Positions 1-64,000 of a DNA stretch of 64,000 nucleotides are shown here, piece by piece; within the stretch, counting starts at the first letter, position 1; each line of letters starts with the position of its first letter. Position numbers and translations under genes: made by a program. The notes beneath the pieces were generated by a model. The model had not been told where the DNA came from and did not search any database. It was given only the letters and a program-made list of their open reading frames with translations. The stretch lies in NCBI RefSeq assembly GCF_002080435.1, contig NZ_CP020538.1, forward strand, positions 558,001 through 622,000, written 5' to 3'. This DNA is from Sphingobium herbicidovorans. Lineage in GTDB: Bacteria; Pseudomonadota; Alphaproteobacteria; Sphingomonadales; Sphingomonadaceae.

Positions 1-1180
1 GTTCAACGGCACGGCTAAGCTGAGAGAGCGCCAGCACCGGCACATTAAGTTCTTTCGCTAACGTCTTCAAACCACGAGAAATTTCCGAAATTTCCTGAAC
101 GCGATTGTCGCTCCCTCTGCCGCTGCCCTGGAGCAACTGAAGATAATCGACGATCACCAGACCAACATCGTGACGGCGCTTCAATCGGCGGGCACGCGTC
201 CGCAGCGCGGCGATAGTAAGACCTGGCGTGTCGTCGATGAAGAGCGGAAGCTCCTGAAGCTCGCGCGCCGCGCGGGAAAGGTTCTGAAAATCAGCGCGGC
301 TGATCTTGCCCATACGAAGCGCTTCGCCGCTGATGCCCGATTGTTCAGCCAGAACGCGGGTCGCAAGCTGGTCCGCAGACATTTCCAGGCTGAAAAAGGC
401 CGTCTTGGCGCCCATATTCTTCTCAGGCGGGATGCCATCGGCATGGTCGCGCATCCATCGAGAGGCGGCGTTATAGGCAATGTTGGTCGCCAGCGATGTC
501 TTGCCCATGCCGGGGCGGCCCGCCAGAATCATAAGGTCGGAATTGTGAAGGCCACCGATTTTCTCGTTCAGGCTGTTGAGGCCGGTGGTGATGCCTGACA
601 CATGTCCGCCGCTGTTCAGCGCACGCTCGGCCACCTGCACGGCCATCGTTGTCGCTGTGGCAAAGCTCTTGACCGAACCGCTCTCGCCCTCGCCTTCAGA
701 CACTTTGTAAAGCGCTACTTCAGCCTGCTCAATCTGCTCGCGCGGATTTACATCCTCGCTAGTATCCATAGCATTTTCAACAAGTTCACGGCCGACATTG
801 ACCAGCTGGCGCAAGAGGGCAAGGTCATATATCTGCGCGGCAAAATCGCGTGCGCCCAGCAACGCCGCACCATTACCGGTCAACTGGGCAAGATAACCCG
901 CCCCGCCCAGTTCCTTGAGCGCCGGATCCTGATCCAGCAGCGGCTTCAGCGTCACCGGGTTTGCCACCATGTCCCGCTCGACCAGCTTCATGACGGCTTC
1001 GTAGATGCGGCCATGGAGCGGTTCGAAGAAATGCTCCGGCTTCAGCTTCAGCTGCACATCCTCGGCGATGCGATTGTCGATCATCAAAGCGCCGAGCAGC
1101 GCCGCCTCCGCCTCGACATTACGAGGGAGTTCTAGCACGCCTGCTTCCGCGGCGGGGTTTAGCTGTACCAGTTCGACCAT
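1..1180 (-). CDS. dnaB: Replicative DNA helicase DnaB, C-terminus cut by window edge
   Basis: Hexameric 5'-3' helicase that unwinds the replication fork and recruits primase. Translating the minus strand from an ATG at 1180 gives about 393 residues of an expected ~500. The N-terminal domain (PRNVEAEAALLGALMIDN) is followed by a linker and a RecA-like core with Walker A GRPGMGKTS and Walker B VIVDYLQLL. The reading continues past motif H3 (LSQLSRAVE) off the left edge, so the last ~100 residues lie outside the window. No intein or frameshift is visible. The gene is divergent from the UPF0262 gene across a 119-bp gap. Identification is firm because several diagnostic motifs are collinear. Confidence 0.97.
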   Translation of the reverse strand, partial: MVELVQLNPAAEAGVLELPRNVEAEAALLGALMIDNRIAEDVQLKLKPEHFFEPLHGRIYEAVMKLVERDMVANPVTLKPLLDQDPALKELGGAGYLAQLTGNGAALLGARDFAAQIYDLALLRQLVNVGRELVENAMDTSEDVNPREQIEQAEVALYKVSEGEGESGSVKSFATATTMAVQVAERALNSGGHVSGITTGLNSLNEKIGGLHNSDLMILAGRPGMGKTSLATNIAYNAASRWMRDHADGIPPEKNMGAKTAFFSLEMSADQLATRVLAEQSGISGEALRMGKISRADFQNLSRAARELQELPLFIDDTPGLTIAALRTRARRLKRRHDVGLVIVDYLQLLQGSGRGSDNRVQEISEISRGLKTLAKELNVPVLALSQLSRAVE

Positions 1181-1299
1181 GCCCCTCTCATCGTCTTCAC
1201 AGCCTCGGGGCGCAAGGGGCAAGGTGCTCGACGAGCAGCAAAGCTGTGGAGAACTCCCCCTTGCTTTTCGCCCGCCGCAGCAGCAGGGACTAAGGACCA

Positions 1300-1782
1300 A
1301 TGACTGATCCGCGCATTATAGACATCACGCTCGACGAGCGGACGATCCTGTGGCGCAACGCGGACGTCGAGCAGGAACGACGGATCGCCATCTTCGATCT
1401 GCTCGAAGACAACCATTTTGCTCCCCAGCGCGCTCATCCGGATGGCTATGCTGGTCCCTATCGCGTGCTCCTACGCGTCGAGGAAGGGCGGCTGGTGATC
1501 GAAATCAAGCGCGAGGATGGCGAACCGCTGGAGGCCATCATCCTCAGCCTGGGGCGATTCCGCCGTCCGATCCGCGAATATTTCGCGATCTGTGACAGCT
1601 ATTACCAAGCGATCAGCAACGCCTCGCCGCAACAGATCGAAACGGTGGACATGGCCCGGCGTGCCATCCACAATGACGCAGCGGAAATGTTGATCGAGCG
1701 GCTGGAGGGCAAGATCAAGGTGGATTTCGACACGGCACGGCGCCTGTTCACGCTGATCTGCGTGCTGCACATCAAGGGGTAA
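1300..1782 (+). CDS. UPF0262 family protein
   Basis: A 160-residue soluble protein matching the UPF0262 family, which is widespread in alphaproteobacteria and has no assigned function. Recognisable features are the N-terminal IIDITLDERTI segment, the central LGRFRRPIREYF block and the C-terminal DTARRLFTLICVLHIKG. There is no signal peptide or membrane segment. The ATG at 1300 is preceded by a purine-rich AAGGACC. The stop at 1782 is followed in the same frame by the next gene, so the two are probably cotranscribed. The family assignment is made from memory of the conserved blocks; the role is unknown. Confidence 0.88.
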   Translation: MTDPRIIDITLDERTILWRNADVEQERRIAIFDLLEDNHFAPQRAHPDGYAGPYRVLLRVEEGRLVIEIKREDGEPLEAIILSLGRFRRPIREYFAICDSYYQAISNASPQQIETVDMARRAIHNDAAEMLIERLEGKIKVDFDTARRLFTLICVLHIKG

Positions 1783-1830
1783 GGGGTCATCCGCCAGCAT
1801 TCTTCAGGCCAGTATCTGGTCCGCATCATT

Positions 1831-2481
1831 GTGGGCGCGATCGTGGTCGCCATGGTAGGGGCGGCTTTGTGGGCCTACGCCTGCCACTGGGCGCCGGGAC
1901 GAAATGTCTATCCTGTACAAGGCGTAGCAGTAACGGCGGACGATGGCGCCATCGATTGGGGTACTTTGGCGGCCAATGGCGCGGACTTCGCCTATATTCG
2001 CGCGGCTAGGGGAGCCGATGGCCGCGATCCTGCATTTGCCCGCAACTGGTCAGCGGCGCGGTCGTCCGGGCTACGCTATGGTGCGCTACTGGATTTCAGC
2101 CTGTGCAGGCGCGCTGCGGAGCAGGCAACAGGTTTCATCACCACTGTGCCCCGTGACAACGCCGCACTGCCCCCGGTGATAAGGCTGGCGTTCGATCCAT
2201 CCTGCAATACGCGTCCCGGACGCGATGCGCTTTTGTCCGAACTGAATACATTGGTGAACTTGATCGAAAGCAACGCCGGAAAGTCTGCTCTAATCAATGT
2301 TTCCAATGACTTCGAGGCAGAATATGACATCGCATCTGGCATCAACCGGACCCTGTGGCTGGACGGCAATTTCTTCCCGCCCGATTATGCGACGCGCAGG
2401 TGGGTGATGTGGACAGCCAATGATATGCGGCATATCGACGGGGTCCATGGACCAGTACGGTGGGCTGTGGTGGCGCCATGA
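1831..2481 (+). CDS. GH25-like (lysozyme fold) protein lacking the usual catalytic residues
   Basis: A 216-residue protein with an N-terminal hydrophobic segment (about residues 3-15) that suggests export or membrane anchoring. The rest follows the GH25 muramidase layout: AIDWGTLAANGADFAYIRA, a DPAFARNW segment, then a GLRYGALLDFS strand. In active GH25 enzymes the first strand reads G-I-D-V-S and a later strand carries D-x-E. Here they read GVAVTADDG and VIRLAFDPS, so the expected acid residues are absent. The start is GTG at 1831; no ATG lies upstream in frame before the previous stop. The gene ends in an ATGA overlap with cdd. It may be a pseudo-enzyme or a wall-binding protein. Confidence 0.66.
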   Translation: MGAIVVAMVGAALWAYACHWAPGRNVYPVQGVAVTADDGAIDWGTLAANGADFAYIRAARGADGRDPAFARNWSAARSSGLRYGALLDFSLCRRAAEQATGFITTVPRDNAALPPVIRLAFDPSCNTRPGRDALLSELNTLVNLIESNAGKSALINVSNDFEAEYDIASGINRTLWLDGNFFPPDYATRRWVMWTANDMRHIDGVHGPVRWAVVAP

Positions 2482-2921
2482 TGGGGGAAGGCGACGTCAA
2501 ACGGTTGATCGAGGCCGCGCGCGCGGCCCGGAAAAACGCCTACGCGCCATACAGTCGCTTTGCCGTTGGGGCTGCCGTGCGGCTAACTAACGGTGATGTC
2601 ATCGTTGGCGCAAACTTCGAAAATGCCAGTTATGGTCTGTCGCTCTGTGCTGAAACAGTGGCGTTGGCCGCTGCGAACGCGCAGGGACGGATCATCGATG
2701 TGGTCGCCATCGCAGTGGTGGGCGGTGACAGCGCTCCCATAACGCCGTGCGGGCGGTGCCGTCAGATACTGGCCGAGGCGGAGCAGGTGGCGGGGCGACG
2801 GATCGCCGTCTATTGTGCCGCGTCGAGCGGCGATTCTGTGGTTGAACACAGCATCGCTGAACTGCTTCCTTTTTCCTTTGGTCCCAACGATTTGGGGCTA
2901 GATCCTTATAGTAAGAGTTAA
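2478..2921 (+). CDS. cdd: Cytidine deaminase
   Basis: Hydrolyses cytidine and deoxycytidine to uridine and deoxyuridine in pyrimidine salvage. The 147-residue protein has the zinc and catalytic signature: Cys57-Ala-Glu59, then P90-C91-G-R-C94-R-Q, giving three Cys ligands and the proton-shuttling Glu. The substrate-binding [11 protein letters not shown] block precedes it. The length is that of the homotetrameric short class. The ATG at 2478 overlaps the previous stop (ATGA), which favours translational coupling over the GTG at 2460. dcd follows after 8 bp, so the pair feeds dCMP/dUMP metabolism. Confidence 0.95.
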
Positions 2922-2929
2922 GAATAGCC

Positions 2930-3484
2930 ATGTCGATCTTGTCGGATAAGTGGATTCGCGAACAAGCCCTCTCCCATGCGATGATCGAGCCCTTTGTCGA
3001 AAGCCAGCGGCGGGATGGCTGCATCAGCTACGGCCTTTCCTCTTACGGCTACGATGCGCGGGTGGCCGACGAGTTCAAGATCTTCACCAATGTCGATAGC
3101 GCCGTAGTCGATCCCAAAGACTTCGCCGCCAACAGCTTTGTCGATCGCAAAACCGATTGCTGCATCATCCCGCCCAATAGCTTCGCCTTGGCGCGAACGG
3201 TCGAATATTTCCGGGTGCCGCGGGACGTGCTTGTGATCTGCCTTGGCAAATCCACCTATGCCCGCTGCGGCATCATCGTGAACGTCACCCCGCTGGAACC
3301 CGGCTGGGAAGGTCATGTGACCTTGGAATTTTCCAACACGACGCCCTTGCCCGCAAAAATCTACGCCAATGAGGGCGCATGCCAGTTCCTTTTTCTCAAG
3401 GGCAATGAGCCCTGCGAGACCAGCTATGCCGATCGCGCAGGCAAATATATGGGGCAACAGGGCGTCACATTGCCCCGACTCTGA
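2930..3484 (+). CDS. dcd: dCTP deaminase
   Basis: Deaminates dCTP to dUTP, the main route to dUMP for thymidylate synthesis in many proteobacteria. The 184-residue protein shows the family pattern: [14 protein letters not shown] near the N-terminus, the [13 protein letters not shown] strand, [18 protein letters not shown] containing the conserved Arg/Ser and nucleotide-binding residues, and the GHVTLEFSN catalytic segment with its Glu. Length agrees with the trimeric Dcd family (about 185-193). It lies 8 bp after cdd on the same strand, so coexpression is likely. Confidence 0.96.
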
Positions 3485-3529
3485 CAAACGTGGCAGAATG
3501 GCGGCGATGGTTATTCCGCGCCGCCCTTC

Positions 3530-4282
3530 ATGCTGAAAATTCCGTTCTGGAACCAGAAGCCAAAAACACTGCCCAGTATCGGCGAGGATAGGCGCGTCTA
3601 TGCGATAGGCGACATCCACGGCCGCCTGGACCTGTTCGACCGTCTGCTGGACATCATCGATCAAGACGATGCTGGTCGCCCCACCCTGCCTTGCCACCTT
3701 GTCCTGCTAGGCGATCTGATCGACCGAGGTCCGCAATCCGCGCAGGTGGTGGAACGTGCAATGGCTCTGCGGCATGCGACCGACAAGGTTCACATCATCA
3801 AGGGCAATCACGAGGAATTGTTCATCGATGCAGCTCAAGGATCTGCCCGATCCGCAGACTATTTCAGGCGGATAGGCGGCGCTTCTACACTCGCCAGCTA
3901 CGGATTGAGCATCAACCTGTCCGAGGGGATGTCGAGCGAAGAACTGGCATACTGGATGCTCAACAATATACCGCGCGCTCATGTCGATTTCATTCATGGC
4001 TTTGATGATATGCTGGCTATAGGCCACTATCTGTTCGTCCACGCAGGGATCAGGCCACGAGTGCCGCTGGACGCACAAACGGTAGCGGATTTGCATTGGA
4101 TTCGCGGCGATTTCCTCAGGCATCGCCGCGATCACGGCTATATGGTAGTGCACGGCCACAGCATCACCGCTAGCGTAGATGAACGGTCCAACCGCATCGG
4201 AATAGACACTGGCGCTTGGCGCAGCGGCGTGTTGACTGCGATTGGCCTTCAAGGAACGGAGCGGTGGTTTTTGCAAACCTGA
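3530..4282 (+). CDS. Metallophosphoesterase, PPP-type Ser/Thr phosphatase-like
   Basis: A 250-residue dinuclear-metal phosphatase. The PPP-family motifs are in order: GDIHG at 27-31, GDLIDRG at 61-67, a GNHEE near 95, VHAGIRP in the middle of the second half, and HGHS near the C-terminus. This places it with bacterial PrpA/ApaH-like phosphatases that act on phosphoproteins or dinucleoside polyphosphates; the sequence does not show which. It has no signal peptide. It follows dcd by 45 bp and converges with the anti-sigma gene, whose end is 35 bp away. Confidence 0.88.
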   Translation: MLKIPFWNQKPKTLPSIGEDRRVYAIGDIHGRLDLFDRLLDIIDQDDAGRPTLPCHLVLLGDLIDRGPQSAQVVERAMALRHATDKVHIIKGNHEELFIDAAQGSARSADYFRRIGGASTLASYGLSINLSEGMSSEELAYWMLNNIPRAHVDFIHGFDDMLAIGHYLFVHAGIRPRVPLDAQTVADLHWIRGDFLRHRRDHGYMVVHGHSITASVDERSNRIGIDTGAWRSGVLTAIGLQGTERWFLQT

Positions 4283-4317
4283 TAAGCCCTGCTTTGCCGT
4301 TCGCCTATGCGAACGGT

Positions 4318-5013
4318 TCAGCGCCAGCCCTTTGCCCTTGCTGCCTTCTCCTGCACGGCATCGGCGGGGGCACCCTCCATCAGAGCATCGACGGTGGCTA
4401 GGATACGGGAATCGTCAGATGACGCCTGCCGATAGTCCGCCGCCGACCGCTGGCCAGAGATCAGTTGCCGAACCTGCCAACCCTGGCCCTCGCGGCAGGC
4501 GACGCCCGAAATGGAGCGCCCCTCGAAACTCCTGCACCACCCCCCGCCTTCACGCCGAAAGCTAAGTCCGATACGGATCGGCGCGCCTTCCTGAGCCGAA
4601 GCAAGTTGGGTGTCGAGGGCTGATGCTAGTAAGCCCTTTGCCACCATGCCGTCATTGGTGACGGCGACAGGCCCGGATAGTCCGCCGGACATTCGGCCAA
4701 TGCCAAGGCCCAGGATCAGGCTGGCCGCGATAGCTCCACCTATCCCCCAATTGCGCCAGCGTACCGCCATCGGACGAGTGAGAGGCGCCACTTTGGCGCT
4801 ATCGCTCAACAGCATATGGAGGGATGTCGGCAATGGTTCAGCTGCAACAGGCGCATAATGACCGCTGATGCGCTGCCGCAGGCGGCGATGCATTTCCAGT
4901 CGTGCTGCAAGCGCGGGGTCATCCGCCACGGCGCGCTCCACCCGTCGGCGCGTTACATCGTCGAGTTCACCATCAACCCACGCGATCAACATGGCCTCAT
5001 CAATGTCGGTCAT
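4318..5013 (-). CDS. Membrane-anchored anti-sigma factor
   Basis: A 231-residue protein with a cytoplasmic N-terminal domain (AWVDGELDDVTRRRVERAVADDP, the helix pattern of anti-sigma domains), one transmembrane helix at about 89-107 (IGGAIAASLILGLGIG) and a periplasmic C-terminal part. The zinc-binding H-x3-C-x2-C motif of ZAS proteins is absent. It overlaps the upstream sigma gene by 4 bp, the usual sigma/anti-sigma coupling. Inferred role: holding the ECF factor inactive until an envelope signal is sensed. Two Cys residues in the periplasmic part (WCRSF and GVACREG) could form a disulfide; this is speculative. Confidence 0.82.
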   Translation of the reverse strand: MTDIDEAMLIAWVDGELDDVTRRRVERAVADDPALAARLEMHRRLRQRISGHYAPVAAEPLPTSLHMLLSDSAKVAPLTRPMAVRWRNWGIGGAIAASLILGLGIGRMSGGLSGPVAVTNDGMVAKGLLASALDTQLASAQEGAPIRIGLSFRREGGGWCRSFEGRSISGVACREGQGWQVRQLISGQRSAADYRQASSDDSRILATVDALMEGAPADAVQEKAARAKGWR

Positions 5014-5498
5014 GCGGCTTCCCCCAGCATTTCGATCAAAGCGCCCCGCCCCCTTACGAGCCGTGACGTCAACGTACCCATCGGCACCCCCAAAATCCCG
5101 GCGGCCTCCTTGTAGGACAGCCCTTCCACCAGCACGAGGGCAATGGCCTCGCGCTGCTCATCCGGCAGAGCCTGCATGGCGCGATCTACATCGGACAACA
5201 TCACATGCGCCTCCACATCCTGGTCGCCCGCATGGCCAACATTCTCGCCCGCAGCTTCAGGAGCAAATGTCCGGGCTACCCGCTGCCGCGATCGGCCCTC
5301 GTCGATCCACAGGTTGCGCATGATCCGATACATCCAGCTATCCAGTCTCGTCCCCGGCTGCCATTGGGTCCGTGCGCGCAAGGCCCGTTCCACGGTCGTC
5401 TGCAAAAGATCATCCGCATCGAAACGGTCACGGGACAAACTGACGGCAAAGCGTCGCAGTCGAGGCAGGATTCCCAGCAGATCGCTTTCGAACGACAT
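5010..5498 (-). CDS. ECF-family RNA polymerase sigma factor
   Basis: A 162-residue sigma factor with only regions 2 and 4. Region 2 contains DADDLLQTTVERAL and the -10 recognition helix around LDSWMYRIMRNLWIDE. Region 4 contains LPDEQREAIALVLVEGLSYKEAAGILGVPMGTLTSRL, a clear helix-turn-helix. Start ATG at 5498 has GGAG 5 nt upstream. The gene is read from one arm of a palindromic promoter (5517-5558) and is cotranscribed with the anti-sigma gene. Autoregulation is likely because the same motif lies in front of both divergent genes and of a third gene nearby. Confidence 0.92.
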   Translation of the reverse strand: MSFESDLLGILPRLRRFAVSLSRDRFDADDLLQTTVERALRARTQWQPGTRLDSWMYRIMRNLWIDEGRSRQRVARTFAPEAAGENVGHAGDQDVEAHVMLSDVDRAMQALPDEQREAIALVLVEGLSYKEAAGILGVPMGTLTSRLVRGRGALIEMLGEAA

Positions 5499-5516
5499 TC
5501 GGTCTCCATTCCATGT

Positions 5517-5558
5517 TCATGGGATGAAACGCCTCTGCTCGACCGTTTCATCCCATGA
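5517..5558. promoter_or_regulatory. Palindromic bidirectional ECF promoter
   Basis: Perfect 15-bp inverted arms (TCATGGGATGAAACG at 5517-5531 and its complement at 5544-5558) separated by 12 bp. On each strand it reads GGGATGAAAC-N13-CGTT, a plausible -35/-10 pair for an ECF factor. The GAAACG of one strand's -35 is the complement of the other strand's -10 region, so the two promoters share the same bases. One direction leads to the sigma/anti-sigma operon with about a 20-nt leader, the other to the S8 protease with about a 100-nt leader. The same motif with identical spacing recurs at 6940. Confidence 0.75.
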
Positions 5559-5657
5559 AGCATAATTTATCGGAATATTTTGCGTGATGACGCATTTAAC
5601 AGGCGTAAAGACGCATCAACTCTCTTTTTTGCGCGGTTCAAGGAAAATGAGATCGGG

Positions 5658-6899
5658 ATGAAATGGACACCCCCTTGTATCGCCGCCAGCCTCCTACTTT
5701 CGGGACCGGGCGCGCATGCGCAGCTCCTGCCCTCCCCCGGCAGCACGCTGGGTCAGGTTGGCGGCGTACTCCCTGGGATCGTTGATCAGGCTGAGAACGA
5801 CTTGGAGGGGAGCGGCCTGTCCCCGACGCGGCTTACCCAACGGCTGGCTGCTACGCGAGCAGCGCGGATAACGCAACTGCTGCGACGGCACGGCGACAGC
5901 GTCGAACTGGACGACCGGGGGCAACCTGCGCGACGCGGAGTTATTCTGCTCACCGGCGCCAAACTCACCAGCATCGAAGCGCTGCGCCGCGCAGGTTACG
6001 GTGTGGCAAGCGAAGCCGTCGAAGGTATCAATCTCAGCGTCTCTCGGCTTATCGTGCCACAGGGCTACAGCCTGCTTCGTGCGATGAAGCAGGTGCGCTC
6101 AATAGCACCCGAGGCAGAGGTCAGCGCAGACAATCTCTATTTCTCCAGTGGTGATCGCACGATGGCGGCTGCAGCAACGCTCGCAAGCACTGTGGCTGTA
6201 GGCAGTCGCGCTGCTGGGCTTATCGATGGCGGGGTGGCCCATCATCCTTCACTGACTGGCGGCATCGAGCAACGCGGCTTCGCTCGCGGCGCGCCCAAGG
6301 CAAGTTCGCACGGAACGGCGGTCGCATCGCTCATCAGCGGGACGGGCATCGTCCGGGGCGCCGCACCCGGCGCACCTTTGCTGGCGGCGGACGTCTATGG
6401 CGACGATCCGGCGGGTGGCGGGGCGTTCGCCATTACCAGGGCGCTCGGCTGGATGGCGGCGCGCAGCGTGAAGGTCGTGACGGTGAGTCTGGTCGGACCC
6501 GACAACCCGCTGCTCGCCGGAGCGATCCGGTTGGCGCGCGACAAGGGAGTGACGGTTGTGGCGGCAGTCGGCAATGACGGTCCTGCCGCGCCACCCGCTT
6601 ATCCGGCTTCCTATCCCGAAGTCGTGGCGGTCACAGGCATCGACAGACGCGGGCGAATATTGCCCGAAGCAGGTCGCGGACGACATGTGGACTTTGCAGC
6701 ACCCGGCGCGGACATGAACGCGGCCAATGTCGATGGCGGAAAATCGCCGGTCCGGGGTACGTCCTTCGCCGCTCCGCTGGTTGCGGGTCGGCTGCTCGTG
6801 ACCGGAAATCTTTCCACATTGCGCTCCGAAGCGAAACCGGGGGCCAAGGGTCGCAGGGGATATGGACGCGGGATCATCTGCGACGCTTGCAGAAATTAG
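5658..6899 (+). CDS. Secreted S8 (subtilisin-like) serine protease
   Basis: Start chosen at ATG 5658 because it gives a signal peptide (hydrophobic IAASLLLSG, cleavage near AHA-Q, residue 22). The 413-residue product has the S8 triad: Asp190 in LIDGG, His218 in SSHGTAVAS and Ser369 in RGTSFAAP, with oxyanion Asn306 in AVGNDG. A region of about 160 residues between the signal peptide and catalytic domain may act as a propeptide. It lies divergent to the ECF operon and is served by the same palindromic promoter, so it is a likely sigma target acting in the periplasm or outside the cell. The leader from 5559 to 5657 shows no other clear gene. Confidence 0.88.
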   Translation: MKWTPPCIAASLLLSGPGAHAQLLPSPGSTLGQVGGVLPGIVDQAENDLEGSGLSPTRLTQRLAATRAARITQLLRRHGDSVELDDRGQPARRGVILLTGAKLTSIEALRRAGYGVASEAVEGINLSVSRLIVPQGYSLLRAMKQVRSIAPEAEVSADNLYFSSGDRTMAAAATLASTVAVGSRAAGLIDGGVAHHPSLTGGIEQRGFARGAPKASSHGTAVASLISGTGIVRGAAPGAPLLAADVYGDDPAGGGAFAITRALGWMAARSVKVVTVSLVGPDNPLLAGAIRLARDKGVTVVAAVGNDGPAAPPAYPASYPEVVAVTGIDRRGRILPEAGRGRHVDFAAPGADMNAANVDGGKSPVRGTSFAAPLVAGRLLVTGNLSTLRSEAKPGAKGRRGYGRGIICDACRN

Positions 6900-6939
6900 G
6901 ATTAGGTTTCAGCGGCTTGCAAAAAAATTTTCCTTATAA

Positions 6940-6966
6940 GGGATGAAACTGCATCGCGCTCCCGTT
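6940..6966 (+). promoter_or_regulatory. Third ECF-type promoter motif
   Basis: GGGATGAAAC at 6940-6949 and CGTT at 6963-6966 are separated by 13 bp, the same motif and spacing as in the palindrome at 5517-5558. It is preceded by an A/T-rich stretch and lies 40 nt upstream of the start of the Ala/Gly-rich gene. This is consistent with control by the neighbouring sigma factor. Confidence 0.65.
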
Positions 6967-7005
6967 GTCTTGGCATCGGATCGACAACGAAAAAGGAGAC
7001 GATCG

Positions 7006-7643
7006 ATGAAAGCGAAGTTCATTCTTGCCACGGTATGCCTTGCCGCCGTCACAGCCGCACCCTCATCGGCTCAGTTACTCGGTGGCGGTGGAGGCGGTGC
7101 CCTGGGTGGGGGCTCGGGGGCACGTTGGGCGGGGCCGGCGGCACGCTTGGCGGAACGCTCGGCGGAACGGCGGGCGGCAGTCTTGATCGTAGCGTGGATC
7201 TGGAAAATGGCCGCGCCAGCGTCAATGGCTCTGGGTCGGGCCGCGCTGACGGCAACGCGACCGGCTCCGTCACCCGGAAGGACAAAACACGCAGCGGCAG
7301 CGCATCCGCATCGACCGGCGGATCGGCCAGCGGTGGACTGACCGCCGACACGTTAGGCACTAACGATGTGGGCAGTGCCGTTGGCAACGTGCGTGACAGG
7401 GCCAGCGAGACGGCAGGCGCAGCCCGTGACCGCGCGGCGAGTACGGCAGCCGCTGCTGAGGGTCGAGCCAATGCCACAGCGCAGGCTGCACGCAACCGTG
7501 CCGCCGCGACCAGCAAAACTGCGGGTTCCGCAGCAGGTAATGTGGCAGGAAATGCGCGCGAGCGCTTGAATAGCCCGGCTTCGGTTGAGGCTGCAGCTCA
7601 GCTTTCAGGCAACGGAGAGGCTTCCGGTCAGGCGGGCGATTGA
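7006..7643 (+). pseudogene. Secreted Ala/Gly-rich low-complexity protein with a one-base frameshift
   Basis: ATG 7006 follows AAAAGGAGAC and gives a clear signal peptide (MKAKFILATVCLAAVTAAPSSA). The frame then enters a glycine-rich stretch. At the G tract 7108-7112 the natural continuation moves to another frame: LGGTLGGAGGTLGGTLGG, then VNGSGSG repeats, RDRASETAGAARDRAAST-type Ala/Arg repeats and a stop at 7643. Restoring one G (GGT GGG GGG CTC) would join both halves into one protein of about 210 residues. So either the gene is broken or the tract was undercalled. An ECF-type promoter lies just upstream. The function is unknown; composition suggests an extended surface or periplasmic protein. 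Confidence 0.7.
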
Positions 7644-7704
7644 CCGCAAACGGGGCGGCTTCCCCACCGGCTGCCCTGCTTCTGCCCCCCGTCTGAATAA
7701 TGGC

Positions 7705-7737
7705 AGACCGGCGATCCAATGGGTCGCCGGTCTTTCC
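7705..7737 (+). terminator. Rho-independent terminator-like hairpin
   Basis: Perfect 10-bp stem (AGACCGGCGA at 7705-7714, complement at 7724-7733) with a 9-nt loop followed by TTTCCC. It lies 61 bp after the Ala/Gly-rich gene and fits its terminator; the T tract is short. Confidence 0.6.
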
Positions 7738-7748
7738 CATATATCGGC

Positions 7749-7786
7749 AAAGGAAAGGCCGACTGGTCACTACAGACCGTCGGCCT
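7749..7786 (-). terminator. Terminator-like hairpin after ctrA
   Basis: Stem AGGCCGAC and GGTC (7756-7768, one unpaired T) pairs with GACC and GTCGGCCT (7775-7786). On the minus strand the hairpin is followed by TTTCCTTT. It lies 26 bp beyond the ctrA stop codon, the right place for its terminator. Confidence 0.6.
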
Positions 7787-7811
7787 ACATATCCTGTCCA
7801 AAGCTAATCGG

Positions 7812-8519
7812 TCAGGCCACCTTTGTGGCGACTTCCTGCACTTCGTCGGGATCGCGCAGCACATAGCCCCGACCCCAGACGGTCTCGATGTAATTATCGC
7901 CGCTACACGCCAGCGCCAGCTTCTTGCGCAGCTTGCAGATGAAGACGTCGATGATCTTCAACTCAGGCTCGTCCATGCCGCCATAAAGGTGGTTCAGGAA
8001 CATTTCCTTGGTCAGCGTGGTGCCCTTGCGAAGCGAGAGCAGCTCCAGCATCGCATATTCCTTGCCGGTAAGATGAACGCGATTACCGTCCACTTCTACC
8101 GTCTTGGCATCGAGATTCACGGCGAGCTTGCCAGTGCGGATGACCGACTGCGAATGCCCCTTGGAACGGCGCACTACAGCATGAATGCGCGCGATCAATT
8201 CTTCGCGATGAAAAGGCTTTGTCACATAGTCGTCGGCGCCAAAACCGAAGGAGCGGACCTTGCTATCCATTTCGGCAATGCCGGACAGTATCAGCACCGG
8301 CGTCTGCACCTTGGCCGCTCTCAGCTTCTTGAGCACATCATAGCCGTGCATGTCAGGCAGGTTGAGATCCAGGCAGATGATATCGTAATCATACAGCTTG
8401 CCCAGATCCAGGCCTTCCTCGCCCAGATCAGTCGTGTAGACGTTAAAGCCCTCAGTCGTGAGCATCAGCTCGATCGCCTTGGCCGTCGTCGGTTCGTCTT
8501 CAATAAGCAGGACGCGCAT
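7812..8519 (-). CDS. ctrA: Cell cycle response regulator CtrA
   Basis: OmpR-type response regulator that controls cell-cycle, flagellar and motility genes in alphaproteobacteria. The 235-residue protein has a receiver domain with acidic residues E7/D8, phosphoacceptor Asp51 (ICLDLNLPD) and Lys in TKPF. A winged-helix domain follows, with the very conserved [49 protein letters not shown] pattern characteristic of CtrA. The C-terminus ends in Val-Ala, comparable to the hydrophobic ClpXP degron of Caulobacter CtrA. The upstream region carries five GANTC sites and a near-consensus CtrA box, so methylation-dependent and autoregulated expression is likely. Confidence 0.95.
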
Positions 8520-8726
8520 GTGAAGCCCCTCTGTCCAATGCAGATCCGTAACCCCTCAGAACGGCGTCTGCTTCCATTCCATTAACCAAAAAACTTCTGA
8601 ACGACAAAGGTTAATTTTTCGCTAACCCGCAGAAATCCACGAGTCGCAATATTTGAATCACTTCGCGTGTTTTTATCGATAAATTGATTCACCCGAGTCA
8701 AGATGGATTCGGCTAGGCAACGATCA
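8520..8726 (-). promoter_or_regulatory. ctrA upstream region: five GANTC sites and a CtrA-like box
   Basis: Within 70 bp there are five GANTC sequences: 8641-8645, 8655-8659, 8686-8690, 8695-8699 and 8706-8710. GANTC is the CcrM methylation target, and in Caulobacter such a site lies in ctrA promoter P1. Nearer the gene, the minus strand reads TTAG-N7-TTAAC (8611-8625), one mismatch from the CtrA box TTAA-N7-TTAAC, and TTAACC also occurs at 8582-8587. The region therefore looks like a methylation-sensitive, autoregulated promoter. The exact -35 and -10 were not assigned. Confidence 0.75.
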
Positions 8727-9620
8727 TCAGCAACCGTGATTTTCCGCGATATAATCCAGCAGCGCCTTAACCCGCGCCGGGCGCAAACGAGAGGGCGGCG
8801 TAACCAAGTGAAGGCCGATCGGCGGCGGCCGCCAGTCGATCAATATTTCCTCAAGATCCCCCGACGCCAGCCCATCCATGACGATAAAATCGGGCAGTTG
8901 GGCGATCCCGACCCCCGCCCGTAAGGCAGGTAGCATCGCGTCACCGCTGTTGACCGTGAGCCGCGCCCTCACCTGGACCGTGACATTTTGCTGCCCCGGC
9001 CCCCCGAACCGCCAGACATCGGGTGTCGCAACATTGGCATAGCAAAGACAATCATGCTCGCCGAGGTCGGACGGATGCGTCGGCTTTCCACGCTCCGCCA
9101 AGTAACCAGGTGAAGCAATGACATGCATGTTGACGTCCGCCAATCGCCGGGCGCGCAAAGAACTGTCGGGCATGTCGGCAACCCGAATAGTGGCGTCAAG
9201 ACCCATTTCAATAATGTCGATGCGGGCATCGGAAAGGTGGAGATCCACATTAACCGCCGGGTGAAGCTTGGTGAACGCCGCGATCAGCGGGGCAATGCGG
9301 AGCAGACCGAAGCTCATGGGCGCGCCGAGACGAACGGTGCCGCTCAGTTCCGCGGTGTCATCCCGCGCAGCCTCTTCCGCCGCCTGCCCTTCGGCGAGAA
9401 TGCGGGCCGCGTGATCAGCCAGGCGCTTACCACTTTCAGTTAGAGCAAGTCGGCGGCTCGTCCGGCTGAACAGGCTGGTATCCAGATGTTGTTCAAGGCG
9501 CGTAACCGCTTTGGATACGGTCGCCTTGGAAACGCTCAGCGCCTTGGCGGCGTCAGTGAAACTCCGGTGCTCGACCACGGCCGCGAAAATGGCCCAGGCT
9601 TCGAAATCAGGAAGTCGCAT
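8727..9620 (-). CDS. LysR-family transcriptional regulator
   Basis: About 297 residues. The N-terminal winged helix-turn-helix reads FAAVVEHRSFTDAAKALSVSKATVSKAVTRLEQHLDTSLFSRTSRRLALTESG. The effector domain that follows (TVRLGAPMSFGLLRIAPLIAAF onward) resembles the CrgA/DsdC-like LysR subgroup. ATG at 9620 is preferred over the TTG at 9641 because homologues begin at the MRLPDFEAW type of sequence; no strong Shine-Dalgarno decides it. It is divergent from the pirin and wrbA genes, an arrangement common for a regulator of quinone or redox stress genes, with an inverted repeat between them. Confidence 0.9.
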   Translation of the reverse strand: MRLPDFEAWAIFAAVVEHRSFTDAAKALSVSKATVSKAVTRLEQHLDTSLFSRTSRRLALTESGKRLADHAARILAEGQAAEEAARDDTAELSGTVRLGAPMSFGLLRIAPLIAAFTKLHPAVNVDLHLSDARIDIIEMGLDATIRVADMPDSSLRARRLADVNMHVIASPGYLAERGKPTHPSDLGEHDCLCYANVATPDVWRFGGPGQQNVTVQVRARLTVNSGDAMLPALRAGVGIAQLPDFIVMDGLASGDLEEILIDWRPPPIGLHLVTPPSRLRPARVKALLDYIAENHGC

Positions 9621-9633
9621 AGGGGAAACAATC

Positions 9634-9661
9634 CGTTTCAATGATGCCTATTTCAGAAACG
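9634..9661. promoter_or_regulatory. Candidate LysR operator between divergent genes
   Basis: CGTTTC (9634-9639) and GAAACG (9656-9661) form an inverted repeat with a 16-bp spacer inside the LysR-pirin intergenic region. LysR operators are usually interrupted palindromes placed here, but no binding motif of this regulator is known, so the call is inferred from position. Confidence 0.35.
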
Positions 9662-9726
9662 ACCTTTGACGCTAAATTGACGGAGTGCAAGCGGGAAACA
9701 CTTCCCGCCTTCCTGGAGGCAACGCA

Positions 9727-10446
9727 ATGAATACGAGCGTGAAAAAGCATATCGAACGTCGCCCCTTCGCGTCGCTCGGCCATGCCGACCATGGCTGGCT
9801 GAATGCTCGTCACCACTTTTCCTTCGCCGATTATCATGATCCGGCCCGGATGGGATGGGGTGCGATACGCGTTTGGAACGACGATGAGATTGCCCCCAAC
9901 ACAGGCTTTCCCCCGCACCCTCACCGCGACATGGAAATAATCACCTATGTCCGCAAGGGCGCGATCACCCATCAGGACAGTCTGGGCAACACCGGCCGCA
10001 CCGAAGCGGGCGACGTCCAGGTAATGAGCGCCGGCACGGGCATTCGCCATTCCGAATATAATCTGGAAAGTGAAATGACAACGCTGTTCCAGATATGGAT
10101 CATCCCGAATGCGCCAGGCGGCGCACCCAGTTGGGGCGCCAAGCCGTTTCCGAAGGATGATCGTTCCGGGCGGTTGGTCGTACTGGCCAGCGGCTATGAA
10201 GAAGACCGAGAGGCGCTGCGCATCCGCGCCGATACTCGTCTGCTGGGTGGAACGGTGAAGGCTGGCGCTTCGGTAACCTACAATAGCGCTGATGGGCGCC
10301 ACCTCTATCTTGTCGCGGCAACGGGGCGGATAGAAATCGATGGCCAGATTTTCGAAGGTCGCGACGGCGCCGCTATTATCGGCGGAAGACCGATCACCGT
10401 GACTGCAATCGAAGATAGCGAAATCGTCCTGGTCGATAGCGCATAA
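9727..10446 (+). CDS. Pirin family protein (bicupin)
   Basis: A 239-residue protein with the pirin N-terminal cupin. The metal-binding pattern HPHRDMEIITYV supplies His-x-His, followed by DVQVMSAGTGIRHSE with a further His and Glu. Pirins of this type (YhhW-like) can oxidise quercetin-type flavonols or act as redox-sensing regulators; the sequence cannot say which. ATG at 9727 follows GGAGG. The C-terminal cupin (GASVTYNSADGRHLYLVAATG) is present. It lies downstream of the divergent LysR gene and upstream of wrbA, suggesting a redox-response unit. Confidence 0.9.
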   Translation: MNTSVKKHIERRPFASLGHADHGWLNARHHFSFADYHDPARMGWGAIRVWNDDEIAPNTGFPPHPHRDMEIITYVRKGAITHQDSLGNTGRTEAGDVQVMSAGTGIRHSEYNLESEMTTLFQIWIIPNAPGGAPSWGAKPFPKDDRSGRLVVLASGYEEDREALRIRADTRLLGGTVKAGASVTYNSADGRHLYLVAATGRIEIDGQIFEGRDGAAIIGGRPITVTAIEDSEIVLVDSA

Positions 10447-10456
10447 GCCTGGCGAA

Positions 10457-10491
10457 CGCCCGCTCTGTTCAACCCTTCCCACAAGCGGGCG
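10457..10491 (+). terminator. Hairpin between pirin and wrbA
   Basis: Perfect 8-bp inverted repeat CGCCCGCT/AGCGGGCG with a 19-nt loop, followed by a weak T stretch (ATTTTC). It may terminate or attenuate the pirin transcript before wrbA. Confidence 0.4.
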
Positions 10492-10551
10492 GTCGCATTT
10501 TCAAAGAAATCTTTTTTGGATCAATGCATTAGATCAATTGGAGAAACGCGC

Positions 10552-11151
10552 ATGGCAAAGGTTCTAGTCCTTTACTACTCTTCCTATGGGCATATTGAGG
10601 CCATGGCCAAGGCGGTGGCAGAAGGCGCTGCGGCGGCTGGGGCTCAAGTCGATATCAGACGAGTACCCGAAACAGCGCCGCTGGAAGTCGCAAAGAACGC
10701 CGGGTTCAAGCTGGATCAGGATGCGCCCGTAGCATCGGTAGCCGAGCTGGCGGATTATGACGCAATCATCATCGGCACCGGCACTCGCTTCGGGCGCATG
10801 TCTAGCCAGATGGCCGCCTTCCTCGATCAGGCGGGGGGCCTTTGGGCCCGAGGGGCGCTGAATGGCAAAGTGGGAGGCGCGTTCACCTCTACCGCCAGCC
10901 AGCACGGCGGACAGGAAACCACTCTCTTCTCTATCATCACGAACCTTCTGCATTTTGGGATGGTGATCGTAGGACTGGACTATGGCTTTGCTGGTCAGAC
11001 GGGCGTCGATAAAGTCCGGGGCGGCGCGCCTTATGGCGCGACCACGCTCGCAGACAGCGACGGCAGCCGTCAGCCGGATCAGGATGAACTTGACGGGGCC
11101 CGCTATCAGGGGCGGCGTATCGCCGAAACAGCGGCAAAGCTGCACGGTTAA
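10552..11151 (+). CDS. wrbA: NAD(P)H:quinone oxidoreductase, WrbA type
   Basis: A 199-residue flavodoxin-like enzyme that reduces quinones by two electrons and limits oxidative stress. It shows the FMN phosphate loop [14 protein letters not shown] at the N-terminus, then the [50 protein letters not shown] blocks typical of WrbA, and a C-terminal dimer region. ATG 10552 is preceded by TTGGAGAAACG. The direct repeat GATCAAT at 10519 and 10532 lies just upstream and could be a regulator site. It ends before a strong terminator. Confidence 0.95.
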
Positions 11152-11212
11152 ACACTCGCTGCACGCCCCTCTCGGTGTGGCGGTTGAGCCTTGGGTCGCA
11201 AGGCGCAACGAT

Positions 11213-11252
11213 GGGGCCGACAAACCAGATAAGGACGTCGGCCCCTTTTTTT
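11213..11252 (+). terminator. Strong rho-independent terminator
   Basis: GGGGCCGAC (11213-11221) pairs with GTCGGCCCC (11237-11245) and is followed by seven T residues (11246-11252). It lies 62 bp after wrbA and 4 bp before the end of the convergent acyltransferase gene. Confidence 0.9.
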
Positions 11253-11255
11253 GGC

Positions 11256-12242
11256 TCAAAGAAACAATCTACGTCCCCATGGACTGGCGCGGAAGATATA
11301 GTAGGCGGCGATAGGGCCTAACAGCGCATGAAGCAGCAACCAGGGCTTGGCGAGATACGGGGTCAAATAGTGGATGACCGCGACATGCAGATACATGATC
11401 GCAAGCGAGGCGCGCCCAACCCCAGCCAGCCATCCGGCAAAGGAAGAAATCCGCACGGATAGGCGAAAGACAAGCAGCGCGCTGGCAACGCCCGACGCGA
11501 TTGACAGCATGGGCATGCCATAATCCGCCGCCTTCATGTTCAGCGTCGGCAGTAATCCAGAAAGCCCGGCAAGCGACAGCATTGTCAAAGGCCACCACAT
11601 CCACCGCCGCCACGACACCCGTTGCGCTATCGCGCCCAGCCAAAGAAGCGCCAAACCCATAGGCACGGTAAGCAGGCCCAGGACCGACACCTGGGTCAAC
11701 TTCCCGAGCAGATACCCGCCGAGAAAGGCGGGGACGATCGCCACGGCCCAGCGGCAATCAAGCGGATCAGGCCAACGGACGTAAAGTGCGTTGAACAGAA
11801 TGCGGGACACCATCAGGCAAGGCACGAACCAGAAAATCGTATAAGGGCCGCTCAACCAGGACCCGCCGAGCAGCAAAGGCAGCAGATCCTGTGGCCGCAG
11901 GTTAAAGATGGGGCGGTTGCCTTTCAGCGGCTCGATAACCTGGTCCGCGACAAAAAGCAGCGCGAGATATGCCGCATAGGGGCGCATCTGCGAAACCAGC
12001 TGCCTTATCGCGAAACGTCTGGGTGACTGTGGGCGTGATAAAAATCCCGACAACAAAAAGAATAGCGGCATGTGGAAACTGTAGACCGCATCGCGCAAGG
12101 GGCCCCGCGTCCATACATGTCCCACCACCACGGCAATGATGCCGATGCCGCGCGCGACATCAATCCACTCGAGTCGGCCGCCGCCCCGCACCCATTCAGA
12201 CGGGGCGAAGGTGGACCCTGTGCTGTCCCCCCTGTTCTCCAT
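11256..12242 (-). CDS. Acyltransferase family 3 membrane protein
   Basis: About 328 residues with 9-10 predicted membrane spans. The N-terminus carries the acyltransferase-3 signature: RLEWIDVARGIGIIAVVVGHVW, with the conserved Arg and His, then FHMPLFFLLSGFL. The family O-acetylates or acylates sugars and exopolysaccharides at the cytoplasmic membrane. The ATG at 12242 is taken as start; an in-frame GTG at 12251 is possible. It is divergent from the RluA-type gene, and their upstream regions nearly abut. It stands about 7.7 kb from the XrtA region, so a link to its polysaccharide is only a guess. Confidence 0.85.
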   Translation of the reverse strand: MENRGDSTGSTFAPSEWVRGGGRLEWIDVARGIGIIAVVVGHVWTRGPLRDAVYSFHMPLFFLLSGFLSRPQSPRRFAIRQLVSQMRPYAAYLALLFVADQVIEPLKGNRPIFNLRPQDLLPLLLGGSWLSGPYTIFWFVPCLMVSRILFNALYVRWPDPLDCRWAVAIVPAFLGGYLLGKLTQVSVLGLLTVPMGLALLWLGAIAQRVSWRRWMWWPLTMLSLAGLSGLLPTLNMKAADYGMPMLSIASGVASALLVFRLSVRISSFAGWLAGVGRASLAIMYLHVAVIHYLTPYLAKPWLLLHALLGPIAAYYIFRASPWGRRLFL

Positions 12243-12261
12243 AGCGTCCACGCCCTATAGG

Positions 12262-12984
12262 ATGCTGCGCGCGCGTCAATCATTCCCCTTTGTCCGGATC
12301 AAACCCTTGTCCTTGCTACATGACCGAGTTCTTTTCATTGATGGTGAAGCGATCATTCTGGACAAGCCCTCCGGCCTGCCGGTGGATGCGCCGCGCGACG
12401 GATCGCTGAGTTTGGAAAATCATCTTTCCTCGCTCACCTTCGGCTTTCAACGCTGGCCGCTGCCAGTCCATCGGCTCGACCGGGACACAAGCGGTTGCCT
12501 GCTGTTGGCCCGCAACCCCAAGGCACATAAGCGTTATGCCGCCGCGTTCGAGGCTGGGACAGTCCAGAAACGCTATGTCGCGGTGGTGGAGGGAGTGCCG
12601 GATGCGGAGACCGGAACTATCGAACTCTCTCTTAAAAAGGTCAGCAGCGCAGCCAAGGGCTGGCGGATGATCGCCGCGAAAGATGGAAAATCGGCGGTCA
12701 CCGAGTGGCGCAAACTGGCGGAGCAGGACGGTCGCGCGCTCATCATCTTTACGCCCCGCACCGGCAGAACGCACCAGATCCGTGCCCATACACTGCATGG
12801 CATGGGATTTGGCATAGCAGGCGATCCGGTCTATGGCAGTGGCGAGGGACCGATGCTGTTGCACAGCCGCTTCCTCAGCATGCCGCGCGCCGGCAAGGCT
12901 CCGGCCGAAGCAACCGCTCCTCTGCCCGTGACCTTCAGTACGGCGGGGTTTGGACCTGAGTATCTGGACGATGCCGGACTTTGA
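12262..12984 (+). CDS. RluA-family pseudouridine synthase
   Basis: About 240 residues with the pseudouridine synthase core. The N-terminal VLFIDGEAIILDKPSGLPV strand and the catalytic motif HRLDRDTSGCLLLA supply the Asp nucleophile, and RTGRTHQIRAH follows. No S4 RNA-binding domain precedes the core, so it resembles the short RluA/RluC-like enzymes that modify rRNA or tRNA. The target uridine cannot be read from sequence. Start ATG 12262 is chosen; a TTG at 12308 closer to the domain is possible. It overlaps arfB by 14 bp. Confidence 0.88.
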   Translation: MLRARQSFPFVRIKPLSLLHDRVLFIDGEAIILDKPSGLPVDAPRDGSLSLENHLSSLTFGFQRWPLPVHRLDRDTSGCLLLARNPKAHKRYAAAFEAGTVQKRYVAVVEGVPDAETGTIELSLKKVSSAAKGWRMIAAKDGKSAVTEWRKLAEQDGRALIIFTPRTGRTHQIRAHTLHGMGFGIAGDPVYGSGEGPMLLHSRFLSMPRAGKAPAEATAPLPVTFSTAGFGPEYLDDAGL

Positions 12985-13375
12985 TATTCCTGAAGAAGCG
13001 CTGCAGGAGCGTTTCATCACCGCAGGCGGTCCGGGCGGGCAGAACGTCAACAAGGTCGCTACGGCAGTGCAGTTGCGAGTGGACATCTACAAACTTGGCC
13101 TGCCGATCAATGCCTTTCGCAAGATGAAGGAACTGGCAGGATCGCGACTGACTTCGGGCGGCGAAGTCGTGATCCAGGCGTCCCGCTTCCGCACGCAGGA
13201 GGCCAATCGACAGGACGCGCGCGATCGGCTGATCCAGATGATTGTGCAGGCGCATAAGCGCGACGCCCGGCGGGTTGCAACCAAGCCGGGAAAGGCCGCC
13301 AAGGCGCGCCGGGTGGATGCGAAGAAAGCACGAAGTTCAGTGAAGCAGGGACGCGGAAAAGTGCGATTGGATTAG
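12971..13375 (+). CDS. arfB: Alternative ribosome-rescue factor ArfB (peptidyl-tRNA hydrolase)
   Basis: Releases ribosomes stalled on non-stop mRNA by hydrolysing peptidyl-tRNA. The 134-residue protein has the release-factor GGQ motif at 22-24 (ITAGGPGGQNVNKV) and lacks codon-recognition domains. It ends in a long basic, lysine/arginine-rich tail (RRVATKPGKAAKARRVDAKKARSS) that in ArfB threads into the empty mRNA channel. ATG 12971 lies inside the end of the RluA-type gene, so the two are probably translationally coupled. Confidence 0.94.
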   Translation: MPDFDIPEEALQERFITAGGPGGQNVNKVATAVQLRVDIYKLGLPINAFRKMKELAGSRLTSGGEVVIQASRFRTQEANRQDARDRLIQMIVQAHKRDARRVATKPGKAAKARRVDAKKARSSVKQGRGKVRLD

Positions 13376-13443
13376 GGCGCACTTTTTGGAGCAACCTGGG
13401 TTCTTGACGACGACCTCGGCGAAGATCGGAAGGATGACCGGCG

Positions 13444-13929
13444 ATGTTTGATTTTTCCGCCCCTGCATCAGGCAACAAGAGCGCGCTTTACAAAGATCTG
13501 CTCTCGGCCGCTGAGGCGGTAACGTGCGGAGAACCGGACGGGATCGCCAATATGGCCAATGTTGCCGCCCTGATCTGGCAATATCTGCCGGATCTGAATT
13601 GGGCGGGGTTTTACCGCATGGTGGACGGCGAACTGGTGCTGGGACCTTTCCAGGGCAAGCCAGCCTGCATACGCATCGCTTTGGGTAAGGGCGTCTGCGG
13701 AACGGCGGCAGCGCTGGCAGAAACCCAACTGGTGGACGATGTCCACAGCTTTCCCGGCCACATCGCCTGCGATGCTGCAAGCGCTTCGGAAATCGTGGTT
13801 CCTGCACGCATCGAGGATCGTGTGATTGCAGTCCTTGATCTCGACAGTCCGATACCGGCCCGCTTCGACGCCGTCGATCAGCAAGGTCTGGAGGCGCTGG
13901 TCGAACGGATTGCAATGCGTATCACCTGA
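13444..13929 (+). CDS. msrC: Free methionine-(R)-sulfoxide reductase, GAF type
   Basis: Reduces free methionine-R-sulfoxide using thioredoxin. The 161-residue single GAF domain has the three redox cysteines at positions 75, 85 and 109. Their 10- and 24-residue spacing equals that of the E. coli enzyme (84, 94, 118). The flanking motifs NWAGFYR, GKGVCGTAA and SEIVVPA are all present. The gene stands alone on the plus strand with 68 bp before it. Assignment is strong because both domain and cysteine spacing match. Confidence 0.94.
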   Translation: MFDFSAPASGNKSALYKDLLSAAEAVTCGEPDGIANMANVAALIWQYLPDLNWAGFYRMVDGELVLGPFQGKPACIRIALGKGVCGTAAALAETQLVDDVHSFPGHIACDAASASEIVVPARIEDRVIAVLDLDSPIPARFDAVDQQGLEALVERIAMRIT

Positions 13930-14059
13930 CACACACTGACCTGTTTCGGGACAAGTTACTTTCTTTCCGCGCGTGGATCGCCGGAGATGATCATGCTAAA
14001 CAAAGCGTTAACAATGGGCTGTGCGAACGGCTTGCTTGCACGCGACGGGGAGTTTTAGC

Positions 14060-14914
14060 ATGCGGACTTGGAGCATCATGCTGGCGAGCGCCAGCGTCAC
14101 TCTTGGCCTTTCGGTGCCGGCTGCAGCAGGCGAAGCCATTCCCGGAGGCATCGCAGCGTCCGTGATGGGCAAAAGCTTCACCGGCCCTCGACTTCGGCAT
14201 GGGGGAATGCCTGCGGGATCGATCATGCATCGCTGGGGGCCGCGCTTTCAGGGACGCTGGCATGCTGGCTGGCATGCGCCCGGCGGTTGGGCGGCCTATA
14301 GGCGCCCCGTAATCGGTTACGTTTTGCCCGCTTACTGGTCAAATCCCTATTATCGCCTGGGCAACTATCACGGCTATGGTCTGCCCGCCCCGATGAATGG
14401 CTATTCCTGGTCCCGCTATTATGATGACGCCGTGATGGTGGATCGTCGGGGACGCGTACGGGACCATCGCAGCGGCATCGATTGGGATGGTCAGGAACGC
14501 AATGGCGTGCAACCCGGCATGCCTTATGACGATGATGTCACCGCACATGACGGCTCACCGCCACCGCCTCACGAATATGAGGGACGCTGGACCGGCACAT
14601 GGACAGATGACAAAGGCCGCAGGGTCAGCGGCGAATATGAAGGCCGTTTCGAAGGCGAGGCGCGGAGCAGTTACGGCGTCGATTATGATGCTCAGGCCTA
14701 TGCTCCCCCGCCGGCGACCGTGCGCCATACCGGTACGGTCCAGCCGGTCGTGACCACCACGCACGCGCCCGGTTACTTTGCTGGCGGATATTATTTTCCG
14801 GGCGCGACAACGACCACGGTGGTGGTGACGCCGACAGTAACGAAAACTACCTATGTGAGCGAGGTCTCAGGCCATCGGAGCCATGCAGCGCGGCGCAAAT
14901 GCAACTGTAAATAG
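14060..14914 (+). CDS. RcnB-like periplasmic protein
   Basis: A 284-residue exported protein with signal peptide MRTWSIMLASASVTLGLSVPAAA. The middle holds the RcnB-type block (VIGYVLPAYWSNPYYRLGNYHGYGLPAPMNGYSWSRYYDDAVMVDRRGRV), aromatic and Tyr/Gly-rich. In enterobacteria RcnB maintains nickel/cobalt homeostasis; in sphingomonads these proteins are common and uncharacterised. The C-terminal third is low complexity, with Thr/Val repeats (TTTTVVVTPTVTKTT) and a basic tail. Start ATG 14060 follows GGGGAG. A possible 21-residue reading frame (13993-14058) precedes it directly. Confidence 0.72.
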   Translation: MRTWSIMLASASVTLGLSVPAAAGEAIPGGIAASVMGKSFTGPRLRHGGMPAGSIMHRWGPRFQGRWHAGWHAPGGWAAYRRPVIGYVLPAYWSNPYYRLGNYHGYGLPAPMNGYSWSRYYDDAVMVDRRGRVRDHRSGIDWDGQERNGVQPGMPYDDDVTAHDGSPPPPHEYEGRWTGTWTDDKGRRVSGEYEGRFEGEARSSYGVDYDAQAYAPPPATVRHTGTVQPVVTTTHAPGYFAGGYYFPGATTTTVVVTPTVTKTTYVSEVSGHRSHAARRKCNCK

Positions 14915-15097
14915 CTCGATGGCTTCGCCGCTCCGCGCCCCAATTTGATTGGAAAGGGAGTAAGAGCCGCAGTCCATCATAGATGGATCGGGGGCACTAG
15001 CGTAGATAGCTACATGGGCATTATCTGGGGGCGTTCGTCCGCGATCCTTACGGTGGCGAAGTGAGCGCCTATTCCCTCATCGCTTCCGCCAATAAGT

Positions 15098-15916
15098 CTA
15101 TTTCCGGAATATGCCTGCCAGTTCCATAGGCAACGGCGGCTCATCCCGTGGTAAAACACCGCGAATTGCCTGTGCCTGCTCCTGCGGCTCAAAACGCATC
15201 CAACCGCTGCGGCTTAACTTTTCCAAGGGGCGATAGAGGACCTTGTACTGCATCCGCTGCGACCCCTCGACCCAATAGCCGAGATAAACATAGGGTAGCC
15301 CTGCCTTCGCCGCGCGCAGGATGTGATCCATAATGATAAAGTTGCCTAAGCCCTTTCGCTGCTCAAGCTCTGTGTCGAAAAAGCTGTATATCATCGACAG
15401 CCCGTCACCCTGCCGATCGGTCAGGCAGGCGCCGATCAATCTGCCAGGGCGGCCATTTTCACCTGGTTCGCGATATTCGACGACATGACTTTCGACGGGA
15501 GTCTGCTCGACCATGTCGGCAAAATCCATCTCATCCATCTCGGTCATACCACCACCCGGATGGCGAGCGCGAAGGTAACGCTGAAGCAGTTCGAACTGCT
15601 CCTCGGTCGACCAAGGCTTGCACGCGGTCACGATAAGGTCGCTGTTTCGGCGGATGAGCTTGCGCTGGGTCGCGTTGGGCGTGAATTCACCTGCGACCAC
15701 GCGAACCGACACGCAGGCAGAGCAATCGGCACAACTCGGGCGATAGGCTACATTCTGGCTACGGCGAAAACCGATGCGGCCAAGGGCATCATTAAGCTCA
15801 GCCGCATTGTCGCCGTTAAGTTCGGTAAAAACCTTCCGCTCGCTCCGTCCCGGCAGATAGGGACACGGGCTGGGATTGGTCACGAAAAAGCGCGGGAAAC
15901 GAAATGGTGCGCTCAC
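15098..15916 (-). CDS. bpt: Aspartate/glutamate leucyltransferase (Bpt)
   Basis: Transfers leucine from Leu-tRNA to N-terminal Asp or Glu of proteins, marking them for ClpAP degradation by the N-degron pathway. The 272-residue protein has the ATE N-terminal Cys motif ([14 protein letters not shown]) and the C-terminal domain with [31 protein letters not shown]. The GTG at 15916 is the preferred start: it gives [23 protein letters not shown], the usual N-terminus, and GGAG lies 8 nt upstream. A TTG at 15946 would add ten atypical residues. Confidence 0.93.
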
Positions 15917-16038
15917 GCCACGATCTCCGTCAAAACGCTGCGCCAAACTTGAGTCATGGGCAGACTATGACGTCCGCAGCCTTCCATGAAAAGTCCATTT
16001 ACCACGAAAAAAATGCGCACTCCCGCGTAGGCGGCCGG

Positions 16039-17286
16039 TCAGGCCACTTCGATCGGGGCGACCTCATAACCTGCCGCACGAAGGGCAGCGGTCAGCCGTT
16101 CCAGATGCGCCCCATCGCGAGTCTCGCACTCAACGTCCAGGCTCAATCCCTTGGCTGGAAGATTGGTGAAGATGCGCTGGTGTGACAACTCCAGGATATT
16201 CACCGCTTCCTGATCGAAGATGCGCGCGACATGAAAAAGCGCACCCGGCCGATCCTGCAGGATGATACGAAGGCGCGCTAACCGACCCGATCGGGCAAGG
16301 TCACGCAGCAGCACATTTGCAAGCAGACGTGTGTCGATATTGCCGCCGGTCAGCACCAGGCCCACATTCCGCCCAGTGAACAACTGCTTGTGCATCAACA
16401 GCGCGGCCAATCCCGCCGCGCCTGCGCCCTCGACCACCGTCTTTTCGATCTGAAGCAACAAGCTCAGCGCTTCCTCCAGATGCCGCTCATCGACCAACAA
16501 CACATCGTCAGCCAACCGTTCAACAAAACGGCGGGTGAGTTCGCCCGGCTCCTTGACAGCAATGCCTTCGGCAAGCGTGTCGCCATCACATACCAGCTGC
16601 GATCCCTTGATGTGGCAGTACATCGACGGATAAAGCTCCGCCTGCACACCATATATCCGGATATCAGGCTTCATCGCCTTCGCCGCTGTCGCCATACCGG
16701 AAAAGAGGCCCCCGCCGCCGACGGGGATGATCAGCGTATCGATCTCTGGCGCGTCTTCCAGCATTTCCAGCGCAACCGTCCCCTGCCCCGCCATGATATC
16801 GGGTTCGTCGAACGGGTGAACGAAGGTGAGGCCCTGCTCCTTGGCGAGCTGGCGCGCGTAGGTGCTGGCGTCATCGAACTTTTCGCCATGCAAGACTACG
16901 GTGGCGCCATGACCTTGCGTCTGGGTGACCTTCACGGTTGGCGTGGTCACCGGCATGACGATAGTTACCGGCACGCCCAGGCGGCGACCATGGTACGCCA
17001 GGCCTTGCGCGTGATTGCCAGCCGAAGCGGCGATGACGCCCTTTTCCTTCGCTCCCTTGTCCAGTTGAAGCAGGCGGTTGAGCGCCCCCCGCTCCTTGTA
17101 AGCGGCGGTGAACTGAAGGTTTTCAAATTTCAGAAAGACCTTGCAACCCAGCATGTTGGACAGCGTCTGGCTGATCAGGGTCGGCGTATGCACGACCGCG
17201 CCCGAAATCCGCACACGCGCCGCCAATATGTCATCGACGGTGACGGGCAGCGGCATCGCGCTTTCGATCTTGCTCAAGGTGTTCAT
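16039..17286 (-). CDS. ilvA: Threonine ammonia-lyase
   Basis: PLP enzyme that deaminates threonine to 2-oxobutyrate, the first step of isoleucine synthesis. The 415-residue protein has the PLP lysine in FTAAYKERGALNR, the phosphate-binding GGGGLFSG loop and SAGNHAQGLA. A C-terminal single ACT domain (RLRIILQDRPGALFHVARIFDQEAVNILELSHQR) matches the short single-ACT class, in contrast to the E. coli biosynthetic form with two ACT-like repeats. ATG 17286 was taken as start; the longer upstream reading overlaps the divergent dehydrogenase promoter. Whether it is biosynthetic or catabolic is not decided by sequence. Confidence 0.92.
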   Translation of the reverse strand: MNTLSKIESAMPLPVTVDDILAARVRISGAVVHTPTLISQTLSNMLGCKVFLKFENLQFTAAYKERGALNRLLQLDKGAKEKGVIAASAGNHAQGLAYHGRRLGVPVTIVMPVTTPTVKVTQTQGHGATVVLHGEKFDDASTYARQLAKEQGLTFVHPFDEPDIMAGQGTVALEMLEDAPEIDTLIIPVGGGGLFSGMATAAKAMKPDIRIYGVQAELYPSMYCHIKGSQLVCDGDTLAEGIAVKEPGELTRRFVERLADDVLLVDERHLEEALSLLLQIEKTVVEGAGAAGLAALLMHKQLFTGRNVGLVLTGGNIDTRLLANVLLRDLARSGRLARLRIILQDRPGALFHVARIFDQEAVNILELSHQRIFTNLPAKGLSLDVECETRDGAHLERLTAALRAAGYEVAPIEVA

Positions 17287-17383
17287 CAGGCCGCCCCTAG
17301 CGGAAATTTGCGGCGGAAGGAACTGGCCCTCATCGAAATCTCGCCCTATGGCGAAAGACCACGCGGCTAACTGTACGAGGCAT

Positions 17384-18252
17384 ATGGCTAATATCGCGTT
17401 TATCGGCCTGGGGATCATGGGCGGCCCGATAGCCGGGCACTTGGCCAAGGCGGGGCACAATCTGACCGTCTACAACCGCTCCATCGGCAAGGCGAAGCGC
17501 TGGGCGGAAACCTATGGAGGCGCGGTGGCCGTGAGTCCGGCCAAGGCCGCCGAGGACGCCGAAATCGTCATCAGCTGCGTGGGCACCGACGATGATCTGT
17601 CCCAGGTCACTCTAGGGCGTGAAGGTGCATTCCGCACCATGAAGCCGGGCAGCCTGTTTATCGATCACACAACTGTTTCGGCGCGGATTGCGCGCCAGTT
17701 GTTTGTTGAGGGCGAAAGCCGGGGCCTGCACTGCGTCGATGCTCCGGTGTCGGGTGGCCAGGCGGGCGCAGAACATGGGCGACTATCCATAATGTGCGGG
17801 GGACGGAACCTGCGGTGGAAGCGGCGCAGATCGTGATGCAATCCTATGCTGCGCGCATCGTCCATGTCGGTACCGCTGGCGCCGGCCAAACAACCAAAAT
17901 GGTGAACCAGATCTGCATCGCCGGCATCATACAGGGGCTGTCGGAGGCGCTGCGCTTTGCCCAAGCGGCGGAGCTGGACCTGGACAGGGTGTTCGACGCA
18001 ATTTCGGGAGGAGCAGCGCAGAGCTGGCAGATGGATAATCGCTGGAGGACCATGGCTCAGGAAAGTTTCGATTTTGGCTTCGCAACTGACTGGATGCGCA
18101 AGGACTTGGGCCTGGCGCTTGAGGAGGCGCGGGCCAATGGAGCGACGTTACCCGTGACGGCATTGGTCGATCAGTTCTATGCCGATGTGCAGGCGATGGG
18201 CGGCAACCGCCAGGATACGAGTGCGCTTGTGCGACGGATCACTCGGGCATGA
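17384..18252 (+). pseudogene. 3-hydroxyisobutyrate dehydrogenase-like protein, frameshifted
   Basis: NAD(P)-dependent beta-hydroxyacid dehydrogenase. ATG 17384 opens with the Rossmann motif FIGLGIMGGPIAGHLAKAGH and continues through FIDHTTVSARIARQ and DAPVSGGQAGAEHGRLSIMCGG. At the G tract 17798-17802 the frame breaks. The second half continues one frame over with TEPAVEAAQIVMQSY, then GAGQTTKMVNQI (catalytic Lys), to the stop at 18252. One added G (TGC GGG GGG ACG GAA) would restore a normal ~289-residue enzyme. Either the gene is disrupted or the sequence has an undercall. The end overlaps the next gene by 4 bp. Confidence 0.85.
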
Positions 18253-19943
18253 AGTCTCCCCTGCTGGCGACCATCGCCGCCCTTGCGCTGCCCATGCCTG
18301 CTTTCTCTTCGGGCGTCATCGACAATGTTAATGGCATTGCCCTGGATTCGTCTGGCAAGGTCGTCCGCTTCCGGGCATTGTTGATCGATGACGAGGGTAA
18401 GGTCGAAAAGCTGCTGCCCAGCCGTTATGAAGCGCCTCCACGGCCTAAAAAGCTCAGAAAAGGCGAAACTTGGCCCAAGGGTCCGGACTTCCGGCTGGAC
18501 GGTGCGGGCAAGACCCTAATCCCTGGCCTTATCGACTCTCACGGGCATGTGATGGCGCTGGGGCTTTCCCATATCACTCTGGACCTGTCCGGCACTCGTT
18601 CCCTGGCTGAAGCGCAGGACATGATCCGGGCTTATGCGGCGGCCAATCCGGGACGCAAATGGATCATCGGGAGCGGATGGAGCCATGATCGGTGGGGGCT
18701 GGGCCGCTTGCCGACCGCAGCTGAACTGGACGCAGCGGCGAGCAATGTGCCGGTCTGGCTTGAGGGGATCGATGGACATGCAGGCTGGGCCAATTCTCTG
18801 GCGATGCGGACGGCCGATATCACCGCCACCAGCAAGGCGCCTACAGGGGGCCGGATCGAAATGGCGAGCGGCAAACCTTCGGGCGTCTTCCTGGAAAAGG
18901 CTATGGAGTTGATCCAGCGCGTTGTCCCCGCCCCCGCGCCCAAGGACCGGGATGTCGCATTAGAAAAGGCGCAACAGCAATTACTGGCCCATGGCGTCAC
19001 CGCCGTCGCCGACATGGGGACCAGCATAGAGGATTGGCAGGCTTTCCGGCGATCGGCGGATCGGGGGGCGTTAAGAATACGGATTCTGTCTTACGCTCTC
19101 GGCATAGATAATATGGTGCTGATCGCCGGGCCGGAACCTACGCCCTGGCTATATGACGACCATCTGCGGATGGGCGGCTTGAAACTCAGCCTTGATGGTT
19201 CGCTGGGATCACGCGGGGCGTGGTTGAAGGCGGATTATGCTGACGCGGCGGGACAGCGTGGGTATCCACTGATCGCCGCGACCCCCTTTCGAAACGTCAT
19301 GAGCCGGGCGGCAATGGATAATTTCCAGATCGCCGTCGATGCTGCGGGCGACGCTGCGAATAGCGAATTGCTCGATGCGATCACAGAACTGGCGCAAACT
19401 TACAAGGGCGACCGGCGCTGGCGGGTCGAGCATGCGGAGATCGTCGATCCCGCCGACCTGCCTCGCTTCGGACAGAACGGCATCGTGGCTTCGATGCAGC
19501 CCGCAAGCCAGGCATCGGATTGGCGCGCCGCAGTCGCACGAGTTGGCGAAGCGCGGTTGAAGGGCGCCTACGCCTGGAATGCCATGATCGACAATCGGGT
19601 GCCCCTCGCATTTGGATCAGGCATGCGGGGAAGAACCGCTGGCCCGCTCACCGGCATGGCCACCGCGATGAGCCGCGAGGATGCAAATGGCCAACCAGCT
19701 GGCGGGTGGATGCCGCAGCAGCGGGTGAGCTTCGAAGTCGCGCTCGACGGCTATACGCGGCAAGCAGCCTATGCGGCGTTTGCCGAAAAGCGCTTTGGCA
19801 GCCTGATACCCGGACAGCGGGCGGACTTCGTGCTTCTCGATCGCGATGTCTCGATCGCGCAACCGGCTGAACTTCGTTCGACGCAAGTACTGGAAACATG
19901 GATCGGCGGCAAACGCGTCTACATGAAGGGCGTCAAACCTTAA
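18249..19943 (+). CDS. Amidohydrolase-3 (YtcJ-like) family protein lacking several metal ligands
   Basis: A 564-residue protein with a signal peptide (MKSPLLATIAALALPMPAFS) and an amidohydrolase-3 TIM barrel. Present: H98-x-H100 in IDSHGH, K312 in GGLKLSLDGSLGSR, and H395 in RVEHAEIV. Absent where YtcJ-type enzymes have metal ligands: D364 replaces His in the V-H-A-I-G-D motif, S420 replaces His in M-Q-P-x-H, and G458 replaces Asp in F-G-S-D. It may be inactive, or use a different metal arrangement. It starts within an ATGA overlap with the dehydrogenase gene, and its stop overlaps the convergent membrane-protein gene by 4 bp. Confidence 0.8.
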   Translation: MKSPLLATIAALALPMPAFSSGVIDNVNGIALDSSGKVVRFRALLIDDEGKVEKLLPSRYEAPPRPKKLRKGETWPKGPDFRLDGAGKTLIPGLIDSHGHVMALGLSHITLDLSGTRSLAEAQDMIRAYAAANPGRKWIIGSGWSHDRWGLGRLPTAAELDAAASNVPVWLEGIDGHAGWANSLAMRTADITATSKAPTGGRIEMASGKPSGVFLEKAMELIQRVVPAPAPKDRDVALEKAQQQLLAHGVTAVADMGTSIEDWQAFRRSADRGALRIRILSYALGIDNMVLIAGPEPTPWLYDDHLRMGGLKLSLDGSLGSRGAWLKADYADAAGQRGYPLIAATPFRNVMSRAAMDNFQIAVDAAGDAANSELLDAITELAQTYKGDRRWRVEHAEIVDPADLPRFGQNGIVASMQPASQASDWRAAVARVGEARLKGAYAWNAMIDNRVPLAFGSGMRGRTAGPLTGMATAMSREDANGQPAGGWMPQQRVSFEVALDGYTRQAAYAAFAEKRFGSLIPGQRADFVLLDRDVSIAQPAELRSTQVLETWIGGKRVYMKGVKP

Positions 19944-21682
19944 AGCACGTCGCCCGATGCATTAAACGCATCTTCAATCGCTTCAGGCAGGGGCGGTTGC
20001 ACGGGCTTGTCGCACCCTTCGGCCTTCATATGCGCGCGCAGTGCGTCCATACGACCGAGATTCCACCGAGCGAGTGGCACGCCTAACGGACGAAACTCGG
20101 CGCGATCGAACAGTTCGACGACATAAAGATGACAAAGCTCATCGACCTGATCAAGCGTCAGCATGCCAAGATTCATCACCATTGGACGCCCTGGCACGCC
20201 GTCACGCCCTCGCACCAGGTCGGTGACATACAACCCTCCACGTGGATCGACTAAAACCACGTCAGCCTTGGATGCATCGATCATGCGATGGCTGGCGGCG
20301 TAGGGCGCCACGAAAACATGGGTACGCCAGACCAGGAAGGCACTCATGACAAGCGTGATCGCCAAGCCCAGATGCAACGGCCGCATTGCGGCGGGACGGA
20401 AACGTGCCCATCCCAATCCTGCAAGCAGGCAGAACGGCCCGATAAAGCCATGGGCATAACGAAACCCCCAACCATAGCCCTGCGCCAGCGCCAGGCCGCA
20501 ACCGGCGAAGCAGCCCAAAGCCAGAGGCAGCGCGATTTCCTGTCCACGCAAAGCGCTGCGCCACCGCATTGCGAACACCCCGAGCGTCGCGAGCGGCACC
20601 ATCAATATGTTGTTCCAGGCGACGAACCGGCTGAGGTTGACAAGAGGCTGCCAGCGATCGCCCAGCCGTTCAAACAGGCTGCCAACCTTGTCCGCGACAC
20701 CAGCTGAGGGCCGAACATCGGCCGGCGGGCCAAGCAATTGCACCAGAAATCCAGGCCAAAGCTTGGCCCATACGATCACGATGGCGGCTAGGACGATGAT
20801 ATGGAATGCGGCCGCTTTCCAGCGCCGGGCGAGCAGCATCCACAGGATGAATGGCGCAATGAAGATCGGTGGGAAATGCCACTGGTGCAGACCCGCCGCC
20901 AGCAGAGCGACGGTTCCAGCACTGACATGGCCGATTAGCCCCCCGCGCAGCACCAGCGCGAGCCAGATCATGTTCAGCGCAAAATGGCCGGTCATGGCGT
21001 ATGGCGTCATCGCCGTAACCCACAACTGCGTCGAGGAGAGCCCCAGCAACATCGTCACCCATACCGCGTCGGCTCGCGTAGGGAAAAGGTGCAGCGCCAC
21101 GCGCCACAGCGCGAACAGTCCCGCTATCAGGAGTGTCGGGCCCGCAAGATTGGGATCTCCCAACTGCCAGAACAGCGCCTGAATCGCACTGTTGACCGGC
21201 AGATAAGCTGCCGTCCAGTAATCCGCCGCACCGAATGGCGAGAAGAATTCAGGCATGATCGCCCGGCGATAGGGCTCCCACTCTGCGGGGATCGGCCGCG
21301 CGAAAAGCCCCTCGCGCATGTACGCTGCGGCAAAACGGGCGACTTCTTCGTCGCGCGAAATGGAGTAATTCTGGAACAGCCAATAATGCCCGGCCCAGGC
21401 GACCAGCCCGAATAGCAGGATGAGTGGCACGATGATTCGGGCGCGAGGAGCAGGCAGGCGCAATCCCACCCCTTCCGCGAAGGGGGCCGCCAGCGTCAGC
21501 AGCAGCAGGCCGACAATCAGGGCGGGGAAATCCTGATCCAGCAACAGAATGACGGCAAGGCTGATCCCCTGCCGATAAGTGACATGCCAGAGGAAGGTTG
21601 CGCCCAGCCACAGTGTAAGCCCGATGGCGCCGGCCAGAAAAAGGCGGCGAGCATTGATAGGCCTGGTGGGCGGGGCGTACAT
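19940..21682 (-). CDS. Large integral membrane protein, possible GT-C type glycosyltransferase
   Basis: A 580-residue protein with about 11-12 hydrophobic spans and a hydrophilic C-terminal domain of about 130 residues. After the first spans comes YSISRDEEVARFAAAYMREG. The acidic pair in the first large loop recalls GT-C (family 39/83-like) enzymes that use polyprenyl-linked sugars, but no firm family match was recognised. It is the last gene of the minus-strand polysaccharide module, directly after the FkbM gene with no gap. The likely role, inferred from context, is adding or modifying a sugar at the membrane. Confidence 0.6.
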   Translation of the reverse strand: MYAPPTRPINARRLFLAGAIGLTLWLGATFLWHVTYRQGISLAVILLLDQDFPALIVGLLLLTLAAPFAEGVGLRLPAPRARIIVPLILLFGLVAWAGHYWLFQNYSISRDEEVARFAAAYMREGLFARPIPAEWEPYRRAIMPEFFSPFGAADYWTAAYLPVNSAIQALFWQLGDPNLAGPTLLIAGLFALWRVALHLFPTRADAVWVTMLLGLSSTQLWVTAMTPYAMTGHFALNMIWLALVLRGGLIGHVSAGTVALLAAGLHQWHFPPIFIAPFILWMLLARRWKAAAFHIIVLAAIVIVWAKLWPGFLVQLLGPPADVRPSAGVADKVGSLFERLGDRWQPLVNLSRFVAWNNILMVPLATLGVFAMRWRSALRGQEIALPLALGCFAGCGLALAQGYGWGFRYAHGFIGPFCLLAGLGWARFRPAAMRPLHLGLAITLVMSAFLVWRTHVFVAPYAASHRMIDASKADVVLVDPRGGLYVTDLVRGRDGVPGRPMVMNLGMLTLDQVDELCHLYVVELFDRAEFRPLGVPLARWNLGRMDALRAHMKAEGCDKPVQPPLPEAIEDAFNASGDVL

Positions 21683-22435
21683 TCAGCCTTCCTGCGGCAA
21701 TAGCGCCCGATTGACGAAAATCCCGTCCATCTCGACCAGCAGCGGAAAATGCCCCTTGTTGTTGGCAAAGAAGGCAGAAGGGAGAAAATTTCTGTCCGCC
21801 AACCAGTCAATCATGGCGCGATAGCCGGTGCCCGCTTCATAGATCGGTCTTACGCCAAGCTCGGTTTGCACGCCCGTCATTTCCTGGAGCGCCAGCCCCG
21901 CGCCTTCGCAGACGGACAGGTCATGCCCCTGCGTGTCCATCTTCAGGAACGGGCGGGCGAAAGCATGTACCGCGCGCAATTCAGGAAGAAGACTTTCGAG
22001 GCGACGACATTGCATATCCACCGTTCGGGTAACACGGTTGCGGTCGGCAAAGACAGCGTCCTGCGCCTCAGCAGGCATATTGAGGGAACTGAACTGGTCC
22101 GCCGCCATGATGTTGAAGCTGGCAGTGCCATCATAGTCGGACAGCGCAAGATTGAAGACGTGCCATTTTGCATCCGACGCTGCCCGGCGGGACAGTTCAG
22201 CGAATATGTCGGGATTGGGTTCGAAAGACAGTATTGAACCGGAAAAGCCTGCATGCTTGCGCAGCATGGTCGCATATTGCCCGCGATTGGCGCCTACATC
22301 GATAACGCAATCAATGGAAAAGGCCGACAGGAAACGACGCAGCGCCTGGATCTCTGGATATTGGTGCACACGCCCCGTGAGCGCTAGGCGAACGGCCAGC
22401 AATCGGTCCGTCAATTCGCGAACATAGCGGTTCAT
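21683..22435 (-). CDS. FkbM-family methyltransferase
   Basis: A 250-residue SAM-dependent methyltransferase. SAM motif I reads VIDVGANRGQYATML, followed by ILSFEPNPDIFAELS and the C-terminal FLKMDTQGHDLSVCEG block that defines FkbM proteins. The family O-methylates sugars and secondary metabolites, and here probably a sugar of the exopolysaccharide. ATG 22435 is chosen because it overlaps the upstream glycosyltransferase stop (ATGA); a longer reading from 22495 would overlap that gene by 64 bp. Confidence 0.9.
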   Translation of the reverse strand: MNRYVRELTDRLLAVRLALTGRVHQYPEIQALRRFLSAFSIDCVIDVGANRGQYATMLRKHAGFSGSILSFEPNPDIFAELSRRAASDAKWHVFNLALSDYDGTASFNIMAADQFSSLNMPAEAQDAVFADRNRVTRTVDMQCRRLESLLPELRAVHAFARPFLKMDTQGHDLSVCEGAGLALQEMTGVQTELGVRPIYEAGTGYRAMIDWLADRNFLPSAFFANNKGHFPLLVEMDGIFVNRALLPQEG

Positions 22436-23577
22436 GCCCGCTCCGCCATCACGGACCGATAGACGTCGATCGTCACTGAGGCCATATCCTTCCAACTACC
22501 CATGCTGTCTCCATAGGCGCGTGCCGCCGCGCCTGTCGCCTGCCTGATGGCGGGGCTTTCAAGGAGCCGCAAGAGGGCTTGCGCAAGGGCTGCTGCATTT
22601 CCCGCTGGCGTACGGATCGCGACGTCGTCGGGAAGCGATGCGAACATGCCGACATCGGATGTAACCATCGTCTTGCCATGATGAAGCGCCGACAGGAAGG
22701 CGCCGCTGGAATCGATCTGACGATAGGGAAAGATTATGGCATCGGCCTTGGCCATGTGCGCATCAAGCCGGCTTTCAGTCAGGAAACCAAGATCAGTGAT
22801 CAGGCGATCGGCAAATCCGGCGTCGCGGACTCTATCCAGCACAGGGGCAATGTTCATGAAGGGCTTCCCGGCGATCACCAGTTCGAACCTGTGCCCTGTC
22901 CCCCACAACGACAGGCATGCATCGATCAGGATATCGACGCCCTTGTACGGCCTGATGGTGCCGAAGAAGAGCAACCGAGGCACTACCGCATCGGGAATGC
23001 CCCTCAGATCAGCGGGCTTTGCGGCAGCCAGACGCATGGGTGGGTGCGGCGCTACATGGATATCGCGAGAATTAATTCCTTCCGCTTCCAGCGCCTGCCG
23101 CGTGGTATCTCCATGGACGATAAGCGCATCGAAGAGATCGAGCAGTGCGCGATAGCCCTTCCCCTGCACCCCGGCGTCCGCATGATATGCGTCTGCATTG
23201 TGAACCGTGTGCACCAGCGGCATCCGCCCCTTCAACCTGCGCAGCAGCAGTCGATCGGCAGGGGCAAGGGGGAGCCACTGGAAATGCGCCACATCCGCGT
23301 CCGCCAACGCCTTGAGGCTGCCCATGGTGCAGGTGGCTGTATATTCAACCGCCTTCACCAGGCGAAAGGGTCGCCCTTCCCCCAATCGCCCGCGCAACGC
23401 CTCGCTTCGCCTAAAGAAATGGGGATTATAGTTATAGGCATTAGGGGTGATCGCATCGGTGGACCGCATCGGGCGAGCGAGCAACGTCACCTCGACACCC
23501 TGTTCTCCCAGCGCCGCGCACAGGCTGTCATCATACCGCCCTGTAAACAGCGACGGATCGACCATAGCGACCTTCAT
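22432..23577 (-). CDS. Glycosyltransferase family 4
   Basis: A 381-residue GT-B fold glycosyltransferase. The N-terminal acceptor domain contains VAHFQWLPLAP and LVHTVHNADAY. The C-terminal nucleotide-sugar domain shows LLFFGTIRPYKGVDILIDA, then ADAIIFPYRQIDSSGAFLSALHHGKTMVTSDVG, corresponding to the E-x7-E region of GT4 enzymes, although the first Glu is replaced here by Gln. It is expected to add a sugar to the repeat unit on the cytoplasmic face. It overlaps both neighbours by 4 bp. Confidence 0.88.
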   Translation of the reverse strand: MKVAMVDPSLFTGRYDDSLCAALGEQGVEVTLLARPMRSTDAITPNAYNYNPHFFRRSEALRGRLGEGRPFRLVKAVEYTATCTMGSLKALADADVAHFQWLPLAPADRLLLRRLKGRMPLVHTVHNADAYHADAGVQGKGYRALLDLFDALIVHGDTTRQALEAEGINSRDIHVAPHPPMRLAAAKPADLRGIPDAVVPRLLFFGTIRPYKGVDILIDACLSLWGTGHRFELVIAGKPFMNIAPVLDRVRDAGFADRLITDLGFLTESRLDAHMAKADAIIFPYRQIDSSGAFLSALHHGKTMVTSDVGMFASLPDDVAIRTPAGNAAALAQALLRLLESPAIRQATGAAARAYGDSMGSWKDMASVTIDVYRSVMAERA

Positions 23578-24896
23578 CGCCTCGAATGACCTTCAACCAG
23601 GCCGCGCAGCGAAAGGGCGTGAAGCGCCGAAACCATCAACAGCGTCAACGTGTAGAGACCAAGGAAGCCCACATCGAACCAGTCGTCCAGGAGCGCGGCA
23701 ACAGGCACACTAAGCAGCGCCCCCACGAGGAAAGGCAAGGACCGCTTCAACAGATGCCCGAAACGTCCAAGTGCCGCCTGTATATAGACAGAAACGCAGA
23801 TGACGGTCAGCGCAAGCAACGCCCCATCGATCAGCAGGAGGTCGACAATGCCGATGGCGGCGCGGCCAGCGAACAGCTTGGCAAAAAGCCACTGGCCGAT
23901 AAACAACAGGGCGGCCGACGCGACGAGCGCAAAGAAGAAAGCCGCACCCAGGGCTCGAACCAACAACTGGCGCAGCCGCGCTATGTCCCCCGAATGGAAA
24001 GCGCGGGTTATTCGCGGGAGTGCAGCCTCCACCATTGCGCGGATCGCCATCGACAAGGCTCGCGACATTTTGAAGAAGAAATCGAAAAGCAGCATCGGCC
24101 GCGCGTCCTGCGTAGCAAGCGCGATCATGAAATATGGAGCATTATAAGCTGCTATTTCCGACATGGTGAACAGCGCGGACGCGCCAATATCGTGCAGATA
24201 ATGCGTCCTGACATGCCCACCGCCCCGACGGAACGCCAGCCAATGCTGCGCCGTCATGCCCAGGCGCCTGTGAACCAGCGCGATGGCGTAGCCTATGACG
24301 ACCAGGCTGATGGCAATTTGCAGGACGATCGAAAGCCGCGGATCGAGACCGTTCAGAATGAGAAGGAGCAAAGCGATAATCATCAGGCGCCGCAAGCAAT
24401 CCAGCGCCTCCCATAGGAAATTGCCATCGACCGCCGCCAGCGCGCGCTTGGCAAGGAGCGCTGGAAGGTTCACGCAGGCCGACAGAAAAAAGAGAATGAA
24501 AAGCAGCGGCATCGACGTATCGACTACACCGGCGGTGAGAACGACCAACAGGACCGCCAGTCCGCCGAAAATCAACATGCCCAGGAATAGGAAAAGAACG
24601 CCCATCTCTTCCAGCCGGAAGCCCGCTGCGCCATCATCCGTATGATCGAGCCAATAGCGCCGCAAACGCGCATAGATGATGCTGGTCAGACCGAATTCGG
24701 CAGAGACTGTGAAATTGCCGAAGGCTACAAGCAGCAAAAATGCCTGAAACTCGCGCAGGGGCAGGATGCGTACAAACACATAGGTAACGGCAAAGCCCCA
24801 GATCAGCGTCAAACCGACATTGGTCAGCTTTATCAGGGCAAGGAAACGGGCGGACCCTTCCATCCGGGCCACCGCCCTGCCGAGCGCAGCACTCAC
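23574..24896 (-). CDS. Polysaccharide flippase-like membrane protein
   Basis: A 440-residue protein with about 12 membrane spans and short loops, the profile of the Wzx/MurJ (MOP) superfamily that flips lipid-linked sugars. The opening ARFLALIKLTNVGLTLIWGFAVTYVFVRILPLREFQAFLLLVAFGNF resembles the start of Wzx-type flippases. No individual motif is decisive. It overlaps the methyltransferase before it and the glycosyltransferase after it by 4 bp each, so it belongs to the same transcript. The substrate is probably the unit built by the neighbouring transferases. Confidence 0.75.
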   Translation of the reverse strand: MSAALGRAVARMEGSARFLALIKLTNVGLTLIWGFAVTYVFVRILPLREFQAFLLLVAFGNFTVSAEFGLTSIIYARLRRYWLDHTDDGAAGFRLEEMGVLFLFLGMLIFGGLAVLLVVLTAGVVDTSMPLLFILFFLSACVNLPALLAKRALAAVDGNFLWEALDCLRRLMIIALLLLILNGLDPRLSIVLQIAISLVVIGYAIALVHRRLGMTAQHWLAFRRGGGHVRTHYLHDIGASALFTMSEIAAYNAPYFMIALATQDARPMLLFDFFFKMSRALSMAIRAMVEAALPRITRAFHSGDIARLRQLLVRALGAAFFFALVASAALLFIGQWLFAKLFAGRAAIGIVDLLLIDGALLALTVICVSVYIQAALGRFGHLLKRSLPFLVGALLSVPVAALLDDWFDVGFLGLYTLTLLMVSALHALSLRGLVEGHSRR

Positions 24897-25645
24897 TGCG
24901 CAGAGCTTCCTACAGGTTTTCTGGCGCGAAACAGGCGGTCGTCCAAGGCGAAGAAGTGGCGCGTGTCAGGATCTATACCGCTGGCGTCAATCTCTTCCAG
25001 GTCAAAACCCGCCGCGCGTATGCGCTCCGCAAAGTCGGGGCCATATTGGCGAACATGATCCCACTGGCCGAAACGGCGCTCCCGTTCACGCGGGGGAATA
25101 TCGAAACTGCCATCCTCGGTCGGCTTGTTCCATAGCGGCACGATCAGCCAGGCTTCGCCGCCAGGTTTTAACGCGCGGTGGATGTTGCGTAATACTGCAT
25201 GATCGTCCGGCACATGTTCCATGACATGGCTGGCATAAAACAGATCGTAGCGCTCTGCATCGTCGAGCATCATCAGGTCCACGCGCCGCATGCCTGGAAC
25301 ACTGTACCGATCCGGATCGAGATCGGCGGGCGTGTAGTCGGCGGCAGTGGAAAAGCGGCGTACCAAACTGTTCTCATTAGGTGCCATGTGCAGGATCGCG
25401 CCTTGACTGGGAATGTTCAGTACCCGCCCATCGATGAGATGGTTCATCAATCGTTCGCGTGGGGAAGCCCCGCAATTGGGGCACCCCCATTCGGCATTGT
25501 CGCCATAACGGAAGAAGCCGACCACCGATTGCCCGCAAGCCGGACAGGCGCGGCGCGCACGCGCGCCCATCGCCTTGCGAAGCGCGAGCATTGCCCGGGT
25601 CAGATGCTTGCCGGCGGCCTTCGCCACCCGCTGAAAAGTAATCAC
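24893..25645 (-). CDS. Class I SAM-dependent methyltransferase with N-terminal zinc ribbon
   Basis: A 250-residue protein. Residues 34-58 hold two CxxC pairs (CPAC at 34-37, CPNC at 55-58), probably a zinc site. The methyltransferase domain follows, with FYASHVMEHVPDDHAVLRNIHRALKPGGEAWLIVPLW, the typical post-motif region of class I enzymes, although the glycine-rich motif I is weak (ILHMAPNENSLV). The GTG start at 25645 has GGAG 8 nt upstream. It opens the second module of the locus after a 63-bp gap. The target is probably a sugar or lipid intermediate. Confidence 0.82.
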   Translation of the reverse strand: MITFQRVAKAAGKHLTRAMLALRKAMGARARRACPACGQSVVGFFRYGDNAEWGCPNCGASPRERLMNHLIDGRVLNIPSQGAILHMAPNENSLVRRFSTAADYTPADLDPDRYSVPGMRRVDLMMLDDAERYDLFYASHVMEHVPDDHAVLRNIHRALKPGGEAWLIVPLWNKPTEDGSFDIPPRERERRFGQWDHVRQYGPDFAERIRAAGFDLEEIDASGIDPDTRHFFALDDRLFRARKPVGSSAQ

Positions 25646-25708
25646 GCCTTGGCTCCGATCAGCATTGCAAGGGCCTATACAATATGCCCCATCTTTGGCG
25701 AGAGGGGA

Positions 25709-26842
25709 TCAGCGTGACTTGGCAGGATTCCAGACCGTGACCGTCCGGCCTCTCATCGCCTTGATCACACCTTGAAACGTCGCGGCATAGGCGATGAGAA
25801 TATCAACCACCGCAGCAAGAGGCCCGCCCTTGGCGCGCAAGCCAAGCGCCAGTAGCACTACCGCGATCATAACGCCGACAAGGGCCATCCATGGGGAGAG
25901 ACTGAGGGCCAGTGCCAGAGCCGCCAGCGCACCCGTCGCGATGAAAAGCCCGCCGAACCAGCGCACGATCTTGCGCGAGGCATATTTGAAACGATCCAGC
26001 CCATCCATCCGCCGCAATTGCGGGCGCAGATAGGAATGCGTGTGCCAGGCGCGCGCGGCAATCCGCACCTTGCGGCGATACTCGTCACCACGCGCGGCAA
26101 CCAGCCGCTCGCGGGCGATAACGTCCTTGGCCTTCACTAACCGCTTACCCGCGAACAACACGGCCATCGATACAGTCAGGTCATCGAGAACGCTGTCCGG
26201 AAAGTCAGGATAAAGCGTTCGTCGAATCGAGAAAATCGAGCCGTCAGCCCCCAGCACATTGCCGGTGCGCGACTCCTCATCCTTCAGCCGCTCTTCAAGG
26301 CGCCAGTATAGCGATCCAACAGAGGCCGTCGCGCTCTCGCCCTCTCCCATATAGTGGAGCGAGCCGAGAACGCCGCCGACATCGGGATCGGCATAGCGGG
26401 CGAGAAGACTGTCGATGGTATCTTCATCGAGCAACACATTGGCATCGGTGAAGATGAGAACATCGCCACCGGCGCGCGCCGCCAGTTGCTTCATGCCATG
26501 CGCCTTGCCACTGCGGCCGGGGCCGCGAACCAACGTCACCAGATCGCCCTGTGCAGCGATCAGGGCTGCCGTGTCGTCCGAGGAGCCATCGTCGAACGCG
26601 AATATTTCGAGTCCAGGATAGCGGTGCTTCAGCATGGCTAGGTTGGCCAGCTTGTCGGGCATCGCCGCGGCTTCATTATAGGCACAGAACAAAAGTGAAG
26701 CCGACGGAGCCAGCCCCCGTCCCGGCTGCTCTGCCCGCGTGGGCAGCACCCGCAGGATCATGGGATAGAACAGAAATGGCCATAGCACCGCCACAATTGA
26801 CAGGATCAGGACCAGCAGGAAGAAGAGATCAAGTCCGCGCAT
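25709..26842 (-). CDS. Glycosyltransferase family 2, membrane-anchored
   Basis: A 377-residue protein with one or two N-terminal membrane helices (FFLLVLILSIVAVLWPFLFYP), a GT-A domain and two or three C-terminal helices. GT2 motifs: FCAYNEA, EIFAFDDGSSDDT, the D-x-D-like FTDANVLLD and GADGSIFSIRR. The layout matches processive or polyprenyl-phosphate GT2 enzymes of exopolysaccharide loci. ATG 26842 overlaps the stop of the phosphoglycosyltransferase gene by 1 bp (TGATG). It is the last gene of the main XrtA train. Confidence 0.88.
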   Translation of the reverse strand: MRGLDLFFLLVLILSIVAVLWPFLFYPMILRVLPTRAEQPGRGLAPSASLLFCAYNEAAAMPDKLANLAMLKHRYPGLEIFAFDDGSSDDTAALIAAQGDLVTLVRGPGRSGKAHGMKQLAARAGGDVLIFTDANVLLDEDTIDSLLARYADPDVGGVLGSLHYMGEGESATASVGSLYWRLEERLKDEESRTGNVLGADGSIFSIRRTLYPDFPDSVLDDLTVSMAVLFAGKRLVKAKDVIARERLVAARGDEYRRKVRIAARAWHTHSYLRPQLRRMDGLDRFKYASRKIVRWFGGLFIATGALAALALALSLSPWMALVGVMIAVVLLALGLRAKGGPLAAVVDILIAYAATFQGVIKAMRGRTVTVWNPAKSR

Positions 26843-28263
26843 CAATAGGCCTTGTGATGCACCAACACGCCGATCGTCGCGAAGATGATGCGCAGGTCTC
26901 GCCAGATCGACCATTTCGTCACATATTCCAGATCGGATTGAAGCCGATCGATCAGATCCTGATGATGGTCGGTCGATCCTCGGTGGCCACGTACCTGGGC
27001 AAGGCCAGTCATGCCCGGTTTGATGCAGTGGCGCTCCCAATAGCGCTCATCGACCTCCCAATAGAGGCTGTCCCCGGCCTTGGCAGCTGCTGCGTGCGGG
27101 CGCGGGCCGACGATGCTCATGTCACCGCGCAGAACGTTAAAGAGCTGTGGCAGTTCATCGATGCTGGTGCGACGCAGGAAACGGCCCACGCTGGTCACCC
27201 GGTCATCGTCACGCGCGGTCAGCTTGTCGGCCTTCCGATCGCTTGCTTCGGTCCGCATCGACCGGAACTTGTAGATATTGAAGGGACGCGCGTCCCGACC
27301 AATGCGGGGCTGTTTGAAGATAACGGGACCGGGACTGGTCAGCTTTATCGCGAGGGCGGCCGCGATCAACACCGGCGACAGCGCCAGCGTGGCTGCGGTG
27401 GCGACGATGATATCGAAGATGCGCTTTATGATGCGATCGCGGAAATGGAATGGGCCACCGGCGACAATGATGGTCGGTTGGCCGTCAAACTCATCAACCC
27501 GCGCCGGGGCGAAGCGCAGCAGCTCTGGCACCACGATTTCACCGCGCGCCGAGAGGGACTTGAGCGCAGCCGACCAGTCCGCCATCCGCTCCATCGGGCA
27601 AGCCACGATCACTCTTTCAGCCATTCCAACCACCGCCGCAAGCCGCGCCGCCATATCGGCGTCATGACGGCCGGGATGCAGATCGGCAGATGCGGCATCA
27701 ATCAGTTCCATATGTGGGCCAGTCGCGATCTCCACCCCGTCCATGATTACGGCTGTCAGATGCGGAACCTCCCCCAGAAGACGCGCGCCCAGGCGGCTTA
27801 TGGCCAACCGCACCAGCGCGACGCTGATCGCTGAAAAGCCAAGCCCAGTCACGAAAGTAAGGCGGGACAGCTGCTCCGCGATCTTGCCCAGATAGACGAT
27901 CAGCAGCATCAGCAGCGCCGCCTGCGCCAGAGCGAGCAGCCCCCGGAATATGCCGCGCCGGATATTGTCCAGCATATGGATGCCGTAGGCGCCGCCCTGC
28001 ACCGCCAGCAGGATGTAAAGCGGCGCGACCATGGCGAACATGACAAGGCCATGTGGCTTGCCGGGCTCGCCAAGCAGCGCGCCCAGGATAAGCCAGTTCG
28101 CGAACAGGAAAGACAGGAACAGTCCCGCCAAATCCCCAAGCAGGCAGAGCAGATATAGTCGAGCTCGAACTATTTCCTTCGAAACTGTCACTGGCGTCCT
28201 GCTTACCCTCTGCACGACAGCTCCGTTGGCACCGGCGGACGTGGGTTGCAAGGGCCTCGCCAA
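26842..28263 (-). CDS. Exopolysaccharide undecaprenyl-phosphate phosphoglycosyltransferase
   Basis: Starts repeat-unit assembly by moving a sugar phosphate onto undecaprenyl phosphate. About 473 residues: four N-terminal helices, a central Rossmann-like domain, then the catalytic domain with [77 protein letters not shown] and [10 protein letters not shown]. This is the WcaJ/PglC-type signature. The start is uncertain: TTG 28263 has no clear Shine-Dalgarno, while a GTG at 28215 has GGAG 5 nt before it. Confidence 0.92.
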
Positions 28264-28291
28264 AAGAGCCGCTTGGTTCTGCGCCAGTTGA

Positions 28292-30187
28292 TCAAAGACT
28301 GAATAACCGGCCCAGCGCCTTGTCCAGCATCAGCAGCTGCCAAAGCACACGGCCATGATCGGCAACCCCGGATTTATGATCGGCCGCGATCCGTCCCAAC
28401 ATCTTTGCATCGAACCAGCCCGTTTTGGTCAACGCGGATCCGCCTGCGATAGCCGTCGCTTCGCCGGAAAGAGGGCCGCGAAACCAGTTACTGATGGGGG
28501 TGACGAAACCCATTTTCTGCCGGTAGAGGATGTCTTGCGGCAGATAGGGCTCCATCGCCTTCTTCATCAGATATTTGCCGCTGTTGCCACGAATACGTTG
28601 GGCGACGGGCAGGCGGGCCGCGAACTCCACAAGCCGGTGGTCGAGCAGCGGCTCGCGGGCCTCCAGGCTGACGGCCATGCTCATCCGGTCGGTTTTGGTC
28701 AGGATATCGCCGGGCAGCCAGATACGAATATCCGCATATTGCGCCCGGTCGAGAGGGTCGCGCGCGGGGGCCTGCGCCATCGCGCGAATGTAACGATCTT
28801 CGGCCCGATATGCGCCCAGGCGGCTGCGCATATCCTGGCTGAAGAGGCGCTGCCGCAGGCCGCGGGACGTCACGCTGACCGACGCGGCATAGGCGTCGCT
28901 ACCCTCCCCTGCCAGTTCGAGGAAGGTCGATTTGGCGCGCAGCGGCCGAGGCGCCCAGTCCGCCTTGGGATACCAGCGACCCAGCGTGCCGAAAAGCGGC
29001 TGGCGAACCGATGCCGGGATAAGACTGCGGATCCGCTCCCCCTGCATCTGGAACCGATGCCTGCGATAACCGGCAAAGGCCTCGTCTGCCCCGTCGCCGG
29101 AAAGCGCAACGGTCACTTTCTCCCGCGCCAGTTCACACACGCGGTAGGTCGGGAGCGCCGAGGCATCAGCAAAGGGCTCATCGAAATGCAGAGCCAGCCT
29201 ATCGATCAGCCCATAATCATCCGGCGACACGATCCTCGTGCGATGATCGGTCGCGAAGCGCCGGGCGATGCGGTCGGCATAGGCAGTCTCGTCCAGGCTC
29301 GCGACATCGAAGCCGATCGTACAGGTCTGGACAGCCTGGGCCGACGCTTCCGCCATCAGCGCCACGACGCTGGAGCTATCGACGCCGCCCGAGAGAAAAG
29401 CGCCAAGAGGAACGTCGGCAACCATGCGCGAACGGACCGCCTGCCGCATCAAGGCGACAAACTCCTCTTCCAGCTCTTCCGGCTTCGCCTTGCTGCGTTC
29501 GGCGAAACTGACATCCCAATAGCGTTGCGGCTGTGGCGCGGGTCGCCCGCGCACCAGGCGCAACGTTTCCCCCGCGCCCAGCTTGCGCACGCCCGCCACC
29601 ATGCAGGCATCGTCGGGCACATAGCCATAAGCCATGTAATCCTCGACCGCCGACAGGTCCGGCGCACGGCGCAGCAGCGGGTGGGCCAGCAGGCTTTTCA
29701 GCTCCGATCCGAAGATCAGGCTGCCGTCGGATAGCTGGGCATAATGGAGCGGCTTGACCCCCAGCCGGTCGCGCGCCAGCCAGAGCGACTGCGCCCGCGC
29801 GTCGAACAGCGCGAAGGCAAACATGCCGTGAAATCGCTCGACACAGGCTTCGCCCCATTGGCGATAGCCGTGGAGGATGACTTCTGTGTCGCTGTGTGTC
29901 CGAAACACATGACCCTTGGCTTCCAGTTCGGCGCGGATTTCAGCGAAATTGTAGATTTCGCCATTGAAGGTGACGGCGAGGCTTTCGTCCTCGGTCAGCA
30001 TGGGCTGCGCCCCTCCGCCCAGGTCGATGATAGAGAGGCGCAAATGGCCAAGGCCCACGCCCGGCGCGGTCCAGATACCGCTGCCGTCTGGGCCACGATG
30101 CGGCATGACGTCGAGCATCGCCCGCACGCGCGCCGGATCGACCGGCTTGGCCGTTTCAAGATGGAAAATACCCGCTATACCGCACAT
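28292..30187 (-). CDS. AsnB-type glutamine-dependent amidotransferase, XrtA-associated
   Basis: A 631-residue protein of the asparagine synthase (glutamine-hydrolysing) class. Cys2 is the N-terminal nucleophile (MCGIAGIFH), with FNGEIYNF and HRGPDGSG in the glutaminase domain. The synthetase domain has the PP-loop SGGVDSS and later SGDGADEAFAGY. Variants of this gene accompany exosortase A loci, where they are thought to amidate a sugar acid or other unit of the exopolysaccharide and not to make free asparagine; that role is inferred. It lies between xrtA and the phosphoglycosyltransferase gene. Confidence 0.9.
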   Translation of the reverse strand: MCGIAGIFHLETAKPVDPARVRAMLDVMPHRGPDGSGIWTAPGVGLGHLRLSIIDLGGGAQPMLTEDESLAVTFNGEIYNFAEIRAELEAKGHVFRTHSDTEVILHGYRQWGEACVERFHGMFAFALFDARAQSLWLARDRLGVKPLHYAQLSDGSLIFGSELKSLLAHPLLRRAPDLSAVEDYMAYGYVPDDACMVAGVRKLGAGETLRLVRGRPAPQPQRYWDVSFAERSKAKPEELEEEFVALMRQAVRSRMVADVPLGAFLSGGVDSSSVVALMAEASAQAVQTCTIGFDVASLDETAYADRIARRFATDHRTRIVSPDDYGLIDRLALHFDEPFADASALPTYRVCELAREKVTVALSGDGADEAFAGYRRHRFQMQGERIRSLIPASVRQPLFGTLGRWYPKADWAPRPLRAKSTFLELAGEGSDAYAASVSVTSRGLRQRLFSQDMRSRLGAYRAEDRYIRAMAQAPARDPLDRAQYADIRIWLPGDILTKTDRMSMAVSLEAREPLLDHRLVEFAARLPVAQRIRGNSGKYLMKKAMEPYLPQDILYRQKMGFVTPISNWFRGPLSGEATAIAGGSALTKTGWFDAKMLGRIAADHKSGVADHGRVLWQLLMLDKALGRLFSL

Positions 30188-30198
30188 GCGAAAGGGCT

Positions 30199-31734
30199 TT
30201 AGCCGATGCCGAGGCTGCGGTCAGCCAAATCCTTCACATCTTCGATGTCGCGCAGAAACATTGCGATAGCAGCGTCGGCGTTCATCCCGGGCCGGTTTTC
30301 CGCCGAGATCAGGATAGCGCCCGCGCGCTGATCCCGGCCAAGCAGCCTCGCCTTCATGGTATCGAACTTTACGCGCGGCGCACTGCCGGTGATAGGCGCG
30401 TCGCCCACCTTGTAAAAACTTACCACATGCCGGACCACCGGCCCCGGCGCGGTAATCTGTTCAGCGAACCCCTCCTTTGGCGCGGGAGCGGGCGAGGACC
30501 AGGTCCAGTTCTGGTCTGGATCGGCGGCGCCCTGTGCAAAGCCGACCAGTTCGCGCCTCTCGGTCTGCCGATCGAAGCTCACCATAGCAAGGTCGACGAC
30601 CTGCCCTGCGGTGTTACGATAACGCCCCATGACAAGATGGTCCGCGCCGTCAAAGCGCGGCTTCCATGGATAGGCGGGTGGCTCGGCAGTCAGGGTCCAG
30701 CCCTTAAGGTTCGGCAATCCTGGCGGACCCAGCAGTGGGACGCTCGCCGCAGCGCTCACCATCAGCCAAAGGGGCGCCGCAGCTATCAGCGACAACCCGG
30801 CTAAGGCAGCGACAGGAAGTCGTATTTGGCCCCGCCAGACGCCCGCGAGCTTCGAAGGATCGAACCAGGGATCGGCCGGACGCCTATCGAAAAACGGCCA
30901 GGCTGTCGCCATCACCAACGTCATCACGGCCGCGAAGAATACCCAGCCATAGAGGACGTGATCGAACCCCACCGCTGCGTCAATGCTGGTCAGATGTGCA
31001 ACAAGGATTGTGGCGAAGGCGCGCAGGCCGTTGGCCAGCACCGACAGCATCAGGGCGCCCGTCATAAAGATGATCCGGCGCGGCCAACTGGCAAAGCAAA
31101 CATTGCAGACCAGCGCGCCATAGGCTGTCATGGCAATGACGAATTTCGCTCCCGAACAGGCCTCCGCCACCTCGAAATAGCCGGTCGGCGTGGTGATGAA
31201 TATCCCGTCCAGATGGGCAGGCACACCCCACAGGCTGAGGAATGCCATGCAAAGTCGCGCGGTGATCAATTGCAGCGGCGCGACGATCTCCTCACCTGCC
31301 GGCACCATGAAAAAGGCGTAGAAAAGCGGAAAGACAAGCGCCCGCCCAATCGCTGGACCCAGCAGGGTGACTACCGCGCCCTGCATCATCAAGATCAGGG
31401 CAGCATGGCGGAAAAGGGCGACACCAGCCGCCGCGCCCAACAACCAGGCAAAGCCACCCACGCCAATCCACAGCAAGCCCGGCGCCCATCCCACCGGTTT
31501 CAGTTGACGCAGGCCGGGCAATCGCTGCTGCACCAACCACGCGATCAGAATGGGGATAAAAAGGCAGTGACCAAAGGTCGAGGCGTTCCACCAGATAGAC
31601 ACCATATCAATGGCGTCCCGGTGGAACAACGACAGCATCAGGAAAGCGAATATGCCAAGCGCCGTCAAATGCCCGCGCCAGCCGAGGTCATCCAGAGCTT
31701 GCATTCGAGGCATAGAGAGCGCGCCTTGAGTCAT
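30199..31734 (-). CDS. xrtA: Exosortase A fused to an EpsI domain
   Basis: Membrane transpeptidase that sorts PEP-CTERM proteins and links them to surface glycans. The 511-residue protein has about 8 membrane spans. The catalytic triad is Cys193 (VAEACSGAKF), Arg238 (ANGLRAF) and His259 (DHVLYGW). After residue ~300 follows a periplasmic EpsI domain (LKGWTLTAEPPAYPWKPRFDGADHLVMGRYRNTAGQVVDL), a fusion seen in exosortase A type systems. It overlaps the glycosyltransferase gene (31731) by 4 bp. No PEP-CTERM substrate is encoded in the window, so its targets lie elsewhere. Confidence 0.95.
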   Translation of the reverse strand: MTQGALSMPRMQALDDLGWRGHLTALGIFAFLMLSLFHRDAIDMVSIWWNASTFGHCLFIPILIAWLVQQRLPGLRQLKPVGWAPGLLWIGVGGFAWLLGAAAGVALFRHAALILMMQGAVVTLLGPAIGRALVFPLFYAFFMVPAGEEIVAPLQLITARLCMAFLSLWGVPAHLDGIFITTPTGYFEVAEACSGAKFVIAMTAYGALVCNVCFASWPRRIIFMTGALMLSVLANGLRAFATILVAHLTSIDAAVGFDHVLYGWVFFAAVMTLVMATAWPFFDRRPADPWFDPSKLAGVWRGQIRLPVAALAGLSLIAAAPLWLMVSAAASVPLLGPPGLPNLKGWTLTAEPPAYPWKPRFDGADHLVMGRYRNTAGQVVDLAMVSFDRQTERRELVGFAQGAADPDQNWTWSSPAPAPKEGFAEQITAPGPVVRHVVSFYKVGDAPITGSAPRVKFDTMKARLLGRDQRAGAILISAENRPGMNADAAIAMFLRDIEDVKDLADRSLGIG

Positions 31735-32960
31735 GCAGCCCTGACAATCGTGCGATCACGCTGGCCGAACAGCATCTCAGGCAGCTCCTTCAGCATTTCC
31801 GACCACCGATAGCGTTCTTCCATCCTTGCCCGCGCCGCCTGACCAAGGCTCTGCGCTCGGCCAGGGTCGGCCAGCAAGGCTGCGACCTTCTCGGTTTCTT
31901 CGGCAGGGTCGGCAGCAATCAGGAAATGCTTGCCATCCCTAGCGTCAATACCCTCCGCCGCTTCGGGTGAAGCCACGACCGGACGCGCCATTGCCATCGC
32001 CTCCAGCACCTTGTTCTGAATGCCACGGGCGATGCGCAAGGGCGCGACCACCACATCCGCCGCCGCCAGCCACCCCCGCACATCGGGAACAGATCCAGTG
32101 ACGATCACACCCGGCATCTGCTTTAGCGCCTCAACCTGTGGCGCAGGATTGCGTCCTACAATGGCAAAGCAGGCATCTGGATGTATTGCTCGCAATGCTG
32201 GCAGCGACTGATGAGCGAAGCTGTCAACCGCCTCGATATTCGGCCGATAGTCCATCTGGCCCGTGAAGACTATCAGGGGGCGCCCTACCCTCCCCACCGG
32301 CTCGAAGCGCGCCGCCGGATTGAAATAGTCAAGCGCAACGCCGTTATCGATCGCGATCACGCGACGATTGTCGAAGCCACTTGATGTGCGAAACAGTTCG
32401 GCTTCCGCTTCGCTTACAAACGCGCTGACGCACGCGCGACCGGCGATGGTGCGCTCAAAATCCCGGAGGAGGCGCCCCTCACGCCGGTTCACCCAGCCCA
32501 TCATGCCTCCGCCAAGCTCGCCATAGGCGGCATATTTCGCCGAATCAAAATCGACGAAGTCCATCACGAAACGAACCCCTGGGGGAAGGTCGGGAATGAA
32601 ATGCGCCATCTGCGCCGAATAGCCCATCACGGCGGTAATTGGTCGCTCGCGCATGGTATGCTGGACCCACCGATGCATCTGGGCGCTCTCATACATGCTG
32701 ACCAGCATCGGTTGACGCCTGACCAAGCCGGCCAGCCCCGCCACCGCGCGCGACCGGTTGCGCGGGAGCACGCACTGGCTCGCAGTAAGCGCCTCCATTT
32801 CAGACGCAAAGCCCATGTCCCGGTCGTCGTCGGCAAAACAGCCAACATGCACCGGCGCGATTTCAGCCAACCTCTTCAAAATGTGAAAGGACCGGATCTT
32901 GTCGCCCCTGTCCGGCGGGAATGGAATGCGGTGGCAAAGGAACAATATCTCGCCCGTCAT
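31731..32960 (-). CDS. XrtA-associated glycosyltransferase
   Basis: A 409-residue GT-B glycosyltransferase of the type found in exosortase A loci. It begins EILFLCHRIPFPPDRGDKIRSFHILKRL, a hallmark of the PEP-CTERM/EpsH-associated sugar transferase family. The C-terminal domain carries VFTGQMDYRPNIEAVDSFA and the late IARGIQNKVLEAMAMARPVVASPEAAEGI with the GT4 Glu. ATG 32960 overlaps the FemAB stop (ATGA). Longer upstream readings overlap that gene and were rejected. Confidence 0.92.
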   Translation of the reverse strand: MTGEILFLCHRIPFPPDRGDKIRSFHILKRLAEIAPVHVGCFADDDRDMGFASEMEALTASQCVLPRNRSRAVAGLAGLVRRQPMLVSMYESAQMHRWVQHTMRERPITAVMGYSAQMAHFIPDLPPGVRFVMDFVDFDSAKYAAYGELGGGMMGWVNRREGRLLRDFERTIAGRACVSAFVSEAEAELFRTSSGFDNRRVIAIDNGVALDYFNPAARFEPVGRVGRPLIVFTGQMDYRPNIEAVDSFAHQSLPALRAIHPDACFAIVGRNPAPQVEALKQMPGVIVTGSVPDVRGWLAAADVVVAPLRIARGIQNKVLEAMAMARPVVASPEAAEGIDARDGKHFLIAADPAEETEKVAALLADPGRAQSLGQAARARMEERYRWSEMLKELPEMLFGQRDRTIVRAA

Positions 32961-34021
32961 CCCAGCCCCCGCGAAATGAAGGGACCGAGCAGGTTCGCGA
33001 CAGGCAGCGGCAGCTTCTTCCAAAGCTCGACACGGCGCTGATATCGTGCGCTGTTGGGATTGATATCACGCCGCTCGCCAGACGCTGACCAGCTATAATA
33101 GGCAAGAGGCACAGGATCGAAGCCAAAGCTCTTCTTCCACGCCGCCTGACCGCTCCCAACCTTCGACCTGCCGAAATCGAACAGGGCCATGCCACGCGCC
33201 CGGCCATGGCTCATCAGCCGATAGTACATAAGTTCGTTGGAGCGCAGGCGGCGGGCATCCGCTATGCCGCCGCCCCAAAAGGGCATCACGCGCCCTTGAT
33301 GATATAGGGTCAGAACGGCGGATACGGGTCGATCATCTTCAAGGACCAGCAATATGTCCGCATCCTCTCCGAAGGCCGACAGCACCTCACGAAAGAGCCT
33401 TGCCGGGAAAACGGGCGTGCCAAGATTGCGTACGCTCTGCGCATAAACATTGTAATGCGCGCGAACGAACGCTTCGTCACGCCCTACCTGGACCCGCAGC
33501 GCGGGGTTGGCGAGCGCCTTACGCAGCTCGGCCCGGTGCTTGCGCGGGACTGCGCGCAGTTCGGCCTCGTCGTCCGCGGCAATTGGCCGGACAAAGCCGC
33601 AATGGCTTCCTTCATGCATGGCCCACCCTGCCCCAGGCTGCTGGCCGCCACGCAGCTCGGCAGAGCCCACCCCGCTATCGCGCGCCATGCTTTGGGCAGC
33701 ATTCGCAAGCGCTGCAATTACGGCGGCATCATGCGCCAGAATCCCGCCATCTACCCCGAAGCCCGAGGACACCAGCGCCTGACCGAACAGCCAGCTCCTC
33801 ATATGGGTCAACGGCAACAGGCCCGCAATCCGTCCTGAAGGCGCTACGGCCGTAAGCATGTGGGCGCGATTGCCCGTGCCGCGCTCGATTGCTTTCAGCC
33901 AGGCCGGGCGATGGAAAGCAGTGCCATCCGCCATTCCCATTACGAATGTTTCGGCGGCCTCCACCTGCGCCGCGTCATTCAGATCGAGCGCAACGACGCC
34001 TATGTCATTTCCAACGATCAT
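32957..34021 (-). CDS. FemAB-like acyl/aminoacyl transferase, XrtA-associated
   Basis: A 354-residue protein with the double-GNAT fold of FemAB/BioF2-type transferases. Diagnostic stretches are AFHRPAWLKAIERGTG, ELRAVPRKHRAELRKA, VYAQSVRNLGTPVFPARLF and LFDFGRSKVGSGQAAWKKSFGF. Homologues are a standard part of exosortase A loci and are thought to attach an acyl or aminoacyl group to the polysaccharide; the donor is unknown. The neighbouring ligase, decarboxylase and acyl carrier protein (40.9-45.1 kb) could supply it. It overlaps both adjacent genes by 4 bp. Confidence 0.9.
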   Translation of the reverse strand: MIVGNDIGVVALDLNDAAQVEAAETFVMGMADGTAFHRPAWLKAIERGTGNRAHMLTAVAPSGRIAGLLPLTHMRSWLFGQALVSSGFGVDGGILAHDAAVIAALANAAQSMARDSGVGSAELRGGQQPGAGWAMHEGSHCGFVRPIAADDEAELRAVPRKHRAELRKALANPALRVQVGRDEAFVRAHYNVYAQSVRNLGTPVFPARLFREVLSAFGEDADILLVLEDDRPVSAVLTLYHQGRVMPFWGGGIADARRLRSNELMYYRLMSHGRARGMALFDFGRSKVGSGQAAWKKSFGFDPVPLAYYSWSASGERRDINPNSARYQRRVELWKKLPLPVANLLGPFISRGLG

Positions 34022-34866
34022 GCTGCGCGATCCACTTCACTGGCAACGACCGCATCCATGCGCGACCAGGAAAAATCGCGCATCAGCATCCGCAGCTTCT
34101 GCGCCATGACCGACAGGTTGGTATAATGACGCAAGCGCGAGCGGAGCGGAGCACCCGGCACGCGCGGCTGGCCTGGGTCGATCTCCCACGGATGAAAATA
34201 GATGATCGCCGGCCGCTTTTCTCGGCTATTCACCTGCCGGATCGCCCAGCGGGAGAAGCCATAAGGCAGCAGCCGGAAAAAGCCGCCTCCGCCCGCCGCC
34301 AACCGACGCCCACCAAATTCCGCGGTCGTCACGGGCATTTCAAGCAGGGACGCGCCCGAAACAGGCTTCCAGGCGAAGCGCGGCGATTCGGGCCAGCCAT
34401 AATGGTCATGGCGGATCGGTGCGACGCTGCTGGAATAGAGATAATCTTCTTCCGCCAGGATGCTGTGCGCCCAGGGCGTCCGCTGGTCGATCGAAAAGCT
34501 CGGCGCGCGGTATCCTGCGACGCGCTGGCCGCTCGCGTCCTCCAGCAGGGCGCGGGACCGACGCAAATCGGCGCGAAACACCTCCGGCGTCATGGAAAAG
34601 ACGCGCGCATGGTCATAGCCATGGCTTGCAACCTCGTGACCCGCATCGGCGATCCGCCGTATCAGCGCAGGATATCGCTCCGCCACCCAACCGAGCGTGA
34701 AAAAGGTCGCGCTCACGCCCGCCTCAGCGAACAGCGCCAGAACGGCATCGGTATTGCGCTCGACCCGAGGCGTCAGCGCGTCCCAGTTGGCCCGTTCGAT
34801 CGTCCGTTCGAAAGCGCCGACATGGAACCAGTCTTCCACATCAACCGATAGGGCGTTCTGCATCAT
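34018..34866 (-). CDS. Polysaccharide deacetylase, XrtA-associated
   Basis: A 282-residue NodB-type (carbohydrate esterase 4) deacetylase. The catalytic and metal residues are recognisable: SVDVEDWFHV (Asp base and second Asp) and GHEVASHGYDH (two His ligands). Product-binding RVAGYRAPSFSID and the C-terminal YFHPWEIDPGQPR, which contains the catalytic His, follow. The last third is the extension found in the PEP-CTERM-associated branch. It is predicted to remove N-acetyl groups from the exopolysaccharide. There is no signal peptide, so it may act on lipid-linked precursors. Confidence 0.93.
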   Translation of the reverse strand: MMQNALSVDVEDWFHVGAFERTIERANWDALTPRVERNTDAVLALFAEAGVSATFFTLGWVAERYPALIRRIADAGHEVASHGYDHARVFSMTPEVFRADLRRSRALLEDASGQRVAGYRAPSFSIDQRTPWAHSILAEEDYLYSSSVAPIRHDHYGWPESPRFAWKPVSGASLLEMPVTTAEFGGRRLAAGGGGFFRLLPYGFSRWAIRQVNSREKRPAIIYFHPWEIDPGQPRVPGAPLRSRLRHYTNLSVMAQKLRMLMRDFSWSRMDAVVASEVDRAA

Positions 34867-34884
34867 GGGCGGCTGGCGACGCGT

Positions 34885-36090
34885 TCAAGCCGCTGCGCTG
34901 CGCGGGGTATCCCCCATGCGCTGTTCGCGCTCGACCCATTCGACCAGCAATGTCAGCACGCGGCGCAGGGCAGTATCCTGCTCCCCGACGCGAAACTCCA
35001 GCGATGACAGCCGTTCCTCGATCAGGGTGAAGCAATCTTTCAGGGCTTCGGGATCAACGGCTGTGATCGCGGCCTGCTCGATACGCAACGAATCGATCTC
35101 GGCGCGCAGTGCCGCCATCTCGTCCATCAGTGTCGAGGAAGGCTCGGGTTGACGCATGCGCAGCGCATCCAGTTCGGCACGCAGCGTTTCGCGTGCAGGC
35201 GCGGCCTGGGCCGACGCAGAAGCAGGCGCTTCATCCGCGCGGTCCAGAAACGAAGGGGGCACGGCCTGCAAATCGGCGTCGCTATCCGCGCCCATGTCCT
35301 CGATCACCGCCTGGACGGCGTCCGCGTCAATCTCTGACAGTTGATCGAGTGCGCCCAGCAACAGGACACGACTGGCCAGCACGTTCACGCGGCGCGGAAC
35401 GCCGCCGGTCGCGGCATAGATGGCGGCAAATGCTTCTGGCGTGAATTGCGGATCGCCATTCCATCCCACGATCGCCAGACGGTGCAGAATGTAAGGTTCG
35501 ACCTCGCCCGGCTGCATCGGATCAAGGTGATGGGTTGCGATCACGCGCTGGCGCAATTGTTCCAGTTGAGCGGACTTCATCAGATCGCGGAATTCGGGCT
35601 GACCCAGCAGGAATATCTGCAACAGCGACTGGCCACCCAACTGAAAGTTGGAAAGCATCCGCAACTCCTCGATCGCGGGGACCGAAAGATTCTGCGCCTC
35701 GTCAACGATTAGCAGAGACCGCCGACCGGCACGCGCCTGGCTGTGCAGAAACGCTTCGATCTGCCGTAATATCTGCGCCTTGGGCATATCAGTTGTCGGC
35801 AAACCGAAACTTTGGGCGGTGAGGCGCAGCATATCGTCGCCACCGACCTGGGTGGAAACGATCTTGACGGCGGTTAGCCGCGCCGGATCGATCGTCGCCA
35901 TCAAATGTCCAACCAGCGTCGTCTTGCCGGCGCCGATATCGCCTGTGATGACGATAAAGCCTTCGCCCTGAGCCAGACCGTAGCCAAGATAGGACAGCGC
36001 CTTGCGATGCGTCGCGCTTTCAAAATAGAAATGCGGATCGGGAGTCAGCTGAAACGGGCGGCCCTCAAATCCGTAGAATTGGTCGTACAT
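34885..36090 (-). CDS. ExeA-like AAA ATPase, XrtA-associated
   Basis: A 401-residue ATPase. It opens MYDQFYGFEGRPFQLTPDPHFYF, the standard start of the PEP-CTERM-linked ExeA family. Walker A is GDIGAGKTTL, Walker B is LLIVDEAQNLS, and sensor residues follow in GQPEFRDLM. After residue ~280 the C-terminal part is acidic and Ala-rich, with heptad-like coiled-coil segments (LRAELDALRMRQ; MAALRAEIDSLRIEQ). It probably energises or regulates polysaccharide export. The ATG at 36090 was chosen over upstream starts because it matches the family N-terminus. Confidence 0.92.
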   Translation of the reverse strand: MYDQFYGFEGRPFQLTPDPHFYFESATHRKALSYLGYGLAQGEGFIVITGDIGAGKTTLVGHLMATIDPARLTAVKIVSTQVGGDDMLRLTAQSFGLPTTDMPKAQILRQIEAFLHSQARAGRRSLLIVDEAQNLSVPAIEELRMLSNFQLGGQSLLQIFLLGQPEFRDLMKSAQLEQLRQRVIATHHLDPMQPGEVEPYILHRLAIVGWNGDPQFTPEAFAAIYAATGGVPRRVNVLASRVLLLGALDQLSEIDADAVQAVIEDMGADSDADLQAVPPSFLDRADEAPASASAQAAPARETLRAELDALRMRQPEPSSTLMDEMAALRAEIDSLRIEQAAITAVDPEALKDCFTLIEERLSSLEFRVGEQDTALRRVLTLLVEWVEREQRMGDTPRSAAA

Positions 36091-36112
36091 CTCTCGTCTC
36101 CAACTGGACGGA

Positions 36113-37711
36113 TTAAAAACTGTATCGCAGGCCAATCTGGCCCATGGCGTTAATCACGCTATCCAGATCGTCGGCCTTGGCGCTGTCGAGCCCAAGCGAA
36201 GCGGATGCCTGAAGATTGCGATTGATAAGCCGATTGTAGCTGGTGAACGCACCGAGGTTCAGCACATCCAGCCGTGCGTCACCGGCATCGAAATAATTGG
36301 CGTAGATAGCGCTATCGATACTGGACCGGGCATCGATGACATAGCTGAGCGACGCCGTGCCGTACCAATTCTGGTCCTTTGTCCCGCGCACGAACACAGT
36401 CTGGGTCGAGGGCGTCACGAACTTGCGCTGAGAATAGCCCATGCCGACCCCCAGTCCCCATGGGCCGCGCTGCGCAGCATATTGCGCGGCGACGCCCCGG
36501 TAGCGGAAGTTCGCGCCCGTGATCCCGGCAAGGGCATCGTTGAAGCACTGCCCACCACCACTCTGCGAGAATGCACAGCCTGTGAAGTCTCCTGTGAACG
36601 GGTTACGCACAACATCCAGGCTGCTGCCGGAAACCGCCGCGACGTTTGAGGTTATGATCCGTCCGAAGCTGTCGATGCCATCAAACACCACCAATGCGAA
36701 GGACTGGTTGCGGCCTTCCCAGACAAAGGTGCCAGTATAGCTCATGCCGCCATAGCGCTCGCCGACCCGCGCTTCCAAGGAAGTGCGGCGGCTGGGGCGC
36801 CACAGAACGCCCGCATCCCAGATCATGCCGTCGAAATCATATATCAGCGCGCGGGGTGAATTCTCGTCGGTGACATAGCGTCCGTTGCGAACCACCGGCG
36901 CTCCATTGCCATCCAGCAACGGCGCGCGCTGGCTGATCTTTATCCTCTCATATCCGACACCCCCTGCCAGCGCGACAGTCGGCGATACGGGGAGCGTGGC
37001 ATCGACACGGCCCCATCCATCCTCGAACCGCTGGTCGAGCTGGCTTGCATCCTCGCGGTCATAACCAGCGCTGACCGCAATGCCGAGCGGCAGCCTGACG
37101 CCGGGCGCGATGCCCACGGACCCTGCCAGGCTGTGCGAGACGGAATCGGCGAAAGAGCCTTCGTCAGGAAAGCCCGCAAAGTCGGCATCCTCATCCACCC
37201 GCGCATAGCCCAGGCGATAAGAAGCCGCGACGTCCACGTCGCCCAGCGACCTCGCATAGGAAGGCCCCGCATAGCCGGCATAGACGTGGCTGGTCTGGCT
37301 ATCATTCAATGTGGCAGCGCCGGAAAGACCATCGGCGCGGACGCGCGTCGCAAGTCCGCCCGCATTCAGTGTCAGCCCTCGCGAGATGAGGTATTGACCT
37401 GACACGATGCCACTGATGACGTCCTGATCGGTCGCTTCGCGTCCCCAGCCGAAGCTATGATTATACTGCACATCCGCTACGACCTCGAGCCGACGCGTCC
37501 GCATTTCGGCGGTTACGCCAGCAGTCACATTGGTATAGGTCAGAACATCGCCGCCGCCCTTAAGCGGCGCCATGACTGTTTGATCGACACCCAGATACGG
37601 CGTCACATCAACCTTGCGCTCCTGCGCCGATGCCGGAGGCTGTGCCGTAGCAAGCGCCATCACCGCCAGCAGTTTAAGGTGCATCGGCTTGGACGAGATG
37701 CGCGATTTCAT
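36113..37711 (-). CDS. XrtA-system outer-membrane beta-barrel protein
   Basis: A 532-residue protein with a signal peptide ending near PPASAQ-E. The remainder shows alternating hydrophobic strands and ends in Tyr-Ser-Phe, the terminal aromatic signal for BAM-mediated outer-membrane insertion. The pattern matches the PEP-CTERM-associated outer-membrane family present in exosortase A loci. It is a candidate secretion channel or surface anchor for the polysaccharide. It overlaps the kinase gene stop by 4 bp and precedes the ATPase gene by 22 bp. Confidence 0.85.
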   Translation of the reverse strand: MKSRISSKPMHLKLLAVMALATAQPPASAQERKVDVTPYLGVDQTVMAPLKGGGDVLTYTNVTAGVTAEMRTRRLEVVADVQYNHSFGWGREATDQDVISGIVSGQYLISRGLTLNAGGLATRVRADGLSGAATLNDSQTSHVYAGYAGPSYARSLGDVDVAASYRLGYARVDEDADFAGFPDEGSFADSVSHSLAGSVGIAPGVRLPLGIAVSAGYDREDASQLDQRFEDGWGRVDATLPVSPTVALAGGVGYERIKISQRAPLLDGNGAPVVRNGRYVTDENSPRALIYDFDGMIWDAGVLWRPSRRTSLEARVGERYGGMSYTGTFVWEGRNQSFALVVFDGIDSFGRIITSNVAAVSGSSLDVVRNPFTGDFTGCAFSQSGGGQCFNDALAGITGANFRYRGVAAQYAAQRGPWGLGVGMGYSQRKFVTPSTQTVFVRGTKDQNWYGTASLSYVIDARSSIDSAIYANYFDAGDARLDVLNLGAFTSYNRLINRNLQASASLGLDSAKADDLDSVINAMGQIGLRYSF

Positions 37712-38625
37712 TCGCCCTCGCCCCCCTTGGCCGGGTAGCTGCCGAAACGACGGCCACCGCCGGAGAAAGTGACACCATTCAAGAGTAGCTGAACCTGCCC
37801 CGCGCCTTTCAGCATGCCCGCCGCATCGCGCAGCGCGCTTTCGCTGGTTTGGTCGGCACGAACCACCAGCAGCGCGATCGCAACGTGGCTCGCCAGGACG
37901 GCTCCGGCAGAGGCTGCGAGCAGCGGCGGCGAATCAAACAGGATGATCCTGTCGGGACGCCCTTCTGTAAGGCGGTTCAGCAGCGCATCGGTGCGCGCGG
38001 AGGCCAAATATTCGGTATCATTGTTGCTCGGCCGGCCAGAAGGCAGCACTGACAGCGATGGAATGTCCGTCCGAATCACGCAATTCTCAATCGTGATTGC
38101 CGGATCGGCGAGCGCGTCCATCAAGCCGCAACCGGCCGTAAGCCCCAGCGCCTCGGGAATGCCTGGCTTGCCGAAGTCGGCATCAACCAGCAATATTTCC
38201 TTGTCCTTTTCAGCAGCCAGGCTGAGCGCAAGGTTGACCGCGCAGAAGCTCTTTCCCTCCCCGTTATGGGCGGAGCAAACGAGGATACGATTGCCGCGCG
38301 GATCGTCACCCAATTGGGCAAGCAGGTCCCGCTTGAGCAGACGGAATTCCTCACTCATCGCCGTAACCGGCCCGTCCGGCAGCAGATAATCGCCTTCGGC
38401 CAGCGCGATGCGATCAATGCTTTGCACTGGCCCGTGCCAGTCCGGCGCACGAAAGCCCGCCGGAACGGTAACCGGCTCCGCAAAATCCACCCCTGGCAGG
38501 GGTGACGCTTCATCAGGCACTTCCACGTATGGCGCCGCGCGTCCTTTCAGCGCGACGCTGAAGTCGTAGATCTCAGTGGCGCGCTCGATCAGCGAACCTT
38601 TAGACAGGGAGCTATGCTTGTTCAT
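37708..38625 (-). CDS. Tyrosine autokinase (BY-kinase), XrtA-associated
   Basis: A 305-residue cytoplasmic P-loop kinase of the capsular exopolysaccharide family. Walker A region SAHNGEGKS lies at 118-126, Walker A' ILLVDADFGKPG at 144-155 and Walker B ILFDSPPLL near residue 228. The C-terminus has only one Tyr (FGSYPAKGG) instead of the usual tyrosine cluster, so the phosphorylation pattern may be simple. In XrtA loci the kinase is encoded separately from its membrane partner, here the chain-length protein just upstream (10-bp gap). Confidence 0.9.
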   Translation of the reverse strand: MNKHSSLSKGSLIERATEIYDFSVALKGRAAPYVEVPDEASPLPGVDFAEPVTVPAGFRAPDWHGPVQSIDRIALAEGDYLLPDGPVTAMSEEFRLLKRDLLAQLGDDPRGNRILVCSAHNGEGKSFCAVNLALSLAAEKDKEILLVDADFGKPGIPEALGLTAGCGLMDALADPAITIENCVIRTDIPSLSVLPSGRPSNNDTEYLASARTDALLNRLTEGRPDRIILFDSPPLLAASAGAVLASHVAIALLVVRADQTSESALRDAAGMLKGAGQVQLLLNGVTFSGGGRRFGSYPAKGGEGE

Positions 38626-38635
38626 CGTCCGCTCC

Positions 38636-40150
38636 TCACGCCATTCCGCGCTGAATGAATTCGACCAGGATCAGCAGCAGGCAAAGCCCCGCCAGCCCGC
38701 CGGTTGCGCCCGCGAACCATCTCAACCGCTGTTTTTCGACCACCTTCTGCGCGGCATTGACCGTCAAGGTGATGGAGCCGATGACCGGAAGCCCTACCGC
38801 CCTCTCCAGGCGCGCCGACGTCGGGAAGCTACCCTTGAGCTGTCCCATGGCAAAAGCGCTGCCGATCCCCGCCCCAATCCCAACGACCAGCACGGCCAGC
38901 AAGAGCAGGGGTCGATTGGGCGCAGTGGGCACCGTCGGAGCGTTGGGCGGATTGATAACGCGAAACTGGACCGAGCCGGTCTCGGACTTCACATCGCCCC
39001 TTAGGCGCACATCCTCGCGGTCGGCGAGCAGCTTGTCATATTGCGTTTTCAGAACCTCATAATCGCGATCAAGCTTTTCCTGCTCGGCGGCAAGGCCCGG
39101 CTCGTCGGCCTGCCGTGAGGACATGGCATTGAGGTCAGCCTGAAGCTGCGACTTGCGTGCCTGCAACGCCTGAACAGTCGCAGCTCGTTCGGCCTGCATC
39201 GACTTAATCGAAAGATAGGCAGGATTGGGCGATCCGCCTGGCCCAACATCGCCTCTCTGCCGACGCAGAGCATCGACCTGCCGTTGCGCTGTGATCACAT
39301 CTGGATGGTCGCTGGTCCAGCCACGCGCACGCATGCCAGCCAGTTCCGCCTGCGCCTGCGCCAGTGCAGAGGGGCCACCTGACGCGGATGTGCCCGGCAA
39401 CATCTGCGGAGTCCCCGCCAGCTGACCATTCATGGCGCTCAGCGCGCTGGACGCCTGCACCAGCTGAGACTCGATATTGTTGATCTCCATCCGCGCGGCA
39501 TCCATGCGCTGCCCGATCGAGCCCGCGCCTGGAAGCACCCCGGCGTAGCGCTGCTCGAATTCAACACGCCGCTGTTCGGCAGCGGCCAGCTGGCGTCCGC
39601 GCGCAGCGAGTTGCTCATCAAGGAAAGCCAGGCTTTGCTTGGTCTCTACCCGATCCGAAGACAGGTTCGCTTCCTGGAAAATGTCGATCAGCTTCTGCAC
39701 GGCCTGCTGCGCGATCCGGGCATTGGCGCCGTCGGACAGGCTGGAGTCGGCAGACTTCGCGCTGATGTCGATCATGCTGGGATCGGCCTGCGCCATGACG
39801 GTGATGCCTTCACGCAGCGCGGTGATCTTCGCCGCCATGTCGCGTGGGCCACTGACCGTCTGATTAAGGTCGGTCTCCTTGACTACGCGTTCCAGATTCG
39901 CGGTGCTAGCGAGCGTCTGGCGAACGCGGTCCAGATCCTGCTGCGACTGGACCTGTGTGATGCCCACCTTGTCCTGCAGCAGCGACTGCGTGTTCACATA
40001 GACCCGCGCCTTGCTTTCATAGCTGTTGGGCACCAGCGCGATGCCCAGCCAGCCCAGCATGCACACGGCCCACGCCACGCCAAGCGCCACCCAGCGCCGG
40101 ATCCATATGCCATGCAGGGCAATCAGCAATTCGTCGTAAAGACCCGCCAT
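38636..40150 (-). CDS. Polysaccharide chain-length determinant (Wzz/PCP type), XrtA-associated
   Basis: A 504-residue co-polymerase with two membrane helices, near residues 20-40 (ALGVAWAVCMLGWLGIALVP) and about 420-440 (PLLLLAVLVVGIGAGIG), and a third near the C-terminus. The Wzz domain motif SYESKARVYVNTQSLLQDK follows the first helix. A long coiled-coil (SLAFLDEQLAARGRQLAAAEQRRVEFEQRYAG) forms the periplasmic arm. A Pro-rich segment (NPPNAPTVPTAPNRP) precedes the second helix, as in PCP proteins. It regulates chain length with the kinase encoded next. Confidence 0.92.
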   Translation of the reverse strand: MAGLYDELLIALHGIWIRRWVALGVAWAVCMLGWLGIALVPNSYESKARVYVNTQSLLQDKVGITQVQSQQDLDRVRQTLASTANLERVVKETDLNQTVSGPRDMAAKITALREGITVMAQADPSMIDISAKSADSSLSDGANARIAQQAVQKLIDIFQEANLSSDRVETKQSLAFLDEQLAARGRQLAAAEQRRVEFEQRYAGVLPGAGSIGQRMDAARMEINNIESQLVQASSALSAMNGQLAGTPQMLPGTSASGGPSALAQAQAELAGMRARGWTSDHPDVITAQRQVDALRRQRGDVGPGGSPNPAYLSIKSMQAERAATVQALQARKSQLQADLNAMSSRQADEPGLAAEQEKLDRDYEVLKTQYDKLLADREDVRLRGDVKSETGSVQFRVINPPNAPTVPTAPNRPLLLLAVLVVGIGAGIGSAFAMGQLKGSFPTSARLERAVGLPVIGSITLTVNAAQKVVEKQRLRWFAGATGGLAGLCLLLILVEFIQRGMA

Positions 40151-40152
40151 GA

Positions 40153-40797
40153 TCAGAACATGCTTTCAGGGATGATGATGACGTCGCCGGGCGCCAGCAT
40201 GACATTCGCCTTGCTGTCGCCGCGTTTCAGCAGGTCGCCGATGCGCACGTTGAATTCCTGCTGCTTGCCCTCGTCCTTGTTAAAGCGGACCAGCCGCGCG
40301 CGGTTGCCCGCCGCATATTCGCTGAGCCCCCCGACAGAGATCATCGCGTCCAGCAGCGTCATATTGGCGCGATAGGGAATGGAAGCAGGCTTTTCGGTCG
40401 CCCCGACGATCCGCACCTGCTGGCTGAATGTGCCGGAAAATTGGTTGACGATTACCGATACCAAGGGGTTTTCGATATATTTGGTCAGCGCGACCTTCAT
40501 GTCGTCGGCCAACTGCTTGGGCGTCTTTCCCACGGCGGGCATGTCGGAGATCAGCGGCGTGGTGATGCGCCCGTCGGGCCGCACCTGCACCTTTGCGCCC
40601 AATTCCGGGTTGCGCCAAACGAATATGGTCAGGTCATCGAGCGGCCCTATAACATATTCCTCGCCCGGCCCCTCCTGCTGCGAAACGAAGGATGCTGGCG
40701 GGAGTTGTCGGTCGCCGCCGCCCGAGGCGCAACCCGACAGGAGCACGGCGGGCACCGAAGCACCGATCAAAGCCCGGGAAAGCGACAGGAAACGCAT
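40153..40797 (-). CDS. Exopolysaccharide export lipoprotein (Wza-type), XrtA-associated
   Basis: A 214-residue outer-membrane polysaccharide export protein. It has a lipoprotein signal with lipobox LLSGC (Cys23). The Poly_export domain (EYVIGPLDDLTIFVWRNPELGAKVQVRPDGRITTPLISDMPAVGKTPKQL) and a SLBB-like domain (VRIVGATEKPASIPYRANMTLLDAMISVGGL) follow. It heads the main XrtA operon. ATG 40797 has a near-perfect Shine-Dalgarno (GAGGTGA) at 5 nt, suggesting strong translation. It works with the chain-length protein encoded 2 bp downstream. Confidence 0.93.
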   Translation of the reverse strand: MRFLSLSRALIGASVPAVLLSGCASGGGDRQLPPASFVSQQEGPGEEYVIGPLDDLTIFVWRNPELGAKVQVRPDGRITTPLISDMPAVGKTPKQLADDMKVALTKYIENPLVSVIVNQFSGTFSQQVRIVGATEKPASIPYRANMTLLDAMISVGGLSEYAAGNRARLVRFNKDEGKQQEFNVRIGDLLKRGDSKANVMLAPGDVIIIPESMF

Positions 40798-40929
40798 ATC
40801 TTCACCTCATGATCCAGCCGCACGGCCGCGCAGCCGCCAGATGATGAAGCGGCCGCAAAGCAATGGGCTTTGGCCATCTTCTTGCCTTCAAAGGGTAAAG
40901 ATACGGTTAGGCGTCAAACTATTGGCATA
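40798..40929 (-). promoter_or_regulatory. Probable promoter region of the XrtA operon
   Basis: This 132-bp gap separates the decarboxylase gene from the first gene of the long XrtA train, and is the only sizeable gap in front of that train. It contains TTTGACG (minus strand, near 40910-40916) as a possible -35, but no convincing -10 at 16-18 bp. A GAGGTGA ribosome site ends it. The promoter is inferred from position only. Confidence 0.35.
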
Positions 40930-42162
40930 TCAGCCAAGTAATAGTTCCAGGGCGGGTGGATGTCCCAGAAAGGCTGCGGGGCTGGCGGACGCTCCATAGG
41001 CCCCTGCGACGAAAATCGCGATCAGGTCGCCTTCGGCCACAGCAGGCAGCGAAACCTTGTCGCCAAGCTTGTCGATGGGCGTGCACAGGCATCCGACGAT
41101 CGTGACAGCCTCCTCGGCGGCGGGCGCGCCATAGCGGTTGGCGACCGCGATCGGATAATTGCGCCGCACCACCGTCCCGAAATTGCCGCTCGCCGCGAGT
41201 TGATGGTGCAACCCCCCATCGACGACCACGAACGTCTCGCCCTTGCTCTGCTTCACGTCGATCACGCGCGTCAGATAAACTCCCGCTTCACCGACTATCC
41301 AGCGGCCGAGTTCAATCGCGAACTTACTTGTCGACAATATGTCCGGCCGCGCATTCATTATCTGCCCCAATGCTTCGCCGATGGGAGCGACATCCAGCCG
41401 TTGGTCGCCGGGGAAATAGGGGATGCCAAAGCCGCCGCCCAAATTCACCAGCGGCGGCGACGCGCCCACCTCGTTCGACAACCGCGCCGCCAGACCGACC
41501 GTCGCCGCCTGCGTATCGATCAGCGCCTCGGCATCGAGGGCTTGCGATCCGGCAAAGATATGCCAGCCGCGCCAGTCCGCCCCGGCGGCGATAAGGGACC
41601 GGGCAAGTGCGGCGGCCCTATCCGCGTCGACGCCGAAGGGCTTGGCCCCGCCCCCCATGCGCATGCCCGATCCTTTGAGGTCGAAATCGGGATTGACCCT
41701 CACTGCAAGGCGAGGAATCCGCCCACGTTTCTCTGCAATGGCGAGCGCCCGTCGCGCTTCGCCCTCCGACTCCAGATTAAGCGTGATTCCCGCATCAATG
41801 GCAGCAACCAGCTCGTCTTCGCGCTTACCCGGCCCAGCAAAGCTGATATGGGCCGCATCCATGCCAGCGGCTAACGCGCGCGCCAATTCACCGCCCGACG
41901 CAACATCGAAACCATCGACCAACCGCACCATCCGTTCGAGCAATCCCGGGTGCGGATTGGCCTTTACAGCGTAGTGGAGCGACAATTCCTTCGGCATGGC
42001 ATCACGCAGGACTTGCAACTGTCGTTCGACAATATTCATGTCATAGACGAACAGCGGCGTATCCCCCGCTTCATCCACCAGGCTAGCCGCGCCACAACCG
42101 CCAATCAGCAGCATGCCCTCCTCGCCTCCAAAAAAAGGCGGAATGGGTCCCATTGGCTTCAT
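40930..42162 (-). CDS. PLP-dependent decarboxylase, XrtA-associated
   Basis: A 410-residue fold-III decarboxylase of the diaminopimelate/ornithine decarboxylase class. The PLP lysine is Lys67 (HYAVKANPHP). The glycine-rich phosphate loop is LVNLGGGFGIPYF, and the catalytic Cys region is IVGCLCTPIDKLG. The version with N-terminal PLFVYD is typical of exosortase A loci. Together with the acyl-CoA ligase (4-bp overlap) and acyl carrier protein it may make an aminoacyl or acyl group for the polysaccharide; the substrate is not known. Confidence 0.92.
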   Translation of the reverse strand: MKPMGPIPPFFGGEEGMLLIGGCGAASLVDEAGDTPLFVYDMNIVERQLQVLRDAMPKELSLHYAVKANPHPGLLERMVRLVDGFDVASGGELARALAAGMDAAHISFAGPGKREDELVAAIDAGITLNLESEGEARRALAIAEKRGRIPRLAVRVNPDFDLKGSGMRMGGGAKPFGVDADRAAALARSLIAAGADWRGWHIFAGSQALDAEALIDTQAATVGLAARLSNEVGASPPLVNLGGGFGIPYFPGDQRLDVAPIGEALGQIMNARPDILSTSKFAIELGRWIVGEAGVYLTRVIDVKQSKGETFVVVDGGLHHQLAASGNFGTVVRRNYPIAVANRYGAPAAEEAVTIVGCLCTPIDKLGDKVSLPAVAEGDLIAIFVAGAYGASASPAAFLGHPPALELLLG

Positions 42163-43691
42163 CGGTCATATTCCTTGGCAAGCGCCACGCGATCAATCTT
42201 GCCATTGGGTGTCCGCGGAAAATCCGCCAGCCTGACTATCCTGCGTGGCTGCATGAAATTTGGCAGCTCGGTCTTCAGCTTGGCTACAACGGCGGCTTCC
42301 GACCCTGCATCGTCCGATCGGATCAGCAACAGCACCGCCTGCCCCAGCCTTTCATCCTTTACCCCCAGCGCAACCGCCTCAGCCACGCCGGGCACGGCCA
42401 CCGCCGCTTCCTCAATTTCGGAAGGACTGATGCGGTTGCCTGAGGATTTGATCATCGCATCGTCGCGGCCGACGAAATAAAGCAGGCCATCCGCATCGCG
42501 CCGCACGCTGTCGCCCGACCACACTGCCACGCCGCCGTAGCGGGACGCCGGGGGTGCTGGCCTGAATCGCTCCGCAGTCCGCGCAGGATCGCGCCAATAG
42601 CCCTGCGCAACCAACGGCCCACAATGCACCAACTCGCCGGTCTCATCATCATCGGTCAGGCTTCCATCCGGGCGAACGACCAATATCTCCGCATGCGGTA
42701 TCGCCGAACCCATGGAATCTGGATGGCTATCCACTTGTTCCGGCGGCAGGTAGGTCGAACGAAACGCCTCCGTCAGTCCATACATGGGATAGACGTCAGC
42801 CTCTGGAAAAAGGCTGCGTAGTTTCGTGACCAGGGGCCGGGTAAGCGCGCCCCCACTGTTAGTCAGGCGCTTCAGTTTGCCGGCGACTTCTGCCTGCCAG
42901 TTCAATTCGGTCAGTTGTATCCAAAGCGGCGGTACGCCCGCCAACGTCGTTATGTCGCGACGGTCCACCGATTTCATGACGTCACGCGGCGTCAGATAGT
43001 CGAGCGGATATACGCACCCGCCGGCGTACCAGCTGGAAAACAGCTGATTCTGACCGTAATCGAAGCTGAAAGGCAGCACGCATAATGTCCTGTCATCAGC
43101 TGTCAGCTTCAAATAGTTCGCCACGGCCGCCGCGCCGAGCCACAGATTCGCGTGGCTCAACATCACGCCCTTGGGACGGCCCGTAGATCCGCTGGTATAT
43201 AGTATCGCCGCCAGATCGTCCGGCCCAGCCGTCGAAGGCGGCATGGCGCCTCCGCCGCTCATGGCGCAAGCTGCGTCATCCTCCCGCAACAGGCGGCATT
43301 CCACTGGCACATCCGCAGGCGCCAGAGTGTCGAGGCGGCCCACCGTCCCTATCAAGAGTTGCGCACCGCTGTCGGCCAATATGTGCGCCACCTGCGCATG
43401 CTTGAGCAATGGATTGACCGGCACATGCACCAGCCCGGCACGCGGCGCGGCGAGCGGCATCAACGCAGCGACGGGGCCTTTGGCGATCCAACTCGCGACT
43501 CGGGCGCCCCTTTCCAGGCCGAAACCCGCCAGCCATTTGGCTAGCCGCCCGAGCGTTTCCTCCAGCTCCGCATAATTTTGCGATCCCGACCGCCCATCAA
43601 GCGCCGGGCGCGCAGGATCCCCTCGCAGCAGCAGATGGTCGATCGGCCGCACTTCCTCTCCGTCGATCAGGGTTGCACCGCTTAACTCCAT
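42159..43691 (-). CDS. AMP-forming acyl-CoA ligase, XrtA-associated
   Basis: A 510-residue ANL-family adenylating enzyme. The P-loop is ILYTSGSTGRPKGVMLSHANL, motif A5 is MYGLTEAFRSTYL, the GELVHCGPLVAQGYW block follows, and the catalytic Lys is in PNGKIDRVAL near the C-terminus. It belongs to the exosortase A-associated branch. It probably activates a carboxylic or amino acid for transfer to the acyl carrier protein encoded divergently. ATG 43691 is taken as start; an in-frame GTG at 43706 lacks a Shine-Dalgarno. It overlaps the decarboxylase gene by 4 bp. Confidence 0.92.
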   Translation of the reverse strand: MELSGATLIDGEEVRPIDHLLLRGDPARPALDGRSGSQNYAELEETLGRLAKWLAGFGLERGARVASWIAKGPVAALMPLAAPRAGLVHVPVNPLLKHAQVAHILADSGAQLLIGTVGRLDTLAPADVPVECRLLREDDAACAMSGGGAMPPSTAGPDDLAAILYTSGSTGRPKGVMLSHANLWLGAAAVANYLKLTADDRTLCVLPFSFDYGQNQLFSSWYAGGCVYPLDYLTPRDVMKSVDRRDITTLAGVPPLWIQLTELNWQAEVAGKLKRLTNSGGALTRPLVTKLRSLFPEADVYPMYGLTEAFRSTYLPPEQVDSHPDSMGSAIPHAEILVVRPDGSLTDDDETGELVHCGPLVAQGYWRDPARTAERFRPAPPASRYGGVAVWSGDSVRRDADGLLYFVGRDDAMIKSSGNRISPSEIEEAAVAVPGVAEAVALGVKDERLGQAVLLLIRSDDAGSEAAVVAKLKTELPNFMQPRRIVRLADFPRTPNGKIDRVALAKEYDR

Positions 43692-43740
43692 TTCCAGACT
43701 TTTCACCTAAGGCAGAGGATGGTGCCGGGGAGATAGTGGT

Positions 43741-44748
43741 TTGCTGGTCACAAGGGAATATAGCACGGTCGCCGATGCCCGAATGGCTCTCTCGGGAAGG
43801 ATGGACCGCGCCTCGACATCGTCCCTCTTCGACCGCATCGACTGGTTCGAATCGCTCCACGGCCACTGCTTCGCGCGTCAGCCTGTCCGCATCCTACAGG
43901 TGATTGAAGGCGCCACGGAGGCGTGGCTGTTTCTTCTTTCACCTTCGTCAGAACGGCAGACAGCGCTCGCCAATTGGTACAGCTTTTCCTGGTCTCCGGT
44001 CTATCTTGGCGACCCAGACGCGCAGACCCGGTGCAGGCTAACGGAAGTCCTGGCCGCCAACCTTATCAAGACATGTCGTCATATCGATCTCTATCCGGTG
44101 GCCGAATGCTCAGGCATGTTGCTCGACGCGTTCCGGCGCAGCGGCTGGTTCGGGGTGCGGCGGTCCATGGGCGGACGCCATTTGCTCGCTCTCAATGGCC
44201 GTGATTTTGCCGCATATTGGGCAGGTCGTCCCGGACGGCTGCGCAATCAGGTACAGCGCAAGGCGCGTACCAGCCGCTTCACCATCGACATTCACCACGA
44301 CCTCACGGACGCGCTCTGGAAGGATTATGTCGCGGTTCATGCCAGCAGTTGGAAGCAACCCGAGCCGGGCCTGTCTTTCCTGCGCGAAATGGCCGCCCGC
44401 GAAGGTGAAGCGGGAACGCTGCGGCTTGGCTTCGCGCGGCTGAATGGACAAGCGGTTGCGACCCAGCTCTGGACAGTCGAAAATGGCACAGCCTTAATTC
44501 ACAAGCTGGCGCATGACCGCGCCTTCGATGGCGGCTCGCCCGGCACGCTGCTGAGCCACGCGATGTTCGCCCACGCCATAGACAGCGACCACGTCCAACT
44601 CATCGATTATGGGACCGGCGATAACAGCTACAAGGCTGAGTGGATGGAGCAGCGCCAGACCCTGTACCGGCTCGACTTCTTCAATCCCCGATTCGCGTCC
44701 ACATGGATTCCCGCCGCAAGAACCGCCATTTCCGCCCTTGTGGGTTAA
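43741..44748 (+). CDS. GNAT/BioF2-like acetyltransferase (CelD/BcsL type)
   Basis: A 335-residue protein with the split GNAT fold of the Acetyltransf_6 family: FDRIDWFESLHGHCF near the start, RNQVQRKARTSRFTIDI in the middle and LIDYGTGDNSYKAEWMEQRQTLYRLDFFNPR near the C-terminus. Such proteins occur with FemAB and acyl carrier genes in exosortase A loci and probably transfer an acyl group to a sugar. The TTG start at 43741 has GGGGAG 10-15 nt upstream; the next in-frame ATG is at 43783. It is divergent from the ligase gene. Confidence 0.82.
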   Translation: MLVTREYSTVADARMALSGRMDRASTSSLFDRIDWFESLHGHCFARQPVRILQVIEGATEAWLFLLSPSSERQTALANWYSFSWSPVYLGDPDAQTRCRLTEVLAANLIKTCRHIDLYPVAECSGMLLDAFRRSGWFGVRRSMGGRHLLALNGRDFAAYWAGRPGRLRNQVQRKARTSRFTIDIHHDLTDALWKDYVAVHASSWKQPEPGLSFLREMAAREGEAGTLRLGFARLNGQAVATQLWTVENGTALIHKLAHDRAFDGGSPGTLLSHAMFAHAIDSDHVQLIDYGTGDNSYKAEWMEQRQTLYRLDFFNPRFASTWIPAARTAISALVG

Positions 44749-44795
44749 AGGCGGAACGACTAGGTAAGCCGCCCATCATGCGGGCGGGAAACTTT

Positions 44796-45068
44796 ATGCC
44801 GGTCGACCGGACAAGCGACGTAACAAACGCGATGCGCGATCTGCTGCGCGACGTGCTGGGACTGGCACAGGACCGCGTCGATTCATTCGATGCAGACACG
44901 CCCCTGTTCGGCGCGCTCCCGGAACTGGATTCCATGGCCGTCGCCACGCTGCTCACCGAAATGGAAGACCGCCTTGGCATCCTGATCGAGGATGACGACA
45001 TCGACGGCGACACATTCGAGACCTTCGGCACGCTGACAGCCTTTGCGGAGACAAAGGTCGGCGACTGA
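44796..45068 (+). CDS. Acyl carrier protein, XrtA-associated
   Basis: A 90-residue phosphopantetheine-binding protein. The attachment serine is Ser46 in PELDSMAVATLL, matching the D-S-x motif. Helix II-IV sequence (LLTEMEDRLGILIEDDDIDGDTFETFGTLTAFA) is acidic as expected. The ATG at 44796 is preferred because a GGGAA purine stretch lies 6 nt upstream; an ATG at 44778 is also possible. It follows the acetyltransferase gene by 47 bp and is probably charged by the nearby ligase. It is distinct from housekeeping AcpP, whose motif is GxDSLDTVEL. Confidence 0.88.
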   Translation: MPVDRTSDVTNAMRDLLRDVLGLAQDRVDSFDADTPLFGALPELDSMAVATLLTEMEDRLGILIEDDDIDGDTFETFGTLTAFAETKVGD

Positions 45069-45100
45069 GCCGCAGCCTACCAGCGCTCCGGGACGGCGAT

Positions 45101-45124
45101 GGAGAGCGCACGGGTGCGCCCTCC
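45101..45124. terminator. GC-rich hairpin between convergent genes
   Basis: GGAGAGCGCAC and GTGCGCCCTCC pair over 11 bp, with one A-C mismatch and a 2-nt loop, between the ends of the acyl carrier gene and trxB. Neither strand has a T tract after it, so it is only a possible bidirectional terminator. Confidence 0.35.
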
Positions 45125-45134
45125 AATCGACCTT

Positions 45135-46097
45135 CTATTCCGCGGCCATCGCCTCAAAATCCGCCTCGGCAAGAAACTTCTCGACATCCAGCGCCGCCAT
45201 GCAGCCCATGCCCGCGGCCGTCACAGCCTGACGATATATCTTGTCGCTCACATCGCCCGCTGCGAAGACGCCCGGAATGGAGGTGCGCGTCGTCCCCGGC
45301 TCGACCAACAGATAGCCTTCGTCCATGGGCAGCTTGCCAACGAACAATTCGGTCGCAGGCAGATGCCCGATCGCGACGAACGCGCCATCTGTCTCAATAT
45401 GGGACGCCTTGCCCGTGACCGTATCGATCAGGTCCACGCCGACCAGCCCTTCCGGGTTGCCGCCGCCTACGAAGCGATCGATCTTCTGGTTCCACAGCAC
45501 CTTGATATTTGGATGCGCGAACAGCCGCTGCTGCAGGATCTTCTCCGCACGCAGCGAATCGCGCCGGTGGATCAGCGTTACGTCATGGCTGTGGTTGGTG
45601 AGATAGAGCGCCTCTTCAACCGCCGTATTGCCGCCGCCGATCACGACAACCTTCTTGCCGCGATAGAAGAACCCGTCGCAGGTTGCGCAGGCGGAAACGC
45701 CCTTGCCCTGCAACAACTGCTCGCCTTCCGCGCCCAGCCATTTCGCCTGCGCGCCCGTCGCGATCACCAGGCTGTCGGCATAATAGACGGTGCCGCTATC
45801 GCCCTTCAGGCGGAACGGACGATCGGAAAGATCGACGTCGACGATCTGGTCATACATCATCTTGGCGCCGACATGTTCGGCCTGCGCCTGCATCTGCTCC
45901 ATCAGCCACGGGCCTTGGATGACATCGCGAAAGCCCGGATAATTTTCCACGTCCGTGGTGATAGTCAGCTGCCCGCCCGGCTGCATGCCCTGAACGACGA
46001 TCGGCGCCAGGCCCGCGCGCGCGCCGTAAATGGCGGCGGAAAGACCCGCTGGACCCGAACCGAGGATCAGCATGCGAGTGGAATGGGTAGCGGTCAT
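45135..46097 (-). CDS. trxB: Thioredoxin-disulfide reductase
   Basis: NADPH-dependent FAD enzyme that keeps thioredoxin reduced, which also supports free methionine sulfoxide reduction. The 320-residue protein has the FAD-binding motif MLILGSGPAGLSAAIY, the redox-active Cys137-Ala-Thr-Cys140 (SACATCDGFF), the NADPH motif VVVIGGGNTAVEEALYL and the FAD-linked GVFAAGDVSD. ATG 46097 follows GGGGACATCAG. A long upstream reading in the same frame has no support and was trimmed. Identification is certain from motif order and length. Confidence 0.97.
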   Translation of the reverse strand: MTATHSTRMLILGSGPAGLSAAIYGARAGLAPIVVQGMQPGGQLTITTDVENYPGFRDVIQGPWLMEQMQAQAEHVGAKMMYDQIVDVDLSDRPFRLKGDSGTVYYADSLVIATGAQAKWLGAEGEQLLQGKGVSACATCDGFFYRGKKVVVIGGGNTAVEEALYLTNHSHDVTLIHRRDSLRAEKILQQRLFAHPNIKVLWNQKIDRFVGGGNPEGLVGVDLIDTVTGKASHIETDGAFVAIGHLPATELFVGKLPMDEGYLLVEPGTTRTSIPGVFAAGDVSDKIYRQAVTAAGMGCMAALDVEKFLAEADFEAMAAE

Positions 46098-46264
46098 CTG
46101 ATGTCCCCAGCTCTTTGGATTCGTTTGTCGGGATGAAATAGGCAGCGGCGCAGGACACGCAAGCCTGACGATGGCATCGATTTGCTTGGGGGCCGGGAAG
46201 ATACGCCTTTGCCCTGCCCGTCTATCCCACATCGCAGGCAGACAGCCCCGCAGCCCTCCAGAGA

Positions 46265-47002
46265 TCAATCCATCACGTTGGGCAGCCCCTCGAACCCCTT
46301 GCGCAGCGTCGCCGACCAACTGTGTGACAGCAGCTGGAATTCCTCATTATCCGCTTCAATCCGTGTACGAACCCGGAAGTCGAACTTGTCCCGCTCGATC
46401 ACGTTGAGGTCCAGCGGCATGCCCACCGACAGGTTGGACCGCAGCGTCGAATCCATGGACACCAGCACAGCCTTCGTCGCATCTTCCAGCGTGGTATCCC
46501 GCTTGATGATGCGGTCCAGGATCGGCTTGCCATATTTATGCTCGCCAATCTGGAAGAAGGGCGTGTCCTCGGTCGCCTCTATGAAATTCCCGGCCGAATA
46601 AATCAGGTATAGGCGCGGCTTGCCGCCACGGCGCTGCCCTGCGACCAGGATCGATGCGTCCGCGCCCGACCCCTGCATCTCGATCGTGCTGCGATAATGG
46701 TGCTGCATCTCACACATCGCATCACCGACCAGTTGCGCGGCCCGGTGCATCGTCGCGCAATTGAGGATGCTTTCAACTTCGGGATCGAATTGTGAATCCT
46801 TGATCGCGCGGCCGAGCTTCGTCTTCACGCCCTGCGTGATTGACAGGTTGCCCGAACACATCAGGACCATCGCCCGCTCACCCGGCACGCTGTAGGTAAA
46901 GCTCTTCCGAAAACGTGCGATATTGTCCATGCCCGCATTGGTGCGGGTGTCCGACAGCATGACCAGTCCCCGGTCTACGCGCACCGCCACACAATAGGTC
47001 AT
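46265..47002 (-). CDS. anbu: Anbu proteasome-related protease
   Basis: Bacterial member of the proteasome/HslV superfamily. The 245-residue protein begins Met-Thr, placing the catalytic nucleophile Thr2 after Met removal (MTYCVAVRVDRGLVMLSDTRTNAGMDNI). Conserved Asp18 and Lys33 match the proteasome active site pattern, and a GSGADASILVAGQ segment follows. Anbu homologues assemble into open-helical or ring structures; their substrates are unknown. It is the last gene of a four-gene operon with a transglutaminase, alpha-E and ATP-grasp protein (gaps of 24, 16 and about 100 bp). Confidence 0.92.
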   Translation of the reverse strand: MTYCVAVRVDRGLVMLSDTRTNAGMDNIARFRKSFTYSVPGERAMVLMCSGNLSITQGVKTKLGRAIKDSQFDPEVESILNCATMHRAAQLVGDAMCEMQHHYRSTIEMQGSGADASILVAGQRRGGKPRLYLIYSAGNFIEATEDTPFFQIGEHKYGKPILDRIIKRDTTLEDATKAVLVSMDSTLRSNLSVGMPLDLNVIERDKFDFRVRTRIEADNEEFQLLSHSWSATLRKGFEGLPNVMD

Positions 47003-47026
47003 CGCCCAGGGGGCTCCTATATTCGT

Positions 47027-47899
47027 TCAACCCTGCGGGATGGATGGCTGAAGGCTTTGTTGCTGCTGCCTTTGCAGCTGCCTTTCTTCCACCCCTTCCT
47101 CCGCCTGCGCGATCCGAACGTCCGCGTCAATCCAGATATCGCCTGCCACAGTCACCGACCCGCGGATTGGTGCAGCGGCATTGGCGTCCAGTCCCGATGC
47201 CAGCCGCAGGTATCGTTCGGTCACGCACACCCGGTTCGACGGGTCGAACCCGACCCAGCCCAGATCAGGCACCAATGCTTCAACCCACGCATGGGTTTCA
47301 TGCAATGCTACGCCGCCCTCCGCCAGTAGGTAGCCCGTGACGTACCGCGCCGCTATGCCCATCGCGCGCGCTCCCGCGATGAATATCTGCGCGTGATCCT
47401 GGCACACGCCCGCCCCCAGTGCGAAAGCTTCCGCAGCCGTGGTGCCCGAATTCGTGACGCCGCTGCGATAGGCCACCGCATCGCTGACCGCCGCCGAGAG
47501 GGAATGGAGGCGCGCCAGCGGGCCGTCTCCATCGGGCAAGGCCAGGGCCATGTTTCGGATCGCTTCCGACATGCGGGTCAGGCGCGTTTCGCGGAGAAAA
47601 TAGGCAGGCGGCACGCCCCCGCCTGTCCACCCCAGCACGCCGTTGGTATCGCAGGTCTCTACCAGCCCCTCAGCGACGATGACCGCATTGTCCAGCTTAT
47701 CGTGGCGGATCCAGACCGCTTCCATCTCGCCAAAGCTGTTGGCGCGAAAGCCATCCACCGGCTCGCCATTCACGCTCACCTGCCATTCCAGCACCTTTTG
47801 CGCGCGCGTGTCAGTAGGCATGAGCTTCAGTCGCATCGCCACACGGCCAGCCGTCGCTGCATAGCGATACATGGTCTGGTGGCGGACCAGCAATTTCAC
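47027..47899 (-). CDS. Transglutaminase-like cysteine protease of the Anbu operon
   Basis: A 290-residue protein. The N-terminal bacterial transglutaminase-associated domain (LLVRHQTMYRYAATAGRVAMRLKLMP) is followed by the papain-like transglutaminase core. The triad is Cys in GAGVCQDHAQIFIAGARAMGI, His in HETHAWVEAL and Asp in GFDPSN. In the ATP-grasp/alpha-E/transglutaminase systems it is proposed to trim or transfer peptides, working opposite to or with the ligase. The GTG start at 47899 is 16 bp after the alpha-E gene. No signal peptide is seen, so it is probably cytoplasmic. Confidence 0.92.
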   Translation of the reverse strand: MKLLVRHQTMYRYAATAGRVAMRLKLMPTDTRAQKVLEWQVSVNGEPVDGFRANSFGEMEAVWIRHDKLDNAVIVAEGLVETCDTNGVLGWTGGGVPPAYFLRETRLTRMSEAIRNMALALPDGDGPLARLHSLSAAVSDAVAYRSGVTNSGTTAAEAFALGAGVCQDHAQIFIAGARAMGIAARYVTGYLLAEGGVALHETHAWVEALVPDLGWVGFDPSNRVCVTERYLRLASGLDANAAAPIRGSVTVAGDIWIDADVRIAQAEEGVEERQLQRQQQQSLQPSIPQG

Positions 47900-47915
47900 G
47901 GTGCGCCTGCCTCCT

Positions 47916-48848
47916 TCAGCCGAAATGGTAGGTTTGGGCGATCTCCGCGCCCAGCTTGTTCGTCATCCGCAATCCGCTCTGCACGGTTTCATGGAGACCC
48001 ACACGGAAAATCTCGCCGCTGTCGAGCTGCTCCAGATGGGCGACCATCTGGAGCACCGTTTCGTGGCAGGTCCCGCGGCTGTTGTGCCACCCGGCCAAGC
48101 GATTCAGGCGATAGGCGAGCTGATCGTAGCAATAGGCGACGCTGCGGGGAAAAAGACGGTTCAGCATCAGGAAGTCGGTGATCTGCCAAGGCGTGTAGGT
48201 GCCACCATATACATGATGATAGGCCCGCGCTCCCGACAACGCATACAGCACCGACGTCCACTGATAATGATCCCGATTGCCCCCGATCACCTCGGTCTCG
48301 GGCAGCAGCACATAATATTTGACGTCCAGCAGTCGCAGCGTCATCTGCGCCCGCTCCAGCGCCGACCCGGCGCGTAGAAAGTCGTGGCCTTCATTGCGCA
48401 ACTGCCCGGAATGCGCCGCCCCGCGAAAGGTCATGACACGGGTCTTCACCCAGTCGATCAGCGCAGGAAGCTGCTGCCGCGCCTCTCCCACGTCATAGCT
48501 GTCCAGCTTGCGCCAGCCCTCATTCAATGCCTCCCACATATCCTGGGTCAGCATGGTGCGGGCCGACTTCGCGTTTGCGCGTGCCTTCAGCAAACAGGAC
48601 CGGATCGAACTGGCATTATCAGGGTCCAGCATCAGGTAGGAAACAGCGTCGCTTTCCGTCACCTGCACGCCTTCGGGGAAGCTGCCGCCGTTGCCCGTCG
48701 CCCGCACCACGGATCGCCACTCATCCCGATGGTGCGCACCGGGCAGTATCGCCATGCGCTGCCCCATGGTCAGCAGGCGGGCCGTCGCCTCGGCCCGCTC
48801 CATGTAGCGCGCCATCCAGAACAGATTCTCAGCGGTCCGGCTCAGCAT
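47916..48848 (-). CDS. Alpha-E domain protein
   Basis: A 310-residue all-helical protein, opening MLSRTAENLFWMARYMERAEATARLL, the conserved alpha-E start, with LRLLDVKYYVLLPETEVIGG and the C-terminal LGAEIAQTYHF. The name comes from its conserved helical core. It is nearly always found with circularly permuted ATP-grasp proteins, sometimes fused to them. It may bind substrates or act as a structural partner; no activity is proven. It lies between the ATP-grasp and transglutaminase genes on the same strand. Confidence 0.92.
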   Translation of the reverse strand: MLSRTAENLFWMARYMERAEATARLLTMGQRMAILPGAHHRDEWRSVVRATGNGGSFPEGVQVTESDAVSYLMLDPDNASSIRSCLLKARANAKSARTMLTQDMWEALNEGWRKLDSYDVGEARQQLPALIDWVKTRVMTFRGAAHSGQLRNEGHDFLRAGSALERAQMTLRLLDVKYYVLLPETEVIGGNRDHYQWTSVLYALSGARAYHHVYGGTYTPWQITDFLMLNRLFPRSVAYCYDQLAYRLNRLAGWHNSRGTCHETVLQMVAHLEQLDSGEIFRVGLHETVQSGLRMTNKLGAEIAQTYHFG

Positions 48849-48953
48849 GCGCCCCTCCTCGCCCCATCATGCGCAGCGCGCCGGAGCCGCACGGACGGTG
48901 ATAGGGGGCGCGCGCTATTCATTTCGATCAATCCTGCAACACCCACGTATCCT

Positions 48954-50336
48954 TCACCCCCCGCCCTGACTGGAGTTCACCACCAGCGACCCTTCGGTCA
49001 GCGCGACACGGGTGAGGCCGCCGGGCACCAGCCGGATCTGCTTGCCGACCAGGCAATAAGGCCGGAAATCTGCATGCCGCCCCACCACGGTCGCCGGACC
49101 CAATGTAGGCACGGTGGAAAGATCAAGCGTCGGTTGCGCGATAAACTCGCCGGGATTGGCCCGGATGCGGTCGGCATAGGCGGCAACCTCGTCTCTGGTC
49201 GACTTGGGTCCGATGAGCATCCCGTAGCCGCCCGACCCATGCACTTCCTTCGCCACCAGTTCGTGCAGATGTTCCAGCACATAGGCGCGTTCGTCGGGCT
49301 TGCTGCATTGCCACGTCTGGATGTTGTCCAGGATAGGCTGCTCGCCCAAATAAAAGCGGATCATTTCCGGTACATAGATATAAACTGCCTTGTCGTCGGC
49401 AATGCCGGCGCCGGGAGCCGACGCCAGCGTCACCCCGCCACTGCGATAGACGTTAAAAATACCTGGAATGCCGAGCATACTGTCCGGACGGAACACCAGC
49501 GGATCGAGATATTCGTCGTCTATCCGGCGATAAATGACGTCCACCTGCTTGGGCCCGAGCGTCGTCTTCATCCAGACGCGATCCTCATCGACAAACAGGT
49601 CCGCAGGCTCAACCAGCTCGATCCCCATCAGGTCGGCCAGGAAGCTATGCTCATAATAGGCGCTGTTGAGCGATCCGGGGGTCAGCAACACGACCACAGG
49701 GTCGCCCTTGCAGGCCGGGGGCGCGACTTCCTTCAGGCTCTTGAGCAACTCGGCCGGATAATCGTCCACCGGCGCCACAAGCCCCTGACCGAACAGTTCG
49801 GGGAACATGCGCGTCATGATCTCGCGATTTTCCAGCATGTAGGACACGCCCGAAGGTGTGCGGCAATTATCCTCCAGCACCTCAAACCGTGAGGGTCCCG
49901 TCCGGACAATATCGATGCCGACGATATGGCTGTAAACCTTTCCTGGCGGAGAAAAGTTAGCCATTTCAGCGAGATATGCGCTATTCTGATAGATGATGTC
50001 GGCAGGCATGATGCCCGCTTTCACGATTTCACCGCGGTGATAGACATCATGCAAAAACGCATTTAATGCCCGCGCCCGCTGGCGGATGCCCCGATCGAGA
50101 ACACGCCACTCCTGCGCGGTGAAGATGCGTGGCAGGAGGTCGAACGGGATCAGCCGTTCCGGGTCCCCACCCTCGCCATAGACGGCAAAAGTTATCCCGA
50201 TCCGGCGGAAAATCGCCTCAGCCTCATCCAATCGACGATTAAGCCCTGCAATGCCTGTCCGCTCTACCCAATTCTGCACTTCCGCATAACAAGGGCGTAT
50301 CGAACCATCGGGCTCAAACATTTCCTGGAAGGGCAA
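48954..50336 (-). CDS. Circularly permuted ATP-grasp type 2 protein, C-terminus altered by a one-base shift
   Basis: A ~460-residue predicted peptide ligase, first gene of the Anbu operon. Family landmarks: EMFEPDGSIRPCYAEVQNWV, FAVYGEGGDPERLIPFDLLPRI, SRFEVLEDNCRTPSGVSYMLENR, VVLLTPGSLNSAYYEHSFLA and the ATP-binding KEVHGSGGYGMLIGPKS. The family normally ends S-S-Q-G-G-G-x-K-D-T-W-V-L. Here the reading stops just after SSQGGG, while one extra G at the tract 48957-48962 would add VKDTWVLQD with a stop at 48928. TTG 50336 is preferred as start: AGGGAGG lies about 8 nt before it and it matches family N-termini. An ATG at 50375 is possible. Confidence 0.9.
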   Translation of the reverse strand: MPFQEMFEPDGSIRPCYAEVQNWVERTGIAGLNRRLDEAEAIFRRIGITFAVYGEGGDPERLIPFDLLPRIFTAQEWRVLDRGIRQRARALNAFLHDVYHRGEIVKAGIMPADIIYQNSAYLAEMANFSPPGKVYSHIVGIDIVRTGPSRFEVLEDNCRTPSGVSYMLENREIMTRMFPELFGQGLVAPVDDYPAELLKSLKEVAPPACKGDPVVVLLTPGSLNSAYYEHSFLADLMGIELVEPADLFVDEDRVWMKTTLGPKQVDVIYRRIDDEYLDPLVFRPDSMLGIPGIFNVYRSGGVTLASAPGAGIADDKAVYIYVPEMIRFYLGEQPILDNIQTWQCSKPDERAYVLEHLHELVAKEVHGSGGYGMLIGPKSTRDEVAAYADRIRANPGEFIAQPTLDLSTVPTLGPATVVGRHADFRPYCLVGKQIRLVPGGLTRVALTEGSLVVNSSQGGG

Positions 50337-50508
50337 AGCGTCAATCCTCCCTCGGGGGCATCCCCGGTTGTGCATTGCAGCATTAGTGCAATGTGACGGA
50401 ACGATTGCAAGCGCAAAAGACGATCTACGGTTGCTGCAGGCATCTTTTTCGGCGGTGCGGCTATCTTGAGCATGGAAAGAGATTTTGCGTGCGATCCTCC
50501 AAACCCCG

Positions 50509-50537
50509 TTGACCCCACCAACCGCTCTGCTTATAGC
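50509..50537 (+). promoter_or_regulatory. Promoter of tRNA-Met
   Basis: TTGACC (50509-50514), 17-bp spacer, TATAGC (50532-50537). This fits a housekeeping sigma promoter and is placed about 40 bp before the tRNA 5' end. Confidence 0.7.
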
Positions 50538-50577
50538 GCGCCCACCGCAGCGAACGAGGTTCCTGCGCAGCCCATGG

Positions 50578-50654
50578 GGCGGAGTAGCTCAGCTGGTTAG
50601 AGCAGCGGAATCATAATCCGCGTGTCGGGGGTTCAAGTCCCTCCTCCGCTACCA
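50578..50654 (+). tRNA. tRNA-Met (CAT anticodon)
   Basis: A 77-nt cloverleaf with acceptor stem GGCGGAG paired to CTCCGCT (G-T at the first pair), D-arm AGCTCAGCTGGTTAGAGC, anticodon stem GCGGA/TCCGC with loop ATCATAA (anticodon CAT at 34-36), T-arm GGGGGTTCAAGTCCCTC, and an encoded CCA end. The CAT anticodon could also belong to tRNA-Ile2 with lysidine, but the body resembles alphaproteobacterial elongator Met tRNA. It is read towards the IS66 insertion, whose left end is 75 bp downstream. Confidence 0.95.
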
Positions 50655-50721
50655 ACTTTACAGTCCACTTAGTTGGCACAGCCACCCGCAGCAGCCGTGC
50701 AATCCGCTTCTCGCCCCCGTC

Positions 50722-50729
50722 AGCTGTCG
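50722..50729. repeat. Left copy of the IS66 8-bp target duplication
   Basis: AGCTGTCG directly abuts the IS end (GTAAGCGG at 50730) and is repeated exactly at 56700-56707. Eight base pairs is the duplication length known for the IS66 family. Confidence 0.93.
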
Positions 50730-50742
50730 GTAAGCGGTGGCC

Positions 50743-50937
50743 TCAGCCCACGGCGATCCAGGGCATGAGTTCATGAACGCGATTGGCGGGATGGCCGTTG
50801 GCGAGCGCAGTGAGGGTCTGGGTCAGCCAGTCGTTTGGGTTGATCCCGCCCAGCTTGCAGTTTTCGATGAGCGTGGCGATGACCGCCCAGTTGTCGCCGC
50901 CTTCGTCAGAGCCGGCGAAAAGCGCGTTCTTACGGTT
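50743..50937 (-). pseudogene. tnpC: C-terminal fragment of IS66 transposase TnpC
   Basis: The last ~64 residues of the split transposase: NRKNALFAGSDEGGDNWAVIATLIENCKLGGINPNDWL and onward to the stop at 50743. This is the well-conserved IS66 C-terminus. It continues the N-terminal fragment that ends ...IRPLALNR at about 54391, and the reading frame matches on both sides of the RIT insert. It has no start codon of its own. Confidence 0.93.
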
Positions 50938-50961
50938 ATGGAAAGGTATGCATAACCGTAA
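50930..50961. repeat. Inverted repeat at the left RIT junction
   Basis: TTACGGTTATG (50930-50940) and CATAACCGTAA (50951-50961) are perfect complements around a 10-bp spacer. This resembles the core site of a tyrosine recombinase, with two arms and a short crossover region. The left arm is partly tnpC sequence. The right end of the element keeps only TCGGTT. Confidence 0.6.
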
Positions 50962-51002
50962 TTATGCGAAGCGCCGGATTATGCGCAGGTGCCAACGGCG
51001 GG
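50960..51002 (+). repeat. RIT left terminal inverted repeat (43 bp)
   Basis: Begins AATTATGCGAAGCGCC and is identical over 43 bp to the complement of 54348-54390. It contains an internal direct repeat of ATTATGCG (50961 and 50979), a likely recombinase binding unit. Confidence 0.95.
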
Positions 51003-51068
51003 TTGTGCCCAGTCCGCTATTTTCCGCCGCATACGTTGCAGCATGACTAACTTTAGCTGCACATAATA

Positions 51069-51103
51069 CGCTCCCCTCTCCGACCACCATCTGGAGAGGA
51101 GCG
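51069..51103 (+). promoter_or_regulatory. Hairpin over the Shine-Dalgarno of the first RIT recombinase
   Basis: CGCTCC-C-CTCTCC (51069-51081) pairs with GGAGAGGAGCG (51093-51103) with a single bulged C and an 11-nt loop. The right arm is the ribosome-binding site for ATG 51108, so folding would hide it. Confidence 0.55.
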
Positions 51104-51107
51104 TTTT

Positions 51108-52352
51108 ATGAAGTCTGATCTATTGCAGCCGGGTCCGCGCCGCTGGCTGACGAACAGTGTCTTTTCGTCCGTGGAGGAGGAGTATGTCTCTTATCTTCGA
51201 GCGGGCCGATATCATCCGCACACAGTGCGAGTGTATTTTGCTTGCGTCGCGCATTTCGCGAAGTGGACGACCGAGGAAGGCTTGGACATCGCGCTGATCG
51301 ATGAGGCGGCGCAATGGAGGTTCCTGGATACCCATGTGCCGTCTTGCGATTGCCCTTACCCGGTCCGCAAGGTGCACCACGAGTTGCGCGTGGCTATCCG
51401 GCACCTTCTGCGTGTGCTTCGTGCCCAAAGGCGGATTGCGGCGATCGAACAGAGGGGCTGGCTCGATGGTGAACTGGCGGCCTTCGATCGCTACATGCGC
51501 GATGTCGGTGGCCTGGCGGACACAACGCGGCGGCAGCGGATCCATATCATTCGCCGGCTGCTCCTTGAGCGGTTCGGTGATGGCGAGATTGATCCTGAGA
51601 AGCTCGACCCGGCAGTCGTCCGGCGCTTTGTCATCGGCGAAGGCCGTTGTTGGAGTAGTGGCGCCGTGCGTGTCGCTGGCGGCACAGTTGGATGTTATTT
51701 CAAGTTTCGCAAGATGTTGGGCGATGATGTCGGTCGGCTCTTGCAGGCGATTCCGCGGGCCGCGCATTGGCGCCTGGCGGAGTTGCCCGACGTGTTGTCG
51801 CCAACCCAGATTGACGAGGTTCTCGCGTCATTCGACGATCATCTGCCCTCACGGCGGCGCGCTTACGCAATGGTCAGATGCGTCACCGATCTCGGGCTAC
51901 GATGTTCCGAGGTCGTAAAACTTCGCCTCGACGACGTCGATTGGCGCAACGGGATCATTCGTATAGCCAGGACCAAGACGCATTTCACCGACAGCCTTCC
52001 ATTGCCGGTGGCCACCGGCGACGCCATCGCAGACTATTTGCGCCATGAGCGGCCGAAGACCAGTAACCGTGCGATTTTCGTTCGCCATGTAGCGCCGTAT
52101 GACGTCCCGATCAGGGCGGGCGTCGCCAAGCATGCGGTGATCGCGGCTTTCGCACGATGCGGATTGGATCGGACTGATCCCCACATCCTTCGTCACAGCA
52201 TCGCGAGCCGCCTGCTCAGCGACGGCACGCCCATGAAGCACATCGCCGATATCCTGCGTCACCGTAGCCTCGACACGTCGAAGATTTACACCAAGATCGA
52301 TCTCCGTCGGCTGTCGGCCGTGGCCATGCCCTGGCCAGGGAGGGCCTCATGA
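51108..52352 (+). CDS. RIT tyrosine recombinase A
   Basis: A 414-residue integrase/recombinase, the first and longest of the trio. The N-terminal SAM-like DNA-binding domain (VEEEYVSYLRAGRYHPHTVRVYFACVAHFAKW) contains the core-binding helices. Catalytic residues are Arg in DLGLRCSEVVKLRL, Lys in RTKTHFTDSLPLPV, H-x-x-R in HILRHSIASRLLSDGT, His in ILRHRSLDTSK and the nucleophile Tyr in KIYTKIDL. Strong Shine-Dalgarno GGAGAGGAG, possibly occluded by a hairpin. The stop overlaps the next start (ATGATG). Confidence 0.93.
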   Translation: MKSDLLQPGPRRWLTNSVFSSVEEEYVSYLRAGRYHPHTVRVYFACVAHFAKWTTEEGLDIALIDEAAQWRFLDTHVPSCDCPYPVRKVHHELRVAIRHLLRVLRAQRRIAAIEQRGWLDGELAAFDRYMRDVGGLADTTRRQRIHIIRRLLLERFGDGEIDPEKLDPAVVRRFVIGEGRCWSSGAVRVAGGTVGCYFKFRKMLGDDVGRLLQAIPRAAHWRLAELPDVLSPTQIDEVLASFDDHLPSRRRAYAMVRCVTDLGLRCSEVVKLRLDDVDWRNGIIRIARTKTHFTDSLPLPVATGDAIADYLRHERPKTSNRAIFVRHVAPYDVPIRAGVAKHAVIAAFARCGLDRTDPHILRHSIASRLLSDGTPMKHIADILRHRSLDTSKIYTKIDLRRLSAVAMPWPGRAS

Positions 52353-53305
52353 TGTCGATTACCATGACAGCGCAGGTAGAGGCCTACCTTGCCGAGCGTA
52401 CATCGCTGGGCTTCCGTGGAGATGGGCCGAACGCCAGCCAGCTTCGATCCTTCGGCAGTTTCTTCGATAGTTCTGGCCACCAGGGTTCGCTGACATCGGA
52501 CCTAGCCATTGAGTGGGCAAAGGGGCATGCGCGAGGCAGTGAACCGCGAGCGTGGGCGCGCCGGCTCGACATACTTCGGCCTTTCGCCGCCTACCTTCTG
52601 CGGGAAGATCCGGCCACTGAGTTCCCGCAGGCCCAGATATTCGGCAGGTCCCAGCGCAGGGCCACGCCCCATATCTACACTGAGGACGAGATCTCGGCGT
52701 TGCTTGCAGCGGCACGTCGCCTCGACCCAGAAGGTGGCCTGCGGCCTGCTGCGTTCGAAGCCTTTTATGGACTGATTGCCGCAACCGGCCTGCGCGTTTC
52801 CGAAGCGATCAAGCTGCGCTGCGCCGATGTGGACCTCGGAAGTCGATGTTTGACGGTCCGGATGACGAAGTTCAGCAAATCGCGGCATGTGCCGCTCCAC
52901 GCCACCGTCGCCGTTGCGCTCGCCGACTATCTTGGCATGCGGGACCGCTTCCTGCCACGCGTGGCTGAGGATCCATTTTTCGTCTCGACCCCATCACGAT
53001 CGCTAAAAAAGCGTGCGGTACATTGGACATTCCAGAAGTTGCGCGACGAAGCCGCCATCGTTGCCCGCGGTGCCTATCGCAACGTTCGCATCCATGACCT
53101 CCGGCACACATTTATCTGCAGGCGCATTCAACGGTGGCAAGCTGAGGGTGTCGATATCGACAATGCGATCGCGGCCCTCTCAACCTACGTCGGTCATGCA
53201 AAGGTGTCAGACACCTACTGGTATTTGACCGGCATCCCGGATTTGATGGCCACCGCAGGCAACCGCTTCGAGAGTTTTGCTTTCGGGGAGGCGGTTCATG
53301 ACTGA
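52349..53305 (+). CDS. RIT tyrosine recombinase B
   Basis: A 318-residue tyrosine recombinase. The N-terminal helical domain (TAQVEAYLAERTSLGFRGDGPNASQLRSFGSFF) is followed by the catalytic domain: Arg in AATGLRVSEAIKLR, Lys in MTKFSKSRHVPLH, H-x-x-R in IHDLRHTFICRR, His in YVGHAKVSDT and Tyr in YWYLTGI. Its start overlaps recombinase A by 4 bp and its stop overlaps recombinase C by 8 bp, so the three proteins are probably made in fixed ratio. Confidence 0.93.
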   Translation: MMSITMTAQVEAYLAERTSLGFRGDGPNASQLRSFGSFFDSSGHQGSLTSDLAIEWAKGHARGSEPRAWARRLDILRPFAAYLLREDPATEFPQAQIFGRSQRRATPHIYTEDEISALLAAARRLDPEGGLRPAAFEAFYGLIAATGLRVSEAIKLRCADVDLGSRCLTVRMTKFSKSRHVPLHATVAVALADYLGMRDRFLPRVAEDPFFVSTPSRSLKKRAVHWTFQKLRDEAAIVARGAYRNVRIHDLRHTFICRRIQRWQAEGVDIDNAIAALSTYVGHAKVSDTYWYLTGIPDLMATAGNRFESFAFGEAVHD

Positions 53306-54305
53306 CCGTACCCCTCCAACATTGCCGACGCTCGTCCAGCGCTTCTTTCTGGATCATCTCGGTGAGCAGCGCGCGGTCAGCGCTCAGACCGTAGCGGCAT
53401 ATCGGGATACCTTGCGCCTGCTCCTCAACTACGCGGCCGTGGCACTCCATCGAACGCCCAGCGCTATCACGTTGCCCGATCTCGACGCGCCGTTGTTGCT
53501 CGCCTTTCTCGACCATCTCGAGAAGGATCGAGGCAACAGCGTTCGAAGCCGCAACGCACGTCTCGCCGCGATCAGGACGTTCCTTAAATATGCATCGCAT
53601 CACGACCTTGCGTCGCTAGCAACGATAGAACGGGCGCTGGCAATCCCCTTCAAGCGATTTGATCGATCAATGGTCGGGTTTTTGTCACGGCCCGAGATCA
53701 GCGCCATTCTCGACGCACCTGACCGGCTTAGCTGGGCTGGACACCGCGACCGCGCCTTGTTCAGCATGATGTACAACACGGGCGCCCGCGTTTCCGAGAT
53801 GATCGGCATGCGGTGCCGGGACGTTGTGCTTGAAGGTCAGCCCGCCGTGCATCTGCGTGGCAAGGGCCGCAAAGAACGCAGCGTGCCGCTCTGGCGTCTG
53901 ACTGCCGCGCTCATCAGGTCCTGGCGCCGCCAGATCGGCGATCCCTCTGGGGATAGTTTCCTGTTTCCGAACCGAAGCGGCGGCCGCATGACCCGCTCGA
54001 ACCTCACTCAGCGCTTGAACCTTGCCGTTGTGACCGCAGGTCGCAAGAATCCAAGTCTCCTTGACCGCCCGATCACACCCCATACGGTTCGGCACACAAC
54101 AGCGATGCACCTGCTTCAATCGGGCGTCGATATCACCGTCATCGCCCTGTGGCTCGGTCATGAAGATACGGCCACGACGCATATGTACGTCGAAGCCGAT
54201 CTCGCGATGAAGGAACAGGCTCTGATGAAGCTGCAACCAAGCGCCGCCGCGCCGGGCCGCTTCCGAGCCTCGGACAATCTGATGAGCTTCCTGCAGTCGC
54301 TGTGA
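53298..54305 (+). CDS. RIT tyrosine recombinase C
   Basis: A 335-residue tyrosine recombinase, the third of the trio. Its N-terminal domain reads LVQRFFLDHLGEQRAVSAQTVAAYRDTLRLLL. Catalytic residues: Arg in NTGARVSEMIGMRC, Lys in KGRKERSVPLW, H-x-x-R in HTVRHTTAMHLL, His in WLGHEDTATT and Tyr in HMYVEADL, all in the XerC/D-like order. ATG 53298 was chosen; a longer TTG reading overlaps recombinase B by 29 bp. A 42-bp gap separates the stop from the right terminal repeat. Confidence 0.93.
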   Translation: MTDRTPPTLPTLVQRFFLDHLGEQRAVSAQTVAAYRDTLRLLLNYAAVALHRTPSAITLPDLDAPLLLAFLDHLEKDRGNSVRSRNARLAAIRTFLKYASHHDLASLATIERALAIPFKRFDRSMVGFLSRPEISAILDAPDRLSWAGHRDRALFSMMYNTGARVSEMIGMRCRDVVLEGQPAVHLRGKGRKERSVPLWRLTAALIRSWRRQIGDPSGDSFLFPNRSGGRMTRSNLTQRLNLAVVTAGRKNPSLLDRPITPHTVRHTTAMHLLQSGVDITVIALWLGHEDTATTHMYVEADLAMKEQALMKLQPSAAAPGRFRASDNLMSFLQSL

Positions 54306-54347
54306 TTATGTGAAGTTTATGGCTGCGGGTCTAGTGCAACAACTGGC

Positions 54348-54390
54348 CCCGCCGTTGGCACCTGCGCATAATCCGGCGCTTCGCATAATT
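54348..54390 (-). repeat. RIT right terminal inverted repeat (43 bp)
   Basis: Exact complement of 50960-51002. It ends ...TCGCATAATT at 54390, directly followed by TCGGTT and intact tnpC sequence. Confidence 0.95.
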
Positions 54391-55776
54391 TCGGTTCAAA
54401 GCCAAGGGGCGGATTGATCGCTCGACGGTGTTGGTGTCGAGTTCGATGCGGCCGTCGTCGATGAAGCGGACGAGGCCAGCCCAGCGGCCGGTCGCATAGC
54501 GAATGGCTTCAGCCAGCTTGCTCTTGGCGCTGATCTGCCGGAGCCGGCCATCGAAATAGAGCTTGAGGTCCTCGATGATGATGCGGCTGCGTTCGGAGCG
54601 CTCAAGGCGGCGGTGTTCAGCGGTCGAGCCGCGCACCTCGTCTTCGATGGCATAGAGCATGGCGATCCGGCGCAATATCTCGGTCGCGACGGGAGAACTG
54701 GCGGCAAGATCGTAGAACTTGCGCCGGACATGGGACCAACAGAAGGCGAGGCTGAGCTGCTGGCCGCGCCGCTTGGCCAGAGCTGTATAGCCGCCATAGC
54801 CATCGACCTGCAGGATGCCTGCAAAGTCTCCAAGGTGGATGTCGGGCCGCTCGGCCTTGCGGTCTGCCGCATAGACATAGGCGACCATGGGCGGACCTGC
54901 GCCACCCCATGGTCGATCATCGCGGGCATAGGCCCATAGCTGACCGGTCTTCGTTCTGCCGCGCCCTGGATCAAGCACCGGCGCGGTAGTCTCGTCGGCG
55001 AACAGGCGCTCGGATCGCCGGAGCTCCTCAAGGGTCCGGTCGCGCAGCGGCCGCAGATACCATGCTGCCCGGCCCACCCAGTCCGCCAGGGTGGAGCGAT
55101 CGAGCCTGATATCCTGCCGGGCATAGATCTGAGCCTGCCGGTATAGCGGCACATGATCGGCATACTTTGAGACCAGCACCTGTGCGATCAGCGCTTCGGT
55201 CGGAATCCCGCCTTCGACTATCCGCGCCGGAGCAGGCGCCTGGACGATCGCGCCTTCACAGGAGCGACAGCCATAACGCGGGCGGCGTGTCACCAGCACG
55301 CGGAAGGTGGTGGGCACGACGTCCAGGCGCTCAGCGACGTCTTCGCCGATCTGGTGGAGCAGTCCCCTGCAGCAAGGGCAGGCCTTGTCGTCGATATCGA
55401 CAATCTGTTCGATCCGCTCGAGGTGCGCGGGCAAGGAGCCGCGGTTGGTCTTGCGGGGCTGATCGCTGCGGGAACGCGGCGCAACAGCTTCTCTGGCAGC
55501 CCGAGCATGCCCAAGCGCCGTCTCGACATCTTCCAGGCCCAGCTGGAGCTGATCGGCATCGAGCTGTTCGGACCGGCTGCCGAAGCGATGCCGCATGAAG
55601 GCCTTGATGATCGACTGGAGGCGTTCGATCTCGGCGTCCGCTTCGCCCTTGGCGACGTTCAGCTCCGCCAGTCGGACCTCAGATGCGGCCCGCTCCTCCG
55701 CCAGCACCCGGGACTGCTCCAGGACGAGCGCACGGAGCGCGTCGATGTCATCCGGCAGGTCCGCTTGCGTGAGCAT
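54391..55776 (-). pseudogene. tnpC: N-terminal part of IS66 transposase TnpC, interrupted by RIT
   Basis: About 462 residues of the IS66 transposase: N-terminal coiled-coil (EERAASEVRLAELNVAKGEADAEIERLQSIIKAFMRHRFG), a zinc-finger region with CPCCRG, and the DDE transposase core including LFADETTAPVLDPGRGRTKTGQLWAYARDD and QVDGYGGYTALAKRRG. It ends at SIRPLALNR, after which RIT terminal-repeat sequence adds a short false tail to a stop at 54331. The missing end lies at 50743-50937. Start ATG 55776. The encoded protein should be inactive. Confidence 0.95.
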
Positions 55777-55807
55777 TGTAGCAGTGAATCAGCGGAGCAA
55801 AGGCTCG

Positions 55808-56164
55808 TCAACCGGCAATCTGCGGGGCCTGCGGTCGACGGCCGCCATGAACCCGGCGCCAGTCCAATCCCTCCAGAAGCGCACCCAACTGGGCGGCAGA
55901 AAGACGCATCACGCCGTCCTGGATGCCGGGCCACTTGAAGCCGCCTTGCTCAAGACGCTTCGCCATCAGGCACAGGCCGGTCCCATCCCACCAGATCAGC
56001 TTGATCCTGTCGGCACGCTTGGCGCGAAAGACGTAGATCACACCGGAAAATGCATCGCCGCCATATTGCGCGCTCACCAAAGCGGCCAAAGCGTCCGGCC
56101 CTTTGCGAAAATCCACCGGACGCGTCGCCACCATGACGCGGGCGCCAACTCCCGGTCCAATCAT
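55808..56164 (-). CDS. tnpB: IS66 TnpB
   Basis: A 118-residue IS66 Orf2 protein: VMVATRPVDFRKGPDALAALV, DAFSGVIYVFRAKRADRIKLIWWDGTGLCLMAKRLEQGGFKWP. This is the accessory protein needed with TnpA and TnpC for IS66 transposition; its mechanism is not known. It overlaps tnpA by 4 bp and ends 31 bp before tnpC starts. Confidence 0.95.
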   Translation of the reverse strand: MIGPGVGARVMVATRPVDFRKGPDALAALVSAQYGGDAFSGVIYVFRAKRADRIKLIWWDGTGLCLMAKRLEQGGFKWPGIQDGVMRLSAAQLGALLEGLDWRRVHGGRRPQAPQIAG

Positions 56165-56631
56165 CGCGTCGCCCTGAGCGCTTCGATCACCGCAGCGATG
56201 ACGCCGGCATCGGCACCGCGGCCGATCTTCACTGCCACTCCGTCGATCTCCAGCTCGACCGCGCTGTCCTTTGCACGCGCCTGCTTCCGCGGGCGCTTCG
56301 CCGGAGCCGGTTCGATCGACGGCGGCTCCTCGATAATCGCGGGGACGAACGCGGGCGCCATCGTAGGGGCGACCGGCAGCGCAACGCCGCGGGCCTCCAT
56401 CTGCTTGCGCAGCTGCCGCCGCCAGGTGAATAGCTGCGATGGGCTAAGACCGTGCCGACGAGCAACGGCGCAGACCGTCTCCTGCTTGGAATAGCTCTCC
56501 GCGATGATCGCGGCCTTCACTTCGGGCGGCCAGTCCCGCCGCTGGCCTGCACCGGTGAAAACCTCGAACCGCTGAACCTTGCTGGTGCCAGCATCGTCAC
56601 ATGGCATCGTCATAGCACCAGCGTCCTCCAT
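56161..56631 (-). CDS. tnpA: IS66 TnpA
   Basis: A 156-residue protein with a helix-turn-helix related to IS3-type OrfA proteins: RRDWPPEVKAAIIAESYSKQETVCAVARRHGLSPSQLFTWRRQLRKQ. The C-terminal half is Pro/Ala- and Lys/Arg-rich. It is the first gene of the tnpA-tnpB-tnpC set. Start ATG 56631 is 68 bp inside the right IS end. A second ATG (MTMPCDDAG) is possible. The protein is intact, unlike TnpC. Confidence 0.93.
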   Translation of the reverse strand: MEDAGAMTMPCDDAGTSKVQRFEVFTGAGQRRDWPPEVKAAIIAESYSKQETVCAVARRHGLSPSQLFTWRRQLRKQMEARGVALPVAPTMAPAFVPAIIEEPPSIEPAPAKRPRKQARAKDSAVELEIDGVAVKIGRGADAGVIAAVIEALRATR

Positions 56632-56664
56632 CCTGATCAGGAGGCGCAGACTCGGGACTACCCT

Positions 56665-57576
56665 TTACGTCCGCAAGGTGGGGCCGCGGCACCGCTTACA
56701 GCTGTCGCAGCGAGGCCCCTCGAGCTTCAGGGTCCATTTCAGCGCCCCCAACAGCATGGCCTGATGTGCCGGTTCGGCATAGGATTGCGCCGTATGGCCG
56801 AGCCCCGAATAAAGAGCCCTGCCTTTGCCGACACAGTGCCACCAGACGATTGGATGATCGCTGCCCATGTGCAGGTCCATGCCGAAAATGCCTTCCGGTT
56901 TGTAGCTTCGTTCATCCAGAGCCGCGAGGATGTGATAACCGGGTTTGCGGGGCGGCTTGTCAAAGGAATACCATTCGTCCGTGCGTGACCAGTCGGCCGG
57001 CAATCCGCGGGTAGCCGGATGGGTGCGATCCTCGACGATCACCGTTGCTTTCTGAAATTGGGGGGAGAGAGGGTGGCCGATGAAGTTTGTCCCAATCACC
57101 TCATTTGTGTACCAGGACCAGCCCTTATGCGAGCTGTCGCCGCTGGCATGAATGGCCAGGAAGCCGCCGCCCTTCTCGACAAAGGTCTTGAACGCCGCCT
57201 GCTGTTCCGGCGTAAAAACGTCGCCGCTCACATTGTTGAACAGCACAGTATCAAATCGCGACAGAATATCAGGGCGAAACACCGCGCCGTTCTCGGTCTG
57301 GAAAGAACTCCAGCCATTGTCGCTTGCAAAGCGAGCGAACAGCAGGTTGGCGGCCGGGATCGCCTCCTCATGCCGGAAAGCGTTCGTCTTGGAAAATATC
57401 AATACCGCCGGACGCTTGATCTGCGCGGGTAACGGTGGCGGAACTGTCTCATACACATGCTTGCCGCCCAGATACACGCGTTGAATCAGGTCCCAATTCA
57501 ACGCCAGCGATACCGCTACAAAGCCAGCCGCGCCCAGCAGCGTCCACATCGCAATCTTTTTGATAATGGGAAACAT
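56665..57576 (-). CDS. ThuA-domain protein, stop codon replaced by IS66 sequence
   Basis: A 303-residue protein with an N-terminal membrane helix (MWTLLGAAGFVAVSLAL) and a periplasmic ThuA domain, a class I glutamine amidotransferase-like fold: AVLIFSKTNAFRHEEAI, FVEKGGGFLAIHASGDS, HPATRGLPADWSRTDEWYSFD and GRALYSGLGHTAQSYAEP. ThuA proteins act in sugar (trehalose-type) metabolism or have unknown roles. The native gene would end ...LEGPRCDS with TGA. The IS66 insertion lies inside this TGA and adds 11 IS-encoded residues (CKRCRGPTLRT). The rest of the gene is intact, so the protein may stay functional. Confidence 0.85.
   Translation of the reverse strand: MFPIIKKIAMWTLLGAAGFVAVSLALNWDLIQRVYLGGKHVYETVPPPLPAQIKRPAVLIFSKTNAFRHEEAIPAANLLFARFASDNGWSSFQTENGAVFRPDILSRFDTVLFNNVSGDVFTPEQQAAFKTFVEKGGGFLAIHASGDSSHKGWSWYTNEVIGTNFIGHPLSPQFQKATVIVEDRTHPATRGLPADWSRTDEWYSFDKPPRKPGYHILAALDERSYKPEGIFGMDLHMGSDHPIVWWHCVGKGRALYSGLGHTAQSYAEPAHQAMLLGALKWTLKLEGPRCDSCKRCRGPTLRT
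56700..56707. repeat. Right copy of the IS66 8-bp target duplication
   Basis: AGCTGTCG, identical to 50722-50729, directly outside the right IS end. Confidence 0.93.
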
Positions 57577-57617
57577 GGACGCTGCCTCATTCTATGCGCG
57601 GATCCGGCACGCCGGTT

Positions 57618-59516
57618 TCAGATTTCCAGTTGCGAGCCCAGCTCGACCACCCGGTTCGTCGGCAGCTTGAAGAAGGCCATTGGGCTTTCCGCATTTCGCA
57701 CCATCCAGGCAAAAAGCCGCTCGCGCCAGATCGCCATCCCGGGCCGTGAAGACGGGACGAGCGTCTCACGGCTGAGAAAATAGCTGGTGTCGGCAACACC
57801 GATTGGCCCGCCACAATCATGGACCGCTTTCATGGCGGCCGGGACATCTACATTCTCCATGAAACCATGACGCAGTATCAGGCGATAAAAACCGGCTCCA
57901 TGATCTTCCGCGCTCGTTCTTCCATCGAACGGCAGATGCGGCACATCTTCGGTCCGCACGGTCAAGATGATATTGCGTTCGTGCAGGATGCGGTTGTGCT
58001 TCACATTGTGGAGCAAGGCAGGAGGGACGCCCTCCGTCGTCGATGACAGGAAAATGGCCGTGCCCGGCACTCGCTTAAGCGAAGCGCCTGCCGATTTGAT
58101 GAACAACTCCAGATCCATCGCGTCCTCGCGCAGATAGTTGCGCATGATCCGCCTTCCCGTCGCCCAGGTTGTCAGAACCAGGAAGCATACCGCCGCGACC
58201 AGCAGCGGGAACCAGCCGCCATCGGGAATCTTGGTGGCGTTGGACAGGAAATAGGCGCCATCGATCACAAGGAACAGGCCGGTTACAGCACCCGCCAGAA
58301 ATGGGTTCCAGCGCCACACGCTAAAGGTCAGCACCCCCATCATACAGGTAGTAATCAGCATCGTGCCAGTGACCGCGATGCCATAGGCAGCTGCCAGGTT
58401 GCTGGAACTGCCAAAGCCTAGCACGAGCAGCATGACGAGAGCCAGCAACGTCCAATTGATCAGAGGCATATAGACTTGCCCGGCGGCCGACGCACTTGTG
58501 TGCAGGATGCGCAGGCGCGGCAGGAAGCCCAGCTGCACAGCCTGACGCGTCACGGAAAAGGCGCCCGAAATCACTGCCTGGCTGGCAATCACTGTCGCCA
58601 GCGTAGCCAGTATCACCAGCGGCAGCCGCGCCCATTCAGGGGCCAGCAGGAAGAAGGGATTTTGCGCAGCCTCCGGTTGATCCAGCAGCAGCGCGCCCTG
58701 CCCCAGATAATTCAGCATCAGACAGGGTAGCGCCGCATATAGCCAGGCAATGCTGATCGCCCGGCGCCCGAAATGCCCCATGTCGGCATAAAGCGCCTCA
58801 GCTCCCGTCACCGCCAGCACCACCGAGCCAAGCGCCAGGAAGGCTAGTTTGGGATCGATCTCGAAGAAATGCAGCGCCCACCACGGATTGACGATCAGGA
58901 TGATCTCTGGATGCCGGATAATATTGGCTATACCCAATATCGCGAGCACCAGGAAGTAAACCGCCATGACGGGGCCGAACAGCGCGCCGACCCTTGCCGT
59001 GCCGAAGCTCTGGATCACAAAGAGCGCAATCAGGATCACGATCGCGATGGGCAGGACCAGAGGAGTCAGCCCGGCCTGCACGACCGTCAGTCCCTCTACC
59101 GCAGACAGCACGGAGATTGCGGGCGTGATGATGGCATCGCCGTAGAACAATGCCGTAGCCAGCACGCCCAGCACTGCGACAGCTGGCGTCCAGCGCGTCT
59201 CTCCCATCCTGCGTCCGATCAGCGCCAGCAACGCCATGCTGCCGCCTTCACCATGATTGTCGGCGCGCATGATGATGAACACATATTTGACCGTCACGAC
59301 CAGCGTCATGGTCCAGAAGATCAGCGACAGAACACCGTAGATGTGCACGGGATCAACGGCCAGCGGATGATGGCCGACGAAACTTTCCTTCAGCGCATAG
59401 AGCGGGGATGTACCGATGTCGCCGAACACAACCCCCAGGGCGCCAAAAGCCAGCGAAGGTAACGAGCCATGCTCACCAGGGGCGCCACTGCTCGTCCTCA
59501 CGTCATTGCCAGCCAT
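57618..59516 (-). CDS. kup: Low-affinity potassium transporter Kup
   Basis: A 632-residue K+/H+ symporter with 12 membrane spans and a C-terminal cytoplasmic domain of ~150 residues. Family motifs: [23 protein letters not shown] at the start, [36 protein letters not shown] and [19 protein letters not shown] [20 protein letters not shown] 59516 (MAGNDVRTS) is chosen over the upstream 59534 reading. It lies 41 bp upstream of the ThuA gene on the same strand and is divergent from the flavoprotein gene. Confidence 0.96.
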
Positions 59517-59706
59517 CAGACAGAAAGTCCCCACAGTCCGCGCGATGCCTATGCCACAGACTTGGGCGGCGACACCATGGGGCGGAAGCGCGATCCATGA
59601 AATTAATATCGCGGGCCTTCAGGCCGAAACTCCCCCCTGCCCCTTGTCAGCCCCTGGAAAGCGCGCCAATGACGGCAGCAACATGAATTGAGGGGATTGC
59701 TGGCCG

Positions 59707-60933
59707 ATGAGCCATTATGACGTTCTGATCGTTGGCGCGGGGCATGCGGGTGCACAGGCTGCCATTGCGCTTCGTCAACTGGGCTTTGAAGGTTCGGTCG
59801 CCATGATCGGCGACGAAAAGGACCCACCCTATGAGCGGCCGCCATTGTCCAAGGAATATTTTGCGGGCGAAAAGAGCTTCGAACGCATCCTGATCCGCCC
59901 AGCCAGCTTTTGGGACGATCGCAAGATCGACATGCTGCTCGGCCGCCGGGTCAAGGCCATCGATCCTGTAGCCAAGACCGTCACGGCCGGCGGCGAACAA
60001 ATTGGCTATGACAAGCTCATCTGGTGCACCGGCGGCAGCCCTCGGATGCTGACCTGCAATGGTGCGGACGCTGAAAATGTCCACGCCGTGCGCCGGCGCG
60101 ACGATGTCGATGCGATGATGGCGAAGCTTGACCGGATCAATCATGTCACCGTGATCGGCGGGGGCTATATTGGACTGGAAGCAGCCGCCGTCCTCAGTAA
60201 ATTTGGCAAGAAGGTCGTGCTGCTTGAGGCGCTGGACCGTGTTCTCGCGCGCGTCGCGGGGGAAGAACTGTCCCGCTTCTACGAGGCCGAGCACCGCGCC
60301 CATGGCGTCGATCTGCGTACTGGCGCGAAGATGGACTGCATCGAGGTTACGGACGGCAAGGCTACGGCCGTGTTGATGCAGAATGGCGAGCGGATCGAAA
60401 CCGACATGGTTATCGTGGGCATCGGCATCATCCCCGAAACCGGTCCGCTGATCGCGGCAGGCGCCGCAGGTGGCAACGGCGTCGATGTCGATGAATATTG
60501 CCGCACCAGCCTGCCCGACATCTATGCTGTCGGCGATTGCGCATCCCATGCCAACCGTTTCGCCCGCGGAGCGCAGATCCGGCTCGAATCGGTCCAGAAC
60601 GCCAATGATCAGGCGAAAACGGCGGTACAGCATATTATGGGCAAGGAAGACGCCTATGACGCCGTGCCGTGGTTCTGGTCGAACCAATATGATCTGAAGC
60701 TGCAGACGGTCGGACTGTCGATCGGCCATGACCACACCATTCTGCGCGGCGACCCCGCAACGCGCAGCTTCTCGGTCCTCTACATGAAGGCGGGCAAGCT
60801 GATCGCCCTTGATTGCGTCAATGCGGTCAAGGATTATGTCCAAGGCCGCGCCCATGTGATCTCGGGGGCGCTGCTGGACCAGGCACAGCTCGCCGACGCC
60901 TCCGTGCCGCTCAAGGAAGTAGGCCTCGCCTGA
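59707..60933 (+). CDS. FAD-dependent ferredoxin reductase-like oxidoreductase
   Basis: A 408-residue flavoprotein of the putidaredoxin/rhodocoxin reductase type, which passes electrons from NADH to a [2Fe-2S] ferredoxin. FAD motif: [20 protein letters not shown]; conserved [16 protein letters not shown] motif: [29 protein letters not shown]; second FAD motif: [13 protein letters not shown]. The C-terminal domain has [16 protein letters not shown], typical of the class. The ferredoxin and oxygenase partners are not next to it, so its system is unknown. It starts 190 bp from the divergent kup start. Confidence 0.92.
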
Positions 60934-60957
60934 AGGGTTCGTTGCAATCTCGATAGA

Positions 60958-60998
60958 CTCTGATCGTCAGGCTGAACGCTCAAGCATGACGATCAGAG
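60958..60998. repeat. Perfect 12-bp inverted repeat after the flavoprotein gene
   Basis: CTCTGATCGTCA (60958-60969) and its complement (60987-60998) are separated by 17 bp, 25 bp after the stop codon. There is no T tract after it, so a terminator is possible but not shown; an operator for the next gene is the alternative. Confidence 0.5.
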
Positions 60999-61121
60999 GA
61001 CAATGATGAACATCAGCCTGCTCATACTACAAGCCGAAACCGATCGCCGTCGGCACTTGCGGGTTTCGAAGCCCACGCTATCACCCGGATAGTGAAACTT
61101 TTTCAAGGAAATGACGGAGTC

Positions 61122-61832
61122 ATGTCGAGGCGACAGGGAATATGCCTATGGTCGCTCGCACTCTTTGCCCTGTTGTCATCTGGTCCTGCGATTGCGGCGA
61201 CGCATGGCTATACGATCACGAGCTTCGATGCGATCCGGGTCGATGCTCCCGTCGAAGTGATCATCACCACGGGCGCAGGCGCGTCCGCGCGAGCGGAGGG
61301 CGATCAATCACTGCTCGACCGTCTGAAGGTGGAGGTGTCCGGACGCCTGCTGACCGTTCGCATGGATCGTCCCCGGCCGGGTGAAAGATCAGGCGGTCGG
61401 GCCACGGTGCGGCTGTCCACCGGTTCGCTGGCAAGGCTGGTGCTGACCGGCGGCGGCAGCGTTTCCGTTAACCGGATGAAGGGGTTGCGCGGCGACATCA
61501 TATTGGGCGGCAACGGCGACGTCAGTGTTGCTGCGGTCGATGTCGATCAACTGAATCTTGGTCTTTCGGGTGCAGGCCGGGCTACGCTGGCAGGCAGGGC
61601 GGCGACGGCATCGCTGCGGTTGAACGGCCCGGGAGCGGTCGAGGCCGAGAGCCTGCGTGTCCGGCAAGCAACGGTCAGTAATGATGGCCCGGGCAACATC
61701 GCACTGACTGCGGAGGTGACAGCGAAAATATCGGCCTCCGGCTCGGGCGACGTGACGATAGTGGGTAAGGCCGCCTGCCAGGTGGATAATCGCGGCACCG
61801 GCCGGATATCCTGCGGCGGTGAAAGCTATTAG
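61122..61832 (+). CDS. Exported GIN-domain (DUF2807-like) protein
   Basis: A 236-residue protein with signal peptide (ICLWSLALFALLSSGPAIAA, cleavage before THGY). The rest is a repetitive beta-solenoid-like pattern: FDAIRVDAPVEVIITTGAG, LVLTGGGSVSVNRMKGL, ILGGNGDVSVAAVDVDQLNL, and later SGSGDVTIVGKAACQVDNRGTGRISCGG. This matches the putative auto-transporter adhesin head GIN domain. Two Cys near the C-terminus could form a disulfide. ATG 61122 has a GGAG 5 nt upstream. Function unknown; probably periplasmic or outer-membrane associated. Confidence 0.82.
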   Translation: MSRRQGICLWSLALFALLSSGPAIAATHGYTITSFDAIRVDAPVEVIITTGAGASARAEGDQSLLDRLKVEVSGRLLTVRMDRPRPGERSGGRATVRLSTGSLARLVLTGGGSVSVNRMKGLRGDIILGGNGDVSVAAVDVDQLNLGLSGAGRATLAGRAATASLRLNGPGAVEAESLRVRQATVSNDGPGNIALTAEVTAKISASGSGDVTIVGKAACQVDNRGTGRISCGGESY

Positions 61833-61932
61833 TCACGTTGGTCGCGCACCTCCTCGCTCCGCCCCAACCTTATCAAAGTCTTTACCGCGCGCCCGCTAGG
61901 GTCATGGCGATCTGAAACAGCCGGATTGCCCC

Positions 61933-63201
61933 ATGTTCGCTCGTTGCCTGCTTATCTTCCTGTTCCTGGCCGCGCCTCAGACGGCGAATGCACAGGTCGC
62001 GGTGGCCGACAGCGGCGACACCGGCTGGATGATCATATGCGCGCTGCTGATCCTGTTTGCCGCTCTACCGGGCCTGCTGCTGCGCCATGCGGGGCTGGTG
62101 AATGTGCGGAGCGCCCTTTCCGCGGCCATGCAGGGCATTGCGGTTGCGGCGGGGGCATCGCTTGTGTGGGCTATCGCGGGATACAGCCTGTCCTACGCGC
62201 CGGGCAGCGCCTGGCTCGGCGGCGGCGCTAACCTGTTCCTCGCCAATCTGGGTTCGCTGCGTGAAGGGCTGACCGTCCCCGAATCCGCCTTCGTCCTGTT
62301 CCAGATGGCTCTTGCCCTGTTAGCCGCCTGCCTTCTTCCGGGCGCGGTGGCGGAGCGCGCACGCTTCGGCTGGATGGCGGGGCTTGCGCCACTATGGCTG
62401 CTGATCGTCTACGCCCCGGTGGTCCACGCGGTCTGGGGCGGAGGTTGGCTCGCAGAATTCGGCGTCATGGACTTCGCGGGCAGTCTCGTCATTCACACGA
62501 GCGCCGGGTTTTCCGCGCTGGCTTTATCCGTGATACTCGGCAGACGCCGGACGCCGGGTACCGCCAGCCATGCTCCGCTGCTCAGCCTTGCGGGTGGCGC
62601 ACTGGTCTGGATCGGCTGGGCGGGCATGGTCGGCGGGTGGGCGCTAGGCGCGACTGATTCCGCCGCCACCGCCATCCTCAATATGCATTTTGCCGCCTGC
62701 GCCGGGGCGCTGACCTGGATGCTCATCGATCGCATCGCCACAGGCTATGTGAGCGCCACAGGCGCAGTTTCTGGCGCTGTCGTAGCTCTTGTCGCCATAT
62801 CTGCTTCGGCCCCGCTCATCGGCACTGGTGGCGCAATGCTGATCGGCTTGATCTCCGCCCTTCTGTGCCGGACAGGCAAGGCCATGCTCGCAAACCGCAT
62901 CGATGACCCGGCAGACGTCTTCCTCCTTCACGGCATCGGCGGCGTGATCGGCACGCTTCTGCTGCCGCTATTCGTCCAGCCCCTTCTTGGCGGCGTCGGG
63001 TATGCAGCGAACATCAGCATTTCCACCGCCATGCTGAGCCAGCTTTCAGGCATCGCCATCGTCGCTCTGTGGTCGATGGCTGGGACGGCGATCGCAGCAC
63101 TTCTCCTCTCCGTCATGCTCCCGATGCGTATCAGCGCACAGCAGGCTGCGAGCGGCCTTGATCAGCTGGATCACGGGCAGCAGGGCTGGGACTTCCGCTA
63201 A
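61933..63201 (+). CDS. amt: Ammonium transporter of the Amt family
   Basis: A 422-residue membrane protein with a signal sequence (CLLIFLFLAAPQTANA) and 11 predicted spans, as in AmtB after processing. The pore twin-histidine pair is seen as His in FAGSLVIHTSAGFSALAL and His in DVFLLHGIGGVIGTLLLP. The DFAGS and GG(A/V)-rich helices of Amt are present. No glnK (PII) gene is next to it, unlike the usual amt-glnK pair. The following glycosyltransferase starts 5 bp after its stop. Confidence 0.92.
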   Translation: MFARCLLIFLFLAAPQTANAQVAVADSGDTGWMIICALLILFAALPGLLLRHAGLVNVRSALSAAMQGIAVAAGASLVWAIAGYSLSYAPGSAWLGGGANLFLANLGSLREGLTVPESAFVLFQMALALLAACLLPGAVAERARFGWMAGLAPLWLLIVYAPVVHAVWGGGWLAEFGVMDFAGSLVIHTSAGFSALALSVILGRRRTPGTASHAPLLSLAGGALVWIGWAGMVGGWALGATDSAATAILNMHFAACAGALTWMLIDRIATGYVSATGAVSGAVVALVAISASAPLIGTGGAMLIGLISALLCRTGKAMLANRIDDPADVFLLHGIGGVIGTLLLPLFVQPLLGGVGYAANISISTAMLSQLSGIAIVALWSMAGTAIAALLLSVMLPMRISAQQAASGLDQLDHGQQGWDFR

Positions 63202-63205
63202 AATC

Positions 63206-64000
63206 ATGGGGATTGCCGTCGGCATCTTCGCGCATCAGGAAGAAAGGCGCATCGGCCTTTGCCTTTCCTCGCTGCCCCTGGATCGCCCGGACACAATCTA
63301 TCATGTGCTCGTGAACGGATCGACCGACGCCACCGCAGCCCTGGCGCGCAGCGCCGCTGGTGGAAGATCCAATGTGCTGGTCCATGATATCGCAGCAGGC
63401 GGCAAATCGCGGACCTGGAACCACTTCGTCCACGATCTGCTGGTCGGAAACGATCAGGCTGTCATCTTCCTTGATGGCGACGCAGAAATCGCGCCGGGTT
63501 CGATCGACAGCTTGGTACGGGCCCTTGACAAAAAAGACGTAAATGCAGCTTCTGCCATGCCTCTCAATGGTCGCCAGGCGTCCCGATACCGCGCCAAGCT
63601 GCGTGAGGAAGGCGGCCTGTTTGGCGATCTATATGCACTGTCAGGCGGCTTCGTGAACCGTATCCGTACACGCGGATTACGGCTTCCCGAAGACCTGATC
63701 GGCGATGATGGACTTGTCGCAGCCTGGGCACATACTGATCTATCGACCGATGATGCATGGGAGCGCGAACGTATTTCCGTCTGCGAGGATGCCGGTTTCT
63801 TCTGTGAGCCGGTCCGGCTCGCCAGCCCCCTGACATGGAAAATGCAATATCGCCGCATGATCAATTATTCGGTCCGCTTTTTCCAGAACCGGATTGTGTC
63901 GGACATCATGGGACGGGACGGGCCAACCGGCCTGCCTCGCGAGATTCGCACCCTCTACCCCACATGGCTTCCGCGTTTTGCGCCCCGTCCCGGTCCCACA
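63206..64000 (+). CDS. Glycosyltransferase family 2, cut by window end
   Basis: About 265 residues are visible, reading to the window end. The opening IAVGIFAHQEERRIGLCLSSL corresponds to a GT-A nucleotide-binding start; HVLVNGSTDATAALA is the next motif, then VIFLDGDAEIAPGSIDSLVRAL contains the D-x-D metal site. A later GDDGLVAAWAHTDL contains the likely catalytic Asp. It follows amt by 5 bp but is functionally unrelated by sequence. The acceptor is unknown. Confidence 0.85.
   Translation, partial: MGIAVGIFAHQEERRIGLCLSSLPLDRPDTIYHVLVNGSTDATAALARSAAGGRSNVLVHDIAAGGKSRTWNHFVHDLLVGNDQAVIFLDGDAEIAPGSIDSLVRALDKKDVNAASAMPLNGRQASRYRAKLREEGGLFGDLYALSGGFVNRIRTRGLRLPEDLIGDDGLVAAWAHTDLSTDDAWERERISVCEDAGFFCEPVRLASPLTWKMQYRRMINYSVRFFQNRIVSDIMGRDGPTGLPREIRTLYPTWLPRFAPRPGPT

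Follow-up and report, generated by a model that had tools for sequence, protein, structure and literature searches.

Operons in which Anbu, a relative of the proteasome beta subunit, is encoded next to an ATP-grasp protein, an Alpha-E protein and a transglutaminase-like enzyme have already been described and are common (Iyer et al. 2009, as cited in PMC6376114 and PMC5666114). In the available parts of these two papers, protein degradation is favored over peptide synthesis (PMC5666114), neither peptidase nor amidase activity was found for Y. bercovieri, nor stable complexes between the operon proteins (PMC6376114), and co-expression in E. coli or pull-down revealed no function for Anbu (both papers). 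Both also cite increased Anbu in nitrogen-limited P. putida. According to the accessible text of PMC5491218, the DUF404/407-DUF403-transglutaminase cluster of B. cenocepacia H111 (I35_5080-83) depends on NtrC and sigma-54. What the locus analyzed here adds to the known Anbu operon is a promoter match to the published PhaR consensus. PhaR is a PHB-sensing regulator and thereby a sensor of stored carbon. No paper joining PhaR and Anbu was found in the open-licence literature, as far as its titles, abstract openings and available passages reach.

The four genes of the operon

The window, a stretch of 64,000 nt from Sphingobium herbicidovorans (GCF_002080435.1, NZ_CP020538.1, 558,001-622,000, forward strand), carries four minus-strand open reading frames that match the Pfam families named for them in an earlier note on this DNA and follow one another on that strand in the order of the Anbu operon. 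The first encodes a circularly permuted ATP-grasp protein (CP_ATPgrasp_2, 48954-50336, Pfam E 1.1e-158), with a TTG start preceded by GGAGG (50350-50346, minus strand) and a frame that ends early in the assembly. It is followed by a 310-aa Alpha-E protein (47916-48848, Pfam Alpha-E 5.7e-87), a 290-aa transglutaminase-like cysteine enzyme (47027-47899, Transglut_core 2.2e-20, Bact_transglu_N 2.6e-10) and the 245-aa Anbu (46265-47002, Pfam Proteasome 9.8e-08). Five solved Anbu/peptidase sequences are matched by the window Anbu with E-values of 2e-76 to 2e-58 and 3n6x is matched by the ATP-grasp protein at 5.6e-182, values so low that chance is excluded for the identity of both. The active-site residues earlier called intact are indeed present in the sequence: the transglutaminase-like enzyme contains the motifs GVCQDH, THAWVE and GFDPS, which contribute Cys166, His203 and Asp219, presumably its catalytic triad. 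Anbu retains Thr2, Asp18 and Lys33, equivalent to the Thr1, Asp17 and Lys32 named in the available text of PMC6376114. The predicted Alpha-E model is entirely helical with a mean pLDDT of 88.9, and its comparison with PDB structures gave no convincing relative, which is not proof of a new fold. The operon is single-copy, and no further copy of Alpha-E or CP_ATPgrasp_2 was found in the genome. The identity, gene order and status given to the system before, that of a comparative-genomics proposal with substrate and role undescribed, agree with what PMC6376114 and PMC5666114 say in their accessible parts.

The trxB gene, said to follow directly, does lie about 170 bp after Anbu, as a local neighbor and not as an operon member. 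It occurs near the operon in 41/56 Sphingobium-type loci, with gaps of 76 to 4692 bp (15 loci lack it, 11 of them with 8 kb of downstream sequence and 4 on contigs ending early), and in 0/23 wide loci examined in other Sphingomonadaceae, one of them just 1.1 kb long, which rules it out as a part of the system. A longer trxB frame with a TTG start at 46319 is probably over-extended.

Anbu was found in 99 of 119 Sphingomonadaceae genomes; among Pseudomonadota, 156 of 299 genomes hold Alpha-E. The notion that the ligase feeds Anbu is weakened, because at least 4 of the 99 Anbu genomes encode an Anbu with Thr, Asp and Lys intact and have no match to Alpha-E or CP_ATPgrasp_2, and because 4 of the 10 genomes examined that lack Anbu hold Alpha-E. 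These genomes, together with the published argument for degradation and the failure to find stable complexes cited above, favor the possible, though unlikely, explanation that Anbu works alone, as a protease-like particle in protein turnover, and that the co-transcribed ligase genes act on something else, an explanation opposed by the four-gene order on one strand, which is conserved in other Sphingomonadaceae at 86 of 100 loci, with 11 of the other 14 being Anbu-only (duplicates counted) and 1 truncated at the end of its contig.

That the set is intact throughout could not be upheld. A G-run (48957-48962, minus strand) breaks the ATP-grasp frame, as seen from the DNA and from comparison with relatives, and the product stops at ...SSQGGG, lacking in this assembly the remainder of the SSQGGGxKD motif that marks a full-length C-terminus. 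The frame continues through K[DN][ST] in 255 of the 256 relative loci whose match reaches the ATP-grasp end (229/230 once identical sequences are merged), and 3n6x also continues in frame, to the C-terminal end ...SSQGGGTKDTWILKD; a programmed frameshift is ruled out because of these 255 in-frame loci. The frame loss may be an assembly error or a real mutation, and if real, the ATP-grasp protein of this strain may be non-functional. Loss of the frame ahead of so widely retained a motif could mean that the system is decaying in the window strain through a real loss-of-function mutation, which we consider doubtful, given that the loss sits in a G-run, a place where assembly errors are common, that the remaining three frames are open from end to end, and that the promoter box upstream of ATP-grasp is intact.

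The PhaR-like box and its distribution

The box TGCAATGCACAA (50368-50379, minus strand) matches the consensus TGCRNYGCASMA, taken from the available text of PMC6201568, and has a matrix score of 17.3. Adjoining it on the upstream side are TTGCAA (50410-50405) and, after a 17-nt spacer, ACTAAT (50387-50382), a pair (50382-50410, minus strand) that falls on conserved positions in an alignment of 53 upstream regions, was not detected by a sigma-70 consensus scan, and from its sequence probably forms the promoter. Part of the conservation of the box may be that of the promoter, because the two overlap. Within 330 bp upstream, the strict consensus stands at the same place in 52/53 Sphingobium-type loci (the exception is L044), compared with a mean of 0.22 of 77 loci upon shuffling, and substitutions among these 52 boxes sit at degenerate consensus positions.

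The matrix, based on 15 S. meliloti sites published in PMC12542648 (available part), was applied to 120 bp of upstream sequence (130 bp in the scan that covered other Alphaproteobacteria) at thresholds of 8, 9 and 10, and afterwards of 11.6 and 12; 2/56 Sphingobium-type and 10/95 other Sphingomonadaceae loci were dropped for want of usable upstream sequence. A score of at least 9 was reached upstream of ATP-grasp in 54/54 Sphingobium-type loci, which represent one genus and are not independent (dinucleotide shuffle mean 2.9), and upstream of Alpha-E, the transglutaminase gene, Anbu and trxB in 0/53, 2/53, 0/56 and 0/41. Among other Sphingomonadaceae the count was 38/85 (shuffle 1.4, reversed 1), excluding L123, which belongs to the genus of the window; the other 47 loci remained below 9, and the controls gave 0/84 for Alpha-E, 0/83 for the transglutaminase gene and 2/85 for Anbu. 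Elsewhere the same score was found in 1/40 other Alphaproteobacteria and 1/20 Beta/Gammaproteobacteria. At a cut-off of 11.6, the lowest training score, 42/54 Sphingobium-type and 26/85 other Sphingomonadaceae loci were retained.

A single Sphingomonadaceae operon clade is rejected in the operon tree (p-AU 5.1e-5), and boxes occur in three separate lineages, in 16/16, 10/26 and 9/16 rows. Since these operons do not form one clade, the distribution of the box follows the host family and not operon ancestry. The tree sampled every second other-Sphingomonadaceae and Beta/Gammaproteobacteria locus and 15/56 Sphingobium-type loci, plus the window; seven long-branch rows were dropped (L299, L316, L275, L294, L111, L105 and L196), of which L294, from outside the Sphingomonadaceae, has a box scoring 11.0, and L307 (11.8) and L096 (9.7) lie outside the sample.

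A two-domain PhaR gene, with PF07879 and PF05233 in one frame, is present in the genome, as is a phasin gene, the only PF09361 gene found there, with two PhaR-like boxes just upstream. PhaR was found in 114/119 Sphingomonadaceae genomes. PF07879 was present in 40/40 other Alphaproteobacteria sampled, yet the box occurs in 1 alone, so that absence of PhaR is ruled out as the cause of the missing boxes and PhaR control of the operon is not general. Exact TTGCRNYGCACAA sites number eight in the genome, and the pattern alone is not specific, because the phasin site is the only one at a PHB gene. This single PHB-gene site, the position of the box directly behind a -10-like element, and two box-bearing genomes without a PF07879 match (G017 and G116, 96% and 97% complete, boxes scoring 17.7 each) would suit a core-promoter element or a similar palindrome of another regulator, with no PhaR control, which seems rather improbable to us in view of the match to sites for which PhaR footprints or gel shifts are published from two other genera (PMC6201568 and PMC12542648, available parts), the two boxes at the phasin gene of the same genome, and the occurrence of the box in separate lineages of the operon, where its distance to the start codon differs.

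Sigma-54 control of the window operon, our first guess, is ruled out, its promoter agreeing with the consensus at 6/11 bases. Sigma-54-like sites, defined as a GG/GC -24/-12 element with at least 9/11 consensus bases within 160 bp upstream of the first gene, were found in 13/40 other Alphaproteobacteria (shuffle mean 0.73), 9/20 Beta/Gammaproteobacteria (shuffle mean 0.43), 4/54 Sphingobium-type loci and 1/85 other Sphingomonadaceae loci. Loss of rpoN as the cause of their rarity in Sphingomonadaceae is ruled out by PF04552 in 118/119 genomes. The stretch upstream of Anbu in Sphingobium-type loci reaches 9/11 in 18/56 cases and 10 in 1/56, for which no explanation is offered.

Proposed link to carbon storage

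We think it probable, judging from sequence, that the window holds an Anbu operon of the standard kind and that in Sphingomonadaceae PhaR couples its expression to carbon storage, with ligate-and-trim enzymology downstream. Briefly, when PHB is scarce, PhaR would occupy the box at the transcription start and block the operon; when PHB granules accumulate, as under carbon excess over nitrogen, PhaR would be drawn off and the operon switched on. The ATP-grasp enzyme, probably with its Alpha-E partner, would then activate a carboxylate with ATP and form an amide or peptide bond. Cutting or trimming of amide bonds would fall to the transglutaminase-like enzyme and Anbu, the putative outcome being that peptides or proteins are remodeled when nitrogen is poor. 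Many other Pseudomonadota apparently arrive at this physiological state by way of sigma-54 promoters; here we infer the link to nitrogen, as activators besides NtrC exist, and the two types of control plausibly both report carbon excess over nitrogen.

The PhaR promoter link names both a growth state (PHB-rich, nitrogen-poor) and a candidate regulator for the operon. If it is true, that is the state in which to look for substrates, and the box on separate lineages within one host family would be a clear case of acquired operons rewired to one sensor. Much more speculative is the idea that the Anbu system serves the nitrogen economy of cells rich in carbon and poor in nitrogen, that separately inherited Sphingomonadaceae operons came under PhaR control on three or more separate occasions, and that the targets of the system may be PHB-granule proteins or a peptide nitrogen reserve that is made and broken during PHB storage.

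Comparison with known systems

Compared with the Anbu operons of Y. bercovieri, P. aeruginosa and others, as far as PMC6376114 and PMC5666114 are available, the window shares the four families and their order as well as the candidate Thr, Asp and Lys, and in neither case is an AAA+ ATPase gene among the four; it differs in the PhaR-like promoter box, unmentioned in the passages of these papers, and in its broken ATP-grasp frame. The B. cenocepacia H111 cluster shares the ATP-grasp, Alpha-E and transglutaminase families; however, in the accessible part of PMC5491218 it comprises a large transglutaminase-domain protein with no Anbu named, and it is under NtrC and sigma-54, which the 6/11 match of the window promoter does not resemble. 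As for the PhaR/AniA regulon of S. meliloti and B. diazoefficiens, transglutaminase, proteasome and alpha-E go unmentioned in the main text of PMC12542648, as do transglutaminase, ATP-grasp and proteasome in the available main text of PMC6201568 and PMC10888616; the accessible part of PMC12542648 counts an ATP-grasp protein of S. meliloti, SMb21227, among those affected by PhaR, which does not imply kinship to CP_ATPgrasp_2. The box sequence itself is alike in the window and in this regulon as presented in the available parts of all three papers, and its location between the -10 element and the transcription start, given the putative window promoter, is the one described there for S. meliloti SMa1961.

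The operon and its neighbourhood in the window

Members of four families, a circularly permuted ATP-grasp (CP_ATPgrasp_2), Alpha-E, a transglutaminase-like protein and the proteasome beta-subunit relative Anbu, had been placed in one orientation by the earlier note, and open reading frames together with Pfam matches bear this out, with the genes in that order on the minus strand at 46265-50336. The end coordinate chosen there, 50336, is a TTG start behind GGAGG, preferred over the longer ATG reading frame (50375) because promoter-like conservation and a PhaR-like box (50368..50379, minus strand) span that ATG. Sequence comparison with the PDB related Anbu to solved Anbu sequences, the ATP-grasp protein to 3n6x and the catalytic part of the transglutaminase-like protein to 3isr and 6g49. 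Alpha-E (47916-48848) had no significant match among PDB sequences (best E 0.28), and its confidently predicted, all-helical structure (mean pLDDT 88.9 from a 32-sequence alignment) had no convincing fold relative in the PDB. Met1-Leu2 and several Arg and Glu residues are invariant among 42 diverse Alpha-E sequences; this Met-Leu start with its many invariant Arg/Glu residues looks as if the N-terminus might be functional.

A genome search found one Alpha-E and one CP_ATPgrasp_2 match in the window genome. At the G-run 48957-48962 the ATP-grasp frame shifts, terminating at SSQGGG. Of 256 relative loci, 255 read through the K[DN][ST] motif in frame (229 of 230 once identical ends are merged), and 3n6x ends with the same K[DN][ST]-type C-terminus as the relatives. 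Since the relatives' frames run on through this motif, intact ATP-grasp copies exist among them, and the lesion in the window may be an assembly error or a real mutation. This operon thus belongs, as an unexceptional case, to a known but unexplained kind, and one of its genes is broken in this assembly.

Just upstream of the operon promoter lies a tRNA-Met (cat) gene (50578-50654), identical in sequence to one found upstream in some Sphingobium loci (e.g., L037, L040, and L042). Beyond it, a recombinase-trio element of three consecutive tyrosine recombinase genes, which overlap or nearly touch, occupies the plus strand at 51108-54305, beside a short stretch that we take to resemble an IS66 transposase end. 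On the other side, an exosortase-A-associated acyl-CoA ligase (TIGR03098), a GNAT-like gene and an acyl carrier protein (42159-45068) adjoin trxB; this group, kept in many Sphingobium loci, probably marks the border of an exosortase/PEP-CTERM cluster.

A PhaR-like box in front of the operon

In an alignment of 53 Sphingobium-type upstream regions, a promoter-like pair is followed by a short island of conservation, which in 52 of the 53 loci fits TGCRNYGCASMA, the consensus for the PHB-sensing regulator PhaR deduced from footprints in Bradyrhizobium diazoefficiens (excerpt of PMC6201568). This consensus was found in 0/24 loci of Rhizobiaceae, Rhodobacterales and others, and the shuffle control gave 0.22 of 77 loci. 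A position matrix built from 15 S. meliloti sites flagged for efficient binding (excerpt of PMC12542648) reached a score of at least 9 upstream of the ATP-grasp gene in 54/54 Sphingobium-type loci, 38/85 other Sphingomonadaceae, 1/24 Rhizobiaceae/Rhodobacterales/others, 1/40 other Alphaproteobacteria and 1/20 Beta/Gammaproteobacteria. As internal controls, the regions ahead of the other three genes gave 0 to 2 per Sphingomonadaceae set; in the Rhizobiaceae/Rhodobacterales set, 2/24 scored this high ahead of Alpha-E. At the score of the weakest training site, 11.6, the respective counts were 42/54, 26/85, 0/24, 0/40 and 1/20.

A single PhaR carrying both Pfam domains is encoded in the window genome, where two boxes also lie directly in front of the sole PF09361 phasin gene. 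PhaR occurs in 114/119 Sphingomonadaceae genomes and in 40/40 other Alphaproteobacteria sampled. Two genomes, G017 and G116, have no PhaR match yet carry strong boxes, which counts against the PhaR reading unless it is their assemblies that lack the gene. Predicted from these motifs, PhaR-like control of the Anbu operon in this family would be new relative to the open-licence literature searched, and would make the operon's operating condition directly testable.

Distribution and ancestry of the operon

Anbu is present in 99/119 family genomes, and Alpha-E in 156/299 genomes of the Pseudomonadota. Among 100 fetched loci of family genomes, 86 keep the four-gene order on a single strand, 11 have only Anbu (a number that counts second copies and loci retrieved twice), two lack a detectable transglutaminase-like gene and one is cut by a contig end. 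The parts of the operon are separable: at least four genomes (G075, G107, G052, and G053) carry Anbu with neither Alpha-E nor CP_ATPgrasp_2 genome-wide and keep its Thr, Asp and Lys, and Alpha-E was found in 4/10 Anbu-less genomes examined. Anbu-without-ligase loci are L074, L122 (G075), L250 (G107), L251 (G052) and L252 (G053). In L250, L252, L332, L335, L342, L037, L256 and L275, a gene for an aminoacyl-tRNA-protein transferase (ATE) adjoins Anbu or the Alpha-E cluster or is no more than a few kb away; this set includes two Anbu-bearing genomes without ligase genes as well as an ATP-grasp/Alpha-E pair without Anbu (L275). These are perhaps three independent cases, and an N-degron link is possible.

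When 119 ATP-grasp proteins were placed in a quick maximum-likelihood tree, the Sphingobium-type lineage adjoined Rhizobiaceae and Albimonas operons, and a second and third Sphingomonadaceae lineage stood among other Alphaproteobacteria, with one stray row (L124). A single clade of Sphingomonadaceae operons was rejected (p-AU 5.1e-5). The box occurs in 16/16, 10/26 and 9/16 rows of the three lineages, with at least 11 changes of state on the tree; counts of 0/50 for other Alphaproteobacteria and 0/9 for Beta/Gammaproteobacteria depend on the sample: L294 (score 11.0) had been removed for its long branch, and L307 and L096 were not part of it. The simplest reading is that host lineages acquired the box on separately inherited operons.

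Proposed mechanism and relation to known control

Building on the observed genes, motif residues, boxes and box distribution, we propose that PhaR would repress the operon and PHB lift this repression, that the ATP-grasp protein with Alpha-E would make amide bonds, and that the transglutaminase-like enzyme and Anbu would cleave them. The Y. bercovieri ATP-grasp releases phosphate from ATP, and no Anbu peptidase or amidase activity was detected, according to an excerpt of PMC6376114.

Sigma-54-like elements lie upstream of the first gene in 13/40 other Alphaproteobacteria and 9/20 Beta/Gammaproteobacteria (dinucleotide-shuffle means 0.73 and 0.43, respectively), but in 1/85 other Sphingomonadaceae, 4/54 Sphingobium-type and 0/24 Rhizobiaceae/Rhodobacterales loci; rpoN is present in 118/119 family genomes. 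Upstream of Anbu, 18/56 Sphingobium-type stretches reach 9 of 11 bases of the sigma-54 consensus and 1/56 reaches 10, located in or adjoining the transglutaminase-like coding sequence.

As far as the excerpted sources go, a B. cenocepacia cluster that shares the three ligase-side families requires NtrC and sigma-54 (PMC5491218), Anbu is up in nitrogen-limited P. putida (as cited in PMC6376114 and PMC5666114), and carbon excess leads to PHB accumulation (PMC12542648). Given these nitrogen-linked cases and PHB at carbon excess, PhaR-type and sigma-54-type control plausibly report the same imbalance.
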